A stretch of 63,753 bases of DNA from Blastopirellula retiformator (GTDB lineage: Bacteria > Planctomycetota > Planctomycetia > Pirellulales > Pirellulaceae), in the NCBI RefSeq assembly GCF_007859755.1, contig NZ_SJPF01000004.1:844005-907757 (forward strand), in the 5' to 3' direction. The position numbers and the translations under genes were made by a program. Position 1 is the stretch's first letter. Each line of letters starts with the position of its first letter. Shown piece after piece: positions 1 to 63,753 of this stretch. The notes below the pieces were generated by a model. That model was not told the origin of the DNA. It made no database searches and saw only the letters and a program-made list of their open reading frames with translations.

Positions 1-101
1 GAACGGCAGCTTGCACGGTCCAGCAGCGGGGCGAAAATGCGTGAAGAGTTCGCGGCGGGATCAAATCTGTTTATGCCGACTGGGCGTGCCGAACAGTATT
101 G

Positions 102-127
102 CCACGAGGGCATTTTTCAACAGGCAG
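102..127 (+). repeat. 3' terminal fragment of the 150-bp three-hairpin miniature element
   Basis: This stretch matches the last part of the element at 32604-32753, covering the right half of its perfect terminal hairpin and the CAACAGGCAG end, with a mismatch inside the loop region. The rest of the element is absent. The fragment abuts the stop codon of the DUF1552 gene (128-130, minus strand), so the element end lies directly against a gene 3' end, as it does at 58579/58580. Confidence 0.6.
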
Positions 128-1447
128 CTAGGTAAGTCCCGCCAATGCGCCAGAACCGCAGAAGTCGGGGTTGCCGAAGGTTTCGAGATGATGGCCGAAG
201 GCGTGGGCGCACGAGAGCCAGAGGCGATTGTGCGGCTGCTTCTTCACCTGGATCGATTGGCCCATCTTGAACCCGAGCCCGCCGCCGACCAAGACCAGCG
301 GCACGTCGTCCAACGTGTGCGAGTTCCCCTTGCCCAGCTCGTTGGTCCAGATGACCGTGGTGTTGTCGAGCATCGAACCATTGCCGTCCGGTTCCGGCGT
401 TTCGTCCAGCTTTTTGACCAGGTAGGCCAGCTGTTCGCAGAACCAGGTGTTGATCTTGATCAGCTTCTCTTTGGCGTCGGCGTCGCTGTCCGGCTTGTGC
501 GACAGTTCGTGGTGCGAGTCGTCGACTCCCAACCATTTCATCCGCGCCACGCCGACCGAGTTGGTATACTGCAGCGTTGCCACGCGGGCCATGTCGTTCG
601 CCAGGCTGTTGACCAGCAAATCCATCTGCATCTTGCTGATCGTCGGCATGTTGTCATTCTTCAGCTGAACGCCGGCTTCCTGCACCGGAGCTTCCAGGGC
701 CAGCTTCTCTTCGCCGGCCGATTTCAGCTCTTGCTCCATCTGGCGGACGAAGGCGGCGTGCTCTTCCAGTCGCTGCTTGTCTTCGCTACTGACGAAGCGT
801 TCAACGCGTTTCAGGTCCAGACGCACTTTGTCGAGCACGCTCTGCAGGCTTTCGCGGTCTTTGACCTGACCATAGAGCTTCTCGAACATGCGATACGGAT
901 CGTCAATCGGCGCGACTGGTTTGTTGGGGCCGGCGTAGACCATCCGCGTCCACGGATTCGCCCGATCGGGGACGTTGACGCCAAACTCCAGCGAACCGAA
1001 CCGGGTGCGGGTCGCTTCCTGCGCTTGCAGATAACGCTTGATCTCTTGGTCAATCGACAGACCGCTGGCCCAACCGGCCGGCGTGTGCGAACCACCCTGG
1101 ATGTTGCCCGGGAACAACTCGATGCCGGTCAACAAGCAGCTCATACCGCGCATGTGGCTGTCGCCGTCGCCGCGGACCCGATCGCTGACCCCTTTGATCA
1201 CCATCGTCTGGTTCTTGTAGGGCTCCAGCGGCTTCATGATTTCCTTCAGCTGGAAATCGGCGCCTTTCTGATCGGGCCAATAAGCGTCAGGGATAATGCC
1301 GTTGGGGCTAAACATCACAATCATTCGCTGTTTGCGGAGATCGGAAGCGGCGGCCATTCCCAAGCTGGGCAGGTTCATCAGCAGCGGCAAGGCCGCCGAT
1401 GAGACTCCCATGTTGCGAACGAATTCTCGTCTAGTTAGACGCGACAT
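128..1447 (-). CDS. DUF1552 domain-containing secreted protein
   Basis: The product is 439 aa and belongs to the DUF1552 family, which is strongly expanded in Planctomycetes and has no established biochemical role. The chosen ATG at 1447 begins [14 protein letters not shown], a twin-arginine-like signal (RREFVRNMG, then a hydrophobic [15 protein letters not shown] stretch), so export by Tat is inferred. A longer start at 1465 would add six residues before the signal. The start lies inside the 3' end of the upstream DUF1592 cytochrome gene (overlap 1431-1447), which indicates translational coupling; DUF1552 and DUF1592 proteins are typical genomic partners. Family membership is firm, but the function is unknown: a role with the partner cytochrome in extracytoplasmic redox or polymer degradation is only a hypothesis. 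Confidence 0.9.
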
Positions 1448-3794
1448 GTTCAGCGCTCCCTTCATTAGGTTGATGCAAAGCGGCGACCAGTGCGATCGAC
1501 GTCAGCAATTTGCGGATATTGTAGTTCGACTTCTCAAACGAGGTGACCAAATCGTCACCCACGTTCGGCCCGAACGCGTTGATCGGATGTTTGACGCAGT
1601 GATGGAACAACTGGTCGACAAAGGCGCCATGCGCCGAGCGACTTTCGACGATATGTTTCGCCAAGTCCCGGGCGCCTTCCAGCTTGACGGTGTCCCCTTC
1701 GGCCGTGGCGAAATCGGTCGTCGCGTCGACCTTTCGCTTTCCTTCGGTCTCGCGGTAGCGGCCGATCGCATCGAAATGCTCCAGCGTGAAACCGAGCGGG
1801 TTAATGATCTTGTGGCAACCTTGGCACGCGGCCGGCTCGGTCAACACCGAAACCTTCTCACGCATCGTCATATCTTTGTGAAAGTCGCCATCCTTAAACT
1901 CGGTCGCCTGCGGCGGCGCCGCCAGCGAACGTCCCAGCAATCGCCGCGTGATAAAGACGCCGCGATGGATCGGTGACGAAAACTCGTTGTAGGCGAGCAT
2001 CGACAACATGTAAGGATGCGTCACAACGCCGGCCCGGTGTTCCGGCTGGAACGAAACCTGTTGGAACGAGTCGCCTCCCTCGAACGGGATCTCGTACATC
2101 TTGGCCAACCGCTCGTTGACGTACAAACGATCTCCCAGCAGCAACTGCCGGTAGTCGGAATTGTCGCTCCAGACGACGTCTTCGACGAACAAATCGAGCG
2201 ACGTTCGCATGTCCGACGCCAGACTGTCGCTGAACTCGGGGAAGACGCCGCTATCTTTGACGATCCCTTCCTTTTCATCCAACTGCAGCCAGTGGTGGAA
2301 GAAGCCGCGGAGCTTCGCTTTCGCCCGCGGGTCTTTCAGCATCTTTTCGGCTTCGCTCTGGATCTGCTCAGGCCGACCAATCCAGTTCTCCTTGGCCGCT
2401 CGGAACAAATGCTCGCTTGGCATCGTGTCCCACAAAGCGTACGACAGTCGCGACACGACGTCGTAGTTGTCAGGCGGCGATTGTTCGAGGTTCGTATACA
2501 GGAACCGCGGCGATTTTAGCGCGAGCAAGACGCACCGCTTGACCGAGGTCTCCAACGCCATGTCGTCATTAAACTGTTCGTGGATGAAGAACTTCTTGTC
2601 CTCTTCACTCAGCGGCCGACGGAACGCTCGCTCCACAAACTTGTCGCAGAAGTCGCGCACCTTCTGCCGGCGATCGGCGGCGGTGTCCTTCGTCTTGGCC
2701 AGTTCGTCCAAGTGATCCACGACGTAGCCGGCAACTTCCAAGGCGCCTGCAGTGGTCGCCTCGTCCCAGGCCTTCGACATCGAAACGCCCCGCACGTAGC
2801 CCGAGACCGAATCGTCGGCCGGGAACGGCGCGGTCGAAATGAACAGCTCCGGCGCGAACTCGGGCGATAGGTTGCGAGCGGTCAGCAGGTCGCGGGCTTT
2901 CCGCGGCGGCTTCCACTCCAGCTTCACCGAAGCGGCGTCATCTTTAAACTTGTAAACTTCCAGCTTGATCCGGTACGGGCGGCCCCCCAACAAGCGAATC
3001 GTCTGCTTGTGCTCTTTCGGCTCGCCGCGCGACGCGGTCCACTCGTCGATCAGCGGCTTGCGGTCGTCGTTGACATACAGCTTGGCGCCCAACTGGGTCG
3101 TCAAAATGAACTCGTAGTCGCCGGTATCCTCGGCCAAGACCATCCCCTGCCAACGAATCGAAAACTGTTCGTTCGAATCGGTCTTATCCTTATCGTCTTT
3201 CTTCTTCTCGTCCTTTTTTTCCGGCAGGCTCTTGGGGTCGTATGGCAAGCCAGCGCCAAAATCGTAGTCGATCTTGCCGTCGACCCGCTCGATCGCCCGA
3301 TCGCGGAAGTTGCGACTCGTAAAGATCTCGGTCTTCAGCCCGCGTTCTTTTTTTGGACTCGGCGTCCAACGAAAGCTGGCGATCAGGTCGGCCACCGTGT
3401 TGTTGTATTGGTCGACGGTCAGGTGCGCCAGTTCGATCCGCGATTCCGAGGTTTCGCGGGCGTGCGGCGCGTAAAACTCGCCATGAATGAATGCGGCGAC
3501 CGCCTTGGCGTCTTCGCCGGCACACGCATCCGGATCGTCTTCCGGCATCGTCTCTTCGATGGCGAGCGCGATTTGCTCAATCGACTTGGTCCCGTGCAGC
3601 GCGTTCTCGGCGGCGCCAGAGACGCCTTCGCCCCGCTCGCCGTGGCAGTCGGCGCACATCTTCTTGTAGATCGCGGCCCCGTCCGGTTTGGCCGCCAACG
3701 AGAAACCGGCGGCCGCAAAGACCGCAAACATTCCAACCGACGCCATGGCTAGGCATTTGGTGAGAGCGCAGGAGGTAGGGGAGTACGCAGGCAT
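1431..3794 (-). CDS. Planctomycete-type c-cytochrome with PA14 and DUF1587/1592/1588/1585 domains
   Basis: The product is 787 aa from the ATG at 3794; a GTG at 3803 would add three residues. It has an N-terminal signal peptide ([18 protein letters not shown]), then a cytochrome c-like segment with the heme motif CADCHG. A PA14-like beta-sandwich follows at about residues 210-300 ([20 protein letters not shown]). The long C-terminal part matches the DUF1587/DUF1592/DUF1588/DUF1585 series, including a second CxxCH (CQGCHK, followed by [15 protein letters not shown]). Two c-type hemes and a carbohydrate-binding-like domain suggest a periplasmic or surface redox protein acting on polysaccharide, but no substrate is known for the family. 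It is translationally coupled to the downstream DUF1552 gene. Confidence 0.9.
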
Positions 3795-4240
3795 CTCAAT
3801 CACTAATCAACAGGCGGGATGAAGATCGTGCCCGGGTACGTCGCCAAGCGACGGTGGGTCGATCCATTGGGGGCGGGTAGGCAAAGAAATGGGTGTAAGT
3901 CGCCATCTCTTCGCTGTTTATGGTAGCAATTTCGCCACCCCTTTGTCAAGATTTTCAGCCCCAAATCGCCCCGCTACGGTCGGAATTCCATCCATGAACT
4001 GTGATATTTTGGCGAACTTTCCTGACCCAGGCATGGTCTATACCAGCAAGTTAATTCTTTCCGCCATTACCGCCGTGCGCTTAGGCGAATGCCTGCGGAT
4101 CTGATACAGTAGATATGTAGTAAAGCAGGTTTCCCCACCGACAAGCTGGCAACGGGCCCTATTCTTCGGCAAGGTCGCCGAGCCCGGCCGCATTCTGATC
4201 GTGGGTTGAGACCGCAAGTATTTCTTTAGAACGGAGTTTC
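3795..4240. other. Intergenic region between divergent genes
   Basis: This spacer of about 450 bp separates the leftward cytochrome gene from the rightward RNase R gene. It must hold both promoters, but I cannot assign -35/-10 boxes with confidence. An open frame at 3889-4104 has no recognisable protein character and no ribosome binding site, and I do not count it as a gene. Confidence 0.5.
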
Positions 4241-6538
4241 ATGGAACTGGAACAGCTGGAGCAAACGCTCCTAGCCCACATTCAAAAGTCGACTTACCAA
4301 CCGGTAAAACCGAAAGTCATCGCCAAACAGCTCAATCTGGCGGAAGAAGACCTCAAAACGCTCAAGCGTGCCATCAAGCGACTTCTCAAAAAAGGGCACA
4401 TCGTCTACGGCGCAAGCCATCTGATCATACGAGCCGGCGCTGACAAAGCCAAAACGTCGAAAACGATCGTCGGCCGCTTTCATCGAACCGCCAAAGGGTT
4501 CGGATTCTTGCGTCCCTTAGGAACGCCCAAGTCGGCCGAAAAGACCGCCGACATTTACGTTCCCGCCAAACGAACCGCCGACGCCGCCACCGGCGATACC
4601 GTCCGGATTCGGCTCTTTAAGACCCGCGGGTCAACCGGCGAGTCGAAGATCTGCGGTGAAGTGATTGAGATCGTCGAACGCGAAACGCATCGCTTTGTCG
4701 GCACCTATGGCGAATCGCACGGTTACGCCCTGGTCCAAGTCGACGGCAACGTCTTTTCCGAACCAATCCTGGTCGGCGACCCCGGCGTCAAAGGCGCCCG
4801 GATTGACGACAAGGTGGTGATCGAGATCGTCCGCTTCCCGTCGCACTTTCATGAAGGCGAAGGGGTGATCGTCGAAGTGCTCGGCGCTCGCGGGGCGCCC
4901 GGCGTCGACCTGCTGTCGGTGATGCGGGAGTACGACCTGCCGCAGGAGTTTCCGGAAGCGGCTTTAGAGGTCGCCCGCGAGATGGCCGACAAGTTTGACG
5001 AGTCGATCGGCGAAGGTCGCCGCGACATCACGGCCGAGACGATCATCACGATCGACCCGATTGACGCCCGCGACTTTGACGATGCGATCAGCCTGACGCG
5101 GCTCGACAACGGCCACTGGGTGCTGAGCGTCCACATCGCCGACGTGGCTCACTTTGTGCCGGAAGGCTCGGCGCTGGACGTCGAAGCCCGCAACCGCGCA
5201 ACCAGCATCTATTTGCCTGATATGGTAATTCCGATGCTGCCGGAGATCATCTCGAACAACCTGGCCAGTTTGCAGCCCGACAAGGTGCGCTACGCCAAGA
5301 CGGCCAAGATCGAGTTCACCCCCGACGGCGCCCGGGTACATACCGAGGTCTTCAAGAGTGCGATCAAAAGCAAACGCCGCTTCACCTACGAAGAAGTGGA
5401 CGATTACCTGGAAGATCGCGAGGCCTGGAAAGAGAAGCTGACGCCGCAGGTCCACAAGCTGTTGGCCGACATGCACGAGTTGGCAATGATGCTCCGCGAG
5501 CGTCGTTTCCAGCGGGGCTCGATCGAACTGATCATGCCTGAGTTGAAGCTCGACCTCGACAAAGATGGCCAGGTCACCGGCGCCCATGTCGAGAAGAACA
5601 CCGAGAGCCATCAAATCATCGAGGAGTTCATGCTCGCCGCCAACGAGGCGGTCGCCGAAAAGCTGCATGACAAAGAACTCTTCTTCCTGCGGCGGGTCCA
5701 CGACTCGCCCGAGGTAAACAAGCTGGAAGCGCTGACCGAATTCGTCCGCGACGTCGGCATCGAATGCGACAGCCTGCATAGCCGGTTCGAGATCATCCGC
5801 GTGCTCGAAAAGGTTCGCGATCTGCCCGAGCAAGCGGCGGTCAACTACGCCACGCTGCGGAGCATGAAAAAGGCGATTTACAGTCCCGAAGAAATCGGCC
5901 ACTACGCTTTGGCGAGCGAGTGCTACTGCCACTTCACGTCGCCGATCCGCCGTTACCCCGACCTGACGATCCATCGAATGTACAACGAACTGGACGAAGG
6001 CAAAAAGCCGGTCCAGGACTACGACGCGATGATGGCCGAGGGAGAGCATTGCTCGGAACGGGAACAGCGGGCCGCCAGCGCCGAGCGCGACCTGGTGAAG
6101 ATCAAACTGCTCAACCATCTCAGCCAGAAGATCGGCATGGAGATGGAAGCGGTCATCACCGGCGTCGAATCGTTCGGCCTGTTCGTGCAAGGGTTGGAGT
6201 TGCCGGCGGACGGGCTGATCAACATCAACTCGCTGCAGGATGACTATTACAAATACGACCGGACCACCCACTCGCTGGTCGGTCATCGCAGCGGCAACGC
6301 CTATCGACTTGGCGACAAACTGAAAGTGGCGATCGCTCGGGTCGATCTCGAAAAGCGGGAACTTGATTTCCGCCTGATCGAACTCGAAGAGCACGCGGCC
6401 GATCACCAGCGCCGCTCGCCGACTTCGGGGCGAACGGCCAGCGACGATTTCTCGTACCAGCGCGGCAAGCCTGCCAAGCATCCGCAGGGCGGCAAATCGC
6501 ACGGCGGTAAAGGGAAGCCGAAGAAGCGGAAGCGATAG
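4241..6538 (+). CDS. rnr: Ribonuclease R
   Basis: The product is 765 aa, a 3'-5' exoribonuclease of the RNase II/R family that degrades structured RNA in the cytoplasm. The N-terminus is a winged-helix-like segment (about 1-70), followed by cold-shock OB domains (FHRTAKGFGFLRPLG near residue 85). The RNB catalytic domain contains the metal-binding cluster DPIDARDFDDAISL at about residues 272-286 and the conserved RATSIYLPDMVIPMLP stretch. A C-terminal S1 domain follows (AVITGVESFGLFVQGLELPA), then a very basic tail ending KPKKRKR, which is common in RNase R and thought to help bind structured RNA. ATG 4241 follows a GGAG-like site. It stands alone, with no operon partner in the same direction nearby. 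Confidence 0.96.
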   Translation: MELEQLEQTLLAHIQKSTYQPVKPKVIAKQLNLAEEDLKTLKRAIKRLLKKGHIVYGASHLIIRAGADKAKTSKTIVGRFHRTAKGFGFLRPLGTPKSAEKTADIYVPAKRTADAATGDTVRIRLFKTRGSTGESKICGEVIEIVERETHRFVGTYGESHGYALVQVDGNVFSEPILVGDPGVKGARIDDKVVIEIVRFPSHFHEGEGVIVEVLGARGAPGVDLLSVMREYDLPQEFPEAALEVAREMADKFDESIGEGRRDITAETIITIDPIDARDFDDAISLTRLDNGHWVLSVHIADVAHFVPEGSALDVEARNRATSIYLPDMVIPMLPEIISNNLASLQPDKVRYAKTAKIEFTPDGARVHTEVFKSAIKSKRRFTYEEVDDYLEDREAWKEKLTPQVHKLLADMHELAMMLRERRFQRGSIELIMPELKLDLDKDGQVTGAHVEKNTESHQIIEEFMLAANEAVAEKLHDKELFFLRRVHDSPEVNKLEALTEFVRDVGIECDSLHSRFEIIRVLEKVRDLPEQAAVNYATLRSMKKAIYSPEEIGHYALASECYCHFTSPIRRYPDLTIHRMYNELDEGKKPVQDYDAMMAEGEHCSEREQRAASAERDLVKIKLLNHLSQKIGMEMEAVITGVESFGLFVQGLELPADGLININSLQDDYYKYDRTTHSLVGHRSGNAYRLGDKLKVAIARVDLEKRELDFRLIELEEHAADHQRRSPTSGRTASDDFSYQRGKPAKHPQGGKSHGGKGKPKKRKR

Positions 6539-6731
6539 GCCCCGTTTTTTCGGTGATCTGTGGCGAATCGGTTAGGCCGAGCGTCGAGCAAGATCTCGAT
6601 CTGACAGCTGGCTCATTTTGAGAATCCTGTTATCAACTCGATAACAAATCGTCCCACCTTTTTGCTTCGGCACAATCGCGATTTCTGTAAATCGTTACCG
6701 TTTGGGGGTTTGCAAGCAGGCGAAGCAGTAC
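6539..6731. other. Intergenic region downstream of rnr
   Basis: There is no gene here. An inverted repeat, TGTTATC-AACTC-GATAACA, lies at about 6627-6645 and could be a protein-binding site or a weak hairpin. It lacks a T-tract, so I do not call it a terminator. Confidence 0.3.
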
Positions 6732-6746
6732 TGGCACGCCGCTTGC
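6732..6746 (+). promoter_or_regulatory. Sigma-54 (RpoN) promoter
   Basis: TGGCACGCCGCTTGC matches the sigma-54 consensus TGGCACG-N4-TTGC exactly, with the -24 GG and -12 GC separated by the required 10 bp. The predicted transcription start near 6758 leaves a leader of about 120 nt before the ATG at 6880. Transcription would then depend on an enhancer-binding activator; no such gene lies in the window. Confidence 0.72.
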
Positions 6747-6879
6747 GATTACGTAGAGCAACCAGCATCGGCCGGCAAACGAAGAACACGATGCTGTTTG
6801 ACATACATCCAACGCGAGCGAATCCGCGCAGCAGCGCGGACTCGGCTCGCCGCTTTTCCCCATAGTCGGAGATGAGAAA

Positions 6880-7209
6880 ATGAGACGCATCCTTATCGCA
6901 CTGGCAGCTGTTGCGGCAATTGGCCTTTCGTTTGGCGCTTCGTCGGCGATGGCCGGGGGCCCACACTATCACGGTGGTCATGGCCACGGTCACGGCTACC
7001 GCGGCGGCCCGGGTCCCGGTCGCTACTACGGTCGAGCCTACTACGGTCCGCCCGTCTATCGCAGCTATGGTCCGACCCGCGTTTACACACGGGCCTACGC
7101 CCCCTCGCCGTTCTACAATTACCGGTACGAACGTCCCACCTACTATCGCGGTGGCGGCGGCGGATTTTACCTGAATGGCCGCAACTTCTCGCTGGGCGTC
7201 GGCTTCTAA
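6880..7209 (+). CDS. Small secreted Gly/Tyr/His-rich protein
   Basis: The product is 109 aa with a clear Sec signal peptide (MRRILIALAAVAAIGLSFGA, cleavage likely after SAMA). The mature part is low complexity: a His/Gly block (HYHGGHGHGHGYRGG), then Tyr/Arg/Pro-rich YGPP and RSYGPTRVYTR stretches, ending in GGGGGFYLNGRNFSLGVGF. The composition suggests an exported structural or metal-interacting protein, and the His cluster could bind divalent metals; neither is shown. The ATG follows a GGAGATGAG ribosome binding site. The gene is bracketed by a sigma-54 promoter and a strong terminator, so it is probably monocistronic. No family name is recognised. Confidence 0.82.
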   Translation: MRRILIALAAVAAIGLSFGASSAMAGGPHYHGGHGHGHGYRGGPGPGRYYGRAYYGPPVYRSYGPTRVYTRAYAPSPFYNYRYERPTYYRGGGGGFYLNGRNFSLGVGF

Positions 7210-7235
7210 GCTCACGCCTGCGAAACGAATGCCGG

Positions 7236-7267
7236 ACGCCTCGACGTTTGCCGTCGAGGCGTTTTTC
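7236..7267 (+). terminator. Rho-independent terminator
   Basis: An 11-bp stem (ACGCCTCGACG / CGTCGAGGCGT) with a TTTGC loop is followed by a short T run, 27 bp after the stop codon of the small secreted protein. Confidence 0.85.
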
Positions 7268-7348
7268 GTGCGCTGGTCGCCTTGAGACAACCGTGCTGGG
7301 CGCCTACATTGGCGTTTTGCCCCTTGGTTTCTCGACTAGAACAAAATC

Positions 7349-7924
7349 GTGCTTCATCTTCAATCGCCCAGTTCCGACCGGTGGTTTTCCCAGGTCAGCG
7401 ATCATCTTGACCTGCTGCTGATCGACCACGCCCATTGCGAAAAAAAGGCGGCCGGCGTCGCCATGAACATGATCTTCGCCTATGTCGAAAACGAAGATCT
7501 CTGCCGCGCGATGACCGAAATCGTCAATGAAGAGTTGGAGCACTTTCACATGGTGCTCGCGCTGCTCCACGAGCGGGAAATCCCCTTCCGTCGACTGAAA
7601 CCGAGCAACTACGGCGAACAGTTGCACGCACTGATCCGCAAGAATGAGCCCGAACGAGCGGTCGACCGCCTCTTAGTGGCGGGGCTGATTGAAGCCCGCA
7701 GCTGCGAACGGTTTGGCATGCTCCGCGAGCGGCTGGAGGACAAAACGCTGGCCAGCTTCTATGACGAGTTGTTTGAGTCGGAGGCCCGGCATCATTCGGC
7801 GTACGTCCGTCTGGCCAAGCATTACGCCGACGACAAGACGGTGATGGACCGGCTGGACGAACTGGCGGCGGCAGAAGCGGCGATTATCGCGACCGGAGAC
7901 GAGAATCCCCGGATGCACAGCTAG
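7349..7924 (+). CDS. miaE: tRNA-(ms2io6A)-hydroxylase-like protein (MiaE family)
   Basis: The product is 191 aa and matches the MiaE family, non-heme diiron monooxygenases that hydroxylate 2-methylthio-N6-isopentenyladenosine at position 37 of tRNA. The ferritin-like four-helix ligands are visible: HCEKKAAG (about 31-38), NEELEHF (about 60-66), EARSCERF and ESEARHHSAY. Length is close to the usual 190-260. The start is GTG at 7349; no ATG lies closer to the conserved N-terminus. It is separated by 79 bp from mtnB and may be transcribed on its own. The exact tRNA substrate is inferred from the family. Confidence 0.9.
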   Translation: MLHLQSPSSDRWFSQVSDHLDLLLIDHAHCEKKAAGVAMNMIFAYVENEDLCRAMTEIVNEELEHFHMVLALLHEREIPFRRLKPSNYGEQLHALIRKNEPERAVDRLLVAGLIEARSCERFGMLRERLEDKTLASFYDELFESEARHHSAYVRLAKHYADDKTVMDRLDELAAAEAAIIATGDENPRMHS

Positions 7925-8003
7925 AAGTCGCGGTTGGTTGTGGTCGCCGTAAATCGTGATAGACTGGCGTTTTACGCACTTTGAGAAACGGTGACGAAGA
8001 TTT

Positions 8004-8732
8004 ATGGAAAACGTCTCCCTTGGGGGCGCTTCGCTCGGCCAGCCCCACCCTGCCCTGATTGGCCAAGAAGCGGAAATTGACGCCCTTCGCGAAACCGGCA
8101 CTTACTTCTTCCAGCGCGGTTGGTCAGTCGGAACCAGCAGCAACTACAGCGCCGTGCTGCAGCAAGATCCGCTGCAACTGGTGCTGACCGCTAGCGGCAT
8201 GGACAAAGGGCGGTTAACGCGGGCCGACTTTGTGCGGGTCAACGACCAGGGCAAACAGGTCGACGTCACCGGCTCCGCCACCACCGATCAGCCGAAGTCA
8301 TCGGCCGAGACGCTGTTGCATGTGGTCGCCGCCCAGCACCGGTCGGGCGTCGGCGCGATTCTGCATACCCATTCGATCTGGGGCACCTTGTTGTCGGACC
8401 ACTTCTTCGACGAAGGAGGCTTCGCGATCGAAGGGTACGAGATGCTCAAAGGTCTGGCCGGCGTCAAGACGCACGAGCATACCGAGTGGGTGCCGGTCTT
8501 CGACAACACGCAAGACATTCCGGTCTTGGCCGAGCAGGTCGCCGCCCGGTTGGCCGATCAATCGCAACCGCCGATCCATGGCTATTTGATCCGCCGCCAT
8601 GGGCTATATACCTGGGGCGCCGACGTCGCCGAAGCGCGACGCCACATCGAGATTTACGAGTTTCTGTTTGAAACGGTGGTTCGTCGCATGATGCTATGCG
8701 GCGAACTGCGCAGCGCCGCTTCGGCCGTTTAA
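8004..8732 (+). CDS. mtnB: Methylthioribulose-1-phosphate dehydratase
   Basis: The product is 242 aa, a class II aldolase-fold enzyme of the methionine salvage pathway that dehydrates methylthioribulose-1-phosphate to 2,3-diketo-5-methylthiopentyl-1-phosphate. Visible features are the N-terminal GWSVGTSSNYSA (GTSGN-like phosphate loop), LTASGMDKGRL, and the zinc-binding HTHSIWGTLLS followed by a distal RRHGLYTWG histidine. It is first of three co-directional mtn genes (40 bp before mtnD). The isomerase MtnA and the kinase or phosphorylase that feed it are not in the window. Confidence 0.95.
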   Translation: MENVSLGGASLGQPHPALIGQEAEIDALRETGTYFFQRGWSVGTSSNYSAVLQQDPLQLVLTASGMDKGRLTRADFVRVNDQGKQVDVTGSATTDQPKSSAETLLHVVAAQHRSGVGAILHTHSIWGTLLSDHFFDEGGFAIEGYEMLKGLAGVKTHEHTEWVPVFDNTQDIPVLAEQVAARLADQSQPPIHGYLIRRHGLYTWGADVAEARRHIEIYEFLFETVVRRMMLCGELRSAASAV

Positions 8733-8772
8733 CCCGATCATTTCCTGCAGCGATATTCGGAGAAACCTCCCT

Positions 8773-9354
8773 ATGGCGAGCATTACCATTCACGACGAGA
8801 ATCGTCGCATCACCGATCCGCAAGAGATCCGCCAATACCTCGAGCCGTACGGCATCTGGTACGAAAAGTGGGAGGTCGAAGGCCGCATCGGCGCCGAAGC
8901 GACCAATGAAGATATCTTGACCGCGTACGCGCCGGAGATCGAACGGCTGAAGAACCAAGGGGGCTACGTCACCGCCGACGTGATCAACGTCAATCCCGAG
9001 ACCCCCAACCTCGACGCGTTGCTCGCTAAGTTTGACAAAGAACATACCCACAGCGAAGACGAAGTCCGCTTCACCGTCAAAGGGCAAGGCGTCTTCCACA
9101 TCAACCCGCCGGAAGGCCCGGTCTTTTCGGTCCTGGTCGAGTCGGGCGACTTGATCAACGTGCCCGCCAACATGAAACATTGGTTCACCCTGTGCGACGA
9201 AAAGACGATTCGCTGCATTCGCCTGTTTGAAGATCCCAGCGGCTGGACTCCGCACTACATGGACGCCGGCGTCCACGAAAAGTATTCGCCGCTCTGCTGG
9301 GGCCCCGACTACATTCCGAAAGCGGACGATCTCGACCCGGTGGTGAAGCCTTGA
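8773..9354 (+). CDS. mtnD: Acireductone dioxygenase
   Basis: The product is 193 aa, a cupin metalloenzyme that converts acireductone to 2-keto-4-methylthiobutyrate and formate (Fe form). The metal ligands appear as EHTHSEDEVRF (His-x-His-x5-Glu) with the fourth histidine in NMKHWFTL. An AGGAG-like site (CGGAGAAACC) precedes the ATG. Its stop codon overlaps the TTG start of mtnC (TTGA), so the two are translationally coupled. It is the middle gene of the mtnB-mtnD-mtnC operon. Confidence 0.96.
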   Translation: MASITIHDENRRITDPQEIRQYLEPYGIWYEKWEVEGRIGAEATNEDILTAYAPEIERLKNQGGYVTADVINVNPETPNLDALLAKFDKEHTHSEDEVRFTVKGQGVFHINPPEGPVFSVLVESGDLINVPANMKHWFTLCDEKTIRCIRLFEDPSGWTPHYMDAGVHEKYSPLCWGPDYIPKADDLDPVVKP

Positions 9355-10085
9355 TCGAATTTTACGGCCGCGGTCTGCTGCTCGACATCGAGGGGACGAC
9401 TGCCAGCGTCGCTTTCGTTTACGACGTGATGTTTCCGTTTGTCCGCCGCGAGCTGGACGCATATCTCGAGTCGGCGTGGGGTACGCCTGAGCTCGAATTG
9501 GTCCTGCGCTATATCGCCCAGGACGCCGGGTCCGACTCGTTTGCCGAGTGGACGCAGGACGACGCCACCGAAGAGGCGAAGCGGCAGCGAGTCAGCGCCG
9601 AGATGACGCGGCTGATGGACGACGACGTCAAAGCGACTGGACTAAAACAGCTGCAAGGCTTGATCTGGAAAGCAGGCTTTGACTCCGGCGAACTGGTCGC
9701 GGCCGTCTTTGACGACGTGCCGGACGCCCTAGAGCGCTGGAACGCCGCCGGCAAGGACGTGCGAATTTATTCTTCCGGCAGCGTCGCCGCACAGAAGATG
9801 TTCTTCGAGCACACCAATCACGGCAATCTGTTGCCGATGTTTCAGGGGCACTACGACACAACGACCGGGCCCAAGAAAGAGGCGCAGAGCTATCGCACCA
9901 TCGCTGGCGACTTCGACTTTGAGCCGAGCCAGATCTTGTTCCTAAGCGACGTCGTGGCCGAACTGGACGCCGCGCGCGAAGCCGGAATGCGAACCGGTTT
10001 GTGCTATCGCCCTGGGAACGCGCCGGTCGAAAACGCCAATGGACATACCGCCATCGAATCGTTCGACCAGATATCCATCGGCTAG
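9351..10085 (+). CDS. mtnC: Enolase-phosphatase E1
   Basis: The product is 244 aa, a HAD-superfamily bifunctional enolase/phosphatase that turns diketo-methylthiopentyl-phosphate into acireductone, the substrate of the neighbouring MtnD. HAD motif I is LLDIEGTT at residues 9-16 (DxEGT type characteristic of MtnC), motif II is IYSSGSVAAQK, and motif III/IV is FLSDVVAELDAA. The start is TTG at 9351, overlapping the mtnD stop, because no downstream ATG precedes motif I. Confidence 0.95.
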   Translation: MIEFYGRGLLLDIEGTTASVAFVYDVMFPFVRRELDAYLESAWGTPELELVLRYIAQDAGSDSFAEWTQDDATEEAKRQRVSAEMTRLMDDDVKATGLKQLQGLIWKAGFDSGELVAAVFDDVPDALERWNAAGKDVRIYSSGSVAAQKMFFEHTNHGNLLPMFQGHYDTTTGPKKEAQSYRTIAGDFDFEPSQILFLSDVVAELDAAREAGMRTGLCYRPGNAPVENANGHTAIESFDQISIG

Positions 10086-10111
10086 CACGCAAAATTTTTT
10101 GCGACGTTTAT

Positions 10112-10150
10112 GCGACCGATACGACGGGGACCTTGCCGCGTATCGGTCGC
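10112..10150. other. Inverted repeat after mtnC
   Basis: The arms GCGACCGATAC and GTATCGGTCGC form a perfect 11-bp stem around a 17-nt GC-rich loop, 27 bp after mtnC. There is no T-tract, so it is either a weak transcript-end hairpin or an operator-like palindrome. A second short hairpin (GCGGCTGA-AGG-TCAGCCGC) lies near 10220-10238. Confidence 0.4.
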
Positions 10151-10309
10151 CGCTTACCATTGGGCCGGTATTTAATCGGCAATGCTTTGAATCTCAATGA
10201 CGAGGTAAGCAAGTCTCGCGGCTGAAGGTCAGCCGCCGCTGCAAGGAATCGCAGCCAGGCATTCCCGCCAATCGCACGGTAGCACTTACGCTTTCCGCAG
10301 GAGGCAAGA

Positions 10310-11335
10310 ATGTTGGCGAAATCTTCGTTCGTTTCGGTCCCGTTCGGCTTATTGATCACGCTGGCGACGCTATCGTCGGCCACGCTAGCCAGCGCTGGCC
10401 CGGTCAATTTTGACGTCGGTTATCGGATCGCTTGTCGCGACGTCACGCCCGACGACTATGTCGGCGACGAAAAGCTGATTGAAGCGAAGTTCGTCGTTTC
10501 GTCGCTGGTCGCCTACGAAGCCGAGAACGATCTGCTGCAGTTCGTCATTCGCATCGAAAGCGGCGATCCCCGCATGACCGTCGTCGACTACTCGCCGCGC
10601 ACCACGCTCGAAAACAAGTTGACCGGCGGGATGCAGATCGAACGCAAGAAGGAAAGCGATTCTTCACTGGGCGCCAACCTGACCGGCAAATACGACGGCA
10701 TCGTCAGCGGCAACATCAGCGGCGGGGCCAGCCGTAAGGACGCGGTCACCACCAAGTACGAATTGCGTTCGCCGGTCGAGCTGATCGCCGCCAGCGGCAC
10801 GATCCACCGCGGCGCCGGCGTTTACTTCAAACTGAAGCCGGCCCGGCAATCGACGCTGGAAGGCGCCAAGGAATATACCTGCGTCTTCCGCGTACCGGGC
10901 AACTGGACCCGCGGGCTGGCCAGCGTCTACTGCGAAGCGCTCGGCGAAGAATCTTCGAGCCTCTCGCCGCTCGATAGCCGTCGCACCTTCGCTCGCCAGG
11001 CGTTTCGCGTCGCGCTGTATCTGGACATCAACGCCGATGCCAAACGCGCGGCCGAGAACTACGTCGCCTGCGAGCGAATGTTGCGAGCGACCACCGTTCA
11101 GTACCGCGGCGTGATCGAGAAAGCGACGCGTCACTCGCCGATCGATCAACTGGTCTCGCTGGTCAAGCATGGCCGAACCAACCATGGGCCGAAGCTCGAC
11201 CCGACCGACCTGACGACCTGGCCGGCCGACGAACTTTACCGCTTGCCGCGGGAAGTGCAAGACGCGGCGGCCGACTATCGCGCCGCACAATTGCGGATGC
11301 GAATGTGGACCGACGAGTTCATCACCGGCAGCTAA
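10310..11335 (+). CDS. Secreted protein of unknown function
   Basis: The product is 341 aa with a Sec signal peptide (FGLLITLATLSSATLASAG). I recognise no domain. The mature region starts with VNFDVGYRIACRDVTPDDY, has a predicted beta-rich middle with Gly/Ser/Asn content (GKYDGIVSGNISGGASRKD), and an alpha-helical C-terminal third ending AAQLRMRMWTDEFITGS. Two cysteines (CVFRVPGNW and VYCEALGEE) could form a disulfide. An AGGAGGCAAG ribosome binding site precedes ATG 10310. It is likely a periplasmic or surface protein restricted to planctomycetes; the role is unknown. Confidence 0.75.
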   Translation: MLAKSSFVSVPFGLLITLATLSSATLASAGPVNFDVGYRIACRDVTPDDYVGDEKLIEAKFVVSSLVAYEAENDLLQFVIRIESGDPRMTVVDYSPRTTLENKLTGGMQIERKKESDSSLGANLTGKYDGIVSGNISGGASRKDAVTTKYELRSPVELIAASGTIHRGAGVYFKLKPARQSTLEGAKEYTCVFRVPGNWTRGLASVYCEALGEESSSLSPLDSRRTFARQAFRVALYLDINADAKRAAENYVACERMLRATTVQYRGVIEKATRHSPIDQLVSLVKHGRTNHGPKLDPTDLTTWPADELYRLPREVQDAAADYRAAQLRMRMWTDEFITGS

Positions 11336-11340
11336 ACTTG

Positions 11341-11410
11341 AAGGGTGGGTGGAGCAAGCGCGAGAGGTTGCGTCATGTGACCAATGCCACTCGCTTGCGC
11401 AACCCACCTT
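11341..11410 (+). repeat. Dispersed palindromic repeat, copy 1 (GGGTGGAGCAAGCGC family)
   Basis: This sequence of about 70 bp starts AAGGGTGGGTGGAGCAAGCG and ends CGCTTGCGCAACCCACCTT, so its ends form an imperfect inverted repeat. A closely related copy lies in opposite orientation at 55126-55194. It sits between two convergent genes. Confidence 0.6.
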
Positions 11411-11427
11411 TTGCTTGCAGCCGCATT

Positions 11428-11454
11428 GTTGGGTTGCGCTGCGCTGCACCCAAC
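11428..11454. repeat. Palindrome between convergent genes
   Basis: A GTTGGGT / ACCCAAC stem surrounds a TGCGCTGCGCTGC loop. It lies directly after repeat copy 1 and 27 bp from the convergent GspE-type gene, so it may serve as a bidirectional transcript end. No T-tract is present. Confidence 0.4.
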
Positions 11455-11480
11455 CGACGATTGACGTGAGTCACGCTTAT

Positions 11481-12734
11481 CTACTGGTCTTCCAGACCGA
11501 GATATTCGGTCGGGACATTTTTGAACACCTCTTCCATGCTGGTCACCCCTTGGGCGACCTTCATGAGCGCGGCGCGGCGGAAGTCGAGCATGCCGTGGCG
11601 TACGGCGATCGCTTCCAGCTCTTGCGCCGGCAAGCGACTGGAAATCGCGCGGCGGATATCGCCGGTGACTTCCATCAGCTCGAAGATTGCGGTGCGGCCG
11701 ACGTAACCTTCGTTCGCCGCCGTCGGGTCGGGGCCGTAGAAGACTTCCCCTTCGCCCGGCTCAAGCATCTCTTGAATGTCGCCAAAGGTCGCCGCAGCGC
11801 CGCCAGGCCCCAGTTCGTACGGAATGCGGGTCTTGGGATCCAGAACCCGGACCAATCGCTGCGACAAGACGCCGCGAAGCCCACTGGCCAGGAAGTGCGG
11901 ATTCACATCGAGCGACAACATGCTTTGCACCGCGGCCGCGGCAACCGGCGCATGCAGCGTGGCGAAAACCAGGTGACCGCTATTGGCCGCGCGAACGGCG
12001 GTGGAGGCGGTCTCCGCATCACGGATCTCACCGATCATGATCACGTCAGGCTGCTGACGAATCACGCTTCGCAATAGCTCCGAAAAGTCGAGTCCGATTT
12101 TCGGGGCGACCTGCGACTGGCGAATCCCCGAGAGCGAAAACTCGACCGGATCTTCCAGCGTGTTGATTTTGCGTTTGCCGTCGTTCAGAAACTGCAAGCA
12201 AGCGTACAGCGTCGTCGTCTTGCCGGTTCCGGTCGGACCGGTCACCAGGATCAAGCCGGAGTTGGCCTGAATCATCGACATGATTCCTTGCCGATCGTGC
12301 CGGTTCAGTCCCAGTTGTTCGACCGAGAGCAAGCTGGAGTTCCGATCGAGCAAGCGGACCGTCAAGTCCTCGCCATACAGCGTCGGCAACAGACTCAAAC
12401 GTAGATCGAGCTTTTTGCCTTGATCACTGAAGATCCAGCGACCATCTTGCGGACGACGCCGTTCGGCGATGTCCATCGAGCTCATCGCCTTCAGGTAACT
12501 AATCCAAGAACGTCCCTGATCGGCTGGGACGTCGCGAATGACTTTCATCCGTCCCCACTGCCGGACCGCCACTTGGACGGTACCTTCGCCTGCCAAGATA
12601 AACAAGTCGCTGGCCTGCATCTCGGCGGCTTGGTGAATCAGCAGCTTGACGGCGACATCGGGCTCGACGCTATTCAGGTCGACTTTGGCAAAGTCGGGGG
12701 CAGCGGGACCACGGCTTACGGCGCTTTCATTCAT
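11481..12734 (-). CDS. GspE/PilB-type secretion ATPase
   Basis: The product is 417 aa from ATG 12734; a longer start at 12782 would run further into the upstream gene. It is a hexameric ATPase of the type II secretion/type IV pilus family. Walker A is GPTGTGKTT at about residues 166-174. The Asp box, Walker B (VIMIGEIRDAETA) and His box (GHLVFATLHAP) follow. It lacks the N1 domain of full GspE and the CxxC zinc-binding module usually present before the C-terminus (the corresponding segment reads PYELGPGGAAATFG). The start lies within the end of the STAS gene, so the two are coupled. No pseudopilin, secretin or inner-membrane partners are adjacent, and the machine it powers is not visible here. 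Confidence 0.9.
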   Translation of the reverse strand: MNESAVSRGPAAPDFAKVDLNSVEPDVAVKLLIHQAAEMQASDLFILAGEGTVQVAVRQWGRMKVIRDVPADQGRSWISYLKAMSSMDIAERRRPQDGRWIFSDQGKKLDLRLSLLPTLYGEDLTVRLLDRNSSLLSVEQLGLNRHDRQGIMSMIQANSGLILVTGPTGTGKTTTLYACLQFLNDGKRKINTLEDPVEFSLSGIRQSQVAPKIGLDFSELLRSVIRQQPDVIMIGEIRDAETASTAVRAANSGHLVFATLHAPVAAAAVQSMLSLDVNPHFLASGLRGVLSQRLVRVLDPKTRIPYELGPGGAAATFGDIQEMLEPGEGEVFYGPDPTAANEGYVGRTAIFELMEVTGDIRRAISSRLPAQELEAIAVRHGMLDFRRAALMKVAQGVTSMEEVFKNVPTEYLGLEDQ

Positions 12735-13086
12735 GATGCTCTCCTTTCGCCAATTGCATGGCGACTTCACCGTTGGCGACAATGTGGAAGAAGTTGTCGA
12801 GCCGCATCAACTTGAAAACGTTCGCGACGATCGGCGGCATATTAAACAAGATCAACTTGCCGCCCGCTTCTTCAAATTGTTTGTGACAGGTCAACAGCCA
12901 ACCGACTCCGCTCGAATCGATGATGTCGGCTTCCTGCATGTTCAGCAGGACCGTTCGCTGATAGGCGTCGATGCCGATCAACGCCGAGAGCGGTTCGGTC
13001 TCGCGCATCGAACCATCTTGGGTTACGCGTCCCGAAACGGCGACCTGGACAATATTCTCGTCGTGGGAAACGACATGCAATTCCAT
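12727..13086 (-). CDS. STAS-domain protein (anti-sigma factor antagonist-like)
   Basis: The product is 119 aa from ATG 13086; an upstream ATG at 13158 would add 24 residues that do not fit the domain. It is a stand-alone STAS domain with the phosphorylatable-serine motif ADIIDSSGVGWLL at residues 53-65, typical of SpoIIAA/RsbV antagonists controlled by serine kinases. Its 3' end overlaps the start of a GspE-type ATPase. Pairing a STAS switch with a secretion ATPase suggests regulation of secretion or motility by partner switching, which is inference. No anti-sigma kinase is nearby. Confidence 0.85.
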   Translation of the reverse strand: MELHVVSHDENIVQVAVSGRVTQDGSMRETEPLSALIGIDAYQRTVLLNMQEADIIDSSGVGWLLTCHKQFEEAGGKLILFNMPPIVANVFKLMRLDNFFHIVANGEVAMQLAKGEHHE

Positions 13087-13178
13087 AGCTTCGGCCCTGT
13101 TGTCAATCGCAGGCAAACGACCGTTTATATCACGGCCGTATGAAGAGAAAACGAACATCTCTTCAAAGTCGTGATTTC

Positions 13179-13955
13179 TTAATCAAACGTCCGGCAAAGC
13201 ATTCCCCCTTCGACCAAGAGGGTCGTGCCGGTAATGTAAGCGCCGGCGTCGGAGGCCAGCAATAGCGCCGGCCCCACCAGGTCTTGCGTCTCTCCCCAGC
13301 GTTTGACCGCCGTTCGTTCCGAGAAACGCTTTTTTTGTTCATCATTGAGCAGGCTCATCGGCAGCTCGGTCGCAATCGGTCCCGGCGCCAGGCAGTTGAC
13401 GGTGATCCCATGTGGCCCCAACTCCAGGGCGTGCGCTCGAGACATCGCGCTGAGCGCCGCTTTTGTGCCGGAGTAGTTTCCCCGTCCCGAATTAGACGCA
13501 ACCGCCATCACGCTAGAGAGATGGATGATCCGTCCCCAGCCCCGCTCGATCATCCCCGGAGTCAATTTGCGGGCCAGTCGCATGCAGCTGGTGAAGTTGA
13601 TCTCCAGCACGCGGTCCCAACTTTCGTCGGTCGTCTCGACCAACGTCTGCGGCTGGTTGGTGCCAGCGTTGTTGAACAGGATGTCGACCTTACCAAACTC
13701 TCCCAACACCCAGTCGGCCATCGCGTCGACTTCGGCCCGGTCCGCCATGTCGCACACTCGCCAGGCGACCCGCACGTCAAGTCCTGCGCCAATCTCGCGC
13801 GTCGCCGCTTCCAGTTCGTCCGCGTGTCGCGCCGTGATGCAAACGTCGGCGCCAGCCTCGGCCAGTCCGCGGGCAATCGCCTTGCCGATACCTTTGCTGC
13901 CGCCGGTGACCAGCGCCGTGCGGCTAGAGAGTTCGAGCAGGGACGCGAGCGTCAT
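13179..13955 (-). CDS. Short-chain dehydrogenase/reductase (SDR)
   Basis: The product is 258 aa with the classical SDR features: the cofactor loop TGGSKGIG near residue 18, the NNAG motif, the catalytic serine in HLSSVMAVASNSG and the YSGTK (YxxxK) pair, followed by LAPGPIATELP. The acidic or basic residue after beta2 (ITARHADEL) favours NADP(H). The C-terminal GGMLCRTFD is usual for gluconate-5-dehydrogenase-like and FabG-like members. The substrate cannot be assigned. ATG 13955 was chosen because the longer form (14006) adds residues before the Rossmann start. The gene is separated by about 90 bp from the STAS gene. Confidence 0.85.
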   Translation of the reverse strand: MTLASLLELSSRTALVTGGSKGIGKAIARGLAEAGADVCITARHADELEAATREIGAGLDVRVAWRVCDMADRAEVDAMADWVLGEFGKVDILFNNAGTNQPQTLVETTDESWDRVLEINFTSCMRLARKLTPGMIERGWGRIIHLSSVMAVASNSGRGNYSGTKAALSAMSRAHALELGPHGITVNCLAPGPIATELPMSLLNDEQKKRFSERTAVKRWGETQDLVGPALLLASDAGAYITGTTLLVEGGMLCRTFD

Positions 13956-14063
13956 AGCGAGGAGCCTTGTGGGGAAAGCGGAAGAGAGATTCCCCGGTTT
14001 TAACACGACTGTGACGCAGAAGAAACAGTCTCGTCGTTTGGTTTGCTCGCGATCGGCAGCGCG

Positions 14064-14100
14064 CGAAAAAAAAACCGACCGGTCATGAACGGTCGGTTTT
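14064..14100 (-). terminator. Rho-independent terminator for rpsT
   Basis: The stem AAAACCGACCG / CGGTCGGTTTT (11 bp, loop GTCATGAA) is followed on the minus strand by an eight-T run. It lies about 60 bp after the rpsT stop and before the next gene. Confidence 0.88.
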
Positions 14101-14158
14101 CCGTGATTTGAGAATGGCGCGAAAGCGCACTGCTTGCCCCCAAGCAGGCCCCTGCAAA

Positions 14159-14434
14159 CTACGCCTTGGCGGTCTTGGCAGCCTTGACGGCGGCGTTCAG
14201 ACGCGACTTCACGCGAGCGGCGGCGTTGGCGTGGATGACGCCGGCGGCGGCCGTCTTGTCGAGACGCTTCACGGCGGCCTTCAGTTCGGCGTCCATCGTG
14301 GCGGCGTCGCCAGCGGCGATCGCAGTGCGGACCTTACGAATCTGGTGACGCAGCACCGACTTGATGGCGCGATTGCGGGCACGACGAACTTCGTTTTGAC
14401 GGAGGCGTTTCTTGGCGCTCTTGGTATTGGGCAT
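14159..14434 (-). CDS. rpsT: 30S ribosomal protein S20
   Basis: The product is 91 aa, the usual length for bS20, a primary 16S rRNA binder in the small subunit. It starts MPNTKSAKKRLRQNEVRRAR, the family signature, and is rich in Lys, Arg and Ala throughout. Its own terminator follows at 14064-14100, and a GC-rich hairpin (14456-14486) lies just upstream of the start, so it is probably a separate transcription unit. Confidence 0.98.
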   Translation of the reverse strand: MPNTKSAKKRLRQNEVRRARNRAIKSVLRHQIRKVRTAIAAGDAATMDAELKAAVKRLDKTAAAGVIHANAAARVKSRLNAAVKAAKTAKA

Positions 14435-14455
14435 GGATCCTGATTTCCCTTGCGG

Positions 14456-14486
14456 GCGGCCTCTTATTTCCTAGAAACGAGGCCGC
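14456..14486. promoter_or_regulatory. Hairpin between the TPR gene and rpsT
   Basis: GCGGCCTC / GAGGCCGC form a perfect 8-bp stem with a 15-nt loop. It is 36 bp after the TPR gene stop and 22 bp before the rpsT start on the minus strand. It lacks a T-tract, so it could be a leader structure of rpsT as well as a transcript end. S20 autoregulates translation in E. coli, but no direct evidence applies here. Confidence 0.35.
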
Positions 14487-14522
14487 ATTCTTATCCGCGG
14501 ACAATTTGTTCTCAATGCGAAG

Positions 14523-15965
14523 CTACTTATCTTGCAACATTTTTCGGACCTTGTCTAGCCTCGAATCGATATCTCGGTAGCCAGGGTCCATTTTTTTCAG
14601 TCGCTTGAAGTAAGCCTTGGCGTCGGAGTGTTCTCCCAGCCCCATGGCCAGCACCCCCGACCGGTACAGCAACTGCTTGTGGCGTTCGGAACTCAAGTGC
14701 TCACTGTAACTTAGGGCTTCCTCGAAGCACTCCATCGCGGTGTGGTACTTCTTTTTCGCCTGCAGGCACTCCCCCTTCCCCAGATTGGCGATCGCCAGCA
14801 TTTTTTCATCTCCCTCGATCACCTGATCGAAGACCTCGATCGCCTCGTCCAGATTGCCGGCCCGTTTTAGCCGTAACCCGTACTCGTAGAGGTGTTTCTT
14901 GTCGTCGGGGTGACGCTCGGCCCGGGTTTGGTAGATTTCGAGTTCGGTTCGATTCAACTCATCCTTCAGGTCGTCGGCCAGTTTGCGGCTTTCAGCGGTC
15001 TTGCCGGCCTCAAACTGCTTTTCGGCGACTTCGTAGCGATGGCGAGCCCGGTTGATCCGGATATCTTCAAACTTTTGGATGATCTGCAGCGACTGTCCAA
15101 TGGCGGCCTGGGCTTTTTTCATCACCAGCTCCGCTTCGTGGTATTTGTCGTCTTTCTGCCACAGGTCGGCCAGTTTCAGGTAGTTCTCGACCTTCTCGGG
15201 ACTGGCGAGGATCACGCGATCGAGAATCTGCTTTTCGTTCAGCTCGATCGCCACTTTCGGCTTCTCGGACTTCGCCTCTTCCTGGACCGACTTCGGCCGG
15301 GGCCGCGGCTTTTCGCCGGGGCGAACGTCGATTTTGTTGGTGATCGTCGGCAATCCCTGACGGATCCGCTCTTTGTCGAGCGTCAGCTGCGAGATCATCT
15401 TGTTCGCTTCGTCGTCGCCGCGGGTCTTCTCGTTGATGAAGTGCCAGACCGCCATCGCCTGGTCAAATTGGCCCACGCTGCCGAGATACCGGGCACAATG
15501 CCGGCGAACTTCGATGTCGTTGGGCGAACCGTCGGTGGCGTACTTCATGAACAGCAGGCCAACCTCGTGGCAGCGCAACTCGGCACAGGCGTCGACCATT
15601 GGCACCAGCGCCGCCGCGTCCCAGGCGTTCGACTTCAGCATGTCGACTCCCTGGCCCAGGACCTCGGCCCAATTCTTGGAGGCCAGCGCCTTTTTGATCC
15701 CGCGACCGCCGAACGCTCCGAACAGGCCCTTTGGTTTCTTGCCTTTGAACTTCCGCTCCAGATTCTCCATCATCTTTTCGGCGTAGATCAGATTGGCCGG
15801 ATCCGACTTCACGCACTCCCCTAACAGGCTATGCGCATAGTCGAAGTCGTACTTTTGCTGCTTCATCATGCCGGTCGCATGATCAAACACCGACTGCAAA
15901 CGTTTTCGCTTGGCTGGAGTGATCTCGTAGGCCGCTGAATCGGCCGTCGCGTTCTGCCCGTCCAC
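14523..15965 (-). CDS. TPR-repeat protein
   Basis: The product is 480 aa, alpha-helical, with TPR-like units in both halves: KQQKYDFDYAHSLLGECVKS near the start, then LYEYGLRLKRAGNLDEAIEV and KKYHTAMECFEEALSYSEHL near the end. A charged linker of Pro/Lys/Arg (PGEKPRPRPKSVQEEAKSEK) lies at about residues 220-240 and a Gly/Lys-rich basic patch (KGKKPKGLFGAFGGRGIKK) at about 72-90. No signal peptide or membrane segment is seen, so it is cytoplasmic. TPR proteins scaffold complexes; its partners are unknown. It lies upstream of rpsT on the same strand. Confidence 0.85.
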   Translation of the reverse strand: MDGQNATADSAAYEITPAKRKRLQSVFDHATGMMKQQKYDFDYAHSLLGECVKSDPANLIYAEKMMENLERKFKGKKPKGLFGAFGGRGIKKALASKNWAEVLGQGVDMLKSNAWDAAALVPMVDACAELRCHEVGLLFMKYATDGSPNDIEVRRHCARYLGSVGQFDQAMAVWHFINEKTRGDDEANKMISQLTLDKERIRQGLPTITNKIDVRPGEKPRPRPKSVQEEAKSEKPKVAIELNEKQILDRVILASPEKVENYLKLADLWQKDDKYHEAELVMKKAQAAIGQSLQIIQKFEDIRINRARHRYEVAEKQFEAGKTAESRKLADDLKDELNRTELEIYQTRAERHPDDKKHLYEYGLRLKRAGNLDEAIEVFDQVIEGDEKMLAIANLGKGECLQAKKKYHTAMECFEEALSYSEHLSSERHKQLLYRSGVLAMGLGEHSDAKAYFKRLKKMDPGYRDIDSRLDKVRKMLQDK

Positions 15966-16153
15966 GTCGCTATTTATCCACTATCAGAAGAAAAACTGGT
16001 CTACCGCCACCATAACCGCGACGAATCGTTATTCTAGCTGTACCAGGGTAATCGTGCCAAGTTCTTGGTAAACAAGAAGTTGGCGTCTTGTGAAACTTGC
16101 TCGTCCCGGGTTCAATCGAGAGAAAACAGGCTCCCCAACCCCCGAAAATCGGA

Positions 16154-17680
16154 ATGCCGGAAAACGCCACTCACGCTCCTGGTAAGGCCTCCCTCGTTGG
16201 CGCAGGTCCGGGCGACGCCGGATTTATTACTTTACGTGGCGTCGAACTGTTAGCGGACGCCGACGTCGTCCTGTACGACTACCTGGCTAATTCAGCTCAC
16301 CTGCGGCATGTGCGAGACGACGCCGAGCTCCACTGCCTAGGGCGACACGGTCAGGGAAAGCTCTGGTCGCAGGCCGAGATCAACCAGGCGATGGTCGACG
16401 CCGCCAAGCAGGGGCGGCATGTGGTGCGACTAAAGAGCGGCGACCCGACCGTCTTTGCCCGGGCGGCCGACGAGATCGAAGCGCTCAAGCAAAACGACGT
16501 CCCGTTTGAAATCGTTCCCGGCGTCACCACCGCTTTGGCGGCAGGCGCTTGTGCCGGCGTTCCGGTTACCGACTCGCGGTTCGCCTCGGCGGTCGCCCTG
16601 GTCACCGGCCGCGAAAAGCCAGGCAAGTCAGACGACGCCATCGACTATTCGGCATTGGCCAAGTTCCCCGGCACGCTGGTGATGTACATGGGGGTCACTT
16701 CGGCTCCGGTCTGGTCGGCCGGATTGATCGACGGCGGCAAGTCGCCCGAGACGCCCTGTGCGATCATCCGCCGCTGCAGTTGGCCCGATCAGGAAACGTA
16801 CCAATGTACGCTGGGCGAGATCGGCAATTTGCTCCATTCCGGCTCCGAAATCCGCCCGCCGGTGATCGTCGTCGTTGGCGAAGTGGCGCGCCAAGCGTCA
16901 GCTGACAACTGGTTTCAGCAGCGACCGTTGTTCGGTGAGCGGATCTTGATCACCCGGCCTGAACACCAAGCCGACGATTTGGCCCACACGCTGGCCGAAC
17001 TGGGCGCCGACGTCTATCTGCAACCGGCGATTCAAATCTCGCCGCCGCTCGATTGGCGCCCGATCGACGCGGCGATTGGCGGTTTGCACGACTACGATTG
17101 GCTGGTCTTCTCCAGCGCCAACGGCGTCCGCTACTTTCTTGATCGGCTGTTTGAATTGGGAGACGACCTCCGCGCGGTCGGCCATCTGCGGATCGCAGCC
17201 ATTGGCCCCGGCACCGCCGACACGCTGGCTGACTACTACCTGACGGCTGACGTCATCCCAGGTGAATACCGGGCCGAAGCGCTGGTCGCCGCTCTGCAAG
17301 ACGAAGCCGCCGGCCAGCGGTTCCTGTTACCACGAGCCAGTCGCGGTCGCGACGTGTTGCCCAACGGCCTGACCGCCGCCGGAGGCGAGGTTACCGAGAT
17401 CGTCGTCTACCAAAGCGTCGATACCGTGGAGCTTTCGCCCGAGCTACTCGAAGCCTGGGATGAGCAGCCAATCGACTACGTGCTTGTCACCAGTAGCGCC
17501 ATCGCCCGAGCGACGGTCCGGCTATTGGGCGAGCGAGCCAAAGAGACGAAGTTCGTCACGATCAGCCCGATCACATCGGGCGCGCTGCGAGAAGTAGGCG
17601 CCGAACCGGCCGTCGAAGCGAGCGTCTACACGATGGACGGCGTGCTCGAAGCGCTGCTACAACACGTCGCCGGTAAGTAG
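16154..17680 (+). CDS. Fused uroporphyrinogen-III C-methyltransferase / uroporphyrinogen-III synthase
   Basis: The product is 508 aa from ATG 16154; a GTG at 16097 would add 19 poorly conserved residues. The N-terminal half (about 10-255) is a CobA/SUMT tetrapyrrole methylase with the SAM-site motif LVGAGPGDAGFITLRG, then GDPTVFARAADEIEALK and PGVTTALAAGACAGVPVT. It makes precorrin-2 from uroporphyrinogen III. The C-terminal half (about 265-508) is HemD-like (RILITRPEHQADDLAHTLAE, VFSSANGVRYFLDRL, LVTSSAIARATVRLLG), cyclising hydroxymethylbilane. The fusion couples the heme branch to siroheme/cobalamin synthesis and is common in Firmicutes and Planctomycetes. No other heme genes are adjacent. 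Confidence 0.95.
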   Translation: MPENATHAPGKASLVGAGPGDAGFITLRGVELLADADVVLYDYLANSAHLRHVRDDAELHCLGRHGQGKLWSQAEINQAMVDAAKQGRHVVRLKSGDPTVFARAADEIEALKQNDVPFEIVPGVTTALAAGACAGVPVTDSRFASAVALVTGREKPGKSDDAIDYSALAKFPGTLVMYMGVTSAPVWSAGLIDGGKSPETPCAIIRRCSWPDQETYQCTLGEIGNLLHSGSEIRPPVIVVVGEVARQASADNWFQQRPLFGERILITRPEHQADDLAHTLAELGADVYLQPAIQISPPLDWRPIDAAIGGLHDYDWLVFSSANGVRYFLDRLFELGDDLRAVGHLRIAAIGPGTADTLADYYLTADVIPGEYRAEALVAALQDEAAGQRFLLPRASRGRDVLPNGLTAAGGEVTEIVVYQSVDTVELSPELLEAWDEQPIDYVLVTSSAIARATVRLLGERAKETKFVTISPITSGALREVGAEPAVEASVYTMDGVLEALLQHVAGK

Positions 17681-17726
17681 CTCGAGCTTGGCGACGGAGA
17701 TTGGGTGCATGGCGCCAAGTCCTCTC

Positions 17727-18800
17727 CTACCGCTGATAGATCGGCAGGAACCCGTAGTCCAACTGCATCATGATCAGGTTGCATGACGTGACGTAGATTG
17801 GGCCGACGGTCGTGTCGTCCCAGGCGCCGTCGTTGCGTTGCTTGCGAACGATCTCGCCGTAGAGTCGATCACGGAACGCTTCCCAAAATTCGCGATCACG
17901 GAAACCTTCGCGATAGACGACCTGGGCGTAATAGAGATACGTGTAGTGCCAATGGCTGAACGCTTGTTGTTGCGTTTGGATCTGGTGCAGGTTGTCTTTG
18001 CAGTAGTTGATCATCTTGTCGACCACTTCGCCACCATACTCGCCGGCGTTCTGCAAACAACAAACCGACGCGGCGGTGATCGCCGGACGCGACGTGCCGC
18101 GATTCTTCGAACTGTACGAGATGCCGCCATCCGGATTCTGACAACCGTAGATGTACTGCTTGGCCCGTTCAACTACTTCGGACGGAACCACGATGCCGGC
18201 GTTACGACAGCCGCGCAGGCCTTGCACCTGGGTGATGGTGGTCGAACCTTCGTCGAAGTCGTTGCCATCTTTCGCGCTGACGTATCCCCAACCGCCAGAA
18301 GTAGTCTGGGCCGAGACGGTAAACTCCACCGCCTTGGTCAAGGTGTTGATCAGCTCTTCTCTTCTTTCTTCATCTTCCTCTTCCCCCAACACCTGGGAGA
18401 GAAAGAGCATCGAGAAGCCGTGGCCGTAGGTGTAACGATTGTCGGTCAGCGGATCGCCAATCAGACCGTTGTCGCGCCGTTTGCTGTAGATGAAGTCGGT
18501 GACGCGGCGGATGTTTTTGGCGTACGGACCTTGGGTGGTGGTCGAACCAGAGGCGATCAGGGCCGTTCCCGCCAACGCGGCCATCGCGGTCGGATAGGCC
18601 TGACTGGCCCAATGACCGACGCGGGTTTGCGTGCGGGCGACCCAGTCGAGTCCTTTCCGCGTGGAGGTCAGCCAGCTTGTCTTGAGCGCCGAGTCAGCCG
18701 CCTGCAGCGACGAATTGCCCGCAAATCCTGCGGCCAAAGGTAGACCTGCGGCCAGACAACGAAGAGCGGCTCGGCGATTTAATCTGTCAGTCATCGGCAT
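17727..18800 (-). CDS. Prenyltransferase/squalene-oxidase repeat protein, Tat-exported
   Basis: The product is about 357 aa; starts at 18800 (MPMTD) and 18794 (MTDRL) are both plausible. The N-terminus has a twin-arginine-like signal (NRRAALRCLAAGLPLAAGFA). The mature part carries alpha/alpha-barrel repeats with QW-like GG/DG-W motifs (TTSGGWGYVS, NPDGGISYSS, NDGAWDDTTVG) as in squalene-hopene cyclase and prenyltransferase beta subunits. The DxDD cyclase motif is not seen, so catalysis of terpene cyclisation is unlikely. Such short repeat proteins are common and uncharacterised in planctomycetes. It is probably periplasmic. Confidence 0.82.
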   Translation of the reverse strand: MPMTDRLNRRAALRCLAAGLPLAAGFAGNSSLQAADSALKTSWLTSTRKGLDWVARTQTRVGHWASQAYPTAMAALAGTALIASGSTTTQGPYAKNIRRVTDFIYSKRRDNGLIGDPLTDNRYTYGHGFSMLFLSQVLGEEEDEERREELINTLTKAVEFTVSAQTTSGGWGYVSAKDGNDFDEGSTTITQVQGLRGCRNAGIVVPSEVVERAKQYIYGCQNPDGGISYSSKNRGTSRPAITAASVCCLQNAGEYGGEVVDKMINYCKDNLHQIQTQQQAFSHWHYTYLYYAQVVYREGFRDREFWEAFRDRLYGEIVRKQRNDGAWDDTTVGPIYVTSCNLIMMQLDYGFLPIYQR

Positions 18801-19047
18801 CCTTTGGAAAGCGGCGGATCTTTCCTCTCCCTTATTGTGGCTCATTCCGCAGCTTACGGCTATCTAATTCCTTCGTCGCAGAAACGGGCCGATTGGTTCA
18901 TTTCCGCCAATCCGCCCGCAAAGTCGACGTATGCTCGCCACTTGCCCCGCCCTGCCCGAGTGGAGATTCGCCCGAAACCCTCACCCGCATAATCGGCGCG
19001 ACCGATCCAAAAATAGTTCAGTCAGCTCATTGGGCAGGGAGAATTCT

Positions 19048-19749
19048 ATGCGACTCGGAGGGATGTTAACCAACCGCCTGGTACTTACGATCGACCTCCA
19101 TCTCTCGGCCCCCTCGCTGCAACTAGCCCACCATCGTCGCCTGCACGAGGTCGCGCGGAAACTGCTCAGCCATCTGGCCATACGCCAAATTCCAGCGACA
19201 TTTGGTCTCTCGCGCCCCGGATACGGCCAACTTGCCGACTGGATTTCGTCCGATCCCCAGCATGAGACGGCCCTACTGATGCAGCCGAGCGGCGACTGGC
19301 GCCAGTGGGGGGGCAGCGGCTTGGTGGGAGAAGTTCGCCGTCTGGCGGGCGATTCGGTCCGCTCCGTATTCGCGCACGGGCCGCTGGGGCTAGATCACGC
19401 GTCCGCCCTCCGCAGTGCTGGAATCTTGGCGATCCGCGGCAATGGCGCCACATTGCCGGGCGCATCTCACCAGAATGGCACGCTCTGGTTTGAGCCCAAC
19501 ATCCAGGCTCCCTCTTTTCTGGCGAGGCTGACCGAGTGGCTGCCGCAACGTTTTGATTTTGCCAAGCCGACGCCAGCCCAAGTGATGCGGATTTGCGGCG
19601 AAACGGTCGCCAACGCCGGTCCGTGGGCGACCGATCAGGCGCTGCGGGCCATCGACTTCGCGGCGAAGTTTCGCGATCGGGGGGGCTCGGTAGAAACGCT
19701 GGCCAATTGCGCCAGCCAGCTGGAAGCTTCCCCGGTCAAAGCGGCCTAA
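19048..19749 (+). CDS. Conserved hypothetical protein, weak polysaccharide-deacetylase-like features
   Basis: The product is 233 aa from ATG 19048, which follows a GGGAGAATTCT site. The beginning LVLTIDLHLSAPSLQ and later VFAHGPLGLDHASALRSAGI resemble the strands of a NodB-type polysaccharide deacetylase barrel. The usual DD and HxxxH metal motifs are not conserved, so activity is doubtful. No signal peptide is evident. I consider the fold assignment tentative and the function unknown. Confidence 0.65.
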   Translation: MRLGGMLTNRLVLTIDLHLSAPSLQLAHHRRLHEVARKLLSHLAIRQIPATFGLSRPGYGQLADWISSDPQHETALLMQPSGDWRQWGGSGLVGEVRRLAGDSVRSVFAHGPLGLDHASALRSAGILAIRGNGATLPGASHQNGTLWFEPNIQAPSFLARLTEWLPQRFDFAKPTPAQVMRICGETVANAGPWATDQALRAIDFAAKFRDRGGSVETLANCASQLEASPVKAA

Positions 19750-19755
19750 ATGCCG

Positions 19756-19938
19756 CTATTTTAGCTCGCGGAAGGTAGTAAACGCGAGAAAGGCGAGAAC
19801 GGCGGATCCGACCACGAAGGCGATATCCATCGTGGTGCTAACCGATTGGAAGGGAACTCCAATCGCCAAATCGAGCGCAAACACCAAGAAAATGAGAATG
19901 GAGATAGCCATTCCCGTGATTGTTAGCGCTTTCGGCAT
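19756..19938 (-). CDS. Small two-helix membrane protein
   Basis: The product is 60 aa from ATG 19938, which has a good AGGAGT ribosome binding site seven bases upstream; longer starts lack one. It contains two hydrophobic helices (ISILIFLVFALDLAIGVPF and IAFVVGSAVLAFLAFTTF) and ends with RELK. It is a typical planctomycete small inner-membrane protein with no known role. It is convergent with the preceding gene (6 bp apart). Confidence 0.7.
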   Translation of the reverse strand: MPKALTITGMAISILIFLVFALDLAIGVPFQSVSTTMDIAFVVGSAVLAFLAFTTFRELK

Positions 19939-20203
19939 GCGGCGACTCCTGTTTGGCCCCTGCACAAACCTGGTGAATTTTTCCCAGATTTCCCAGACGG
20001 TGTAGTATAACTCGCCTCCGCCAGATGTCACGCCCAGCGTGAGAAAAGTCCTTTCACGCAACAACTTGCGTGGGAAGTCCCGGCATCGTGGAGGAGGCAG
20101 AAACGAGGATTATTGATGACGGCCGGGGGTTTTGCAACCGGCGAAGAGGTCCTTATAGTACGCCGTAACTATTTCGCTCGCAAGCTTTTGGAACGCCAAA
20201 CAC

Positions 20204-21355
20204 ATGAGTCTGCCCACCCCCTGGGACCAATTTCGTCAAGAGATGACCATCGCGCCGGAGTGGGCCTACTTCGATCACTCGTCGGTTTCCCCCCTCCCCC
20301 GGCGAACGGCCAATCTGATCCGTCAGTACGTCGACCAGGCGGCCGCCGGCGGAAATCTCCATTGGCCTGACTGGGCCAGAGCGGTCGAAAAGACCCGCAG
20401 TAAGATCGCCAGCCTGGTCAACGCCGATACGGACGAGATCGCCCTGCTCCCCAACACGACCCATGGGGTGTCGCTGGTCGCCGGAGGTTTTGACTGGAAA
20501 CCGGGGGACAGCGTCGTTGTGCTCAATAACGAATTCCCCGCCAATCTGTATCCCTGGATGCATCTGGAGAGCATCGGCGTCGAAGTCCGTCAGGTGCAAG
20601 TCGAAGGCGCCGGACCGACGCTCGACGACATCGTCGCCGCGATCGACTCGACCACCCGTATCGTCGCCGTCAGTTGGGTCGCGTTCGCAACCGGTTATCG
20701 GCTCGACATCGCCAAGCTGACCGAGATGGTCCATGCCCATGGGGCGCTGATGTTTGTCGATGTGATTCAGGCGCTCGGCGTTTTCCCGTTCGACGTCAAA
20801 GCGACCGGCGTCGACTTCTTCGCTTCGACCAGTCAGAAGTGGCTGATGACGCCGGAGGGAGTCGGCATGTTCTACATCCGCCGCGAGCACCTCGACAAAG
20901 TCCGTCCGCTCTTCGTTGGTCCGTCGAGTATGGTCAAACCGTACGACTACGACCGGATCGCGCTCGAGTTCGCCGATAGCGCGCGGCGATTTGAAGGAGG
21001 CTCGAAAAATATGATCGGCTACATGGCGCTCGGCGGCAGCTTGGACCTGTTAATGGAGCTTGGCGCCGGCGCCGAGCAAAGCGCCGTCGGCGACCGCGTC
21101 TTGGAAATCGGCGACTTGGCGGTCGAGCGTTTGCAGTCGATTGGGGCGTCGATTTTCTCGGATCGTGAGGGAGATAAACGCTCTGGGATCATCTCCTTTG
21201 AGTTCCCGGGGCAAGACCCGAATCAACTGCGAAACCTTTGCGTCGACGCAAAGGTCGCGCTCAGCGTGCGCGGCGGTCGGCTGCGGATCAGTCCGCACGC
21301 CTACACCAACGAGGAAGATGTCGACCGCCTGGTAGAGGCGCTGCGCAGCGTTTGA
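20204..21355 (+). CDS. Class V aminotransferase (cysteine desulfurase / isopenicillin-N epimerase-like)
   Basis: The product is 383 aa, a PLP fold-type I enzyme. Visible features are the substrate-loop start WAYFDHSSVSPLPRR, the phosphate-site TTHGVSLVAGG, the cofactor aspartate in LMFVDVIQALGVFP, and the PLP lysine in STSQKWLMTPEGVG. The C-terminal small domain ends NEEDVDRLVEALRSV. It lacks the catalytic Cys loop of IscS/SufS, so it resembles the epimerase/selenocysteine lyase-like branch; the substrate is unknown. ATG 20204 was chosen for its position before the conserved N-terminus. Confidence 0.88.
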   Translation: MSLPTPWDQFRQEMTIAPEWAYFDHSSVSPLPRRTANLIRQYVDQAAAGGNLHWPDWARAVEKTRSKIASLVNADTDEIALLPNTTHGVSLVAGGFDWKPGDSVVVLNNEFPANLYPWMHLESIGVEVRQVQVEGAGPTLDDIVAAIDSTTRIVAVSWVAFATGYRLDIAKLTEMVHAHGALMFVDVIQALGVFPFDVKATGVDFFASTSQKWLMTPEGVGMFYIRREHLDKVRPLFVGPSSMVKPYDYDRIALEFADSARRFEGGSKNMIGYMALGGSLDLLMELGAGAEQSAVGDRVLEIGDLAVERLQSIGASIFSDREGDKRSGIISFEFPGQDPNQLRNLCVDAKVALSVRGGRLRISPHAYTNEEDVDRLVEALRSV

Positions 21356-21697
21356 TGGCGGGTCGCCATCCGCTGATTTTCCAGCCAACCGCCGCCAATA
21401 CCCTGTGCACAAAATACGCCTGAGAGGGATAGGCGCCCCCGATGATGGAATGATCTTACGAAAACCGCGGCAGCGACGTAGGCGAAACGCTTTTTGCAAA
21501 AAACCTGCGTGATACACTTCGATTAGCTCCTAACATATCATCAACAATCTCCTATCACCTTCGTTATTTAACAACGATCGTCTCGAAGGAATGTCGTTTG
21601 CCATTCGTGCAATTCGACCCAAGCGTCTAGCGACGCCTTGGCGCCTCACAGAATCATCTTTCATTATCTTTCCGATGAAGTTGAGGAGTCCTTCAAA
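21356..21697. other. Intergenic region upstream of the DUF1559 gene
   Basis: This AT-richer spacer of about 340 bp holds no gene that I can support. It should contain the promoter and leader of the DUF1559 gene; a GAGGAG ribosome binding site is visible at 21683-21688. Confidence 0.4.
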
Positions 21698-22763
21698 ATG
21701 ACTGAAAACGAACAAGCCTTTGGCGTGACGCGGCGTGATGCATTCACGCTGGTCGAGCTGTTGGTCGTCATCGCCATTATCGGCGTGCTGATCGCACTGC
21801 TGCTGCCGGCCGTGCAACAATCTAAAGCAGATGGCGTTAGCCGCTCATATCTACCACGACGTCAACCAGGCGCTGCCGCCGGCCGGGTTTGGCGAAAACA
21901 GCACGGCCGAAGGCTGGGGCCGAAAAGCCTCTTGGCTGGTCCGCATCATGCCGGCGCTCGAATTGAGCGCAGCCGCCGATAGCTCCTTCTTCATCAACTC
22001 GTCGTTCGACATGATGAACGCCAGCTGGGCGGCGCCAGCGCGGCATTGGCAAGCGGCCGCGCAGCTGCGTGCTCCCGTCTTCAACTGCCCTTCGAGCCCG
22101 CTGCCGACTACCCGCAAGTACGCCACCAATGGTCCGACGCAAGCGCTGGGCGCTCCGGCGGAAATTGAAGTTCAAATCACCGACTACGCTTCCAACGGCG
22201 GCTGTGCTTTTGTCGGCGGTACGGTTGGTGACTGGAATCCGCGGGCATTCTGGGACTATAGCGGCATCAACTGCGACAACGGCGTGATCCCGATGATCTT
22301 GCGTGACTATCCGCCGCCGCAATTTCAAGGCTCGATCGTCGGCTTTCAGGACATCACCGATGGTACGTCCAATACGGCCATGTTCGGCGAGCAATCCGAT
22401 TTCCACGAAGGAAACCCCGATAACGAGAAAGACTCGCGCGCTTCGCACGTCACCGGCGGGCTCTGGTCTTGCAGCACCGGCACTTCCAGCAGCACGATTT
22501 CTAATCACGTCGTCACCTACTTTGCGATCAACTACCCCGGCAACAGTTGGTGGTCGCAAGGGGGCTGGTGGGGCAACAGCGCGACCTGGATCAACACCGC
22601 GTATCGCTCGGCGCATCCTGGCGGCGTGCAGTTCGTCTTTTGCGACGGTTCGGTTCACTTCATCTCCGAGACGGTCGATCACAAGCCGGACGAATTCGTC
22701 GACAACAACGTGCTAGAGAACTTGGCGAATCGGCACGATGGATTTGTCGTCGACCAGTTCTAG
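21698..22763 (+). pseudogene. DUF1559 pseudopilin-like protein, frameshifted by an internal deletion
   Basis: DUF1559 proteins have a type IV pilin-like N-terminus and are expanded in planctomycetes. The first frame (21698 to about 21820) encodes [18 protein letters not shown] and ALLLPAVQQ. The rest (from about 21820, seen from an ATG at 21831 to 22763) continues in another frame as [18 protein letters not shown] and ends with the C-terminal HPGGVQFVFCDGSVHFIS. Family members normally have a stretch of about eleven residues, AREAARRxQCx, then NNLKQ between these parts; here only CAACAATCTAAAG remains. The AACAA at the junction suggests a deletion of roughly 38 bp at short direct repeats. Both halves are otherwise well conserved, so the event is recent or a sequencing/assembly error. 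Confidence 0.85.
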
Positions 22764-22784
22764 GCCGTTCCTGAAAAATCTCGA

Positions 22785-22812
22785 CGCGCGGCTACAGAGT
22801 AACGGCCGCGCG
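22785..22812. other. GC-rich inverted repeat after the DUF1559 gene
   Basis: CGCGCGGC / GCCGCGCG (8 bp) surrounds a 12-nt loop between the DUF1559 gene and the lipoprotein gene. It has no T-tract. It might attenuate transcription into the downstream gene. Confidence 0.35.
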
Positions 22813-22865
22813 CTTCGTCGAAACACGCATGTCGCCGACCGCGACCACCTTGGGAGAGAACTTGG

Positions 22866-23264
22866 ATGAAAAGCCAAATTTTCGCGTTACTATTTGCAGC
22901 TGCCATCATCGTCGGATGCCGGCCAGCTAGCCCGGCAAATATCTCGGAAGTTACCGGCACGGTCACTGTCGACGGGAAACCGGCCGACTCGGCGACGATT
23001 ACGTTCGCGCCGATACCATCCGGGAAGTCATCTTATGGCAGAACCGATGACGCCGGGCACTATCACTTGGTCTATACGACCGACATCGAAGGAGCGCTGA
23101 TCGGTGAGCACGCAGTTACGATCGCCAACGAACCGGCCCCCGGCCAGGCGACGCCAGCGGTGATGGTTCCGCGGCAATATGGAAAGGCGGGCAAACTGAC
23201 CGCCAATGTTGCTCCCGATCAGAAGAATCAAATCGACTTCGCGTTGACGACCAAAGCGAAATAG
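22866..23264 (+). CDS. Small lipoprotein with carboxypeptidase-regulatory-like domain
   Basis: The product is 132 aa. The N-terminus MKSQIFALLFAAAIIVGCRP is a lipoprotein signal with lipobox AIIVGC, so it is probably membrane-anchored. The remainder is a single beta-sandwich of the transthyretin/carboxypeptidase-regulatory type (EVTGTVTVDGKPADSATITF, then YHLVYTTDIEGALIGEHAVT). In planctomycetes such proteins typically follow DUF1559 pseudopilin genes, exactly as here. Ribosome binding site GGAGAG precedes the ATG. Its role is unknown. Confidence 0.88.
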   Translation: MKSQIFALLFAAAIIVGCRPASPANISEVTGTVTVDGKPADSATITFAPIPSGKSSYGRTDDAGHYHLVYTTDIEGALIGEHAVTIANEPAPGQATPAVMVPRQYGKAGKLTANVAPDQKNQIDFALTTKAK

Positions 23265-23274
23265 CGTCAGGTCG

Positions 23275-24156
23275 TTACCACTCGATTTTCTCAGCCGAGA
23301 AGATCGGGCCTTCGACGCAGGTCCGTTTGTAGTCCCAACTGCCGTCGTCCTGGCGAACCTTGGCGACGCAGGTGAAGCAGATGCCAATGCCGCAAGCCAT
23401 CGGCGTCTCGAGCGAGACCCAGCACGGCACGTTGCGCTCGGCGGCGATCTTGCTGACCGATTCCATCATGCGTTCGGGTCCACAGCAGGCGATCTGCACG
23501 CCGGCGGTCGACTGGTCGAGCGTCTCGCTGAGCAGGTCGGTAACCAAGCCATGATGCCCGGCCGATCCGTCGTCGGTGCTGATTTTGACGTCGATGCCGC
23601 AGGCGCGAAAGTCATCGACGCCGGCCAGGTATTCGGCCGAACGTGCGCCGTAGCACATCGTCACTTTGCCGGCGGCGGCGCCTTGTCGCGCCGGATCGCC
23701 GTACGCCTGGCGGCCAAGATACTCTTTGCCGAGCGCGACAAACGGCGTTTGGCCGATGCCGCCGGCTACCATGATCAGGTGCTCGACCTCTTCGGCAGGG
23801 AAACCATTCCCAAGCGCCCCCCAAGCTTCCAGCCGTTGGCCCGGCTTGAAGGTCGAGAGCTTGCTGGTCATCTTGCCATGCACCAGGTAGACGACGTCGA
23901 TCCCGACCGCAGCGCTGCTGTCGTCGCGATAGACGTCGTACATTGCCAGCGGGCGGCCGAGCAGCGGATCTTGCATGTCAGCAAGACGGAGCATGACGAA
24001 CTGCCCCGGCGTGATGCGGGCCGCCAACTCGGGACAGGCGAAACGAACGCGAAACGTATCGCGGGCCAATTGGACGTTCTCGACGACTTCAGCCGTCAAT
24101 TGCGTCGCCTGGTCGGCGTAGTACGGAGCGTGGAGCGGGTTGCAGTTGTCGTTCAC
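23275..24156 (-). CDS. pyrK: Dihydroorotate dehydrogenase electron-transfer subunit
   Basis: The product is 293 aa, the FAD/[2Fe-2S] subunit that passes electrons from PyrD to NAD+ in type 1B dihydroorotate dehydrogenase (pyrimidine synthesis). It shows the FAD-binding beta-barrel (GQFVMLRLADMQDPLLGRPL, with the RPL flavin motif), the NAD-binding VAGGIGQTPFVALG, and the C-terminal cluster motif CGIGICFTC plus a fourth Cys in KRTCVEG. It overlaps the upstream pseudouridine synthase by four bases (ATGA type), so the two are co-transcribed. The catalytic subunit PyrD is not in the window. Confidence 0.93.
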   Translation of the reverse strand: MNDNCNPLHAPYYADQATQLTAEVVENVQLARDTFRVRFACPELAARITPGQFVMLRLADMQDPLLGRPLAMYDVYRDDSSAAVGIDVVYLVHGKMTSKLSTFKPGQRLEAWGALGNGFPAEEVEHLIMVAGGIGQTPFVALGKEYLGRQAYGDPARQGAAAGKVTMCYGARSAEYLAGVDDFRACGIDVKISTDDGSAGHHGLVTDLLSETLDQSTAGVQIACCGPERMMESVSKIAAERNVPCWVSLETPMACGIGICFTCVAKVRQDDGSWDYKRTCVEGPIFSAEKIEW

Positions 24157-25568
24157 TTGCGGCGCTTCGTCTTCTTTTTCTTGGGCTTATTCGATGTCGT
24201 ACGCTTCTTCGCGTCGGGGTTCTTCACGAACTTGGTCCGGACGCCTCCGCGTTTCGCCTTGCGACCTCCCTTCGTTCCTTCTTCGGGCGAAGATTGGCCG
24301 TAGCTCGTCTTCTTCTTTTTGGGCGCCCCTTTCTTGGGTCCCCCCTTTTTCGCACCACCTTTGAAACCAGTTCCCTTTTTCGAGAACTTCTTCTTCGGCG
24401 GATCGCCGGCTCGTTTTGGCGCGGCCTTCTTCTTCGCCGGACGTTCGTCTCCGCCGGAGAACCAGCCAAGTTCCGAGATCGGACGGCCTTCGTCATCGTC
24501 GTCATCATCTGCGCCGAACGCTTCGGAGAAACCACGTCCCTTCGCCGGTCGGCGGTCTGATTTGTCCGCGCCACGTCGCTTCTGCGGCGCTGACGACTTG
24601 CCGTACGACGAGGGTCCGCTGTCGCCGCCAATCGTCTTGCCGTACTTGCGGGGACGCTCCTCTTTGGCGGCGGGACCGCTCTGCTTTCGTTTCGGCTTGC
24701 CGGTAGTCGACGGTTTTCGCCTCTCGTCGCGCGGCCGCTGTTCGCCGCGGGATCCCTGTTCGTCACGCGGCGGACGGGGCGTTTGCTTCTTCTTCGGCTT
24801 ACTGCCGGGCCCGCCAAAAGCGGCGTCGCGAAGCGCCTTCACCTCGGCGGCCTTCAGTTCGCGGAAGGCGCCATCGGGCATTTCGCCCAATCGCAGCGGC
24901 CCCATCGCGATCCGCTTCAGCCGCAGCACTTTGTGGCCGATCTTGGCCATCAAGCGGCGAATTTCGCGATTTTTCCCTTCGTCGAGGATGATCTCCAGCG
25001 ACGTGCTTTGTTTGTTCTTCCGCTTGATGACCAGGCTGACCGGTTTGACGAAACCTTCGGCAAAGTAGACGCCGCGGCGGACCACCGACAACGCCGATTG
25101 CTCGGGATGGCCGGCCACTTCGACCCGGTAGGTCTTTTCGATTTCATAGCGGGGATGGGCCAGGCGGTTCGCCAGTTCGCCGTCATTGGTGACGACGATC
25201 AGCCCTTCGCTGGCGCGGTCGAGCCGCCCGATCGTGAACAGCCGGACGTCTTGCGGCACCATGTCGATCACGCGGGTTCGACCCTCGGGATCAAAATTGG
25301 TGCTCAGCACGCCCGGCGGCTTATTCAGCATGTAGTAGATTCGCTTGCCGAACTTCAGCTTTTGGCCGTCGACCAAGATTTCTTGCCGGTCCGGATCGAC
25401 CTTCATGCCGAGTTCGGTCACAAACTCGCCATCGACTTCGACCCGCCCTTCCTGGATCATTTCCTCGCATTTCCGACGGCTATCGATGCCGGCAAACGCC
25501 AACACCTTGTGCAGGCGCTGCAGGCGGCCGGGGGCCGGATTGTCAGATTCAGTCGGTTTTGGGGTCAT
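24153..25568 (-). CDS. RsuA/RluB-family pseudouridine synthase with long basic tail
   Basis: The product is 471 aa. Residues 18-68 form an S4 RNA-binding domain (RLHKVLAFAGIDSRRKCEEM). The catalytic domain follows, with LNKPPGVLSTNFDPEGR and the active-site aspartate D117 in FTIGRLDRASEGL, then KTYRVEVAGHP and KNREIRRLMAKIGHKVLRLK. This part fits 23S/16S rRNA pseudouridine synthases of the RluB/RluE/RsuA group. After about residue 255 there is a tail of over 200 residues rich in Lys, Arg, Pro and Gly with an Asp run (DDDDDDE). It is likely disordered and is probably an RNA- or ribosome-binding extension. It is coupled to pyrK by a 4-bp overlap. Confidence 0.92.
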   Translation of the reverse strand: MTPKPTESDNPAPGRLQRLHKVLAFAGIDSRRKCEEMIQEGRVEVDGEFVTELGMKVDPDRQEILVDGQKLKFGKRIYYMLNKPPGVLSTNFDPEGRTRVIDMVPQDVRLFTIGRLDRASEGLIVVTNDGELANRLAHPRYEIEKTYRVEVAGHPEQSALSVVRRGVYFAEGFVKPVSLVIKRKNKQSTSLEIILDEGKNREIRRLMAKIGHKVLRLKRIAMGPLRLGEMPDGAFRELKAAEVKALRDAAFGGPGSKPKKKQTPRPPRDEQGSRGEQRPRDERRKPSTTGKPKRKQSGPAAKEERPRKYGKTIGGDSGPSSYGKSSAPQKRRGADKSDRRPAKGRGFSEAFGADDDDDDEGRPISELGWFSGGDERPAKKKAAPKRAGDPPKKKFSKKGTGFKGGAKKGGPKKGAPKKKKTSYGQSSPEEGTKGGRKAKRGGVRTKFVKNPDAKKRTTSNKPKKKKTKRRK

Positions 25569-25699
25569 GGCGGTTTGAGCGGAAGGGGCAAAACCCCCAG
25601 TTTATCCGCTGCCGCACTGCACGGACAGGCGCCGCGGTGATCCGCGAAATCGAGGATTCGCCCGGAGCACAACCAGCAATTCACCCCAAGCGAGCCGCC

Positions 25700-25972
25700 C
25701 TACGGCAGAAACGCCGCGTTGGCGCCAAAATTGGCCGGGTCGTTCTGCACCGCCTCGGCGGACGGACGATCAAAATCGCGAGGACGCCCCCCCAGGACCT
25801 CGGGACCGAGGTCATTGTTGGTATAGGGATCGTACGCCATCGCCCGCTGTTGTTGTTGCTGCATGGTGCCAGGATCAAACAACGGGGTCTGCTTCAGATG
25901 CCAACAACCGGCGCACTGCGAAACCGCCAGGATGGTCAGCAGGGCGATCGTTTTCGGTCGGAAAGTCAGCAT
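25700..25972 (-). CDS. Small lipoprotein
   Basis: The product is 90 aa with a signal peptide and a lipobox (ILAVSQCAGC), so it is probably lipid-anchored; two alternative Cys residues are present. The mature part holds a Gln run (MQQQQQR) and a Pro/Asn/Asp-rich tail (DPYTNNDLGPEVLGG). No family is recognised. An AGGAG site precedes the ATG at 25972. Confidence 0.7.
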   Translation of the reverse strand: MLTFRPKTIALLTILAVSQCAGCWHLKQTPLFDPGTMQQQQQRAMAYDPYTNNDLGPEVLGGRPRDFDRPSAEAVQNDPANFGANAAFLP

Positions 25973-26080
25973 GGCGTAGGAACTCCTCCAATAGAAATCA
26001 GCGAGGAGTGTAGATGCTTCGCCAACCTGGCGAAAGAGGAATCTGTGCTAGCAGGAAACGTCCTGATTGGTTGACATCGT

Positions 26081-26113
26081 GTGCCACTGCTGGACAAGCC
26101 AGCAGTGGCACAC
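26081..26113. repeat. Perfect 14-bp hairpin
   Basis: TGTGCCACTGCTGG and CCAGCAGTGGCACA are exact inverted repeats around ACAAG. It lies downstream of the mannose-6-phosphate isomerase gene and is followed at 26141-26161 by a 21-bp segment that recurs with two mismatches at 47539-47559. It is probably an extragenic palindromic repeat; a terminator role is possible but there is no T-tract. Confidence 0.6.
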
Positions 26114-26166
26114 GAGCGGAACACATTCATTGCCACGCAGACATGGCAACGTCACCCCGAAGAATC

Positions 26167-27135
26167 TTACGGCAGGTACATGTCCAGCAGCGTCGCCGGT
26201 CCACTTGGGGCCAACGTCACCGCCACGCTGGCTGCCGGCAGTAGGAACGTTTCTCCCTTGTTCAGCTGCAGCGGATGTGCCGGGTGATCGACCGTAACCA
26301 TCCCTTCCAGGACCGAAACGATATGAAACCGCTCGTCCCCGCCAATTTGACGCGACTGACCCAGACGCATTCGATCGAGCACGAACTTGTCGCACTCCAC
26401 CAACCGCTCGACCCCTTCGGCAACTGCTTGGGGCGTCTGCAGCGGAACTGGTCCCTTGGCGAAATCGATCGTCGCCAGCGATTGCTCGATATGCAGCGGG
26501 CGAGAGTTGCCGGCGGCGTCGGTCCGGTTCCAGTCGAACAGCCGGTAGGTGGTGTTGCTCGACTGCTGGATTTCGGCGACCAACAAACCTTTACCTAGCG
26601 CGTGGACCGTCTGGGCCGGAATGAAGACGCAGTCGCCCGGTTGCGGCTCGATGGTGTGCATAAGCTCGACAACGCGGTTCTCGGCGGTCGCCCGCGCGAG
26701 CGCGTCGCGATCGACCCATTCCTTCAGGCCGACGTACATCCGGGCGCCAGGCTCGGCGTCCATGATGACCCAGGCCTCGGTTTTGCCCAGATCGGGCGGA
26801 TCGAGCAACGCGCCTTGCTTGTCATCCGGATGGACCTGGATCGAAAGGTCGTGATTGGCGTCCAGGAATTTGAATAATAGCGGAAACTGCGGCGCGACCG
26901 GGTGCCGGCCGAAGAGTTGGTCGCCGTATAAACTAACCAACTCCGCCATAGTTTTTCCTTGCAGCAGGCCGTGGGCGACGACGCTTTGATCTTCGCCATG
27001 GTCGACGACTTCCCAACTTTCGGCGAAAACCCCCTCAGCATCGATCGATTTGCCCAATTGGGTTCCCAATCGCCGACCGCCCCAGACATATTGGCGGAAC
27101 TTCGGCATAAACCGGAGCGGGTAGTCGAGCGTCAT
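26167..27135 (-). CDS. manA: Class I mannose-6-phosphate isomerase
   Basis: The product is 322 aa and interconverts fructose-6-phosphate and mannose-6-phosphate in the cytoplasm. It is of the short B. subtilis-like class: FMPKFRQYVWGGRRLG, the SWEVVDHGEDQSVV segment, the zinc-site cupin LSIQVHPDDKQGALL, and a later HALGKGLLVAEIQQSSNTTYR. The C-terminal cupin ends KGETFLLPAAS. ATG 27135 was preferred because an AAGGA site lies about eight bases upstream; another ATG at 27144 is too close to that site. Confidence 0.93.
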   Translation of the reverse strand: MTLDYPLRFMPKFRQYVWGGRRLGTQLGKSIDAEGVFAESWEVVDHGEDQSVVAHGLLQGKTMAELVSLYGDQLFGRHPVAPQFPLLFKFLDANHDLSIQVHPDDKQGALLDPPDLGKTEAWVIMDAEPGARMYVGLKEWVDRDALARATAENRVVELMHTIEPQPGDCVFIPAQTVHALGKGLLVAEIQQSSNTTYRLFDWNRTDAAGNSRPLHIEQSLATIDFAKGPVPLQTPQAVAEGVERLVECDKFVLDRMRLGQSRQIGGDERFHIVSVLEGMVTVDHPAHPLQLNKGETFLLPAASVAVTLAPSGPATLLDMYLP

Positions 27136-27416
27136 CGCATCCATCCTTAGGGTTGACGTTTTTAGCGGCTGTAGCGGTGGTTGGGGCCGGACGCACCGCT
27201 TGGTTGTCATTTTCGCAGGTCGATGTTAGCATAAAACCCGTGGTTCTTCCTCGCCCGCCCCTGAACCGTCAGGGCCTGAAGCCGTCGGAAATCAAACCGA
27301 CGGTATCTTACGGCGCCGAATCGCACCTTGGATCGATGATGGTCCCCCATTATTGATCTTCTGTTGACGATCCCCTTGCGCAACCAAAAGACGGATTTCA
27401 TATCCGGAGAATACCC

Positions 27417-28562
27417 ATGGCGAAGAAGATCAATGATGACCTGTTCGAAGGGTCGGCGATGACTTTCGGGGAACACCTCGAAGAACTCCGCTCCGCCTTG
27501 TTCAAATCGATTCTCTGGCTCGCTTGCGGCCTGGCGATTGGCCTGTTGGTCGCCGATCAGGCGATGGACGCGATCCAGAAACCGGTCAAAGAGGCGCTGC
27601 TCCAATACAACCAGAAACGGACCCTCCTGCGGCTGACCGAACGCCTGAAGGCCGAAAATGGGGGTAAAGAGCTAACCGAGACAGATAAGGAACGGCTTGA
27701 GAAAATCGCGGCCGACAATACCTGGTCGCCGGAGATCATCTACATCGAGCCGACCGAGGTCCGCCGAATTGCGGATCTGAAGAGCCAACCGGTCGATCCG
27801 GCTCCAGAGAAGCCCGCGGACGAAACGCCCGCCGAGGGAGAGACGACGCCAGAGGAAACGCCCGGGAATGAGCACGCCGTCCCATCTTCGGTCGAGCCCA
27901 AAACGACCGCCGACGCCCTGGAAGAGATGGCGATCGTTCCCACGACGCAGCCAGTCCCGATGATCACCTGGAAGCCGGTCGAGACCTCGCTGACCGCTTT
28001 GAAGGTCGAGGAAGTCTTTATGATCTGGCTGAAGGCGGGCCTGGTTTGCGGCGCCATTATCGCCAGTCCGGGTATCTTCTGGCATATCTGGAGTTTCATC
28101 GCGGCGGGACTCTATTCGCACGAGAAAAAATATGTCTGGATTTACCTGCCGTTTAGCCTGGGGCTGTTTTTCGGCGGCGCCGCGCTGGCCTACTTTTACG
28201 TCTTCGCCCCGGTGCTCGACTTCCTGTTCAGCTTCAATCTGTCGCTCGGCATTGATCCCGATCCGCGGATCAGCGAGTGGATGAGCTTTGCCCTTTTGCT
28301 CCCGCTCGGCTTCGGGATTAGCTTTCAATTGCCGCTGGTCATGCTTTTGCTAAACCGGATCGGACTTGTCGAGGTAAGAGCTTATACCGAGCATTGGCGA
28401 ATCGCCCTGTTGGTGATCTGCGTCCTCTCGGCATTGTTGACCCCGGCCGATCCGCTCAGCATGTTGTTGCTGGCAGTTCCCTTGTCGCTGCTGTACTTTG
28501 GCGGTATCGGTTTGTGCCTCTGGATGCCTGGTCGTAAGGCTCCGATGGCGCCGATTCGCTAA
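27417..28562 (+). CDS. tatC: Sec-independent protein translocase TatC with a large insertion
   Basis: The product is 381 aa against about 250 for typical TatC. It starts with the conserved MTFGEHLEELRSALFKS (signal-peptide recognition site), the first helix WLACGLAIGLLVADQAM, then resumes after an insertion with LKVEEVFMIWLKAGL and the FWHIWSFIAAGLYSHEKKYV loop. The remaining helices are in order to SLLYFGGIGLCLWM. The insertion (about residues 60-195) lies in the first periplasmic loop and is Pro/Glu/Thr-rich and charged. TatC exports folded proteins with RR signals such as the DUF1552 and squalene-cyclase-like proteins here. No tatA/B is adjacent. Confidence 0.94.
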   Translation: MAKKINDDLFEGSAMTFGEHLEELRSALFKSILWLACGLAIGLLVADQAMDAIQKPVKEALLQYNQKRTLLRLTERLKAENGGKELTETDKERLEKIAADNTWSPEIIYIEPTEVRRIADLKSQPVDPAPEKPADETPAEGETTPEETPGNEHAVPSSVEPKTTADALEEMAIVPTTQPVPMITWKPVETSLTALKVEEVFMIWLKAGLVCGAIIASPGIFWHIWSFIAAGLYSHEKKYVWIYLPFSLGLFFGGAALAYFYVFAPVLDFLFSFNLSLGIDPDPRISEWMSFALLLPLGFGISFQLPLVMLLLNRIGLVEVRAYTEHWRIALLVICVLSALLTPADPLSMLLLAVPLSLLYFGGIGLCLWMPGRKAPMAPIR

Positions 28563-28587
28563 ACCTAGAAAGCCAAACGAGTTCGCC

Positions 28588-29622
28588 ATGTCGTTTCGCA
28601 CGCTCGCAGCACGAGTCTTATTCATTGTGTTGACGATCGGTGCGACCGAGGCTTACGCGGTCGACCTGTCGGCCGCGATTGGGGAGTCGTTTGCGGCCGC
28701 CGATACGCTGGCCGATATCCAGGAAGAGAACGCCGACGCCAAGGCCTGTCTGGAGGGACTTTGCTGGCCGCGGGGGCAGTTTGCCGTCGATGTCGAAGCG
28801 GCGGCTGAGGAGAAAGGAGACGCCCTGGTCCGCTTCCCGTCCGCCCGGACGACCAGCAACCCGACCAACGATCGCGTCGCCATGCAGTGGTATGCCGCGC
28901 GAGACGAAGAGGGCCACGCGATGAAAGCGCCAGCGATCATCGTTGTGCATGAGTCCGGCAGCGGCATGACCGTCGGCCAGGTCATGGCCAAAGGACTCCG
29001 CAATCAAGGCTTTCACACCTTCATGATTCAGCTTCCCGGCTACGGCCTGCGGAAGGTACCCGGCGAGAAAAAGAATGGCGCCGAGTTTCTGATTCGGATG
29101 AAGCAATCGATCGCCGATGTACGGCGAGCCCGGGATGCGGTCGCGGCGCTGCCGCTGGTCGACGCTGATCATATCGCGGTGCAAGGAACCAGCTTGGGCG
29201 GTTTCGTCGCCAGCGACGCGGCGGCGCTCGACGATGGCTTCGATAGCGTCTTCCTGCTTCTCTCTGGCGGCGACCTGCATGACATCATTCACCATGGCCA
29301 TCGCGAGGCGGCCGAAGTTCGCAAACGCCTGGAAGCGGCCGGCATCCAAGGGGAAGCGCTCGTCGAGTTGATCAACACGATCGAACCGCTGCGAATCGCC
29401 CATCGCTTAGATCCCAAGCGAACCTGGCTTTACAACGGCACGTACGACCAGGTTGTGCCGCTCGAGAACGGCCAGGCCTTGGCTGCAGCGGCGCACCTTG
29501 CGCCGGAACATCACGTCCAGCTCTCGGCCAATCACTACTCGGGCGTCGTCTTCATTCCGTACGTGCTGACCCATATCCGCAGCCGCATCGACGCGGTCGA
29601 ACAGCCGAAAGCGTCCGACTAG
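28588..29622 (+). CDS. Secreted alpha/beta-hydrolase-like protein
   Basis: The product is 344 aa from ATG 28588. A signal peptide (AARVLFIVLTIGATEAYA) is followed by an alpha/beta-hydrolase core: IIVVHESGSGMTVGQV (oxyanion strand), the nucleophile elbow VQGTSLGGFVASDA, an acid in YNGTYDQVVPLENG, and a candidate catalytic His in LSANHYSGVVF. The arrangement fits a dienelactone-hydrolase/prolyl-oligopeptidase-like peptidase or esterase. No substrate is known. Its stop codon overlaps that of convergent coaD through a shared CTAG. It follows tatC by 25 bp. Confidence 0.85.
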   Translation: MSFRTLAARVLFIVLTIGATEAYAVDLSAAIGESFAAADTLADIQEENADAKACLEGLCWPRGQFAVDVEAAAEEKGDALVRFPSARTTSNPTNDRVAMQWYAARDEEGHAMKAPAIIVVHESGSGMTVGQVMAKGLRNQGFHTFMIQLPGYGLRKVPGEKKNGAEFLIRMKQSIADVRRARDAVAALPLVDADHIAVQGTSLGGFVASDAAALDDGFDSVFLLLSGGDLHDIIHHGHREAAEVRKRLEAAGIQGEALVELINTIEPLRIAHRLDPKRTWLYNGTYDQVVPLENGQALAAAAHLAPEHHVQLSANHYSGVVFIPYVLTHIRSRIDAVEQPKASD

Positions 29623-30122
29623 GCGGACGGTATCTTGCTGCGGACATCGGCGATGATTTCGCGGGGGACGAACTTCGCCAACTGCTCGTCGCCGGCCAGC
29701 GGCGTGATCTGCTTTAAGAGTGAGCTGGAGACGTGGCCGTACTCTTCGTCCGCCATCAGAAAGACGGTCTCGATGCCGGGATCGAGCTTGCGATTGGCCA
29801 TCATCATCGTGAACTCGCCGGCGATGTCGGTCAGCGGACGAATGCCGCGGATCATCGCACTGGCGCCCACTGACCGGACGAAGTCGACCGCCAGACCGCT
29901 GAAGTGCAGCACATCGACGTTGGGGACATGCTGCGTGACGCGGCGGACCAACTCGACCCGCTCGTCCGGCGAAAACAGCCCCACCTTCTGGTCGTTGGTA
30001 CCGATGCCGATGATCAAGCGGTCGACCAGGCGGCTGCTCCGCTCAATCAGGTTCAAATGGCCGAGCGTCACCGGATCAAACGAACCGGTATAGACGGCGA
30101 ATTTGGGATTTTTCTCAGACAT
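29619..30122 (-). CDS. coaD: Phosphopantetheine adenylyltransferase
   Basis: The product is 167 aa and catalyses the penultimate step of coenzyme A synthesis (4'-phosphopantetheine + ATP to dephospho-CoA). Nucleotidyltransferase motifs are visible: YTGSFDPVTLGHLNLIERS (TxGH), FVRSVGASAMIRGIRPLTD, and GHVSSSLLKQI (ISSSxxR/K type). It ends convergently with the hydrolase, sharing the CTAG. Confidence 0.97.
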   Translation of the reverse strand: MSEKNPKFAVYTGSFDPVTLGHLNLIERSSRLVDRLIIGIGTNDQKVGLFSPDERVELVRRVTQHVPNVDVLHFSGLAVDFVRSVGASAMIRGIRPLTDIAGEFTMMMANRKLDPGIETVFLMADEEYGHVSSSLLKQITPLAGDEQLAKFVPREIIADVRSKIPSA

Positions 30123-30289
30123 CGGTGGGGCTTTTTAGGGGCGGCGTCGCTCGGGCGACCTGAAGCTCACGTTAGGAAATTCGAGTTTCTGCAAGTGACA
30201 TCGTAACCTAACCCATGCCGTATTAAACCAAGGATTGGCCCTCGGTCCCGAAAAAGGAATCGAATCGCTCGATCCCCATGCGATGCGAT

Positions 30290-31015
30290 TTAGGCTGGCA
30301 GGAGATCGTCTTCCCCTGGATGCAATTGACCTTCGTAGAATTCGTGAACGTCACGCCGGGAAAAGAACCGAATCCCGGCCAAGAAAAAGAGGCCCTCCAA
30401 CAGAGCGATGGTTCCCACGATGATCTGCCAGTAGAAGAAGAATGTATTTGCCGACGACTGCCAGTCGAATTGCGACGTCGTTTTTGCGTTTGACGCGTAC
30501 GCGCTGAGACGGCGTTCACTGCTGCCGGGAGGCTTGACTTCTCCTAGTCGCGTCCCGACCGATTCCTGGGCTTCGATAATCAACGGAATGCCGTAGACAG
30601 CTTCGACGAGCGTCAAACTAAAGAAGGCCAAAAACGCAACTTTCATCGCCTTGGCGGCGCTCGGTCGCAGCCGTATCGCGGCTCGACAAGCAACCAGCAA
30701 ACTGCACGTGAGCGCAAATCCAGCAGCCTGGAGAAACCTGATCCGCCAAAGATATTTGGTTGTGACCTGCTCGATCCCTTCTTCGATCGCGATCGCTTCC
30801 GGCAACACCTTTCCGTCGTCGGACGTACTGCTGGACACAAAGCAACCAGAGAACACCAGCAATACCAGACACATCAGGTTGATGACTGCGAGCCCCCTAC
30901 CCAACTTCGCGTAGAACAGCGCGCCGTTTCGTATTTTTTTCTCGGGCGTCAGAATCACCAATTCTTCGCCTGGCTCAGGATACCTCGTTGCGACTTTCGG
31001 TTCTGGTTGGTCCAT
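30290..31015 (-). CDS. Membrane protein of unknown function (241 aa)
   Basis: It has an N-terminal soluble part (PGEELVILTPEKKIRNG) and four predicted membrane helices (LAVINLMCLVLLVFSGCFV, FALTCSLLVACRAAIRL, FLAFFSLTLVEAVYGIPLII, YWQIIVGTIALLEGLFFLAG). The C-terminus is acidic (LHPGEDDLLPA). Topology resembles the following 210-aa protein on the same strand. No family is recognised. Confidence 0.7.
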   Translation of the reverse strand: MDQPEPKVATRYPEPGEELVILTPEKKIRNGALFYAKLGRGLAVINLMCLVLLVFSGCFVSSSTSDDGKVLPEAIAIEEGIEQVTTKYLWRIRFLQAAGFALTCSLLVACRAAIRLRPSAAKAMKVAFLAFFSLTLVEAVYGIPLIIEAQESVGTRLGEVKPPGSSERRLSAYASNAKTTSQFDWQSSANTFFFYWQIIVGTIALLEGLFFLAGIRFFSRRDVHEFYEGQLHPGEDDLLPA

Positions 31016-31046
31016 TTCGTCTCACCCTGCAAAGCGACGCCCCAAG

Positions 31047-31679
31047 TTATTGTTCGAACAACGCCCGCGTTTCCCGCTTCGCGAAAAACCGATAGGCAAA
31101 GTAGTAGTAACCCAGCTCCAGCGCGATAAATCCAATGCTGCCCCCGACTCCGATGTAGAACCCGGCCTGCATGGCGACCGCCATGATCTGCGACGTCGGA
31201 TTGTCAGGGTCAGGCTCCATCCCGCCAAAGGCGGTTTGCATGGCGTCGTACATGGCGAGTTGCACGAAGACGGCGACCGCCGCGCCGACCAGGTCGACGA
31301 TGGCGGCCGATACCACCGCCCGCCGCATCCAGACATCGCCGCGCACGGCCAGTTTCAGCGCCTTCAGCGCCGCCCAAAACAACAGGCCCGCGGTGATCAG
31401 CGACAGGGGAACGATCAGCAACTGGTACAACGCGTATTGTTGCTGCACTTCTCCCATCAGCCGCTGATATTCGATCATCCGCTCTTGCATCTCGCTTCCC
31501 AGGCCGCTGGTCTGCCCCGACTGAGCGCCGAACAACCATGGCAGCGTCGCGGCGATCGAACCGAGCTTCATCACCGCCAACAGAATTCCGCCGATCGCCA
31601 GGGCGGTCAGCAAAGCAGGTTTTCTGTTCGCTGGCGAGGCGCTTTCGGCGGGGACGAGATCCTCTTCGGCGTCCGACAT
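31047..31679 (-). CDS. Membrane protein of unknown function (210 aa)
   Basis: It has several hydrophobic helices (ALAIGGILLAVMKLG, LLIVPLSLITAGLLFWAALK, VVSAAIVDLVGAAVAVFVQL, AGFYIGVGGSIGFIALELGY) and an acidic N-terminus (MSDAEEDLVPAES). The 31-bp gap to the next gene on the same strand suggests an operon of two membrane proteins with similar topology. Function unknown. Confidence 0.72.
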   Translation of the reverse strand: MSDAEEDLVPAESASPANRKPALLTALAIGGILLAVMKLGSIAATLPWLFGAQSGQTSGLGSEMQERMIEYQRLMGEVQQQYALYQLLIVPLSLITAGLLFWAALKALKLAVRGDVWMRRAVVSAAIVDLVGAAVAVFVQLAMYDAMQTAFGGMEPDPDNPTSQIMAVAMQAGFYIGVGGSIGFIALELGYYYFAYRFFAKRETRALFEQ

Positions 31680-31961
31680 ACGGCGTCAATTCCTAAGGCA
31701 GTTGTGATTCAAAAGTGGGGGGAGCTACATCCTACCCTCCCACGCTAGCTGCAGTCTATCGCTAGCCATGCGAGCGGTCGCGCTGCTGAGCTATTCGCCG
31801 CACAACGCGAATTTTTGGAATTTTTCGTTGAACTTGACCCCGAAAAAACATCGAAACTATACTTGAGGTACTGGCATTTCCCAGACGTTCTGCGGTTTAC
31901 GTGCGCCACGATTGGTTGTCTGCGGCAAACGAAAACGATAGCGACTTGGAGGCCGAGAGCC

Positions 31962-32495
31962 ATGAGCGACAACGAGCGCAGCATCAGCGTACGTCAGTTC
32001 TTTGCAGGAGTGACGGAGCATACGTTCTATACCAAGCTCGGGGTGCCAAACCCGAGGTTGATCGACTATTTGACTGAACTGTTGACCCGCTTCGTTAACA
32101 ACGAAGTCGTCTTTCGCATTCGCGGCCTGACCGGCAAGCCGCTGACCGAAGTCGCCCACATGATGATCGAAGCCGAAGCGCGCCTCGGCGACGCCAAGCG
32201 CGACGTCCATCAGCACATCGGCGATTTCATCCTCTTCTGGTCCGGCGTCTATCCCGAGGCGCTCAAGCGAATGCGCCGCGAAGACCGCATGGACCACCTG
32301 GTCAACTACTGGGCCGAAGGAAAGCGGGCCTACCACGCCGCCAGCGAAATCCAATCGGGCTACGACAAGCCCGGCGCCGAACTCTTGGACGAACTGAGCG
32401 ATCGGTTCGAGCTGTGCGCTTACGGCCTGGGAGAAGTCCGCCGCGAATGGGAACGCCGCGACGAAGGAGGCACGGGGTTGATGTTGTTCGGCTAG
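31962..32495 (+). CDS. Conserved hypothetical soluble protein (177 aa)
   Basis: ATG 31962 follows a TTGGAGG ribosome binding site; a longer open frame from 31815 lacks one. The protein is helical and charged (RQFFAGVTEHTFYTKLGVPN, MRREDRMDHLVNYWAEGKRA, LSDRFELCAYGLGEVRREWE). I do not recognise the family, though the composition is that of a folded cytoplasmic protein. It is followed directly by the repeat region at 32515. Confidence 0.75.
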   Translation: MSDNERSISVRQFFAGVTEHTFYTKLGVPNPRLIDYLTELLTRFVNNEVVFRIRGLTGKPLTEVAHMMIEAEARLGDAKRDVHQHIGDFILFWSGVYPEALKRMRREDRMDHLVNYWAEGKRAYHAASEIQSGYDKPGAELLDELSDRFELCAYGLGEVRREWERRDEGGTGLMLFG

Positions 32496-32514
32496 AACCG
32501 CTGGCAAACCCAAC

Positions 32515-32819
32515 ACTAGCCCGCTGCGCCAGCGAGGGAAAGCGGTCGCAAGCAAATGACTAATGTCTAAACAAGAGGAAGAACCTCCGCTTCTTAGCAC
32601 TAGCAGTCCGTTGATTTTCTCGACGGACTGCGTGATCGCACGGATGCGATCCCAAAATAACGACGTAAGTCCGTTATTTTGCGAGCCGCGAAGAGCTACG
32701 CTCTGAGCCTGGCGAGGTTGAAAAATGCCACGATGGCATTTTTCAACAGGCAGTTAGACATTAGTTCTTAGTCATTAGGCATTTCTTACCGCATTGCCTC
32801 GCTCGCGCAGCGGGCTAGT
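32515..32819. repeat. Long imperfect inverted repeat enclosing a miniature element
   Basis: The left arm, 32515-32570 (ACTAGCCCGCTGCGC to TAATGTCTAA), is mirrored by the right arm, 32754-32819 (TTAGACATTA to GCGCAGCGGGCTAGT), with small indels. Between them lie a 33-bp spacer and the 150-bp three-hairpin element. The arms would form a very long hairpin; the inner element appears to sit inside it, directly against the right arm. No coding capacity. Confidence 0.65.
32604..32753 (+). repeat. 150-bp three-hairpin miniature element, full copy A
   Basis: It begins CAGTCCGTTGATTTTCTCG and ends CATTTTTCAACAGGCAG. It has three hairpins: CAGTCCGT/ACGGACTG; CAAAATAACG/CGTTATTTTG; and a perfect 14-bp stem TTGAAAAATGCCA-type with a CGA loop. 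The first and last eleven bases are imperfect inverted repeats (8 of 11) and both ends are flanked by TA. It differs from copy B (36493-36642) at one position only. It encodes no protein; transposition would need a transposase in trans. Confidence 0.85.
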
Positions 32820-32842
32820 AAAGAATTTAGCCTCGCAACGAA

Positions 32843-33775
32843 CTACGTCACCAGCCCCTTCGTCACCATCATAAACACGTCTTCCAACGTCGGGTCTTTC
32901 TCCGCATAGCTGCGGACCTGGACCTGGTTGGCGAGCAGTTTGTTGAGCAACGCGGCAACGCCGCTGTCGTCGGTTTGCAGTTCGCAGGTGATCATCTTGC
33001 GATCGGCTTCGATATCGACGTCAACGCAACTCGGCTCGCTGCGAATGATCGACAACGCGGCGTCGAAGTTGTCGATAACCTTGATCTGCAGAATGCGATT
33101 CTTGCGGATGCGACGATAGACGTCTTCGATCGGGCCGTGCATCAGCAACTGGCCCCGTTCGATTATCCCGACTGAGGTGCAGCAGTCGGCCAGTTCGGTC
33201 AGGATGTGACTGGAGATGAGAATCGTCTTTCCCATCTTCCGCAGCTCTTTCAGCAGCGCCTTCACTTCCAGCCGCGCCCGAGGATCAAGACCGCTGGCCG
33301 GTTCGTCCAGGATTAACACCGGCGGGTCATGCACCAACGTCTTCGCCAGGCAAAGACGCTGTTTCATCCCGCGCGACAAGCCATTGACGAAGTCATTGCG
33401 CTTGTACGTCAAATCGAGCAGCTCCAGCACGTCGGTGATCACCGCTTTACGACGAGTGCGCGGAATCCCATAGGCGACGGCGAAAAAATCGAGAAACTCC
33501 CAGACCTTCATGCCGTCATAAACGCCGAAGTTGTCGGGCATGTAGCCGACGCTATGCCGCACCTTCATCGGCTCGTTGGCGACCGAATAGCCGTTGACGG
33601 TTCCGCCGCCGCGGGTCGCTTTCAACAGCGTCGCCAAGTAGCGAATGCTGGTGCTTTTGCCAGCGCCGTTGGGGCCGATAAACCCGAACATTTCGCCAGC
33701 TTCGATTTTCAGATTCAAGCACTCGACGGCGGTGAACGTACCGTAGTCTTTGCCGAAGTCTTTCAGCTCGATCAT
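32843..33775 (-). CDS. ABC transporter ATP-binding protein
   Basis: The product is 310 aa. It shows Walker A GPNGAGKSTSIR near residue 37, Q-loop region VGYMPDNFGVYDGM, signature LSRGMKQRLCLAKTL, Walker B VLILDEPASGLDP and the switch His in ISSHILTEL. The C-terminal domain matches ABC-2 type exporters (CcmA/NatA class). It follows, 11 bp downstream, an 875-aa membrane protein, so an operon is likely. No canonical permease is encoded next to it. Confidence 0.93.
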   Translation of the reverse strand: MIELKDFGKDYGTFTAVECLNLKIEAGEMFGFIGPNGAGKSTSIRYLATLLKATRGGGTVNGYSVANEPMKVRHSVGYMPDNFGVYDGMKVWEFLDFFAVAYGIPRTRRKAVITDVLELLDLTYKRNDFVNGLSRGMKQRLCLAKTLVHDPPVLILDEPASGLDPRARLEVKALLKELRKMGKTILISSHILTELADCCTSVGIIERGQLLMHGPIEDVYRRIRKNRILQIKVIDNFDAALSIIRSEPSCVDVDIEADRKMITCELQTDDSGVAALLNKLLANQVQVRSYAEKDPTLEDVFMMVTKGLVT

Positions 33776-33786
33776 AGGGGGTCGAT

Positions 33787-36414
33787 CTAGTTGGGTCCGC
33801 TTTCAGGTAACAATTCAATGCTGTCGGCGCTATCTTGCAGCACCTTCTCAGGCTCTTGCCCCAAGATGCGGCGCGTGTTGACGTCGCTTTCGGGATCGGG
33901 CAGCGGAGCGTATTGCAGATGAGCAAGCACCAGCGTCCGCAAGTCGCGCTGCGGCGCCTCGGGCGTGATCTCGACGCCTGGCACATCTTCGTCGGTCCAG
34001 CCGATCAGGCGAACGTCGCCCGAGCGCAGATGCCGTACGTCTTTGGCGACATTCAGCAGCTTGCGTAGGCTCACCTCGGCGTCTTGGCCGATGTTGGGCG
34101 AAAAGACTTTCGATTGGCTCCACTCGGGGCAGACGTTCCACGGATCGGTCATCGGCTCGAACCGAATCGTCTTCGATTGCTTGGGCGCAATGTCGCCAAT
34201 CCAGGCGACCTCCAAAGCTCCATTCGGACTATTGCCGATGCGGCGCATCACCGCCACGTCTTTGATCAATAGCTCGCCTCGATAGACGACTTCCGCCGAC
34301 TTGCCGTCTTCGCCGGGCTTCCAAGAGAAAACCGGATCTTGCGCCAGCGGCAAAATGTATTCGCTATGCATCCGCCCGGTCGAGTTCGACATTACGCTGA
34401 ACCCGGTCAACGAAGCGGACAAACCTTCCTGATCGAAGCGGACTTCCGAGGGCGAATCGCCAAAGCGGGTGATCACTCCTTTTCCGGGGCCGTAAGTCAG
34501 CGGAAGCGCCAGCGCCGAGCCTTGATCAAACTCCGAGTGATATCGCGTCGACAGCGACGTGTACAACGACGTGTAGCGGGCCATGTGGGCGCGATGGTAG
34601 TCGGGCTGGATTTCCAGAATGCCGATCTCGGTCCGATTGCGGGCAAACCCAATATCAAGCTGCGCCAACTTGATCACCGCGAAGGCGCCGACAATCGCAA
34701 TCACCGGCGCCGCGATCCAGGCCCACTCAACCCGGCCGATCAAACGGAAAAAGGCCCAATTGATCGGCACCAAGAACAGCAGGTAAACCGCCGTCACGCG
34801 GAAGATGAACGACGCGTCAGGAATGTCGATCCCCGACGCTTGCACCAAACACTCGCGGGCCGCATTGGCGGCGCCGCTTTCGTCATTCCAGGCGGCGACG
34901 CCGGAGTCGGTCGCCGCGAAGCCCGCATGCGGCAGCGCTGCAAACTGCGACGGATCGTTCTTGATCGGTTCCTGCTGAACCAGGCCTTGTTCTCCTTCGG
35001 TAGCGTCCGCCGTTTGCTGGCCGTCGTAGCGGTCGTAGCGATTGGCGGCGCTTTCGACGTCACGGCTGAAGAATCGCAGCTGCGAGACCGCCAGCGGATC
35101 ATTCCGCAACCGACTGTCTTTCCAGCGAGTCGTGACAAATTCGACGTCGGTCACTTCATAGCGACGAGCCGGGCGCCGCAAAATCGCCGCGTTAAAGAAG
35201 TTGTCAAAGTTCTTCCACTGTTTCGTAATTCGCGGATCGCGCATCTGGAACGCGGTGACGGTGATTCGCCCACGGCCGACGCGACGCTCGGCGACCAGGT
35301 CGCCGGTGTCTTGCACGTAGTAGGCGTCGTCGGCCAGCTTCAGCTTTACCCCGCGGGCCGGCGCGCCGCTCAACTTCAGGTCGTACCGCATTGGTTTGCC
35401 GTCGATCCGCTCGTTGAGCACGAACTTCTCATTCCAGGTTTGGAAGCGTTCTGGCTCCAGCTCTTCGGCGCCGTCTGACTCAGCCGGCAGATAATCGGCC
35501 AAAAAGCTGAGCCGCAGTCGATCGAGCGAACCAGGACCGCTGATGATCAACTGGCCGCCCCAGTGCAACCAATCAAGCAACGCCTCTTGCTGATAAGTCG
35601 TCAGCGTTTGCTGATCGATATCGTCCCAGACGATGACCGCGATGCTGGTCCAGGTCAGCGGGTTCTCGGGCAGCGGCGTGCGGTCGATGATCTTGGGAAT
35701 GACGACGCGATAGTGGGGCGCCGACTCGTTTTGATCCATGGACGCCGACAACGGTTTGACCGTGTCAAGCGAACCGAGAAATTGGTAGTCGTCCGAGTTG
35801 GCGGCCAACACCACCATGTAGAATTGGTGCGCGGGCATCGGCTGCGTCGGCAATACTTCCGACTGAACAACCGCGCCGCCCCCTCGATCTTGCAACCGGC
35901 ACATGAGCCAACGACTGCTGGAACCGACGCCCCCTTGGTTGACCTCCGGCACATAGTAGGTGACGTCGGACCAACTCTCCTGCCCTTTCGCCAGCGCGAT
36001 TGGCCTAGTCGCCGAGAAAAAGTAGCTGGTTCCCGGCAGCGGAATCGATCCGCCGGTCTGGTTGGTCGTTTTCGAGTAGAGTTCGCCGCGATAGTCGAAT
36101 GCGTTCGCTTTGAGACGAATGCTGCCGCTGACCCAGTGCCCCGGCTTGATATAGTTGCCAGGCCCGCGATCGTCGTACGGCAGAGCGCGAAACTCCGGCT
36201 GTTCAAAGTCGGCCTTCTTCTGCTCTTCTTCCTGCTTCTTCTTGCGGGCCGCCTCTTCCTCTTCCTTGGTCTTATCTCGCACGCAACCGCTACAACCAGG
36301 CAGACTGACGACAAGCGATAGTCCAATCATGATCGCGAGCGTCGTCATCCACGACATGCTCCAGCGAGCGTCAGAGGCGAGCTTGGTAGACTTACGCGAG
36401 ATAGAAAGCGGCAT
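33787..36414 (-). CDS. Large membrane-anchored protein associated with ABC ATPase
   Basis: The product is 875 aa. The N-terminus has a hydrophobic segment with a possible lipobox (LVVSLPGCSGC), then a charged coil (EEEAARKKKQEEEQKK). Residues about 240-300 form a GATase-like or GldG-like Rossmann segment (VIVWDDIDQQTLTTYQQEAL, then GGQLIISGPGSLDRL). Two or three membrane helices lie near 545-600 (FRVTAVYLLFLVPINWAFF, WIAAPVIAIVGAFAVIKL), followed by a long periplasmic-type beta domain. By architecture it may be the auxiliary subunit of the adjacent ABC-2-like exporter, comparable to GldG-type proteins of gliding systems. This is inference only. Confidence 0.8.
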   Translation of the reverse strand: MPLSISRKSTKLASDARWSMSWMTTLAIMIGLSLVVSLPGCSGCVRDKTKEEEEAARKKKQEEEQKKADFEQPEFRALPYDDRGPGNYIKPGHWVSGSIRLKANAFDYRGELYSKTTNQTGGSIPLPGTSYFFSATRPIALAKGQESWSDVTYYVPEVNQGGVGSSSRWLMCRLQDRGGGAVVQSEVLPTQPMPAHQFYMVVLAANSDDYQFLGSLDTVKPLSASMDQNESAPHYRVVIPKIIDRTPLPENPLTWTSIAVIVWDDIDQQTLTTYQQEALLDWLHWGGQLIISGPGSLDRLRLSFLADYLPAESDGAEELEPERFQTWNEKFVLNERIDGKPMRYDLKLSGAPARGVKLKLADDAYYVQDTGDLVAERRVGRGRITVTAFQMRDPRITKQWKNFDNFFNAAILRRPARRYEVTDVEFVTTRWKDSRLRNDPLAVSQLRFFSRDVESAANRYDRYDGQQTADATEGEQGLVQQEPIKNDPSQFAALPHAGFAATDSGVAAWNDESGAANAARECLVQASGIDIPDASFIFRVTAVYLLFLVPINWAFFRLIGRVEWAWIAAPVIAIVGAFAVIKLAQLDIGFARNRTEIGILEIQPDYHRAHMARYTSLYTSLSTRYHSEFDQGSALALPLTYGPGKGVITRFGDSPSEVRFDQEGLSASLTGFSVMSNSTGRMHSEYILPLAQDPVFSWKPGEDGKSAEVVYRGELLIKDVAVMRRIGNSPNGALEVAWIGDIAPKQSKTIRFEPMTDPWNVCPEWSQSKVFSPNIGQDAEVSLRKLLNVAKDVRHLRSGDVRLIGWTDEDVPGVEITPEAPQRDLRTLVLAHLQYAPLPDPESDVNTRRILGQEPEKVLQDSADSIELLPESGPN

Positions 36415-36492
36415 ATTGGGTTCCGCAGGACAAGCGAATCAATTCCAGATAACAGCGGATAAGACGATAAGTTGTTCGCAGCAACAGGTTAA

Positions 36493-36642
36493 CAGTCCGT
36501 TGATTTTCTCGACGGACTGCATGATCGCACGGATGCGATCCCAAAATAACGACGTAAGTCCGTTATTTTGCGAGCCGCGAAGAGCTACGCTCTGAGCCTG
36601 GCGAGGTTGAAAAATGCCACGATGGCATTTTTCAACAGGCAG
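36493..36642 (+). repeat. 150-bp three-hairpin miniature element, full copy B
   Basis: It is identical to copy A over 149 of 150 positions (a G/A difference after the first hairpin) and in the same orientation. It lies between the 875-aa gene and the MocA-like gene. It is flanked by TTAA-like TA at both ends. Near-identity of A and B indicates recent movement or gene conversion. Confidence 0.88.
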
Positions 36643-36684
36643 TTAAAGTTTAGAGCCGAACCACCGTTGGCGAAAGTGATTGCC

Positions 36685-37299
36685 CTATTTTTCCGATTTT
36701 CCTTCGCCCAGCGGCAAATCGCTCGGCACGTCGACGTCCCGGGGGCGAGCCTGAGCGATCGACACCCCGCGCCATGAATTTTCGGTAAACAAATCGCGAA
36801 TCGTCCCACTTGGCGGCAGAGCGGCGACTTGTTGCGCCTTGCTCCAGGCAAACAGAACCGGGTGACTCCGGCGATCCTCGTAGGTTGCTGCAAGCGTTTC
36901 GCCCGCCTCGGGATCGTATGCGGCGAGCACTTCTCGAATCGCCGCGGGGTCGAGCGTCGGCAAATCGGCCGGCGCCAGCATCCAGGCATCACCCGCCTTG
37001 GGCGCAAATTTTTCTTCCAAGCGCCGCAGCCCCGCCCGGACGGAATCAACCATTTCTGGCAAGGGAGAAGAAACGGCCGCCAGCTCGATCGCAGAATCTT
37101 GCAAGTGAGCCCGCAGCGCCATGTGATCGGCTCGGACCACGACCACGATCTGATCGACGCCGCCTTCGCGCCAGGCGTCAATCACGCGATCAATGATCGG
37201 GCGGCCTTCGTAGGGAAGCAGCAGCTTGTCGCTCCCCATCCGGCGACTGCGCCCCGCCGCCGGGACAATCGCAAAGCTGCGAAACCTAGGCCGGCCCAT
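36685..37299 (-). CDS. MocA-like molybdenum cofactor cytidylyltransferase / NTP-transferase
   Basis: The product is 204 aa, a nucleotidyltransferase-fold protein. Its N-terminal loop AIVPAAGRSRRMGSDKLLLP is the MocA-type (CTP-using) version of the MobA motif. The metal-binding MLAPADLPTLDP follows. It overlaps the upstream XdhC gene by 14 bp. MocA attaches CMP to molybdopterin for Mo-hydroxylases of the xanthine dehydrogenase/CO dehydrogenase family; the XdhC neighbour supports that reading. No hydroxylase subunits are in the window. Confidence 0.83.
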   Translation of the reverse strand: MGRPRFRSFAIVPAAGRSRRMGSDKLLLPYEGRPIIDRVIDAWREGGVDQIVVVVRADHMALRAHLQDSAIELAAVSSPLPEMVDSVRAGLRRLEEKFAPKAGDAWMLAPADLPTLDPAAIREVLAAYDPEAGETLAATYEDRRSHPVLFAWSKAQQVAALPPSGTIRDLFTENSWRGVSIAQARPRDVDVPSDLPLGEGKSEK

Positions 37300-38356
37300 G
37301 CGACAGCTTCAAATCGGCAAGCTCGCGCGTGCGGGCCGCTCCCAAATTGCGGACCGAAATCAACTGAGCGACGATGCTGATGGCGATCTCGGCCACCGTT
37401 TGCGAACCGATATCGATCCCCACCGGCGCAAAGACGGCGGCGAGCGAATCGTCGGAGACTCCTTGTTCACGCAAGTCGTCGTAGATCAAACGAATCTTGC
37501 GGCGACTACCGATCATACCGACGTAGGCGGCGCCTCGGTCGATCAAGCGAGACAACGCCTCCTCGTCATGATTGTGCCCGCGGGTGACGATCAGGCAAAA
37601 AACGCGAGCGTCAATGTCCAGTTGCGGCAAGGTCACGTCTAGCTTGCCGGCAACCCGCTCGATCTCGCCCGGAAATCGATCTGCGGTCAAATACTCGCCG
37701 CGATCATCACAAACGACGACGTCAAAGTCGGCGTCTTGCGCCAGCGCTGCGACCGCTTTGCCAACATGGCCGCCGCCGACGATGATCAAGCGGCATCGAG
37801 GCGGATAGGGTAGATAGGCGTAACCGTTTTCGATGCGAGGGCGCGGCCTGCAGTCGAGCGGTTCGATCCCGGCGACAATCGTTTGCTCGTCAGCATCCGC
37901 TACGATTCGCAAAGCGCCGACCGGCTCGGCCGCGGCGTCAAACAAACGGAGTTCGTGCGATCCGCCGTCGATCCGAATCGCTTCGGTCCCCCCCTGCTCC
38001 GCCGTAACGAACAATTGTTCGTAATAGGTGCGAGCCCTCGCGTCATCGCCGACCGGATCCAGCAACACTTTCATCCGCCCGCCGCAGATCAGCCCGTCGT
38101 CCCAACCGTAGTCGGAATCGAGTTGAAAGGTGAGCAACTCAGGCGATTGCTGGGAGAGAATCCGCAGCGCCTCGCGGCGGACTTCCGCCTCGACGCAGCC
38201 GCCGCCCAGCGTGCCGGCCTGATCGCCATCGGCGAAGACCAACATCGTGGCGCCTGGCTTTTGCGGAGTCGAGCCGCGGGTCTCGACCAGTCGACAAACG
38301 ACGACGGGCCGCTCACTTTGGATCGCCATCCGAAATTGACGCTGTACATCACGCAT
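37286..38356 (-). CDS. XdhC/CoxF-family molybdenum cofactor insertion protein
   Basis: The product is 356 aa. The N-terminal XdhC/CoxI domain shows VCRLVETRGSTPQKPGATML and GTLGGGCVEAEVRREAL. The C-terminal Rossmann-like domain shows RLIIVGGGHVGKAVAALAQD, followed by VTRGHNHDEEALSRLI and YVGMIGSRRKI. Proteins of this family bind Mo-cofactor, promote its sulfuration and hand it to xanthine dehydrogenase-type enzymes. The gene overlaps mocA-like by 14 bp, so the two form an operon. Confidence 0.92.
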   Translation of the reverse strand: MRDVQRQFRMAIQSERPVVVCRLVETRGSTPQKPGATMLVFADGDQAGTLGGGCVEAEVRREALRILSQQSPELLTFQLDSDYGWDDGLICGGRMKVLLDPVGDDARARTYYEQLFVTAEQGGTEAIRIDGGSHELRLFDAAAEPVGALRIVADADEQTIVAGIEPLDCRPRPRIENGYAYLPYPPRCRLIIVGGGHVGKAVAALAQDADFDVVVCDDRGEYLTADRFPGEIERVAGKLDVTLPQLDIDARVFCLIVTRGHNHDEEALSRLIDRGAAYVGMIGSRRKIRLIYDDLREQGVSDDSLAAVFAPVGIDIGSQTVAEIAISIVAQLISVRNLGAARTRELADLKLSHGPA

Positions 38357-38362
38357 GGTCGC

Positions 38363-38671
38363 TTAGGCCGGCTGCAAAACCTGGATTTCCATCCCCTTCA
38401 CGATATCGGCTACCCTGCGGCGGTAGTCGTCCATGTGAGGCGCGTCCAAATGGGCTTTCAAGTCTTCGATCGTCTCCCACTTCTCGACGACCGTGACGAC
38501 GTTCTCACGCAGCGGAATCTGCGGGCTCAGGCCCGAGTCGACATCAATGGTCGGACCATATTCAATGAATCCCTTTTCGGCGTGCACCAAGGGGACCAGA
38601 TCGTGAAAGGCCGACAAAAATTGGCTTCGCAGGCCCGGCTCCAGCTCGATCGTCGCGATTACGTGAATCAT
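38363..38671 (-). CDS. ABM-domain (antibiotic biosynthesis monooxygenase-like) protein
   Basis: The product is 102 aa from ATG 38671; a start at 38728 would add 19 residues without domain support. It is a dimeric alpha/beta ferredoxin-like barrel with the typical IHVIATIELEPGLRSQFLSA start and ENVVTVVEKWETIEDLKAHL, then APHMDDYRRRVADIV. Members are small heme-degrading or quinol-type monooxygenases; the substrate is not determined. It is seven bases upstream of the XdhC gene on the same strand, perhaps in the same operon. Confidence 0.85.
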   Translation of the reverse strand: MIHVIATIELEPGLRSQFLSAFHDLVPLVHAEKGFIEYGPTIDVDSGLSPQIPLRENVVTVVEKWETIEDLKAHLDAPHMDDYRRRVADIVKGMEIQVLQPA

Positions 38672-38882
38672 GATTGCCAACTCCGTGTTCGACGTGTACC
38701 AGTTCCAGCATCCGGCGGAGCGCGTCATTGCGGCCGCCCTGGTTCTTTCAATTTACCAGATTCGCCGCTACGGAGAATCTCTAGAATTTTTGAGCCGCAG
38801 ACCGCACTTTGGCGGGCCCCAGGGCGTCAGTTATAGTAGGGATTACCGAACAGCAAACCGTCGCCCGAGGATCGATCACGCT

Positions 38883-40931
38883 ATGCCGCCTGTACGCCTA
38901 TCGCTGCCGCTGATCGCACTGGTTCTGGCCGCTCAGTGCGTCCTGATCGGTTGCGGCAAGTCACGGCTGACCAAACCAGACGTGGCGGTCACCACGCCTG
39001 AGGATGGCGGAGAAGCGGGAAATGGGTTCGAGTCGAACTGGACCGACGCCTATGCCGACGCGGCCCGTCAAACGCCCAGCGTCGCCACAACAACGCCGAC
39101 TCCGCGCACGACTTCGCCGCCGCGCACCTCTCCGCCGATGAAGACTCGTCCCAGCACGCCAACACCCTCGCCAAAGACGGCAAAGCCGCTGATTGGCAAA
39201 TCGATCGCGATCGACAAATTGGCGCCGACGCTCGAACCGGTCGTCGTGCGAGTTTCGATGACCAAACGAAATGGGGAAGTCGTGCAAGGCGCCGGCGTCG
39301 TCGTCCGATCGTCCGGCGTGGTTCTGACGGCAGCCAGCTTGCTGGAAGACGCCATCGCCGGCGAAGTCGAGTTCTGCAACCGGCAAAAGACGCGGGTCTT
39401 GGGGCACTTCGACGACACGCGCTCGCAGGCGGATGAAATTGCCCCGATCGCTATCGATACGCATGGATACGAACTAGAAGCGGTCACCGTCGACTCGACG
39501 CTGGCGCATCGACGCACGCCAGCGCAGCAAGGGAACTCGTTTCTGTGCTTTGACGCCCGCGGATTTCCTTTTTCTCCGCAGCGCGTCGTCGCCCAAGCGG
39601 TCACCTCCAAGCCGCGGAGTCTCGCCAAATACTATGGCGTGTCGGAGAAGTATGACGAAATCTCGACCAACGCCGACGCCGACCTGACCCAACCAGGCAG
39701 TCCCTGGTTCGATAGCGAGGGACGTCTGATCGCGATGACGATCGACTCTCCGAGAGGCCGAAACCTAATCGGCGTCGCCATCAAAGAGATTGGGACAAAA
39801 ATCAATGCGCTACAACCCAACAGCGCCACCAAATACACCGGCACGCCGGGCACGACTCCCCCGGCACAAGAGACGCGCCCCGCGTCGCCGTCGATCTCGG
39901 CCGACTTGCCGACCGAGACGATCGCGCGGCCGACGACCGCCATTCAGGGTTCAACCGTTTCGATCAGTCGCCGGGGGCTGCCGGCGGTTAAGGTTGATTC
40001 GTACAAGCCAATTGATACTCAGCAGCGGTTTCTCCATTTCACAATGTCGAGAAACGGAAAATGGGCCGCGGCGATCTATAACGACGGCAAAATCTACGTC
40101 TACGATCTGCAAGGCAAGAAGGTTGCGGCGGTAATTTCAGCGACCCAGGGCAATTATCTCGACTGTGCGTTTTACGGCTACGACGACAAGCTGATGACGC
40201 TGCGTCCTCGCCAGGGCGCCGGCGATCGACCGCTCGCCTGTTGGGATCTCAAAAAACTGCAGATGCTGGGCAACTGGAGCGTCGATGTCGACGCGCAAAA
40301 GGTTGTCGTCGCCTACAACGATCAGTTCGTCGCGGTCGCTGACGCCCGCGGTTCGGCCATGACGCTGCGGTTCCGAAACTCGTCCATGTCCACTTACGAA
40401 AAGTCGCCGGTCGTCGCGAGCGCCGATCCTGGCGCCGAGCTGACCGTCCTGGCGACTGCCCCCAGTAGCCGATATCTGGTCCTCGGCTTCGCCGACGGCA
40501 AGGTCAGCATCCTCGGAGTGATCGGCGATCGGATCCGCAAGCTGACCGACTTTCAGCCCCACCCGGACGCTGAGGTTCGCGATATCGCATTTTCGGCCAA
40601 CGGCGCCAAGATGGCGACTTGCAGCGATGACGGCAGCGTCCGCTTTTGGGAAAAATGGCAAGCCGATTTTCGCTCCAACCCGATCAACCTGAAAGAAGAC
40701 GGCAAGACGATTCACAGCATCACGATTGGCTATCGCGAACGCTTAGCGATTGGAGCCTCGACCGCTTCCGGCGCCATCCTCTGGGATACCGAATCCAAGA
40801 GCGTGCTCGATCGATTTGATTCCAGCCCACCGGCAATTCAAGTGGAGTTAAGCGAGGCGGCCAACAAGCTTGCGATCATCTCCGCCGACGGGTCGTTCAA
40901 GATCTGGCCAATCAAGGGGCCGGGCAGCTAA
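38883..40931 (+). CDS. Lipoprotein with degenerate trypsin-like domain and WD40 repeats
   Basis: The product is 682 aa from ATG 38883. It has a lipoprotein signal (PLIALVLAAQCVLIGC), a Pro/Thr-rich linker (TPRTTSPPRTSPPMKTRP), then a region of about 200 aa that aligns by pattern with trypsin-like/HtrA proteases. The His position in the LTAASLLEDA segment is not His, and the GNSGGP site reads TQPGSPWFD, so catalysis is unlikely. The C-terminal half is a WD40-type propeller (AFSANGAKMATCSDDGSVRF, then YRERLAIGASTASGAILWDT). It is probably an outer- or inner-membrane-anchored sensing or scaffolding protein. Confidence 0.83.
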   Translation: MPPVRLSLPLIALVLAAQCVLIGCGKSRLTKPDVAVTTPEDGGEAGNGFESNWTDAYADAARQTPSVATTTPTPRTTSPPRTSPPMKTRPSTPTPSPKTAKPLIGKSIAIDKLAPTLEPVVVRVSMTKRNGEVVQGAGVVVRSSGVVLTAASLLEDAIAGEVEFCNRQKTRVLGHFDDTRSQADEIAPIAIDTHGYELEAVTVDSTLAHRRTPAQQGNSFLCFDARGFPFSPQRVVAQAVTSKPRSLAKYYGVSEKYDEISTNADADLTQPGSPWFDSEGRLIAMTIDSPRGRNLIGVAIKEIGTKINALQPNSATKYTGTPGTTPPAQETRPASPSISADLPTETIARPTTAIQGSTVSISRRGLPAVKVDSYKPIDTQQRFLHFTMSRNGKWAAAIYNDGKIYVYDLQGKKVAAVISATQGNYLDCAFYGYDDKLMTLRPRQGAGDRPLACWDLKKLQMLGNWSVDVDAQKVVVAYNDQFVAVADARGSAMTLRFRNSSMSTYEKSPVVASADPGAELTVLATAPSSRYLVLGFADGKVSILGVIGDRIRKLTDFQPHPDAEVRDIAFSANGAKMATCSDDGSVRFWEKWQADFRSNPINLKEDGKTIHSITIGYRERLAIGASTASGAILWDTESKSVLDRFDSSPPAIQVELSEAANKLAIISADGSFKIWPIKGPGS

Positions 40932-41020
40932 GCGGGGCTTGCGGATTTCGCGTTGTCGCGAGATTGCTGTTAAGATGACGCCTTCGTCGATCACCCCCGT
41001 CAGTCTAGCCCCCGCATGCC

Positions 41021-42466
41021 ATGACGAGCCGTCTCTTCTATTGGTCGCTAACGTCCGCCTTAGCTGGTTTCCTGTTCGGTTTTGATACCGTCGTCATCTC
41101 CGGCGCCGAACAAACGATTGAAAAGCTGTGGGAACTCGACAAGCTGACGCATGGTCTGGCGATGAGCGCCGCCCTCTGGGGCACGGTGCTTGGTTCGCTG
41201 ATCGGCGGTTGGCCGACCGATGCCTGGGGACGCCGTAAAACGCTTCTCTCGATCGGCGCCCTCTATTTTATTTCGGCGGTCTGGTCCGCCCTGGCGACCG
41301 ACGTTTATTCGTTCATGATCGCCCGGTTTATCGGTGGGTTGGGAGTCGGCATCTCGACGGTGGCGGCGCCGCTCTACATCTCTGAAATTTCTCCGCCGGA
41401 GCGACGCGGCCGCTTGGCGGCGATGTTCCAGTTCAATATCGTCTTTGGCATTTTGATCGCCTATGCGTCGAACGCGCTGCTGGCCGGCATCGGCGATACC
41501 GCCTGGCGATGGATGCTGGGCGTAGAAGCGATCCCGGCGGTTATCTATACGCTGATGTGCTTTACCCTGCCCGAGAGCCCGCGGTGGTTGATCGCCAAGC
41601 GGGAAGATCGCGAGGCCGGTCTGCAGGTCTTGCGGCAGATATCTCCCGAGCGGAGCGAAGCGGAGATTGATACGCTGGGGGACGAGATTGCCGCAGCCGC
41701 CAACGAAGAGAAAAAGTCGCTGCATGGATTTTGGTCGACTCGCATGATGACGCCGATCATGCTGGCGTTTCTGGTCGCCTTCTTCAATCAGATGTCCGGC
41801 ATCAACGCGATCCTCTACTTCGCCCCACGGATCTTCAAGGCGGCCGGACAAACGAGCGAAGGCGCGTTGCAAACCTCGATTGGCATTGGCGTGATCAACC
41901 TGATCTTTACCTTTGTCGGGCTCTGGCTGATCGATCGACTCGGCCGCAAGACGCTGCTGCTGATTGGTTCGTTTGGCTATATCGCGTCGCTACTGATCTG
42001 CAGTTGGGCGTCGAGCATGGCGCCGCCGGTGCCGACTGAACCTCCGGCAGATGCCGTCGCCGAGGTCGTCGCCGAGGTCGTAAGACTGGACGAAAGCGAA
42101 GCCGCGGTGAACGAACTGACCGACTCCCAACAGCGAGGAGTCTTCTTGCTGGCGGTGGGGCTCTACCTGTTCATCGCCGCGCACGCCGTTGGCCAGGGCG
42201 CTGTCATCTGGGTGTTGATCTCCGAGATCTTTCCGAATCGTTACCGCGCGATGGGACAGTCGCTCGGCAGTTTTACGCACTGGATCTTCGCCGCGCTGAT
42301 CACGCTCTTCTTCCCCTTCTTCGCCGCCCACGCCGGCATGATGATCATCTTCCTCTTCTTCTGCGTCATGATGGTGCTGCAGTTATTGTGGGTCGTGACG
42401 ATGGTTCCCGAGACGAAGGGGGTGCCGCTGGAAGAGATGGAACGGAAGTTGGGGGTCACGCCGTAG
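41021..42466 (+). CDS. MFS sugar transporter (sugar porter family)
   Basis: The product is 481 aa with twelve predicted helices. Family signatures are present: GFLFGFDTVVISGAEQ, the GRRKT loop, PERRGRLAAMFQFNIVFG, LPESPRWLIAKRED, the second-half DRLGRKTLLLIG and the PETKGVPLEEME end. These place it in the proton-symport or facilitator sugar porter family (GlcP/XylE-like). An extra charged loop (VAEVVAEVVRLDESEAAVNE) before helix 10 is not usual. Substrate unknown. Confidence 0.94.
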   Translation: MTSRLFYWSLTSALAGFLFGFDTVVISGAEQTIEKLWELDKLTHGLAMSAALWGTVLGSLIGGWPTDAWGRRKTLLSIGALYFISAVWSALATDVYSFMIARFIGGLGVGISTVAAPLYISEISPPERRGRLAAMFQFNIVFGILIAYASNALLAGIGDTAWRWMLGVEAIPAVIYTLMCFTLPESPRWLIAKREDREAGLQVLRQISPERSEAEIDTLGDEIAAAANEEKKSLHGFWSTRMMTPIMLAFLVAFFNQMSGINAILYFAPRIFKAAGQTSEGALQTSIGIGVINLIFTFVGLWLIDRLGRKTLLLIGSFGYIASLLICSWASSMAPPVPTEPPADAVAEVVAEVVRLDESEAAVNELTDSQQRGVFLLAVGLYLFIAAHAVGQGAVIWVLISEIFPNRYRAMGQSLGSFTHWIFAALITLFFPFFAAHAGMMIIFLFFCVMMVLQLLWVVTMVPETKGVPLEEMERKLGVTP

Positions 42467-42640
42467 ATGGTTGGGGAAGAAAATCCTTACGATTCGCCGC
42501 GCGAAGCCAGCCAGGCGCAGGCAGCCTCTCCCTATGATTTTTGTGGCCCAGGAATCTTGAGCTGGGCAGGATTCGTGACCTTCTTGGTCGGGATCGCCGC
42601 CGAACTCCTGCCGATACACTCTGCCGCAAAGGACTGCTAG
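42467..42640 (+). pseudogene. Remnant of a planctomycete NPYDSP-type membrane protein
   Basis: A 57-codon frame begins at ATG 42467, immediately after the transporter stop. It reads MVGEENPYDSPREASQ and then a hydrophobic segment (GILSWAGFVTFLVGIAAELL) before a stop. The NPYxSP N-terminus is typical of small planctomycete membrane proteins, which are usually longer. In the next frame the sequence continues with RKGLLGLLALLFDP before another stop, suggesting a frameshift and truncation. Confidence 0.45.
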
Positions 42641-42759
42641 GCCTGCTCGCGCTACTTTTCGATCCCACCGCCCGGGCATAAAAACGGAACAGGTTATGCC
42701 CCTGAACCCCGCAAACGAGTTGCGAGGGATCAGTGAACGCAACTCTTGCCGCGTCCGTC

Positions 42760-43485
42760 TTAGACGTATTCCTGAAACGTCGGCTTGATGACCATCTCCG
42801 CCACATGAGCCCGCGGCGGCAGATTGCAGATCGCCAGGACCACTTCCTTGAAATCTTCGGGTTGTAGCATGCGGCCGCGATGCTCTTCGGTCACCGGCTT
42901 GGGACGTTGCAGCAGTAGCGGCGTGTCGACTTCGCCCGGGTAGACGTTGGTGATGCGGACGCCGTTTTTGTTTTCTTCGTTACCGGCGGCGGTGCCGAGG
43001 GCCGTCATCGCGAACTTCGACGCGGCGTAAGCGATTCCGCCCAGCGCGATCGCTCGTTTGCCAGCGATCGACGAGACGTTGATGATCAGGCCATCTTTCC
43101 GCTCGCGCATTTGCGGCAAGACGGCGTACATCAAGTTGTAGGCGCCGGTCGTGTTGATCTGCATGACCCGGTCCCAGTCTTCCGGCGTCATCGATTCCAT
43201 CGAGCGATTCTTGATGTTCACGCCGGCCGCGTTGACCAGGATATCGACTTTGCCCAGGGTTTGCGTCGCCCACTGGACCAGGTCCAAGACGCTTTTACGG
43301 TCCGAAACGTCGACGCTGTGGCAATGAATCTCGGCCTTGGAAGTTTCTGAGGCCTGCTCGAGCACGTCAAACCGGCGACCGGCGATACCGACCTTCGCCC
43401 CGGCTTCGGCCAATGCCTGGGCGATCGCCAGGCCAATTCCGGTCCCGCCGCCAACGACCAACGCCGATTTATCCGCCAGACTCAT
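42760..43485 (-). CDS. Short-chain dehydrogenase/reductase (SDR)
   Basis: The product is 241 aa from ATG 43485, which follows an AGGAG site; a longer start at 43512 is less likely. It has the cofactor loop VVGGGTGIGLAIAQ, the NAAG motif in DILVNAAGVNIKN, serine in NVSSIAGKRAIALGG and the catalytic YAASK. It belongs to the classical SDR group (3-oxoacyl-ACP reductase-like or clavulanate-dehydrogenase-like); the substrate is unknown. It differs clearly from the SDR at 13.2 kb. Confidence 0.88.
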   Translation of the reverse strand: MSLADKSALVVGGGTGIGLAIAQALAEAGAKVGIAGRRFDVLEQASETSKAEIHCHSVDVSDRKSVLDLVQWATQTLGKVDILVNAAGVNIKNRSMESMTPEDWDRVMQINTTGAYNLMYAVLPQMRERKDGLIINVSSIAGKRAIALGGIAYAASKFAMTALGTAAGNEENKNGVRITNVYPGEVDTPLLLQRPKPVTEEHRGRMLQPEDFKEVVLAICNLPPRAHVAEMVIKPTFQEYV

Positions 43486-43781
43486 CGCATCTCCTTTGGG
43501 CTGTTCAATCAAAAACTGGGTCGAATTTTCGGTTCCTTGCGGATCCAGAGAGTCGATAGCTTACCAACTACGCGAACTTCCTGCCGCCGTCTGCGCTCTG
43601 GAAAGGAAGAGAATTGACCGCCAGTCGAGTTGGTTTCCGGCTAGGGCGTGCAGATTTTTTCCAAGTTCGTCCGATTTGCCCCCACTGGCGGCGGTAGACG
43701 CCCTGTACCCAACTCGCGCTGAAACGCTTAAAATCGGGGTTTGTTTTTTCCTTTCCGCTCGCCCCTAGGGGAAATGCTCGC

Positions 43782-44894
43782 ATGAACGCCTCGGTTTCCG
43801 ACGCTGTCCAACGCGTTTACAACTTCTCGGCCGGTCCCGCTGTGTTACCGCTAGCGGTGCTGCAGCAAGTCCAACGCGACCTGATTGCCCTGCCGGGCGT
43901 CGGCAGTTCGATCCTGGAAATCAGCCATCGCAGCCCGACGTTCGTCGACATCGCCGCCGAAGCCAAGGCCCGCATCACCGACCTGCTGAGCATCCCCGAC
44001 ACGCATGACGTTCTCTTCCTGCAGGGGGGATCGCGTCTGCAATTCTCGATGGTTCCGATGAACCTGCTCGAAGAAGGAAAAGCGGCTGACTACGTGCTGA
44101 CCGGCTCGTGGGGCAAGAATGCCAAGAAAGAAGCGGTCAAAGAAGGCAAGGTCCAAATCGCGTGGGATGGCGCCGATTGCAGCTACAATCGCCTGCCGAA
44201 GCAAAGTGAGTTGAAGCTCGACCCGGGCGCCTCGTTTGTCCACATGACCTCCAACGAAACGATCGAAGGGGTCCAGTTCCTCGACGAGATCGAAACGGGC
44301 GACGTGCCGGTCGTCGTCGACTGCTCGTCCGATATCTTCTGCCGCCCGCTGCCGGTCGATAAGTACGGCGTGATCTACGCGTGTGCTCAAAAGAACGCAG
44401 GCCCGGCCGGCGTGACGATGGTCATCATCCGCAAAGACCTGCTGGCCCGCGGCAACGCCGAACTGCCCGGCTATCTGCTGTACCGCAACCATGCCGAAGC
44501 CGACTCGATGTGGAACACCCCGCCTACCTTCGCGATTTACGTGATGGGCCTGGTCGCCAAATGGCTGCAAGAAGAGATCGGCGGCCTGGCGGCGATGGAA
44601 AAACTGAACCGCGAGAAATCGTCGCTGCTGTACGACGTGATCGACAACAACGCCGAGTTCTATGCCGGCCATGCCGAGCAAGAAAGCCGTTCGCTGATGA
44701 ACGTCACTTTCCGTCTGCCCAACGCCGATGTCGAAAAGAAGTTCTTCAAGTCGGCCGAAGAACTGCACCTGACCAACTTGAAGGGGCATCGCAGCGTCGG
44801 CGGCGTTCGCGCCTCGGTCTACAACGCGATGCCGATCGATGGCGTTCGCCGCTTGGCCGATTTCATGCAACAGTTCGCCGACGAGAACAAGTAG
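43782..44894 (+). CDS. serC: Phosphoserine aminotransferase
   Basis: The product is 370 aa, a PLP enzyme that converts 3-phosphohydroxypyruvate and glutamate to phosphoserine. It starts VYNFSAGPAVLPLAVLQQVQ and has LFLQGGSRLQFSMVPMNLL, the PLP lysine in YACAQKNAGPAGVTMV, and the C-terminal LKGHRSVGGVRASVYNAM. It is 55 bp upstream of serA, so serC-serA form the serine biosynthesis operon; serB is not seen. Confidence 0.97.
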   Translation: MNASVSDAVQRVYNFSAGPAVLPLAVLQQVQRDLIALPGVGSSILEISHRSPTFVDIAAEAKARITDLLSIPDTHDVLFLQGGSRLQFSMVPMNLLEEGKAADYVLTGSWGKNAKKEAVKEGKVQIAWDGADCSYNRLPKQSELKLDPGASFVHMTSNETIEGVQFLDEIETGDVPVVVDCSSDIFCRPLPVDKYGVIYACAQKNAGPAGVTMVIIRKDLLARGNAELPGYLLYRNHAEADSMWNTPPTFAIYVMGLVAKWLQEEIGGLAAMEKLNREKSSLLYDVIDNNAEFYAGHAEQESRSLMNVTFRLPNADVEKKFFKSAEELHLTNLKGHRSVGGVRASVYNAMPIDGVRRLADFMQQFADENK

Positions 44895-44949
44895 TCGCGA
44901 CTCCCCTACCCTCTGACTTTGCACCCCTCAGCTACCGAAGGCTTCGCAC

Positions 44950-46572
44950 ATGCCCAAAATCCTGGTTCTCGATGAATTGTCGCCTCAAGGCTTGGCGCTG
45001 CTCGACGCAGCGGAAGGCTTCGAGTACGAAGTCCGCCTTAAGCTCGCCGGAGAAGAACTCCGCAAGTCGCTGGCCGAATTTGACGGCGCCATCTGTCGTA
45101 GCGGGGTAAAGATCACGGCCGAGTCGCTGGAGGGGAACACCCGACTGCGGTGCATCGCCCGGGCTGGCGTCGGCACCGACAACATCGATAAAGACGCGGC
45201 GACCCGCTTGGGGACCGTCGTGATGAACACGCCGACCGGCAACACGGTCAGCACCGCCGAGCACGCCTTCTGCCTGATGATGGCCCTATCGCGCAACGTC
45301 GCGTCGGCCAATCAAAGCCTGGTCGAAGGTCGCTGGGATCGCAAAAAGTACATGGGCGCCCAGTTGGCCGATAAAACGGTCGGCATCGTCGGTCTGGGCC
45401 GCATCGGGCAAGAGTTCGCCAAGCGGGCTCTCGCCTTTGAAATGCGGGTCATCGGCTTCGATCCGTTCATCAGTTCGGAACGTGCCGCCGAACTGGGCAT
45501 CGAGCTCTACTCGTCGGTCAAAGAGATGCTGCCGTTGGTCGATTACCTGACCGTGCACACCCCGCTGACGCCGGAAACGAAGGGCCTGATCGATCAGGAA
45601 GCGCTCGAAATCATCAAGCCGGGCGCTCGCTTGATCAACTGCGCTCGTGGCGGCATCTATGACGAAGCGGCCCTGGTCAAAGGCCTGAAGAGCGGCAAGC
45701 TCGGCGGGATCGCCCTGGACGTATATGCCGAAGAGCCCTGCACCGACAGCCCGCTGTTTGGCATGGAAAACGTCGTCTGCACGCCTCACTTGGGCGCAAG
45801 CACCGAAGAAGCCCAAACCCAAGTCGCCGTCGAAGCGGTCCAGTTGGTGACCAACCATCTGAAGTCGGGCGAAATCCGCCACGCCGTCAACGTCGCGCCG
45901 ATCGATCCGAAGACGCTCGAATCGATGCGTGGTTACCTGGACGTCGCCTATCGCATCGGTTTGCTCGCCGGGCAACTGCACGACGGCAAGCTGAAGTCGT
46001 GCAAGCTGAACTACCGCGGCGAAGTCGCTGGCAAAGACGCCAAGCTGCTGACAGCTTCGTTCTGTGCCGGTCTGCTCGAAAAGGCGATGGACGAAGGTGG
46101 CGCCAACATCATCAACTCGCAGATGCTGCTGGCCGAACGGGGCGTTACGATCTCCAGCGAAAGCAGCACCGAGATGGGCAGCTTCTCCAGCTCGATCACC
46201 GCGACGCTCGAAGAAGATGGCCGCACGTCGCAGATCGGCGGTACGCTGTTCGGCAACGACATGCCGCGGTTGATCTTGATCGACGGGCAACGTCTCGAGG
46301 CCTACCTCGACGGCACCCTCTTCCTGTTCACCCACAATGACGTCCCCGGCATCATCGGTCGCGTCGGTACCATCTTCGGCAGCAACAGCGTTAACATCGC
46401 CCAAATGGCGGTCGGACGCTGCACCGCTGGGGGCAATGCGGTCGGCGTGCTGAACCTGGACGGCGTCCCGCCGCAAGCGGCCGTCGACGAAGTGCTGCAA
46501 AACCCCGACATCGTCTCGGCCCGGGTTGTCGAACTGCCCGCCGCCGGCGAACTGCCGACCTGGTTGCGCTAG
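44950..46572 (+). CDS. serA: D-3-phosphoglycerate dehydrogenase
   Basis: The product is 540 aa and catalyses the first step of serine synthesis. The catalytic/NAD domain shows RAGVGTDNIDKDAATRLG, GIVGLGRIGQEFAKRA, NCARGGIYDEAALV and the catalytic His in CTPHLGASTEEAQTQ. The allosteric-substrate-binding domain (about 320-450) and a C-terminal ACT domain (FTHNDVPGIIGRVGTIFGSN) make it the long form, usually serine-inhibited. It lies directly downstream of serC. Confidence 0.97.
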   Translation: MPKILVLDELSPQGLALLDAAEGFEYEVRLKLAGEELRKSLAEFDGAICRSGVKITAESLEGNTRLRCIARAGVGTDNIDKDAATRLGTVVMNTPTGNTVSTAEHAFCLMMALSRNVASANQSLVEGRWDRKKYMGAQLADKTVGIVGLGRIGQEFAKRALAFEMRVIGFDPFISSERAAELGIELYSSVKEMLPLVDYLTVHTPLTPETKGLIDQEALEIIKPGARLINCARGGIYDEAALVKGLKSGKLGGIALDVYAEEPCTDSPLFGMENVVCTPHLGASTEEAQTQVAVEAVQLVTNHLKSGEIRHAVNVAPIDPKTLESMRGYLDVAYRIGLLAGQLHDGKLKSCKLNYRGEVAGKDAKLLTASFCAGLLEKAMDEGGANIINSQMLLAERGVTISSESSTEMGSFSSSITATLEEDGRTSQIGGTLFGNDMPRLILIDGQRLEAYLDGTLFLFTHNDVPGIIGRVGTIFGSNSVNIAQMAVGRCTAGGNAVGVLNLDGVPPQAAVDEVLQNPDIVSARVVELPAAGELPTWLR

Positions 46573-46597
46573 AACCGGTTGGCGAAAAACGATTCTT

Positions 46598-46754
46598 CAC
46601 TACCCCGAGGCGCAAGCCGAGGGAATGTGGACGCAAGCGCAACACTCGGATTGCGCTTGCGAAACGCCCGACTCTCCCACCCTTGTCACGCCTGGCGCAA
46701 ACCCCTTCCAGAGACTTGCGCGTCCATTCCCTCGGCTCGCGTCTCGGGATAGTG
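46598..46754. repeat. Extragenic inverted-repeat element with nested hairpin
   Basis: The left arm 46598-46634 (CACTACCCCGAGGCGCAAGC...) pairs imperfectly with the right arm 46719-46754 (...GCTCGCGTCTCGGGATAGTG). Inside, GCAAGCGCAA and TTGCGCTTGC (46634-46660) make a further 10-bp hairpin. No gene is encoded. It sits between serA and the metallo-hydrolase and could terminate serCA transcription or be a mobile palindromic repeat. Confidence 0.6.
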
Positions 46755-46820
46755 TTTAGTGGTCGGCGGCCGCGTGGTAAACTCATGCGAAACTGACATT
46801 TCGTAGGAGGGACACCACCG

Positions 46821-47528
46821 ATGGCGACGCAACTCACCTGGCACGGACATGGCGCCTGGCTGATCGATACCGGCAGCCACAAGATCGTGCTCGATCCATT
46901 CTTTGACGAGAACCCAGCCGCCGTCATCAAGTCGGACGAAGTCGAAGCCGACGTGATTCTGCTGTCGCACGGCCACTTCGACCATGTCGGCATTCGCGCC
47001 GACGGCAAGTTTGACGTTGTCGAGATCGCCAAGCGAACCGGTGCCCAGGTCGTCACCATTCTCGAAATGGCGCAGTGGATCGGCGGCCAGGGAGTCGAGA
47101 ACGCCGTCGGCATGAACATCGGCGGCACCTTCCAGTCGACGGCTGGCCCAGTCCGGATGACGCAGGCCGTGCACAGCTCTTCGCTGCCGGACGGAACCTA
47201 CGGCGGCTCGCCGGTTGGGTTTATCCTGGAAGTCCCCGAAGGCTTGATCTACTTCGCCTGCGATACCGATCTGTTCAGCGACATGAAGCTGATCGGCGCC
47301 AAAGGCATCTTGCTGGCGGTCGTCCCGATCGGCGATCACTTCACGATGGGCGTCGACGACGCCGTCGAAGCGGTCAAATTGATCGCTCCCAAACAAGTCG
47401 CCCCCGCCCATTACGACACCTGGCCCCCAATCGCCCAAGACGCCGCCGCATGGGCCGAAAAGGTGAAAAGCGAAACCAGCGCCACGCCGCACGTGATCAA
47501 GCCGGGCGAAACGATCACGCTGGGCTAG
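46821..47528 (+). CDS. UPF0173 metal-dependent hydrolase (metallo-beta-lactamase fold)
   Basis: The product is 235 aa with the beta-lactamase-fold zinc motif LLSHGHFDHVGIRADGKF (HxHxDH variant HGHFDH), an acidic ligand in YFACDTDLFSDMK, and the distal His in APAHYDTWPPIAQD. It belongs to the UPF0173 group (YtkL-like), whose natural substrate is not established. AGGAGGG precedes ATG 46821. Confidence 0.92.
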   Translation: MATQLTWHGHGAWLIDTGSHKIVLDPFFDENPAAVIKSDEVEADVILLSHGHFDHVGIRADGKFDVVEIAKRTGAQVVTILEMAQWIGGQGVENAVGMNIGGTFQSTAGPVRMTQAVHSSSLPDGTYGGSPVGFILEVPEGLIYFACDTDLFSDMKLIGAKGILLAVVPIGDHFTMGVDDAVEAVKLIAPKQVAPAHYDTWPPIAQDAAAWAEKVKSETSATPHVIKPGETITLG

Positions 47529-47571
47529 TATGCAATGACCAGCAGACGTGGCAACGGCACCCAGGCAAAGG

Positions 47572-48939
47572 TTACTTGCCCGGCGTCGCGTGCTGATTAA
47601 TCCGCAGCTTCTTCAAGATCTCGTCCTTCAAATCCTGGATCACCGACTTGCGGTCGGTCTTGTCCAAAATTTTGTGCACGACCGACTTGGGTCCTTCGCT
47701 TCCCCACGAGGCGCCATGCTCGAAGTAGAACTTGGCCGCCTGACCGACGACGTACGAGCCGTAGCCGGCCGCGGCGCCTTGCGGCAACACGGTCAGCACC
47801 GAACCCCAGCCAAGCGTCACCGCCTTCAGGCTCCACATGATTGCGTGGGTCGTCAGTTCGCCCAGCGTGACCCAGCCGGCCGCTTGGATGATCGATTTGA
47901 CCAGCTTTTCGGCATTGGCCCAGGTCATCTCGATGCCGTAGATGTGGGCCAGGTGCCAGACCATCGCCACGTCGACTGCGCCGCCGCCGATCACGTCGGC
48001 GACCGGCGCCGGGTTAAAGGCGACGGTCGTCGCTTTGACCACCGCGTACCCCCAGATGTGTTGATTCGCCCGATCGTTGCGGATCTTTAGTTTCAGCGAT
48101 GCAATCCGGTCCGACTTGTCGGCTGAGTACATCGCCGCGTTCAGCGCCAGCAGGGCCAAGCCGTCCTGCTCCAGCACTTCCAGCATCTTCAGCTGTAGCG
48201 CTTCGATGTTTGGTTTTGGTTTCCGCCATTGGCTGGTGGTGGAGCCATCCGCCTTTTCGACCACGTATTCGACTTCACGCGGATCGGCCGAGGTCTCGAC
48301 GATGTTCTCAGGCTGGACAATTCCTTCCAGACGCTGCGACAGAACCTCGTGCAAACGCTTCCGCTGATCAGGCGAGTAGAGATCGACCTTGTTCAGCACC
48401 AACACGATCGGCTTGTTGACCGAAGCGAGACTGACCAGCGCCGAGAACTCGGTCTCGTTCAGGTCGGAATCGGTCACGAACAGCAGCATGTCGCTGCGCC
48501 GCGCCGCCTCTTGCGCCATTTCGCCGCGGTGGGCGCCGCCGACTTCGTTGATCCCCGGCGTGTCGATCAGCACCACTTCGCTGGTTCCCAGGCCTGGGAT
48601 GCGATAGCCGCAGCCGTCCCACGCCACATGCCAGATCTCGCGGGTCCAACCTCCCTGGACGTCGACTTCGGTCACCGCTTGCCCAACCAGCGCGTTGATC
48701 AAGGCCGACTTGCCGGTGCTGATTTCGCCAAAGACGACGATCTCGACCCGGCCGGTGGTCAGCTTCGACTCCATCTCTTGCATCTGCCGCAGATCGCGGC
48801 GAAGCAAGTCTTTCTCTTGGTCGGAGCAGCCCCGGAAACGATCAAGCGTCTTCTTAACCGACGCAAGCGCATCGAGATACCGCTCGTCATCGACGTGCTC
48901 GTGCGATTCGGTCGTTTCGGGCGTACTGTCAGTCGACAT
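47572..48939 (-). CDS. Dynamin-like GTPase, second gene of a pair
   Basis: The product is 455 aa. The GTPase domain shows G1 VVFGEISTGKSALINAL near residue 68, G3 VVLIDTPGINEVGG and G4 LVLNKVDLYSP. The C-terminal half is hydrophobic and helical (VAFNPAPVADVIGGGAVDVA, then GWGSVLTVLPQGAAAGYGSY), resembling DUF697-type membrane-associated domains. It overlaps the upstream GTPase gene by 11 bp (48929-48939). Tandem large GTPases of this kind are thought to act as membrane-remodelling heterodimers in other bacteria; that role is inferred here. Confidence 0.87.
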   Translation of the reverse strand: MSTDSTPETTESHEHVDDERYLDALASVKKTLDRFRGCSDQEKDLLRRDLRQMQEMESKLTTGRVEIVVFGEISTGKSALINALVGQAVTEVDVQGGWTREIWHVAWDGCGYRIPGLGTSEVVLIDTPGINEVGGAHRGEMAQEAARRSDMLLFVTDSDLNETEFSALVSLASVNKPIVLVLNKVDLYSPDQRKRLHEVLSQRLEGIVQPENIVETSADPREVEYVVEKADGSTTSQWRKPKPNIEALQLKMLEVLEQDGLALLALNAAMYSADKSDRIASLKLKIRNDRANQHIWGYAVVKATTVAFNPAPVADVIGGGAVDVAMVWHLAHIYGIEMTWANAEKLVKSIIQAAGWVTLGELTTHAIMWSLKAVTLGWGSVLTVLPQGAAAGYGSYVVGQAAKFYFEHGASWGSEGPKSVVHKILDKTDRKSVIQDLKDEILKKLRINQHATPGK

Positions 48940-50467
48940 ATTGATTGCGGGCCTGTTGCACCAGTTGGCGCAGGTAGCTGAGTTGCGTCACGCGGTTCCA
49001 CTCGCGCTGGGCCAAGCCGACGAGTCCCCCCTCCGGTTCGCGCATCTCGTTTTTGAAGTATTCCATAAAGACGTTGCCGATCCAGCGGGTGATCAAGGCC
49101 ATGACCACCAAGTGTAACGCAGCGCCCGCCAGGTAACCCGCCCCGGGAACCGTTTTCAGCAGCGACGCGACCGCCGGGACGGCGATGTTGACCCCCAGAA
49201 TGCCGAGCAGGTTTTTGCCCAACTGTCCCAGCAGTTGGACCGCCACATCGATATCGACGTCTTGTTTGTAAACCTTGGCCAAGTCGACCACCATCTTGGT
49301 GGAAATCGCCACGCCGGCCGCGATATCGACAAACGGCAGCGGGCTGAGCGCGGCCGAAGCTCCGCCGACGCCCCACATGTATTTGGTGATGATCTGGTTC
49401 GCCCGGCGATCGAGGGCTTGCTCCACTTTCAACCGCGCCTGATCGACCAACCCTCGCGACTGCAGCAGCAAATTGGCGAGCAGCAGATCGCTGCCATCCT
49501 TTTTGACCACCTGCATCATCCGATTGGCGAGCGGCTCGATTGAAACCGGCACCGTCACTTCTTCCGACACTTCACTGCCGTCAACGGCAATCCGCACCCG
49601 CTGGCGATTGGTGACCCGGGCCCGGACCGAGACGATGTCTTCGCGGCGAACGAACTCTTCGGCCTGTTTGGAGATCTGCTGCAGTAGCTTGGCCCGGTCA
49701 CTGTCGTTGTAGAGGTCTTCTTTGTTGAAGCAGATGATGACCCGCTTTTCCATCTGGCCCAGCAATTCGAGCAGACGGAACTCCGAATCGCGAAGCGGGC
49801 CATCGACCACCAGCAATACGATGTCGGCCGTCTTGGCGGCGTCGGCGGCGATCAACTGCCGGGTTTCGCCATCGACCTCGCCCAGGCCCGGCGTATCGAC
49901 CAGGATCACCTGGTTATCGCCCGCCCAGGGGATTTCGTTGCGGGTGACGGTGGTGCCGCCGGCGATCTCGCTGGCAAAGGCGTTGCGCCCGGCCAAGGCG
50001 TTCAGCAGCGACGACTTGCCGCTGCTGATGGTGCCAAAGGCGACGATTTCGAGCCGCTGATTGTCGAGCTTGATCTCTAGCTTTTCGCGCAGCGGGGCGA
50101 GTTGTTCGGCCAGGTCATCTTCGCCAGCCTCGGACTGAAAGTCGTCGATCGAGGCGAGATTTTCACTTAATTCGGTTCGCCGCTGTTCGGCCGACAGTCG
50201 GCTAGGATTCTTCTGGCGGCGTTCTTTTCGCTGCGACTTCAGCCGCTTGGCCCGGACCAGTCGGTAGAGCACCCAACTGGCGGCGCCGATGATCAGGGCC
50301 GCTCCGCCGATTACGCTGACCAGGTAGGCGACTTGGGCCACGCCCCCCAATTCGGCCGCTTCGCGATAGTAAGACGCGATCAACGACGGCAAATAGATCA
50401 GACCGCCGCCGATTATCACCACGGTGACGATGATCCAGAACGAGTTGGGAAGGGGGAATCGCTTCAT
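48929..50467 (-). CDS. Dynamin/DUF697-like membrane GTPase, first gene of a pair
   Basis: The product is 512 aa. It starts with two membrane helices (FWIIVTVVIIGGGLIYLPSL and AYLVSVIGGAALIIGAASWV), then a charged linker (KSQRKERRQKNPSRLSAEQR). The GTPase domain has G1 VAFGTISSGKSSLLNALAG, G3 VILVDTPGLGEVDG and G4 ICFNKEDLYND. The C-terminal part again holds hydrophobic helices (LSPLPFVDIAAGVAISTKMV and LGILGVNIAVPAVASL). Its end overlaps the second GTPase. Membrane anchoring in one partner and not the other suggests a heteromeric complex at the membrane. Confidence 0.88.
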   Translation of the reverse strand: MKRFPLPNSFWIIVTVVIIGGGLIYLPSLIASYYREAAELGGVAQVAYLVSVIGGAALIIGAASWVLYRLVRAKRLKSQRKERRQKNPSRLSAEQRRTELSENLASIDDFQSEAGEDDLAEQLAPLREKLEIKLDNQRLEIVAFGTISSGKSSLLNALAGRNAFASEIAGGTTVTRNEIPWAGDNQVILVDTPGLGEVDGETRQLIAADAAKTADIVLLVVDGPLRDSEFRLLELLGQMEKRVIICFNKEDLYNDSDRAKLLQQISKQAEEFVRREDIVSVRARVTNRQRVRIAVDGSEVSEEVTVPVSIEPLANRMMQVVKKDGSDLLLANLLLQSRGLVDQARLKVEQALDRRANQIITKYMWGVGGASAALSPLPFVDIAAGVAISTKMVVDLAKVYKQDVDIDVAVQLLGQLGKNLLGILGVNIAVPAVASLLKTVPGAGYLAGAALHLVVMALITRWIGNVFMEYFKNEMREPEGGLVGLAQREWNRVTQLSYLRQLVQQARNQYVD

Positions 50468-50718
50468 GGGAGGGCCGCATTTGCGATATGCGGGAAACAG
50501 CGGAATTACGTCAATTTACGCCACACCGCCGAGTAGTTCGTCCGTAACGGGGCAATTTTGCCCGAATGTTGGGAAATTCACCAAAAATCGGCAAGGTCGG
50601 TTGATAGCCTTATCCTTACAATCGGCCCTCGATTAGCAAGCGTGTGCCATTAGTGCACGCTTTTGGTAGAATAAGCAGTCTTCGCCACTTGTTTCCCGCC
50701 GCTGGAGCGTCTTACGCC

Positions 50719-51825
50719 ATGCCTCGCATCTTGTCTGCGCTGATCATCGCGTTTTGCTGTGCGCCGCTCCAGGCCGACTGGCCCCTGTTTCGGGGTGATC
50801 CGGTCGCCAGCGGAGTCGCCGCCAAACCGCTTCCCGGCGACCTGTCGCTGCTCTGGAAGTACACGGTCGAAAAAGGCGCCTTCGAGGGAACCCCGGCGGT
50901 GGTCGACGATGTCGTTTATATCGGCGACCTGGACGGAGCGGTTTACGCCCTTTCGCTGACCGACGGTAAAGAGCTGTGGAAGAAGGTGATCGAAGATACC
51001 GGCTTCTACGGCAGCCCCGCCTATCGCGATGGCAAGGTTTACCTGGGCGATATGGACGGCCTGCTTTATTGCCTGGACGCCAAGACCGGCGACATCCTGT
51101 GGAAGTACGAAACCGGCGCCGAGATCAACGGCAGCGTCAACTTTTATCAAGACAAACTGCTGATCGGCTCGCAAGACGCTACGCTCTACTGCCTGACCGC
51201 GGCCGACGGCAAGTTGGTCTGGAAGTACGAGATCGCTGATCAAATCCGCTGCATGCCGACGATTGTCGAGAACCGCGGTTTTGTCGCCGGCTGCGACGCC
51301 AAGCTGCACATCATTGATCTCGACAAGGGAACGAGCGCAACCGACGTGGAGATCGACGCTCCCACCGGCAGCACCCCGGCGGTGCATGGCGACCTGGTCG
51401 TCTTCGGCACCGAAGGGGGCACAGTCTATGGCATCGACTGGAAACAAGCGAAGGTCCGCTGGACCTACGAAGACGAGCGGGGACGTCAGGCGTTTCGCGC
51501 CAGCGCCGCCGTCACCGACAACCAAGCGATCATTGGCGGCCGCAACAAACGGGTCGCCGCGATCGACATTACCAATGGCAAGCAGCTCTGGACGTTTCCT
51601 TCCCGCGGCCGAATCGACAGCTCGCCGGTCATCGCCGGCGATAAAGTCTACTTCGGCTCCAGCGACGGCAAAGTCTACGGACTGAACGTCAGCGATGGCG
51701 CCGAAGTCTGGAGCTACGAAGCAGGGGGCGGCTTTACCGGCGGCCCTGCGATCAGCGATGACAAACTGTTGATCGCCAGCGACGATGGCGTCGTTTACTG
51801 CTTCGGCCAAAAAACAAAACCGTAA
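50719..51825 (+). CDS. Secreted PQQ-like beta-propeller protein
   Basis: The product is 368 aa from ATG 50719; upstream alternatives to 50644 lack a signal peptide. A Sec signal (RILSALIIAFCCAPLQA) is followed by DWPLFRGDPVASG, a hallmark of planctomycete propeller proteins. Repeated units of the type VDDVVYIGDLDGAVYALSLT, YLGDMDGLLYCLDAKTGDIL and VYFGSSDGKVYGLNVSDGAE fold into a propeller of about seven or eight blades. No PQQ ligand residues are obvious, so it is likely a BamB-like scaffold. It ends 46 bp before the radical SAM gene. Confidence 0.88.
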   Translation: MPRILSALIIAFCCAPLQADWPLFRGDPVASGVAAKPLPGDLSLLWKYTVEKGAFEGTPAVVDDVVYIGDLDGAVYALSLTDGKELWKKVIEDTGFYGSPAYRDGKVYLGDMDGLLYCLDAKTGDILWKYETGAEINGSVNFYQDKLLIGSQDATLYCLTAADGKLVWKYEIADQIRCMPTIVENRGFVAGCDAKLHIIDLDKGTSATDVEIDAPTGSTPAVHGDLVVFGTEGGTVYGIDWKQAKVRWTYEDERGRQAFRASAAVTDNQAIIGGRNKRVAAIDITNGKQLWTFPSRGRIDSSPVIAGDKVYFGSSDGKVYGLNVSDGAEVWSYEAGGGFTGGPAISDDKLLIASDDGVVYCFGQKTKP

Positions 51826-51871
51826 GAACACATCGCGCGGCAACTTTGCACGACTAACCTGCAGGAGTTTC

Positions 51872-53182
51872 ATGGCCACCGATTCAGTCAAAACCGAGGT
51901 CGGCAGCTACTTCATCTCGAACTATCCTCCTTTCTCCCAATGGAGCGAGGATGCGATTCCCGATTTGAAGCAAGCCCTCGCCAGCGAGCCTCGCCCTGGC
52001 GTACCGCTGGGTCTCTATCTGCACGTCCCGTTCTGCCGCAAACGCTGCAAGTTCTGCTACTTCCGCGTCTACACCGACAAGAATGCGTCTGAGGTCGAAA
52101 CCTACGTCTCGGCGCTGGTTGACGAAATCCAATTGGTCAGCCAGCAGGCCGCGATGGGCGGACGGCCGTTCCGCTTCGTCTACTTCGGCGGCGGCACTCC
52201 TTCGTTCCTCAGCCCCAAACAGCTGCAACGTTTGGAGAATCGTCTCCGCGAGAGCATCAGCTGGGACCAGGCCGAAGAGGTCACCTTTGAGTGCGAACCT
52301 GGCACGCTGAGCGAGACCAAGGTCAAGACGCTCCGCGATATGGGCGTCACCCGGTTGAGCCTGGGGATCGAGAACTTCTCGGACAAGATCCTGGAAGACA
52401 ACGGCCGCGCTCACCTGACCAAAGAAGTCTACAAAGCGTGGGAGTGGATCGAAGCGGCCCAGTTCCCCAACGTCAACATCGACCTGATCGCCGGCATGGT
52501 GGGCGAAACGTGGGACACTTGGAAGGACAGCGTCGCCAAGACGCTTGAGCTGTCGCCCGAGAGCGTCACCATCTATCAGATGGAACTGCCGTTCAACACC
52601 GTCTACTCGCAAGACATCCTGGGCAACAAAATCGAGACGCCGGTCGCCGACTGGCCGCAGAAGCGCGAGTGGGTCAGTTACGCCTTCGACGAACTGGCGA
52701 AGGCTGGCTACTCGCAGTCGAGCGCCTACACGATGATCAAAGACCCCACCAAGGTCAGCTTCAGCTACCGCGACAACCTGTTCGGCGGCGCCGACCTGTT
52801 GGCGACCGGGGTGGCCAGCTTCGGTCACATCTCCGGCGTTCACTATCAGAACAAGACCGAGTGGGCCGACTACACGACCGACCTGCTCGAAAAGAAACAG
52901 CTGCCGCTGAAGCGGGCCTATCGTCCGACGCCAGAGCAGCTGCTAATCCGCGAGACGATCTTGCTGCTGAAGCGCGGTTATCTGGACGTCGATTACTTCC
53001 AGAACAAGTTTGGCGTCAACATCCTCGACAAGTGGAAGCCGATCTGGGACGAATACGTCGAGACCGGCATGGCCAAGATCGACGGCGACCGGATCGAGCT
53101 GACTCGCGACGGATTGCTGCGGGCTGACGGCCTGTTGCCGCCGTTCTTTGAAGAGAAGCACCAGGGAGTTCGCTATACATGA
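51872..53182 (+). CDS. HemN-like radical SAM enzyme
   Basis: The product is 436 aa from ATG 51872, which has a GCAGGAG site. The N-terminal LYLHVPFCRKRCKFCYF holds the radical SAM cluster cysteines C55, C59 and C62 (Cx3Cx2C), followed by VYFGGGTPSFLSPKQLQRLE and VTRLSLGIENFSDKILEDNG of the HemN/HemW barrel, and a HemN_C-like C-terminus (LLIRETILLLKRGYLDVDYF). It lacks the extra Cys of coproporphyrinogen dehydrogenase (HemN has CxFCGC). The stop overlaps the start of the H-protein gene (ATGA), and a ferredoxin follows. The reaction is unknown; modification of a cofactor on the H-protein homologue is a reasonable hypothesis. Confidence 0.9.
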   Translation: MATDSVKTEVGSYFISNYPPFSQWSEDAIPDLKQALASEPRPGVPLGLYLHVPFCRKRCKFCYFRVYTDKNASEVETYVSALVDEIQLVSQQAAMGGRPFRFVYFGGGTPSFLSPKQLQRLENRLRESISWDQAEEVTFECEPGTLSETKVKTLRDMGVTRLSLGIENFSDKILEDNGRAHLTKEVYKAWEWIEAAQFPNVNIDLIAGMVGETWDTWKDSVAKTLELSPESVTIYQMELPFNTVYSQDILGNKIETPVADWPQKREWVSYAFDELAKAGYSQSSAYTMIKDPTKVSFSYRDNLFGGADLLATGVASFGHISGVHYQNKTEWADYTTDLLEKKQLPLKRAYRPTPEQLLIRETILLLKRGYLDVDYFQNKFGVNILDKWKPIWDEYVETGMAKIDGDRIELTRDGLLRADGLLPPFFEEKHQGVRYT

Positions 53183-53637
53183 GCGACGACTCTCTTCTCT
53201 TCATGATGGGGAAGTTTGAGGCCAAGTTTCCGACCGATCGCCAGTACGCCAAAAACCATACCTGGGCCCAGCCGACAGAAAACGGTTACCGCTTCGGCTT
53301 TACCGCCTACGCGGTGCGGCTACTACAAGACGTTTACTTTTTAGAGTGGAACGTTGACGCCCCCAGTCCAGTACGGGAAAGCCAGGAGATCGGCTTTATC
53401 GAAAGCAGCAAGGCCGAAAGCGACCTGTACGCTCCACTGGCCGGACAACTGACGACGCTCAACCCGGCGCTGTTAAACGACCCGTCGCAGATTAACCTAG
53501 ATATGTATGGCGCCGGCTGGCTGTACGAGATTGACGGCCCCGGCGACCAGCTGATGTCGCCCCAAGAATACCTGACCCACCTGGAAGCGGTCTGGGAAGT
53601 GACGCAGCGCACCATCAAAGGCCAACTCAACGAGTAA
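53179..53637 (+). CDS. Glycine cleavage H-protein homologue (lipoyl carrier)
   Basis: The product is 152 aa with the GcvH fold: YAKNHTWAQPTENGYRFGFT, then the lipoylation loop IESSKAESDLYAPLAG with Lys78 in the attachment position, and the GAGWLYEIDGPGD end. The C-terminal extension (SPQEYLTHLEAVWEVTQRTI) is longer than usual. No gcvT or gcvP genes are nearby, so it is unlikely to serve glycine cleavage. It is fused translationally to the radical SAM gene by an ATGA overlap and followed after 4 bp by a ferredoxin gene. Similar stand-alone H-like proteins carry lipoate-bound intermediates in the sHdr system. Confidence 0.93.
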   Translation: MSDDSLLFMMGKFEAKFPTDRQYAKNHTWAQPTENGYRFGFTAYAVRLLQDVYFLEWNVDAPSPVRESQEIGFIESSKAESDLYAPLAGQLTTLNPALLNDPSQINLDMYGAGWLYEIDGPGDQLMSPQEYLTHLEAVWEVTQRTIKGQLNE

Positions 53638-53641
53638 CCCC

Positions 53642-54718
53642 ATGGCGAAAAAACTGACCGTCGTCCTCAGCCAAGGACAAAGCCAGAATCCGGCCAAACG
53701 GAACCTCGAAGAGGAAATCGTCGCCCGGCTGCTGTTTCATCCTGGCGTCGAAGTCACCATCATCCCGCACCTGTACGACCTGAAGTCGGACGGACCCGGC
53801 ATGCTCTGCCTGGAAGGGATCAGCGGACACATGGTGATCCTGTCGTGGATGTTCGAGCGGGCCGCCCGCTGGACGCTCGATCGCAACAACATTCATGGCA
53901 AAGTCGGCACGTCGCTTTTGACCTACGAAGCGGACGAGGACGAACTGGACGAGCTCGAAGATGACGACGCGCCCGACGAAAAAGAGCGCGTCGTCGATTC
54001 GCGTCCCGCTTCTAACCGCTACATCTATTGCCTAGACCTGCGGGTCACCGACAAGGTCGACGAGTACGTCGCCGAGATCGAGCGGATCGCCGCCGAACTG
54101 ACGCCGCAAGTGGTGCAGTTGGGGGGGCTCTCGCTCGATCCGCCCAAGACGAACGTCGTAACGCCGGAGCAACAACAGCGTCACGACCAACCGACCAACG
54201 ACACCTACGTTGGCGCCCCTGCCGCAGCGCCGCATGAGCCGATCCGCATTCAAGAGACGAGCGGCCGTCGCTGGTACCCGGTGATCGACTACAGCCGCTG
54301 CACCAACTGCATGGAGTGCATCGACTTCTGCCTGTTCGGCGTTTATGGGGTCGACGGGATCGATACGATCCTGGTCGAGCAGCCCGACAACTGCCGCAAA
54401 GGTTGCCCCGCGTGCAGCCGCGTTTGTCCCGAAAACGCCATCATCTTCCCGCAGCATAAAACGCCAACGATCGCCGGCAGCGACCTGGTCGCCGATGGCG
54501 GTCTGAAGATCGACCTCTCGCAGCTCTTCGGCAAACCGGCCGAAGACCCCAACGCCGTCGACACCGCCGTCCGCGAGCGGGACGAGCAACTTATGCTCGC
54601 CGGCCGCGACGCCGTCGGTTCGTCCGTAGGCGTTCCCAAACGCCAGGCCGACAAACCGGCCGAAGCCCGGGATGAGCTAGACGACCTGATCGACGCCGTC
54701 GACGAGCTAGACATCTAG
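53642..54718 (+). CDS. 2x[4Fe-4S] ferredoxin-like protein with extra N-terminal domain
   Basis: The product is 358 aa. The first 190 residues form an unrecognised alpha/beta domain (KKLTVVLSQGQSQNPAKRNL, DLKSDGPGMLCLEGISGHMV) with an acidic stretch (DEDELDELEDDDAPDEKE). Residues about 210-275 carry two cluster motifs, YSRCTNCMECIDFC and NCRKGCPACSRVCPENAI, as in bacterial-type ferredoxins. The C-terminal tail is acidic (ARDELDDLIDAVDELDI). It completes the radical SAM/H-protein operon and probably donates electrons to the radical SAM enzyme. Confidence 0.9.
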   Translation: MAKKLTVVLSQGQSQNPAKRNLEEEIVARLLFHPGVEVTIIPHLYDLKSDGPGMLCLEGISGHMVILSWMFERAARWTLDRNNIHGKVGTSLLTYEADEDELDELEDDDAPDEKERVVDSRPASNRYIYCLDLRVTDKVDEYVAEIERIAAELTPQVVQLGGLSLDPPKTNVVTPEQQQRHDQPTNDTYVGAPAAAPHEPIRIQETSGRRWYPVIDYSRCTNCMECIDFCLFGVYGVDGIDTILVEQPDNCRKGCPACSRVCPENAIIFPQHKTPTIAGSDLVADGGLKIDLSQLFGKPAEDPNAVDTAVRERDEQLMLAGRDAVGSSVGVPKRQADKPAEARDELDDLIDAVDELDI

Positions 54719-55042
54719 ATTCCCTGGCGCCATGCCCTTACGGCGTCTTCGACGGATGAGCATGTCTTCAATGCGGCAACCAGTCAGCATCGCGTGTGCG
54801 GTTTCTTCAACAGGTTCTCGCCACTCTGCAGCGGCTCGATTAAGCGGGCCTGCTCTTCGATCACGCACGCCTCGCTGGTGAGTCCCCCTTCCGCTTTCGT
54901 TGCGGTCTCCGCCAGGTCGTCGGTCGGCGACGTGGTGTTTGAGGGAAGCCAAGATTGCCGCCCTTCCACGGCGGCCTTCGTTGCCGCATTCTGACGGAAG
55001 GCGAACTTCGCTGCGGCGCCGGCTAGTCTTCTTTTCTTGTAG

Positions 55043-55108
55043 CGTGGGTGAAACCAACGCAACACGCACTACTACCACCAACCAACGCATTCGCTTGTGC
55101 AACCCACG
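55043..55108 (-). repeat. Dispersed palindromic repeat, diverged copy 3
   Basis: It has CGTGGGT at its left end and ACCCACG at its right end, with CGCTTGTGCAACCCACG matching the family's right arm. It is more diverged than copies 1 and 2 and lies 17 bp from copy 2. Confidence 0.45.
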
Positions 55109-55125
55109 AAATGCGTTCGGCAATG

Positions 55126-55194
55126 AAGGTGGGTTGCGCAAGCGAATCACGTGTTTCGAAGTAGCAAAGGCCCGTGCGCTTGCTCCACCACCCT
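55126..55194 (-). repeat. Dispersed palindromic repeat, copy 2 (GGGTGGAGCAAGCGC family)
   Basis: In reverse complement it reads AGGGTGGTGGAGCAAGCGC at one end and CGCTTGCGCAACCCACCTT at the other, the same end sequences as copy 1 at 11341-11410, with a different centre. Confidence 0.6.
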
Positions 55195-55332
55195 ACGCAA
55201 AACAGCCGGAACACACCTCGCGAAGATGCCCCGATAATTTTCTCCGCGCAAATTCCGCGACAGATTCTCTTCGCCCAGCTACTATCTAAACAGTAGGGCA
55301 AGGCGTCACACCCCAGCAGAGAGAAAAACCCC

Positions 55333-57435
55333 ATGCGAAGCAAACTGTCTAGCGGTACGCGCCCATCGAATCTGGAAGCGCTCGAGCAGCGTGAATTGTT
55401 TGCGATCGATACGCTCTCGATCGCCCCGATCGACGATGCGACCCTTCCTCCGCCGGCGCCAGTTCCGACCGCGCTGATTGACGAAGTCCGCTCGATCGAC
55501 GGCGCCGGCAACAATGTCGAGAACCCCGAGTATGGCAGCGTCGGCGAAAATTTCGTCCGCGTCGCCGCGGCCGATTATGGCGACGGCATCTCTTCACTAG
55601 CAGGTGAAGATCGCCCCAGCGCTCGCGAGATCAGCAATGCGTTGGCCGCCCAAGATCCCGACTCGGTCGGCAACGAGCGCCAACTTTCCGCCTTCATTTA
55701 TGTCTGGGGCCAGTTCCTCGATCATGATATTGACTTGACCGAAGGGGGAGACGCCGAGGCGGTCGGCATCGCCGTTCCGACCGGCGATCCTTACTTTGAT
55801 CCGGACGCCAGCGGCGACGATGTGATCTCGTTCTTCCGTTCGCTGTTTGACCCAGCGACCGGCGACAGCGTCGACAATCCGCGGGAGCAATTCAACTCGA
55901 TCACCGCCTTCATCGACGGCTCGCAGGTTTATGGCTCGACGCAGGAAGTCGCCGATAGCCTGCGCAGCTTCGAGGGAGGCAAGTTATTGACCAGCGACGG
56001 CGACTTGCTGCCGATCGACGACCAAGGATTCTTTGCGGCCGGCGACATCCGGGCCAACGAGAACATCGAGTTAACCGCGCTGCAAACGTTGTTCGTGCGC
56101 GAGCACAACTTCTGGGCCGAGCGAATCGGGGCCGAGAATCCTGCGTTGTCCGACGAAGAGATCTACCAGCAGGCTCGCTCGATCGTGATCGCTGAGATCC
56201 AGTCGATCACGTTTAACGAGTTCCTCCCTGCCCTGCTCGGCGAAGGCGTGTTGCCTGACTACGCGGGCTACGATTCGACAATCAATCCGCAGATCAGCAA
56301 CGAGTTTGCCACGGCCGGCTACCGGATGGGGCATAGTCTACTCAACGACGATATCGAGTTCTTCGGCAACGACGGCCGCGCAGTTGCGGACGAGGTGACC
56401 CTCGCCGAGGCGTTCTTCAATCCGGCGCTCGTGCAACAGCATGGCATCGACTCGCTGCTGAAATACGCCGCCTCGTCGCAGTCACAGGAAGTCGATACGC
56501 AGATCGTCGATAGCGTTCGCAACTTCCTGTTCGGCCCTCCCGGCAGCGGCGGGCTCGACCTGGCGTCGCTCAACATCCAGCGTGGTCGTGATCATGGCAT
56601 CGCCGACTATAACTCGGTCCGAGAAGCGTATGGTCTACCGCGGGTAACCAGCTTCGCCGAGATCACCTCCGATCCCGAACTGCAGCAATCGCTGGAAGAA
56701 CTGTACGGCACGGTCGACAACATCGACTTGTGGGTCGGCGCCTTGGCCGAAGATCACGTGCCCGGCGGCAGCGTCGGCGAAACGACTCAGGCGATTCTGG
56801 TCGAACAGTTCACTCGCTTGCGTGACGGCGATCGCTTCTGGTACGAGAACATCTTCTCAGCCCAAGACGTCGACCGTATCGAGCGGACCTCGCTCTCCGA
56901 CATCATTCAGCGGAACACGGTGATCGATAATCTGCAGGAAAACGTCTTCTTCATGTCGGCGACGGTCAGCGGAACGGTTCTGGCCGACGGTCAACAGGAT
57001 GGCCGCCGTGACCGTCCGCGAGGATTGCCTGGCGCAACGGTGCAGCTGTTGGATGACGAAGGAGAAGTAATCGCCGAAGCGACGACTGATCGCCGCGGCA
57101 ACTACCACTTTGACAACTTCCTGGAAACGGGCGACTACCAGATCCAGGCCTTGCTGCTGACGCCAACGGGCCCGGTGACGCAAACCCAGGATGTGCTGAT
57201 CTCGGTCGGCGGCGAGGCGATCCGCAACGTCGACTTCGGCCCCCAGACGCCACCCCGCCCTGGTGACAACGACCGTCCCCGCGATCGACGCGACCAACCG
57301 CGCCGCGACGATCGCCGGCAACCGCCACGCGAACGCTTGTTCGCCGATGAAACGCTCCTCGATCCGATGGGGGAACTGATCGACGACCTGGCCAGCGACT
57401 TGAGCGACCAGAACCGCCCCAGAGCCGGCCGCTAG
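55333..57435 (+). CDS. Secreted animal-type heme peroxidase with C-terminal SdrD-like domain
   Basis: The product is 700 aa. The N-terminus RPSNLEALEQRELFAIDT is the planctomycete LEALExRxLFA motif found on exported surface proteins. The peroxidase/cyclooxygenase-like domain (about 50-540) shows the distal His in QFLDHDIDLTEGG, FIDGSQVYGST (Ca2+ region), REHNFWAERIG, YRMGHSLL (proximal His) and NIQRGRDHGIADYNSVREAY. A beta-sandwich of the SdrD/CNA-B type follows (LPGATVQLLDDEGEVIAEAT). The tail is rich in Arg, Asp and Pro (RDRRDQPRRDDRRQPPRERL). It probably oxidises halides or phenolics outside the cell. A strong terminator follows. Confidence 0.93.
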   Translation: MRSKLSSGTRPSNLEALEQRELFAIDTLSIAPIDDATLPPPAPVPTALIDEVRSIDGAGNNVENPEYGSVGENFVRVAAADYGDGISSLAGEDRPSAREISNALAAQDPDSVGNERQLSAFIYVWGQFLDHDIDLTEGGDAEAVGIAVPTGDPYFDPDASGDDVISFFRSLFDPATGDSVDNPREQFNSITAFIDGSQVYGSTQEVADSLRSFEGGKLLTSDGDLLPIDDQGFFAAGDIRANENIELTALQTLFVREHNFWAERIGAENPALSDEEIYQQARSIVIAEIQSITFNEFLPALLGEGVLPDYAGYDSTINPQISNEFATAGYRMGHSLLNDDIEFFGNDGRAVADEVTLAEAFFNPALVQQHGIDSLLKYAASSQSQEVDTQIVDSVRNFLFGPPGSGGLDLASLNIQRGRDHGIADYNSVREAYGLPRVTSFAEITSDPELQQSLEELYGTVDNIDLWVGALAEDHVPGGSVGETTQAILVEQFTRLRDGDRFWYENIFSAQDVDRIERTSLSDIIQRNTVIDNLQENVFFMSATVSGTVLADGQQDGRRDRPRGLPGATVQLLDDEGEVIAEATTDRRGNYHFDNFLETGDYQIQALLLTPTGPVTQTQDVLISVGGEAIRNVDFGPQTPPRPGDNDRPRDRRDQPRRDDRRQPPRERLFADETLLDPMGELIDDLASDLSDQNRPRAGR

Positions 57436-57461
57436 TTTGCTGACAAGTCGTCAACGACGTG

Positions 57462-57496
57462 AGCACGCCCTGAGTTCTTCGGGGCGTGCTTTTTTA
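57462..57496 (+). terminator. Rho-independent terminator after the peroxidase gene
   Basis: The stem AGCACGCCC / GGGCGTGCT has a TGAGTTCTTCG-type loop and is followed by a run of T. It lies 27 bp after the stop codon. Confidence 0.9.
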
Positions 57497-57966
57497 ATGC
57501 GTCTACGAGCAGGAACTGCGCGTGTTTGGCTTCGATCCGGAGTCGTAATTACCGGTGATAATTTGCATCATGACTGCGTACTTCGCGCAATAGCCGCCGA
57601 TCAGAGCCGATCTGGCGGTCCAGATTCCCGGCTTCGATGCCCTTCGCCAGCTCTCGAACGGCTCCTTGGCACGGCGTCCGACTGCTCTGCTGACCGCCCT
57701 ACTGCGCGGCGCTAAAGCGTTTCCATAAGAGACCTTAGGCGATCCTCTACTCCGCCAGCGGTTCCACTCGCGGTGCGACTCTCCACTCGCCTCAAACAAC
57801 GCAATCCACTAATTCTTTCCATTTACCGTATTTTACCACACCGAGACATCCAGCCCGTAATTACAATCGGGGTACTTGGACAACTAACCTCGTTATTCAG
57901 GGGGGTCTCCGGCGATGGGACCGTGCCTGAATCCTCCCCAAATTTGTTTCGATGGAGAAACACAAG
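57497..57966. other. Intergenic region before the small secreted protein
   Basis: There is no supported gene. An open frame at 57503-57799 on the minus strand has odd composition and no ribosome binding site. The region just before 57967 (CGATGGAGAAACACAAG) holds the ribosome binding site of the small secreted protein; its promoter is not clear. Confidence 0.4.
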
Positions 57967-58374
57967 ATGAAGACTTTAATTTGCCTGGTCGCGGTCACCC
58001 TCACTTCGTTCGCCTTGGTTTCCAGCGCTAGCGCCGCTGAACCGAATGGCAACGTTGACAATGCCACGCTCGCCTCGATGGGCCTGTCGGGTCTGGAAGT
58101 GATGAGCGACGAAGAAGGCAAGAGCGTTCGCGGCACCTTCGCCATCGCTTTCGGCTCTGGCACCTCGAACTTCCTGCGTAGCACGCAGACCACCGGCTAC
58201 GCTGCCGGCGACTTTGGCCGTGGCGTTGATTTCGCCGCTGGCGGCAACACCAGCCAAACCGGTTTCACGTACAACCAAACGGTTACCGGTCCGCTGAACA
58301 TCCCGGTCTTCAGCAACACGATCAGCCTGGGCACCTACGCCACCGGCAGCTCGTGGGCCTTCGCCGGTCGCTAA
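57967..58374 (+). CDS. Small secreted protein with leader-like motif (possible cargo of C39/beta-barrel locus)
   Basis: The product is 135 aa from ATG 57967. A Sec signal (CLVAVTLTSFALVSSASA) ends near residue 23. Residues 33-56 (NATLASMGLSGLEVMSDEEG then KSVRG) resemble double-glycine-type leaders, in which an acidic MSDEE-like helix ends in a Gly pair or RG before the mature peptide. The remainder is rich in Gly, Ser, Thr, Asn and aromatic residues and low in charge (SQTGFTYNQTVTGPLNIPVF), as in many amyloid or bacteriocin-type proteins. It is convergent with a C39 peptidase gene. Being its substrate is inferred from location and motif, not shown. Confidence 0.78.
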   Translation: MKTLICLVAVTLTSFALVSSASAAEPNGNVDNATLASMGLSGLEVMSDEEGKSVRGTFAIAFGSGTSNFLRSTQTTGYAAGDFGRGVDFAAGGNTSQTGFTYNQTVTGPLNIPVFSNTISLGTYATGSSWAFAGR

Positions 58375-58395
58375 GCGATCGACGCGTCAGCCAAT

Positions 58396-58441
58396 CAAAA
58401 AAGAGAGGCCGCATCGAACCGGATGCGGCCTCTTTCTATTT
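58396..58441. terminator. Bidirectional terminator
   Basis: A 12-bp stem AGAGGCCGCATC / GATGCGGCCTCT with a GAACCG loop has an A-run to its left and a T-rich right side, so it can terminate both the small secreted gene and the leftward C39 operon. Confidence 0.9.
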
Positions 58442-58464
58442 CTTGTTACCGAAGCGCCGACTAT

Positions 58465-58579
58465 CTGCCTGTTGAAAAATGCCATCGTGGCATTTTCCAA
58501 CCTCGCCAGGCTCAGAGCGTAGCTCTTCGCGGCTCGCATCCATGCGATCACGCAGTCCGTCGAGAAAATCAACGGACTG
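58465..58579 (-). repeat. Three-hairpin miniature element, internally deleted copy C
   Basis: It is a 115-bp version of the 150-bp element in inverse orientation. The middle hairpin is missing: a 35-bp deletion occurred between two TGCGA direct repeats. A few substitutions are also present. Its start (CAGTCCG end) lies directly against the C39 peptidase stop codon at 58580. Confidence 0.88.
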
Positions 58580-59299
58580 CTATGGATAAGCGGGAAACGG
58601 GATCCGGAACGGCTTCTCGGGGAACGTGCGAATGATCTGGTCATCGACCCAACCGCGGGCCATCTCTTCGTGCCGCACTTCCAACTGCGAAACGTCCGAC
58701 TTCGCTTTCCCTTTTTTCGCCACCACCAGCACGGCGTTCTCGATCCAGATCCGCTCAAACTCGAACTGAGGGATCCGCAGGTTGCCGCGAGCAGGATCGG
58801 CCAGGAAGACCCAGCCGTTGGCCACTCCCCGCACCACGACAAAGTGATTCGTCTCTTCCAGGCGAATCGCCACAATCAGCGGAACTTTCGCTTCCGCCAG
58901 TTTCTCGATATCCAGACGCCCGATCGTCGACAGGTAACCCAGCTTCACCGCCGCCAGACGCAAGTCGGAAATCGCCAGGCCGTTCTCAAACCGTTCCTTC
59001 AGCTCGTCCCGCGTCAGGTTCTTCTCAACGACCCCCAATATCTGGTTTTCGGTGACCGGATCGCCCCAGTAGTAGCGGCAAATCGTCGCCAACGCCGCCG
59101 CTCCGCACGAAAAGTCGCGCTGCTGCTTGACGATGTTCTGATCGCGGATTGCGGTCCAGGTTCTGGCGTAGGCCTGGATGTTGTTGTCGCGCGAGCGTAC
59201 TGGCGGCCCAAACTGCGATCGCGTCTGGGCATCTGCTGAAGTCGCGATCGTCATCACGACGACCAGGGCGAAGACCGAAAGAATCCGAGTTTTCAGCAT
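58580..59299 (-). CDS. FapD-like C39 family peptidase with signal peptide
   Basis: The product is 239 aa from ATG 59299; a longer form from 59341 would put residues before the signal. A Sec signal (SVFALVVVMTIATSADA) precedes a papain-like C39 domain: catalytic Cys65 in QQRDFSCGAAALATICRYYW, His152 in EETNHFVVVRG and Asp168 in VFLADPARGN. The arrangement matches FapD of functional-amyloid (Fap) operons and C39 domains of bacteriocin exporters, but here as a stand-alone periplasmic protein. It is followed at the 5' side by the beta-barrel gene on the same strand, 29 bp apart. Confidence 0.92.
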   Translation of the reverse strand: MLKTRILSVFALVVVMTIATSADAQTRSQFGPPVRSRDNNIQAYARTWTAIRDQNIVKQQRDFSCGAAALATICRYYWGDPVTENQILGVVEKNLTRDELKERFENGLAISDLRLAAVKLGYLSTIGRLDIEKLAEAKVPLIVAIRLEETNHFVVVRGVANGWVFLADPARGNLRIPQFEFERIWIENAVLVVAKKGKAKSDVSQLEVRHEEMARGWVDDQIIRTFPEKPFRIPFPAYP

Positions 59300-59328
59300 G
59301 GCGTAACTCAACAGGCTTTCTCCGGCGT

Positions 59329-60540
59329 TTAGTACGTCCAAACGACGCCGATTACCGAATCGGCGGCGTCTTCGGTCATGCCGATTTCGGCGAACGGTTC
59401 CACGATTCTGCCGCAGCGATAATTGGTCGCCGCAAATCGCAATCGCAGCAGTTCCCGCATCGAGCCCGGCACGCCGAGTCCGTTGATCTGCGTTTCGGTT
59501 TGAAACAGCCCCAAAAACGAGGCGCTCAGCGTGATGCGATCATTCACCGCAAAACCAACGCCCAGGTTGTACGTAAACTGGTGACCGTAGAAAACGTTCT
59601 GGTTGTCGAATTCCCGCTCGGCCTGATAGCGATAACCGAGTCCATAGAAATAGATGATCGGATCGTAGCGTTGGATAAACAGCAACTGCGCGGAAGGCGC
59701 CCAGACGCCGTTGGCCAGCGTCGCTTGCGTTAGCCCGTTGACCGCATACTCGGCGTCGCCGGTCGGGGCGGTCAGGCCGAAGCTCAAAATCACATCGGGC
59801 GAATACCCATAGCAACCTTCGCGGCACAGCAGATTGACCCCCAGTTCCAGGTCGCCGATACCGCCGTTGTCGCTCGTCTGATCGAAACGCCCTACCGACG
59901 AAAACTCTTGACTCGCCCAACCCACCGGCAAGCTGCCCGACAGTTGCACCCGGTCCGAAAGTCCATACCGCAAAGCGAACGGCACAAACAGCGAGCGACG
60001 TTTTAGGTCGGCCCGCGCCACGCCGGAAGGACTGACCTCGATCGGAAAGTCATAGTCCGCCTTCGCGTAAACCAACCCCACATCCATCTGCCACTGCCCC
60101 GGCGTCAGCAGCACGCTGGCCGTCCGCAGAAACTGCACGTTGAAATCTTCCAGCGGCTCGCCATACTCTTGCTCTTGGCTGACCAGCGGCTTAACCAGTT
60201 CGACCTTGCCGCTTTCCGGCGTCATCGGAATCGGCGGCGGAGGCAGCGGCGCCGCGTCGTCCTGTAGCGCCGTCACCGGCATGATCGTGCCATTACCGTA
60301 TTTCCAGACCAGCGAAGAGTCATGCACAAACAACGGCTCGTCCTGGTGCAAACGCTCCGGCGCACGATAGTCCCACTGCGCTTCGGCGGCCGAGGCCATT
60401 CCCATCGCCGCAAAGGCGATGGCCAGCAGCGCCGCGGGCAACCGCCCGGCAGACCAGCTTCGGCGGCGACAGGTTACGCAGGCTCGCGTCATCGTTTCGA
60501 TCCTTCGGGAAACGCGCTTCATCGGCTTGTAGACTTCCAT
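59329..60540 (-). CDS. FapF-like outer-membrane beta-barrel transporter
   Basis: The product is about 403 aa; starts at 60540, 60522 and 60492 are possible. A signal peptide (AALLAIAFAAMGMASAAEA) is followed by a Pro-rich segment (DDAAPLPPPPIPMTPESGKV) and a barrel of alternating strands (LTPGQWQMDVGLVYAKADYD, then YYFGLGYRYQ-type strands), ending in an aromatic C-terminal WTY. It resembles the Phenol_MetA_deg-like transporters found beside C39 peptidases, including FapF. It lies between the C39 peptidase and the BBP7 barrel and is likely the secretion channel; no direct evidence is available. Confidence 0.82.
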   Translation of the reverse strand: MEVYKPMKRVSRRIETMTRACVTCRRRSWSAGRLPAALLAIAFAAMGMASAAEAQWDYRAPERLHQDEPLFVHDSSLVWKYGNGTIMPVTALQDDAAPLPPPPIPMTPESGKVELVKPLVSQEQEYGEPLEDFNVQFLRTASVLLTPGQWQMDVGLVYAKADYDFPIEVSPSGVARADLKRRSLFVPFALRYGLSDRVQLSGSLPVGWASQEFSSVGRFDQTSDNGGIGDLELGVNLLCREGCYGYSPDVILSFGLTAPTGDAEYAVNGLTQATLANGVWAPSAQLLFIQRYDPIIYFYGLGYRYQAEREFDNQNVFYGHQFTYNLGVGFAVNDRITLSASFLGLFQTETQINGLGVPGSMRELLRLRFAATNYRCGRIVEPFAEIGMTEDAADSVIGVVWTY

Positions 60541-60574
60541 CTTGAGGAACCTTATCTGCGTCCTAAGCGCCGCG

Positions 60575-61717
60575 TTACCAAACGATGCCGGTCGAGAAGG
60601 CGAAACCAACCAGGTCGAGCGAATCGGACGGCGCCAACGCGTTCATCGTCAGTTCACCCACATTCAGTTCGCCGACGGTCGAAGTGGCGCCAGCCGCTCC
60701 TCCCATTTCGCCCCAGTTTTGATACTCAAACGCCCCGCGAACGAAGAACCGCCCGCCGATGCACTTCAGCGGGGCGCTCCACTGGGCGCCAAGTTGAAAC
60801 TCCGCGACAAAAATCGAATCGCTGCTGCCGGCGAAACCGCCGTTGGTTTGCGTGGCGTTGCCGCTGGGGCTGATCAACTGGGCATGCGTCAGAGCGCCGA
60901 CGTACGTGTCGCCAAACAGGACCGAGCCCCGGGCGTTCCAGAACCACTGCAGACCCCAGCAGCAATCGCTGCAGCGATAGCCCGAGAGCGAAAACGTCAG
61001 GCCATCCCCTTCAAAGTTGGCGATCCCCGAGGCGGTTCCGGCGAAGATGTCGTTGCCGCCACCCAAGCCGCCCGGCCGAGCGATGATGCCGTTAAACCCG
61101 ATCGTTTCGTTGGTGTCGCGCATCGCATGGCGATAACCGAACGTCCCGACCATGTTCCAGTCGCAAACGCAAAACTCTTTGACCGCTTCCAGGTCAAACG
61201 CGTACATTTCCAGATTCGTGCCGGAGGCGTAACCGAACGTATCGCCGACGACGAAGAACGGGTCGTTGTAGTTCGAGCTGGAGTTCAGTTCCCAGTAGCG
61301 GAACTGCACGCCCCAGCCGCTGTCGCAAACGTAGCTGGCCCAAATCCGCGGCGCCGGCGTCAGCCCGCCAATGCCATAGTCGCTGGTCGCAAAGCTATTA
61401 GTGACCGGCGTGGTCGCATTGGCGAACGTCCACCCTGCCTGATTGCCGCCCGACGGCGCCAAAAAGGTCGCTTCGACGCCCACCCGCCAGCCCGAGCGGC
61501 AGCACCCGCACGCCGGCCCACATGCCGTTTGGTACTGGTCGGTCTGGTAGTGATCGCTGGCGCTCGCCATGCCATCCGAGTTCTCAAACGCCACCGGCAA
61601 CAGCCGCGGCTCTTGTTCCCAGTAGACCGAACGGAAAACATCGTCCGATTGGGCGAACGATGTCGAGGAGGCCATCAGTACGACCGCCATCGCAACAAGC
61701 CGGTGACGCATTTTCAT
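60575..61717 (-). CDS. BBP7-family outer-membrane beta-barrel protein
   Basis: The product is 380 aa from ATG 61717, preceded by an AAGGA site. A signal peptide (RLVAMAVVLMASSTSFAQ) is followed by a Cys-rich patch (TACGPACGCCRSGWRVGVEA) and repeated amphipathic strands (VCDSGWGVQFRYWELNSSSN, FFVRGAFEYQNWG), ending in GFAFSTGIVW. This is the BBP7/Lpg1974-like family abundant in planctomycete outer membranes. It is first in the leftward run BBP7-barrel-C39 peptidase; whether it participates in export or is just co-transcribed is not known. Confidence 0.87.
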   Translation of the reverse strand: MKMRHRLVAMAVVLMASSTSFAQSDDVFRSVYWEQEPRLLPVAFENSDGMASASDHYQTDQYQTACGPACGCCRSGWRVGVEATFLAPSGGNQAGWTFANATTPVTNSFATSDYGIGGLTPAPRIWASYVCDSGWGVQFRYWELNSSSNYNDPFFVVGDTFGYASGTNLEMYAFDLEAVKEFCVCDWNMVGTFGYRHAMRDTNETIGFNGIIARPGGLGGGNDIFAGTASGIANFEGDGLTFSLSGYRCSDCCWGLQWFWNARGSVLFGDTYVGALTHAQLISPSGNATQTNGGFAGSSDSIFVAEFQLGAQWSAPLKCIGGRFFVRGAFEYQNWGEMGGAAGATSTVGELNVGELTMNALAPSDSLDLVGFAFSTGIVW

Positions 61718-61985
61718 CGCGGAAATCCTTTCAGCCACCGTTTCAGCCGGTGAGCTTGTCCATGCTCAAAACGAACGTTCGACCACCCACCGACGCCAAA
61801 AGCGCCAGCCCAGCCGTTTCGTCCCGTCCATGCCGTGCTAGCGTCAATCGCGTGCTAGCGTGCACAACACGTAGAGTTGTGTTCTCAGGATCGGACGTCA
61901 GTGGGGTTGCGATCAAAGAATAGACCGCCAGCACCCACAACCGTCGCCATCGGTGCAAGCGGGGGATTCGTTAGAGCCGGGCTAG

Positions 61986-62129
61986 TCGGAAGAGGCGGTT
62001 GGCCGCAAGGGTGCGAGAGAACGACTCAGGGAAGCCGGGGCGCTCTGGGGTACAAGGCGCTACCTCGACATGGACCGCCTGCACGAACTGGAGGAGCACG
62101 AGGACGACAATTTTCCAGAGCCAGGCTGA
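61986..62129 (+). pseudogene. 3' fragment of an unidentified protein gene
   Basis: A 47-codon open stretch without a start codon reads GARERLREAGALWGTRRYLD and ends HEDDNFPEPG before a TGA. The composition is protein-like. It runs antisense to the aberrant tail of the transposase gene, so it probably marks a recombination junction. Confidence 0.3.
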
Positions 62130-62599
62130 AAATCAAAAGAGCGCAACTTGACGGACGGTACCCGGGCGAGCGATCCCCATTTCCAGTCTTCGGCCAAAGT
62201 TACCAGGCCAGCCTGCCGGGCATTGCGTTCGACATAACGACATACGACCAGAAAGTGCCGGTCGTCTTGCACCGGAAAACTCTTGAACCGCCCTTGATAG
62301 ATGTGCCCTTCGCCGGAAGTGTGGCAGTGCGCGTGTCGGCGCATCGTGTGCGTCAGGGTGACCCACCGCAGCAAGTCGCTCATGCCGCCGTCAGCGGTGG
62401 GGCGGACGACCAAATGCCAATGGTTGGGCATCAGTTGGTAGGCTAAAATTTGACACGGGTACCGCGACAGCCCCTCGGCCAAAATACGCTCGAACGCATC
62501 GAAATCGTCCGGCGTATCGAAGATCGCCGCCCGAGAGTTGCCTCGATTCAAGGCATGATAAATGCCGCCGGCTTCGTCTGCTCGCTTTGGCCTACCCAC
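62060..62599 (-). pseudogene. REP-associated tyrosine transposase (RAYT / IS200-like), C-terminally truncated
   Basis: The N-terminal 150 residues are a clear Y1-type HUH transposase of the REP-associated class: MGRPKRADEAGGIYHALNRG, the HUH pair in LMPNHWHLVVRP, and the region YQGRFKSFPVQDDRHFLVVC with the candidate catalytic Tyr. After WKWGSLARV the sequence no longer matches the family (PSVKLRSFDF, then a Ser-rich run), while homologues continue for about 70 more residues. The break lies near 62163. The gene may be inactive. RAYTs move REP-type palindromes and could be a source of the miniature elements in this window. Confidence 0.82.
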
Positions 62600-62817
62600 G
62601 ACAGCAGGGTATCATGTGCTGGCGGAGGAAAAAGAGTCCTGACACCTTTTCTGACACGCAGAAGACTTCCGCACGATAAAATGCCACTGCATTCACAAGG
62701 TTGAAACCAAGCTTCGCCCTGCCATTGTGGCACGGCGAAATGGAATTAATTTGAATGCGCAAATGGCGTGCCGAACGGTATTGGGACGGGGGGCAAATTC
62801 GCAACGCGGGCCCTTAA
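62600..62817. other. Non-coding region upstream of the transposase
   Basis: It contains CTGACAC repeated twice (62639 and 62651) and a GGAAAAAGAGTCCTGACACC sequence like those that flank REP-associated transposases. At 62765-62783 there is an 18/19 match to 83-101 at the left end of the window. A GC-rich hairpin (GGGACGGGGG / CCCCCGTCCC) lies at about 62784-62829. No gene is supported. Confidence 0.45.
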
Positions 62818-63171
<354 letters not shown>

Positions 63172-63448
63172 CCAACAGCTTAGTTTCAAAGTCAAGGTCA
63201 CTTTCCAGTTCCAGTGATATGACCTTTGCATGGTAATGGCCATCTGAGTACGAACAACCCGCTGTGATCGAGGGCGATATCAAACGAATCGTGTCGCACT
63301 GATCCGACCGAATGTCCACAGTGGCGAATCGTTCTCTCAATACGTTTTCCAGTTGTGTGAATTCTTGAATCGTCATCTCGGTAATCCTGATGCAGCACGT
63401 CGAAATGCTTCGGTGAGGTGGTGCCCGAAATGGAGGCGCGCCGAGGGC

Positions 63449-63753
63449 TTATTTTCGGCCCGGCTGATTGTTCTCGAATTTCACTGGCGTTTGGTAGCCG
63501 AGGCTGGAGTGCTTTCGGTCGCAGTTCTGGAGTGCTTTCGGTCGCAGTTGTAGTAGCGAAAGTACTCTACCAACTCGCGCGCCCCAACGCCCACATCCTC
63601 GTATTCGGTCATTTCCAGTTCCGTCATGATCGTTCCGAAGCAAGATTCCATGAATGCGTTGTCGTAGCAGTCGGCGGCCCGGCTCATGCTTTGCCGAATC
63701 GACGCGCGGCGCAGCAGCGATCGGAACCGCTTCCCTGCGTACTGGCCTCCTCG
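63449..63753 (-). pseudogene. IS3-family transposase (OrfB, DDE integrase core), 3' part, frameshifted
   Basis: The sequence enters from the right window edge and encodes GGQYAGKRFRSLLRRASIRQ, then SMSRAADCYDNAFMESCFGT and IMTELEMTEYEDVGVG, typical of the C-terminal rve domain of IS3/IS150-type transposases (the Glu of the DDE triad lies in FMESCFGT). At 63504-63549 a 23-bp unit occurs twice in tandem, shifting the frame. With a single copy the reading frame would continue as NCDRKHSSLGYQTPVKFENN to the TAA at 63449. The element is therefore inactive. Confidence 0.88.
63504..63549. repeat. 23-bp tandem duplication within the IS3 transposase
   Basis: CTGGAGTGCTTTCGGTCGCA plus GTT occurs twice head-to-tail (63504-63526 and 63527-63549) without a mismatch. 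Its length is not a multiple of three. Confidence 0.95.

Follow-up and report, generated by a model that had tools for sequence, protein, structure and literature searches.

The window, a stretch of 63,753 nucleotides from Blastopirellula retiformator, raises the question of how a small protein with both a Sec-type signal peptide and a C39-type leader leaves the cell, and what it does outside. The original prediction had proposed a Fap-like or bacteriocin-like export locus; its genes were found in place and its overall observation is confirmed, while its interpretation is supported in part. From the sequence and from relatives, the cargo gene (57967..58374, + strand) encodes a small exported protein of 135 aa, as predicted, comprising a putative signal peptide (about residues 1-24; 57967..58038, +), a leader identified by motif and profile (residues 35-56, LASMGLSGLEVMSDEEGKSVRG; 58069..58134, +) and a mature part of 79 aa, or of 78 with a cut one residue past RG (58135..58371, +). 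Residues 33-56 read ATLASMGLSGLEVMSDEEGKSVRG, in agreement with the earlier description. The mature part is 65% Gly/Ser/Asn/Thr/Ala/Gln and 6% charged, and Cys is absent. A terminator-like hairpin (58402..58435, both strands) separates this gene from the convergent genes, although such sites are not above expectation across the region (5 observed, shuffle mean 5.4).

First on the minus strand is the stand-alone C39 peptidase (58580..59299), which has a signal-type N-terminus. The predicted catalytic residues of this 239-aa protein, Cys65, His152 and Asp168, are all present and are invariant in 22 aligned sequences. It matches Pfam Peptidase_C39 (1.3e-21), its fold matches known C39 domains in a structure search, and it consists of the C39 domain alone, without a fused ABC transporter. 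Its best NCBIfam match is FilB (1e-22, far under the cut-off); FapD scored 76.1 bits against a cut-off of 330. In a C39 tree it falls in a planctomycete clade separate from FapD.

The next gene (59329..60540, alternative start possibly 60492, -) encodes an outer-membrane barrel. Its designation as a transporter-type barrel can be sharpened to FapF-like, from the NCBIfam FapF match (1e-13; 50.9 bits, under the cut-off of 700) and from the best PDB fold matches, FapF 5o67 and 5o65. FilC matched weakly (3.8e-4, far under cut-off). The Pfam family name of the barrel is Phenol_MetA_deg, and in the fold search the COG4313 channel 4rl8 (E 1.4e-12) comes directly behind FapF, so a MetA-type uptake channel lying beside a peptidase-cargo pair by chance must be weighed. 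It is highly improbable: all 18 FapF chains among the matches listed outrank 4rl8, a barrel is present at 73 of the 80 C39 loci scanned, in several phyla, and barrel, C39 and leader are gained or lost together.

This joint distribution is exact. The original prediction had staked itself on co-occurrence in other genomes, and stand-alone C39, barrel and leader occur in an identical set of 20 of the 297 genomes of the class. C39 and barrel are neighbours on one strand in 20/20 neighbourhoods, and a leader protein is present in 19/20. The gene arrangement is therefore not due to chance. A profile trained on 49 leaders of other loci recovered leader proteins in the same number of neighbourhoods (27 of 6495 ORFs at E < 1e-3; next 0.024) and none among shuffled ORFs (best 2.1); leader profile A4 includes rows from the positive genomes. 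Among 38 non-duplicate loci of the planctomycete clade, a leader was found in 27 by regular expression and in 30 by profile. The 8 loci without a leader by profile are L091, with 20 kb of sequence, and others on short contigs. Clustering of neighbourhood ORFs gave no obvious widely shared immunity or modification gene among the clusters inspected; beyond C39, barrels and cargos, these were apparently shadow frames or general genes. A planctomycete cluster spanning 13 loci (363-428 aa) and some smaller ones also came out of the clustering.

The second outer-membrane-type protein (60575..61717, -) is linked to the C39/barrel system. A relative adjoins C39 or cargo in 17 of the 20 C39-positive genomes (some have relatives elsewhere too), and relatives occur anywhere in 20 of 277 genomes without the stand-alone C39 system. 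The predicted BBP7 label was dropped, as Pfam gave no BBP7 match to the window protein (E ≤ 1) or to six relatives (E ≤ 0.1). It is weakly Legionella_OMP-like: this family matches the window protein and 2/6 relatives tested, all under cut-off.

Conservation also separates the leader from the rest of the cargo. Mean identity is 0.44 in the leader (shuffled 0.08) and 0.24 in the mature part (shuffled 0.21); a conserved leader with a mature part near the shuffle baseline is as expected for a leader that is cleaved. Because of co-occurrence, adjacency and this leader-only conservation, the leader protein is very probably the substrate of the C39 peptidase and FapF-like barrel, as the original cargo assignment had it. 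Alternatively, the C39 protein might be a chaperone or a barrel-cutting enzyme, the conserved stretch being a targeting signal kept on the cargo. Some C39-like domains of type I secretion bind substrates only, and cleavage of FapF by FapD was proposed, according to the sections cited of PMC5557850. The same source reports that Fap secretion needs FapD and its catalytic Cys; this, the invariant Cys, His and Asp, and conservation in the leader but not in the mature part make the alternative quite unlikely.

Cleavage of the leader thus being the preferred reading, the position of the cut can be considered. Canonical C39 leaders have G, A or S at -1 and usually Leu at -7. The window leader fits a C39 register with a hydrophobic residue at -12, S-11, E-8, V-4, R-3, G-2 and a variable -1. 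It had been described as a double-glycine leader ending in RG; the C39-type leader stands, but the double glycine is not literal because this register sets RG at -3/-2. Cargo leaders do not keep to Gly-Gly, Gly-Ala or Gly-Ser at -2/-1 and have VRG-x instead, where x is L, T, Q, K, M, A, S or others (Thr in the window). G or A occupies the position that is -7 in the C39 register, or -6 when counted from RG. In a profile comparison MSDEEGKSVRGTF aligned to IKDQELSELRGRY of FapE (13 columns, probability 24%). Because of this alignment and the C39 register, RG at -3/-2 with a cut one residue later seems favoured over RG as the literal leader end and a cut directly after it. Profile search gave 84 RG, 2 RA and 1 SG among 87 matches, the profile having been built from Arg-containing rows; the leader regular expression has Arg fixed in its pattern, so its Arg count is uninformative.

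The folds, the parts of the pathway, their co-occurrence and the conservation of leader and mature part were computed, and a two-step export pathway is likely on these grounds. The 135-aa cargo would cross the inner membrane by Sec, with removal of its signal peptide. The Sec-exported C39 peptidase would then bind the leader in the periplasm and cut at VRG or one residue later. This would release a weakly charged chain, rich in Gly/Ser/Thr/Asn and free of Cys, which would exit through the FapF-like barrel. Its destination would be the cell surface or the matrix; there it would most likely serve as a self-assembling or adhesive subunit and might be retained by the linked second outer-membrane protein. 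Localisation, cleavage, order of export and cargo role are what we infer. Neither the window cargo nor the leader proteins matched Pfam or NCBIfam above cut-off; related cargo L076 matches CsgA (1.4e-6, under cut-off) and is the sole amyloid-resembling cargo.

The same route could instead deliver a bacteriocin-like or autolysis peptide of microcin or Nap type, acting on kin or competitors and building no surface structure. The nap island of Neisseria, as described in the sections cited of PMC11798529, groups GG peptides with the C39 protein NapP and with NapF, a homologue of FapF, and has a role in autolysis. The window locus likewise brings together leader-type substrates (cf. NapABC), stand-alone C39 and FapF-like barrel, and some genomes have multiple cargos at one locus. 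Mature Naps, however, are predicted to be cationic and of 16-36 aa (PMC11798529), unlike the 79-aa, 6% charged window cargo, which has no bacteriocin family match above cut-off in Pfam or NCBIfam; the inspected clusters, moreover, include no obvious widely shared immunity-type neighbour. These observations make a peptide of this kind unlikely. Those sections also place Nap processing, as a proposal, in the periplasm and suggest that a holin-like protein mediates passage across the inner membrane; they name no signal peptide for Nap peptides, whereas the window cargo has one of Sec type.

With a surface or matrix subunit as the preferred reading, the locus can be set against other export systems. 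C39 fold and leader pattern (hydrophobic -12, E-8, hydrophobic -4, G-2) are shared with the PCAT/AMS exporters (ComA, LahT, PCAT1). Unlike these, the window C39 is Sec-type and lacks an ABC transporter part, its substrate has its own signal peptide, and leaders of its type are variable at -1 with G or A at -7. The putative pilus system Fil of Acinetobacter is similar, with FilB best for the C39 and FilC weak for the barrel, although both proteins are far under these cut-offs; the literature listing gave no paper on the Fil substrate.

Fap is the closest comparison. Both have a periplasm-type stand-alone C39 adjoining a FapF-type barrel, whose fold is closest to FapF, and in FapE a Sec signal is followed by a C39-type leader with LRG at its end (cf. 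VRG in the window cargo). Unlike Fap, the window locus has another gene order, its cargo itself bears the leader, its C39 lies in a separate clade, and the FapD and FapF cut-offs are missed by far. The original prediction had seen no FapC or FapE, and none was found by genome search: the best FapC match had E 0.62 (the query was one Pseudomonas-genus FapC, which a distant FapC could escape), and FapE gave no match at E ≤ 1, while the same family matches in 42/59 Pseudomonas-genus genomes. A search for the FapE family in four genomes of leader loci gave no match; its repeat in the genus of L143 gave the 42/59 count above. The missed cut-offs, the separate clade and the negative FapC and FapE searches are the grounds for rejecting a reduced Fap operon. 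Thus, of the proposed reduced or distinct planctomycete system, the reduced Fap is discarded, and the locus is better described as a branch of a broader family to which the nap island also belongs. Judged from its sequence, it appears to work like Fap and Nap, yet is not a Fap operon.

In Pseudomonas the literature C39 motif lies directly behind the signal peptide of FapE (12/12 single loci and 4/4 operons) and is absent from all 17 other Fap proteins checked. The FapE leader departs from the literature consensus only at -1. At 33 non-planctomycete loci the motif occurs in 13/66 small signal-bearing ORFs near C39 and in 3/162 others (p 1.0e-5), with no match at 13 of these loci; similar Sec-plus-leader proteins adjoin some, but not all, of the related C39/barrel pairs of other phyla. 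We propose, newly here, that a tandem Sec signal and C39-type leader, as read in the window cargo and FapE, may be a substrate feature. It is somewhat probable that a cross-phylum pathway handles substrates with this tandem, the leader ending [VIL]-x-G (often [VIL]RG), by a periplasmic C39 and a FapF-type pore, its cargos including curli-like and other low-complexity proteins of the surface in Planctomycetota and, in Pseudomonas, FapE.

In the sections cited, the 2017 paper describes the FapD target as unclear and the Fap proteins as without canonical C39 sequences (PMC5557850), the 2018 review states that the substrate is still to be determined (PMC6173800), and FapE is the one Fap protein without an N-terminus in mass spectrometry of the cited Fap work (PMC5557850, PMC6173800). 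The locus offers candidate substrates of the pathway in Planctomycetota, of which no description was found in the literature searched, and the Sec-plus-leader signature may be a means of finding such cargos by sequence. The planctomycete leader directs attention to that of FapE and gives a residue-level prediction for the FapD target: if the cross-phylum pathway is true, FapE, cut just past its LRG leader, would be the substrate of FapD.

The cargo gene in the window (57967-58374, plus strand) encodes a 135-residue protein that starts with a signal peptide of Sec type, assigned by eye, continues with a leader of 22 residues, LASMGLSGLEVMSDEEGKSVRG, and ends in a tail of 79 residues in which Gly, Ser, Thr, Ala and Asn are abundant. 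Convergent to it, three genes share one strand: first that for a 239-residue C39 peptidase, then that for a FapF-like barrel, and last that for a second protein of outer-membrane type (the second barrel). The convergent cargo and C39 genes are separated by a terminator-like hairpin. Between them also lies a repeat of about 111 bases with several hairpins (58470-58580), which has at least 43 matches in its own genome of 6.2 Mb (40 of 383 candidates scored) and folds better than 200 of 200 shuffles (z -5.0). An IS200-like Y1 transposase (62060-62599, minus strand; Pfam 8.1e-14), perhaps of the REP-associated type, adjoins the locus and could be linked to this repeat. Upstream of the cargo is an animal-type haem peroxidase (55333-57435, plus strand; 1.4e-162) ending in an SdrD_B-like domain, and an integrase-core (rve_3) fragment at 63481-63753 (minus strand) runs past the window end.

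The C39 protein matches Pfam Peptidase_C39 (1.3e-21) and the NCBIfam families FilB (1e-22) and FapD (2.4e-21), the latter two far under their cut-offs. Its catalytic Cys65, His152 and Asp168 do not vary in 22 sequences, and its AlphaFold model (mean pLDDT 81) matches PCAT1, ComA and LahT in their peptidase domains. For the barrel, modelled at a mean pLDDT of 72 (nearly all < 50 at residues 34-113), the best fold match is FapF: 18 chains from 5o65, 5o67 and 5o68 reach E 3.9e-19 to 4.9e-15 at target TM-scores of 0.73-0.80, and a COG4313 channel ranks next. A short helix (120-125) directly precedes the barrel; FapF likewise has a helix plug, according to a review (PMC6173800). At one relative locus, L075, two C39 peptidases in tandem (8276-9112 and 9144-10097, minus strand) lie beside a single barrel.

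The original prediction held that the cargo family should accompany C39 and barrel genes in other genomes, and it is borne out: leader profile, C39 and barrel pick out the same 20 genomes in one set of 297 from the class, with cut-offs chosen after the gaps were visible. The C39 query (E ≤ 1e-5) found 29 genomes, 20 at E < 1e-40 and nine at 5e-9 to 1e-5; the weaker matches sit in open frames of 764-1825 residues and, from that length, are probably ABC-fused C39 domains. The barrel query found exactly the 20 strong C39 genomes. The 56-row leader profile, which contains rows from positive genomes, gave these 20 at E ≤ 1e-6 and 32 at E ≤ 0.1, the best of the other 12 being G198 (0.006). As a lone query (E ≤ 0.01), the window cargo reached 21 genomes, 18 of the 20 positives and three weak ones (0.003-0.007). 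The naive chance of two identical sets of 20, 1.6e-31, overstates the case because the genomes are related. More telling is joint presence or absence among near kin. Of four genomes in the window's genus, to which G055 belongs, two have C39, barrel and leader and two have none; in genus g2 all three are absent from G031 and G079, the latter giving a single leader match (E 0.089) in a 34-residue frame.

Twenty neighbourhoods of up to 19.5 kb were taken from 19 positive genomes, the window representing the twentieth. C39 and barrel are adjacent on the same strand in all 20, and a leader protein is present in 19. In the exception, L079, the C39 gene is close to a contig end; the cargo of that genome is on a separate short contig, adjoining a second-barrel relative. 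G227 carries cargo, C39 and barrel in duplicate, and the second barrel is missing from its second set. In a less circular test, a profile trained on 49 leaders from loci outside these neighbourhoods recovered 27 of 6495 ORFs at E < 1e-3, in 19 of the 20 neighbourhoods and the window (next ORF 0.024, best shuffled ORF 2.1), although L080 is not independent, having a near-identical counterpart, L115, among the training loci. A named-genome scan kept 80 loci of 588 confirmed relatives; among the matches listed, the barrel was found by profile in 73 of the 80. Likewise among the matches listed, 38 loci of the planctomycete clade remained once seven duplicates were removed, with a leader in 27 by regex and 30 by profile. 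Neither method found one in eight of these 38 listed loci; several of the eight are on short contigs, but L091 spans 20 kb. Proteins with a leader-like stretch ending QVRG occur in L128 and L130 (Pirellulaceae, a separate type).

Among the 297 genomes, 37 carry relatives of the second barrel (60575-61717, minus strand), comprising 17 of the 20 positives and 20 of the 277 others. Each of the 17 has a copy beside C39 or cargo. At several loci the gene adjoins the cargo, apart from C39, so a role as receptor or anchor would suit it.

It is the leader that is conserved. Among 76 regex-identified leader ORFs from 47 loci, mean leader identity is 0.44 (shuffled 0.08) and that of the first 80 mature residues 0.24 (shuffled 0.21; both over 2807 pairs from different loci). 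Mature parts are 44-145 residues long (mean 89), 57% Gly/Ser/Asn/Thr/Ala/Gln and 10% charged, with almost no Cys. The leader-bearing cargo of L076 (G150; 7619-8335, plus strand) has Q-G-x-x-N repeats and matches CsgA (1.4e-6, under cut-off), with no match in Pfam: a curli-like protein adjoining Fap-like machinery. Five leader-bearing genes lie in one region of L107 (13414-16982), four in L080 and three in L081; thus cargo families are expanded in some planctomycetes.

Beyond planctomycetes, a leader motif modelled on what PMC6363468 describes for ComA and LahT150 (hydrophobic at -12, E/D at -8, L/M/I/F at -7, V/I/L at -4, G at -2) was applied to 33 loci. It occurred in 13 of 66 small signal-bearing ORFs near C39 versus three of 162 others (Fisher p 1.0e-5), namely 0 of 46 machinery ORFs and three of 116 distant or long ones, all three leader-like copies themselves. 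Ten loci have a strict match (that in L142 looks accidental) and 20 a strict or loose one, some loose matches appearing accidental; examples are LSNAELDGIQGG in Granulosicoccus (L161), LTDPEMAEIRGG in Nitrospirota (L153) and MTSDELAQVRGE in Parahaliea (L145). Thirteen of the 33 have neither, and several of these show leader-like stretches by eye (MSDQKLDEIRGA in L143, AVRGQ in L134).

The L153 protein weakly matches the FapE family across the leader (3e-4), and FapE was therefore examined in Pseudomonas, the genus of L143, where it was found in 42 of 59 genomes. Each of the 12 single FapE loci encodes a signal-type N-terminus with a strict match after it, for example FKPIEIKDQELSELRG-RYVMPGR. 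Four fap operons (L205-L208) each show a single strict match within FapE, whereas the 17 other Fap proteins tested have none (FapA from two operons, FapB from three, FapC, FapD and FapF from four each; start strings missed FapA in L205 and L206 and FapB in L205). Comparison of the planctomycete and FapE leader profiles aligned 13 columns at E 8e-4, with a probability of 24%. Internal stretches in FapA of L207 and L208 (ELSDSDFADVSSG, ELADADFANITTG) resemble a degenerate C39 leader.

The 2018 review, after Rouse et al., states once more that the substrate of FapD has not been determined, and it describes fapD and fapF homologues lying together in five further phyla (PMC6173800). The pairing of C39 and barrel is therefore already known; this analysis adds the leader substrates. 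No description of the planctomycete substrates or the FapE leader was found in open-licence PubMed Central literature, a scope that does not establish absence from print. Of the published arrangements seen, the nap island of Neisseria, as presented in PMC11798529, comes closest. Export of the cargo by the C39 peptidase and barrel is probable, and a structural role for it as a surface protein is somewhat favoured. In its working the pathway of the planctomycete locus resembles Fap and Nap, so that it is better described as a variant of the Fap/Nap kind than as a Fap operon.
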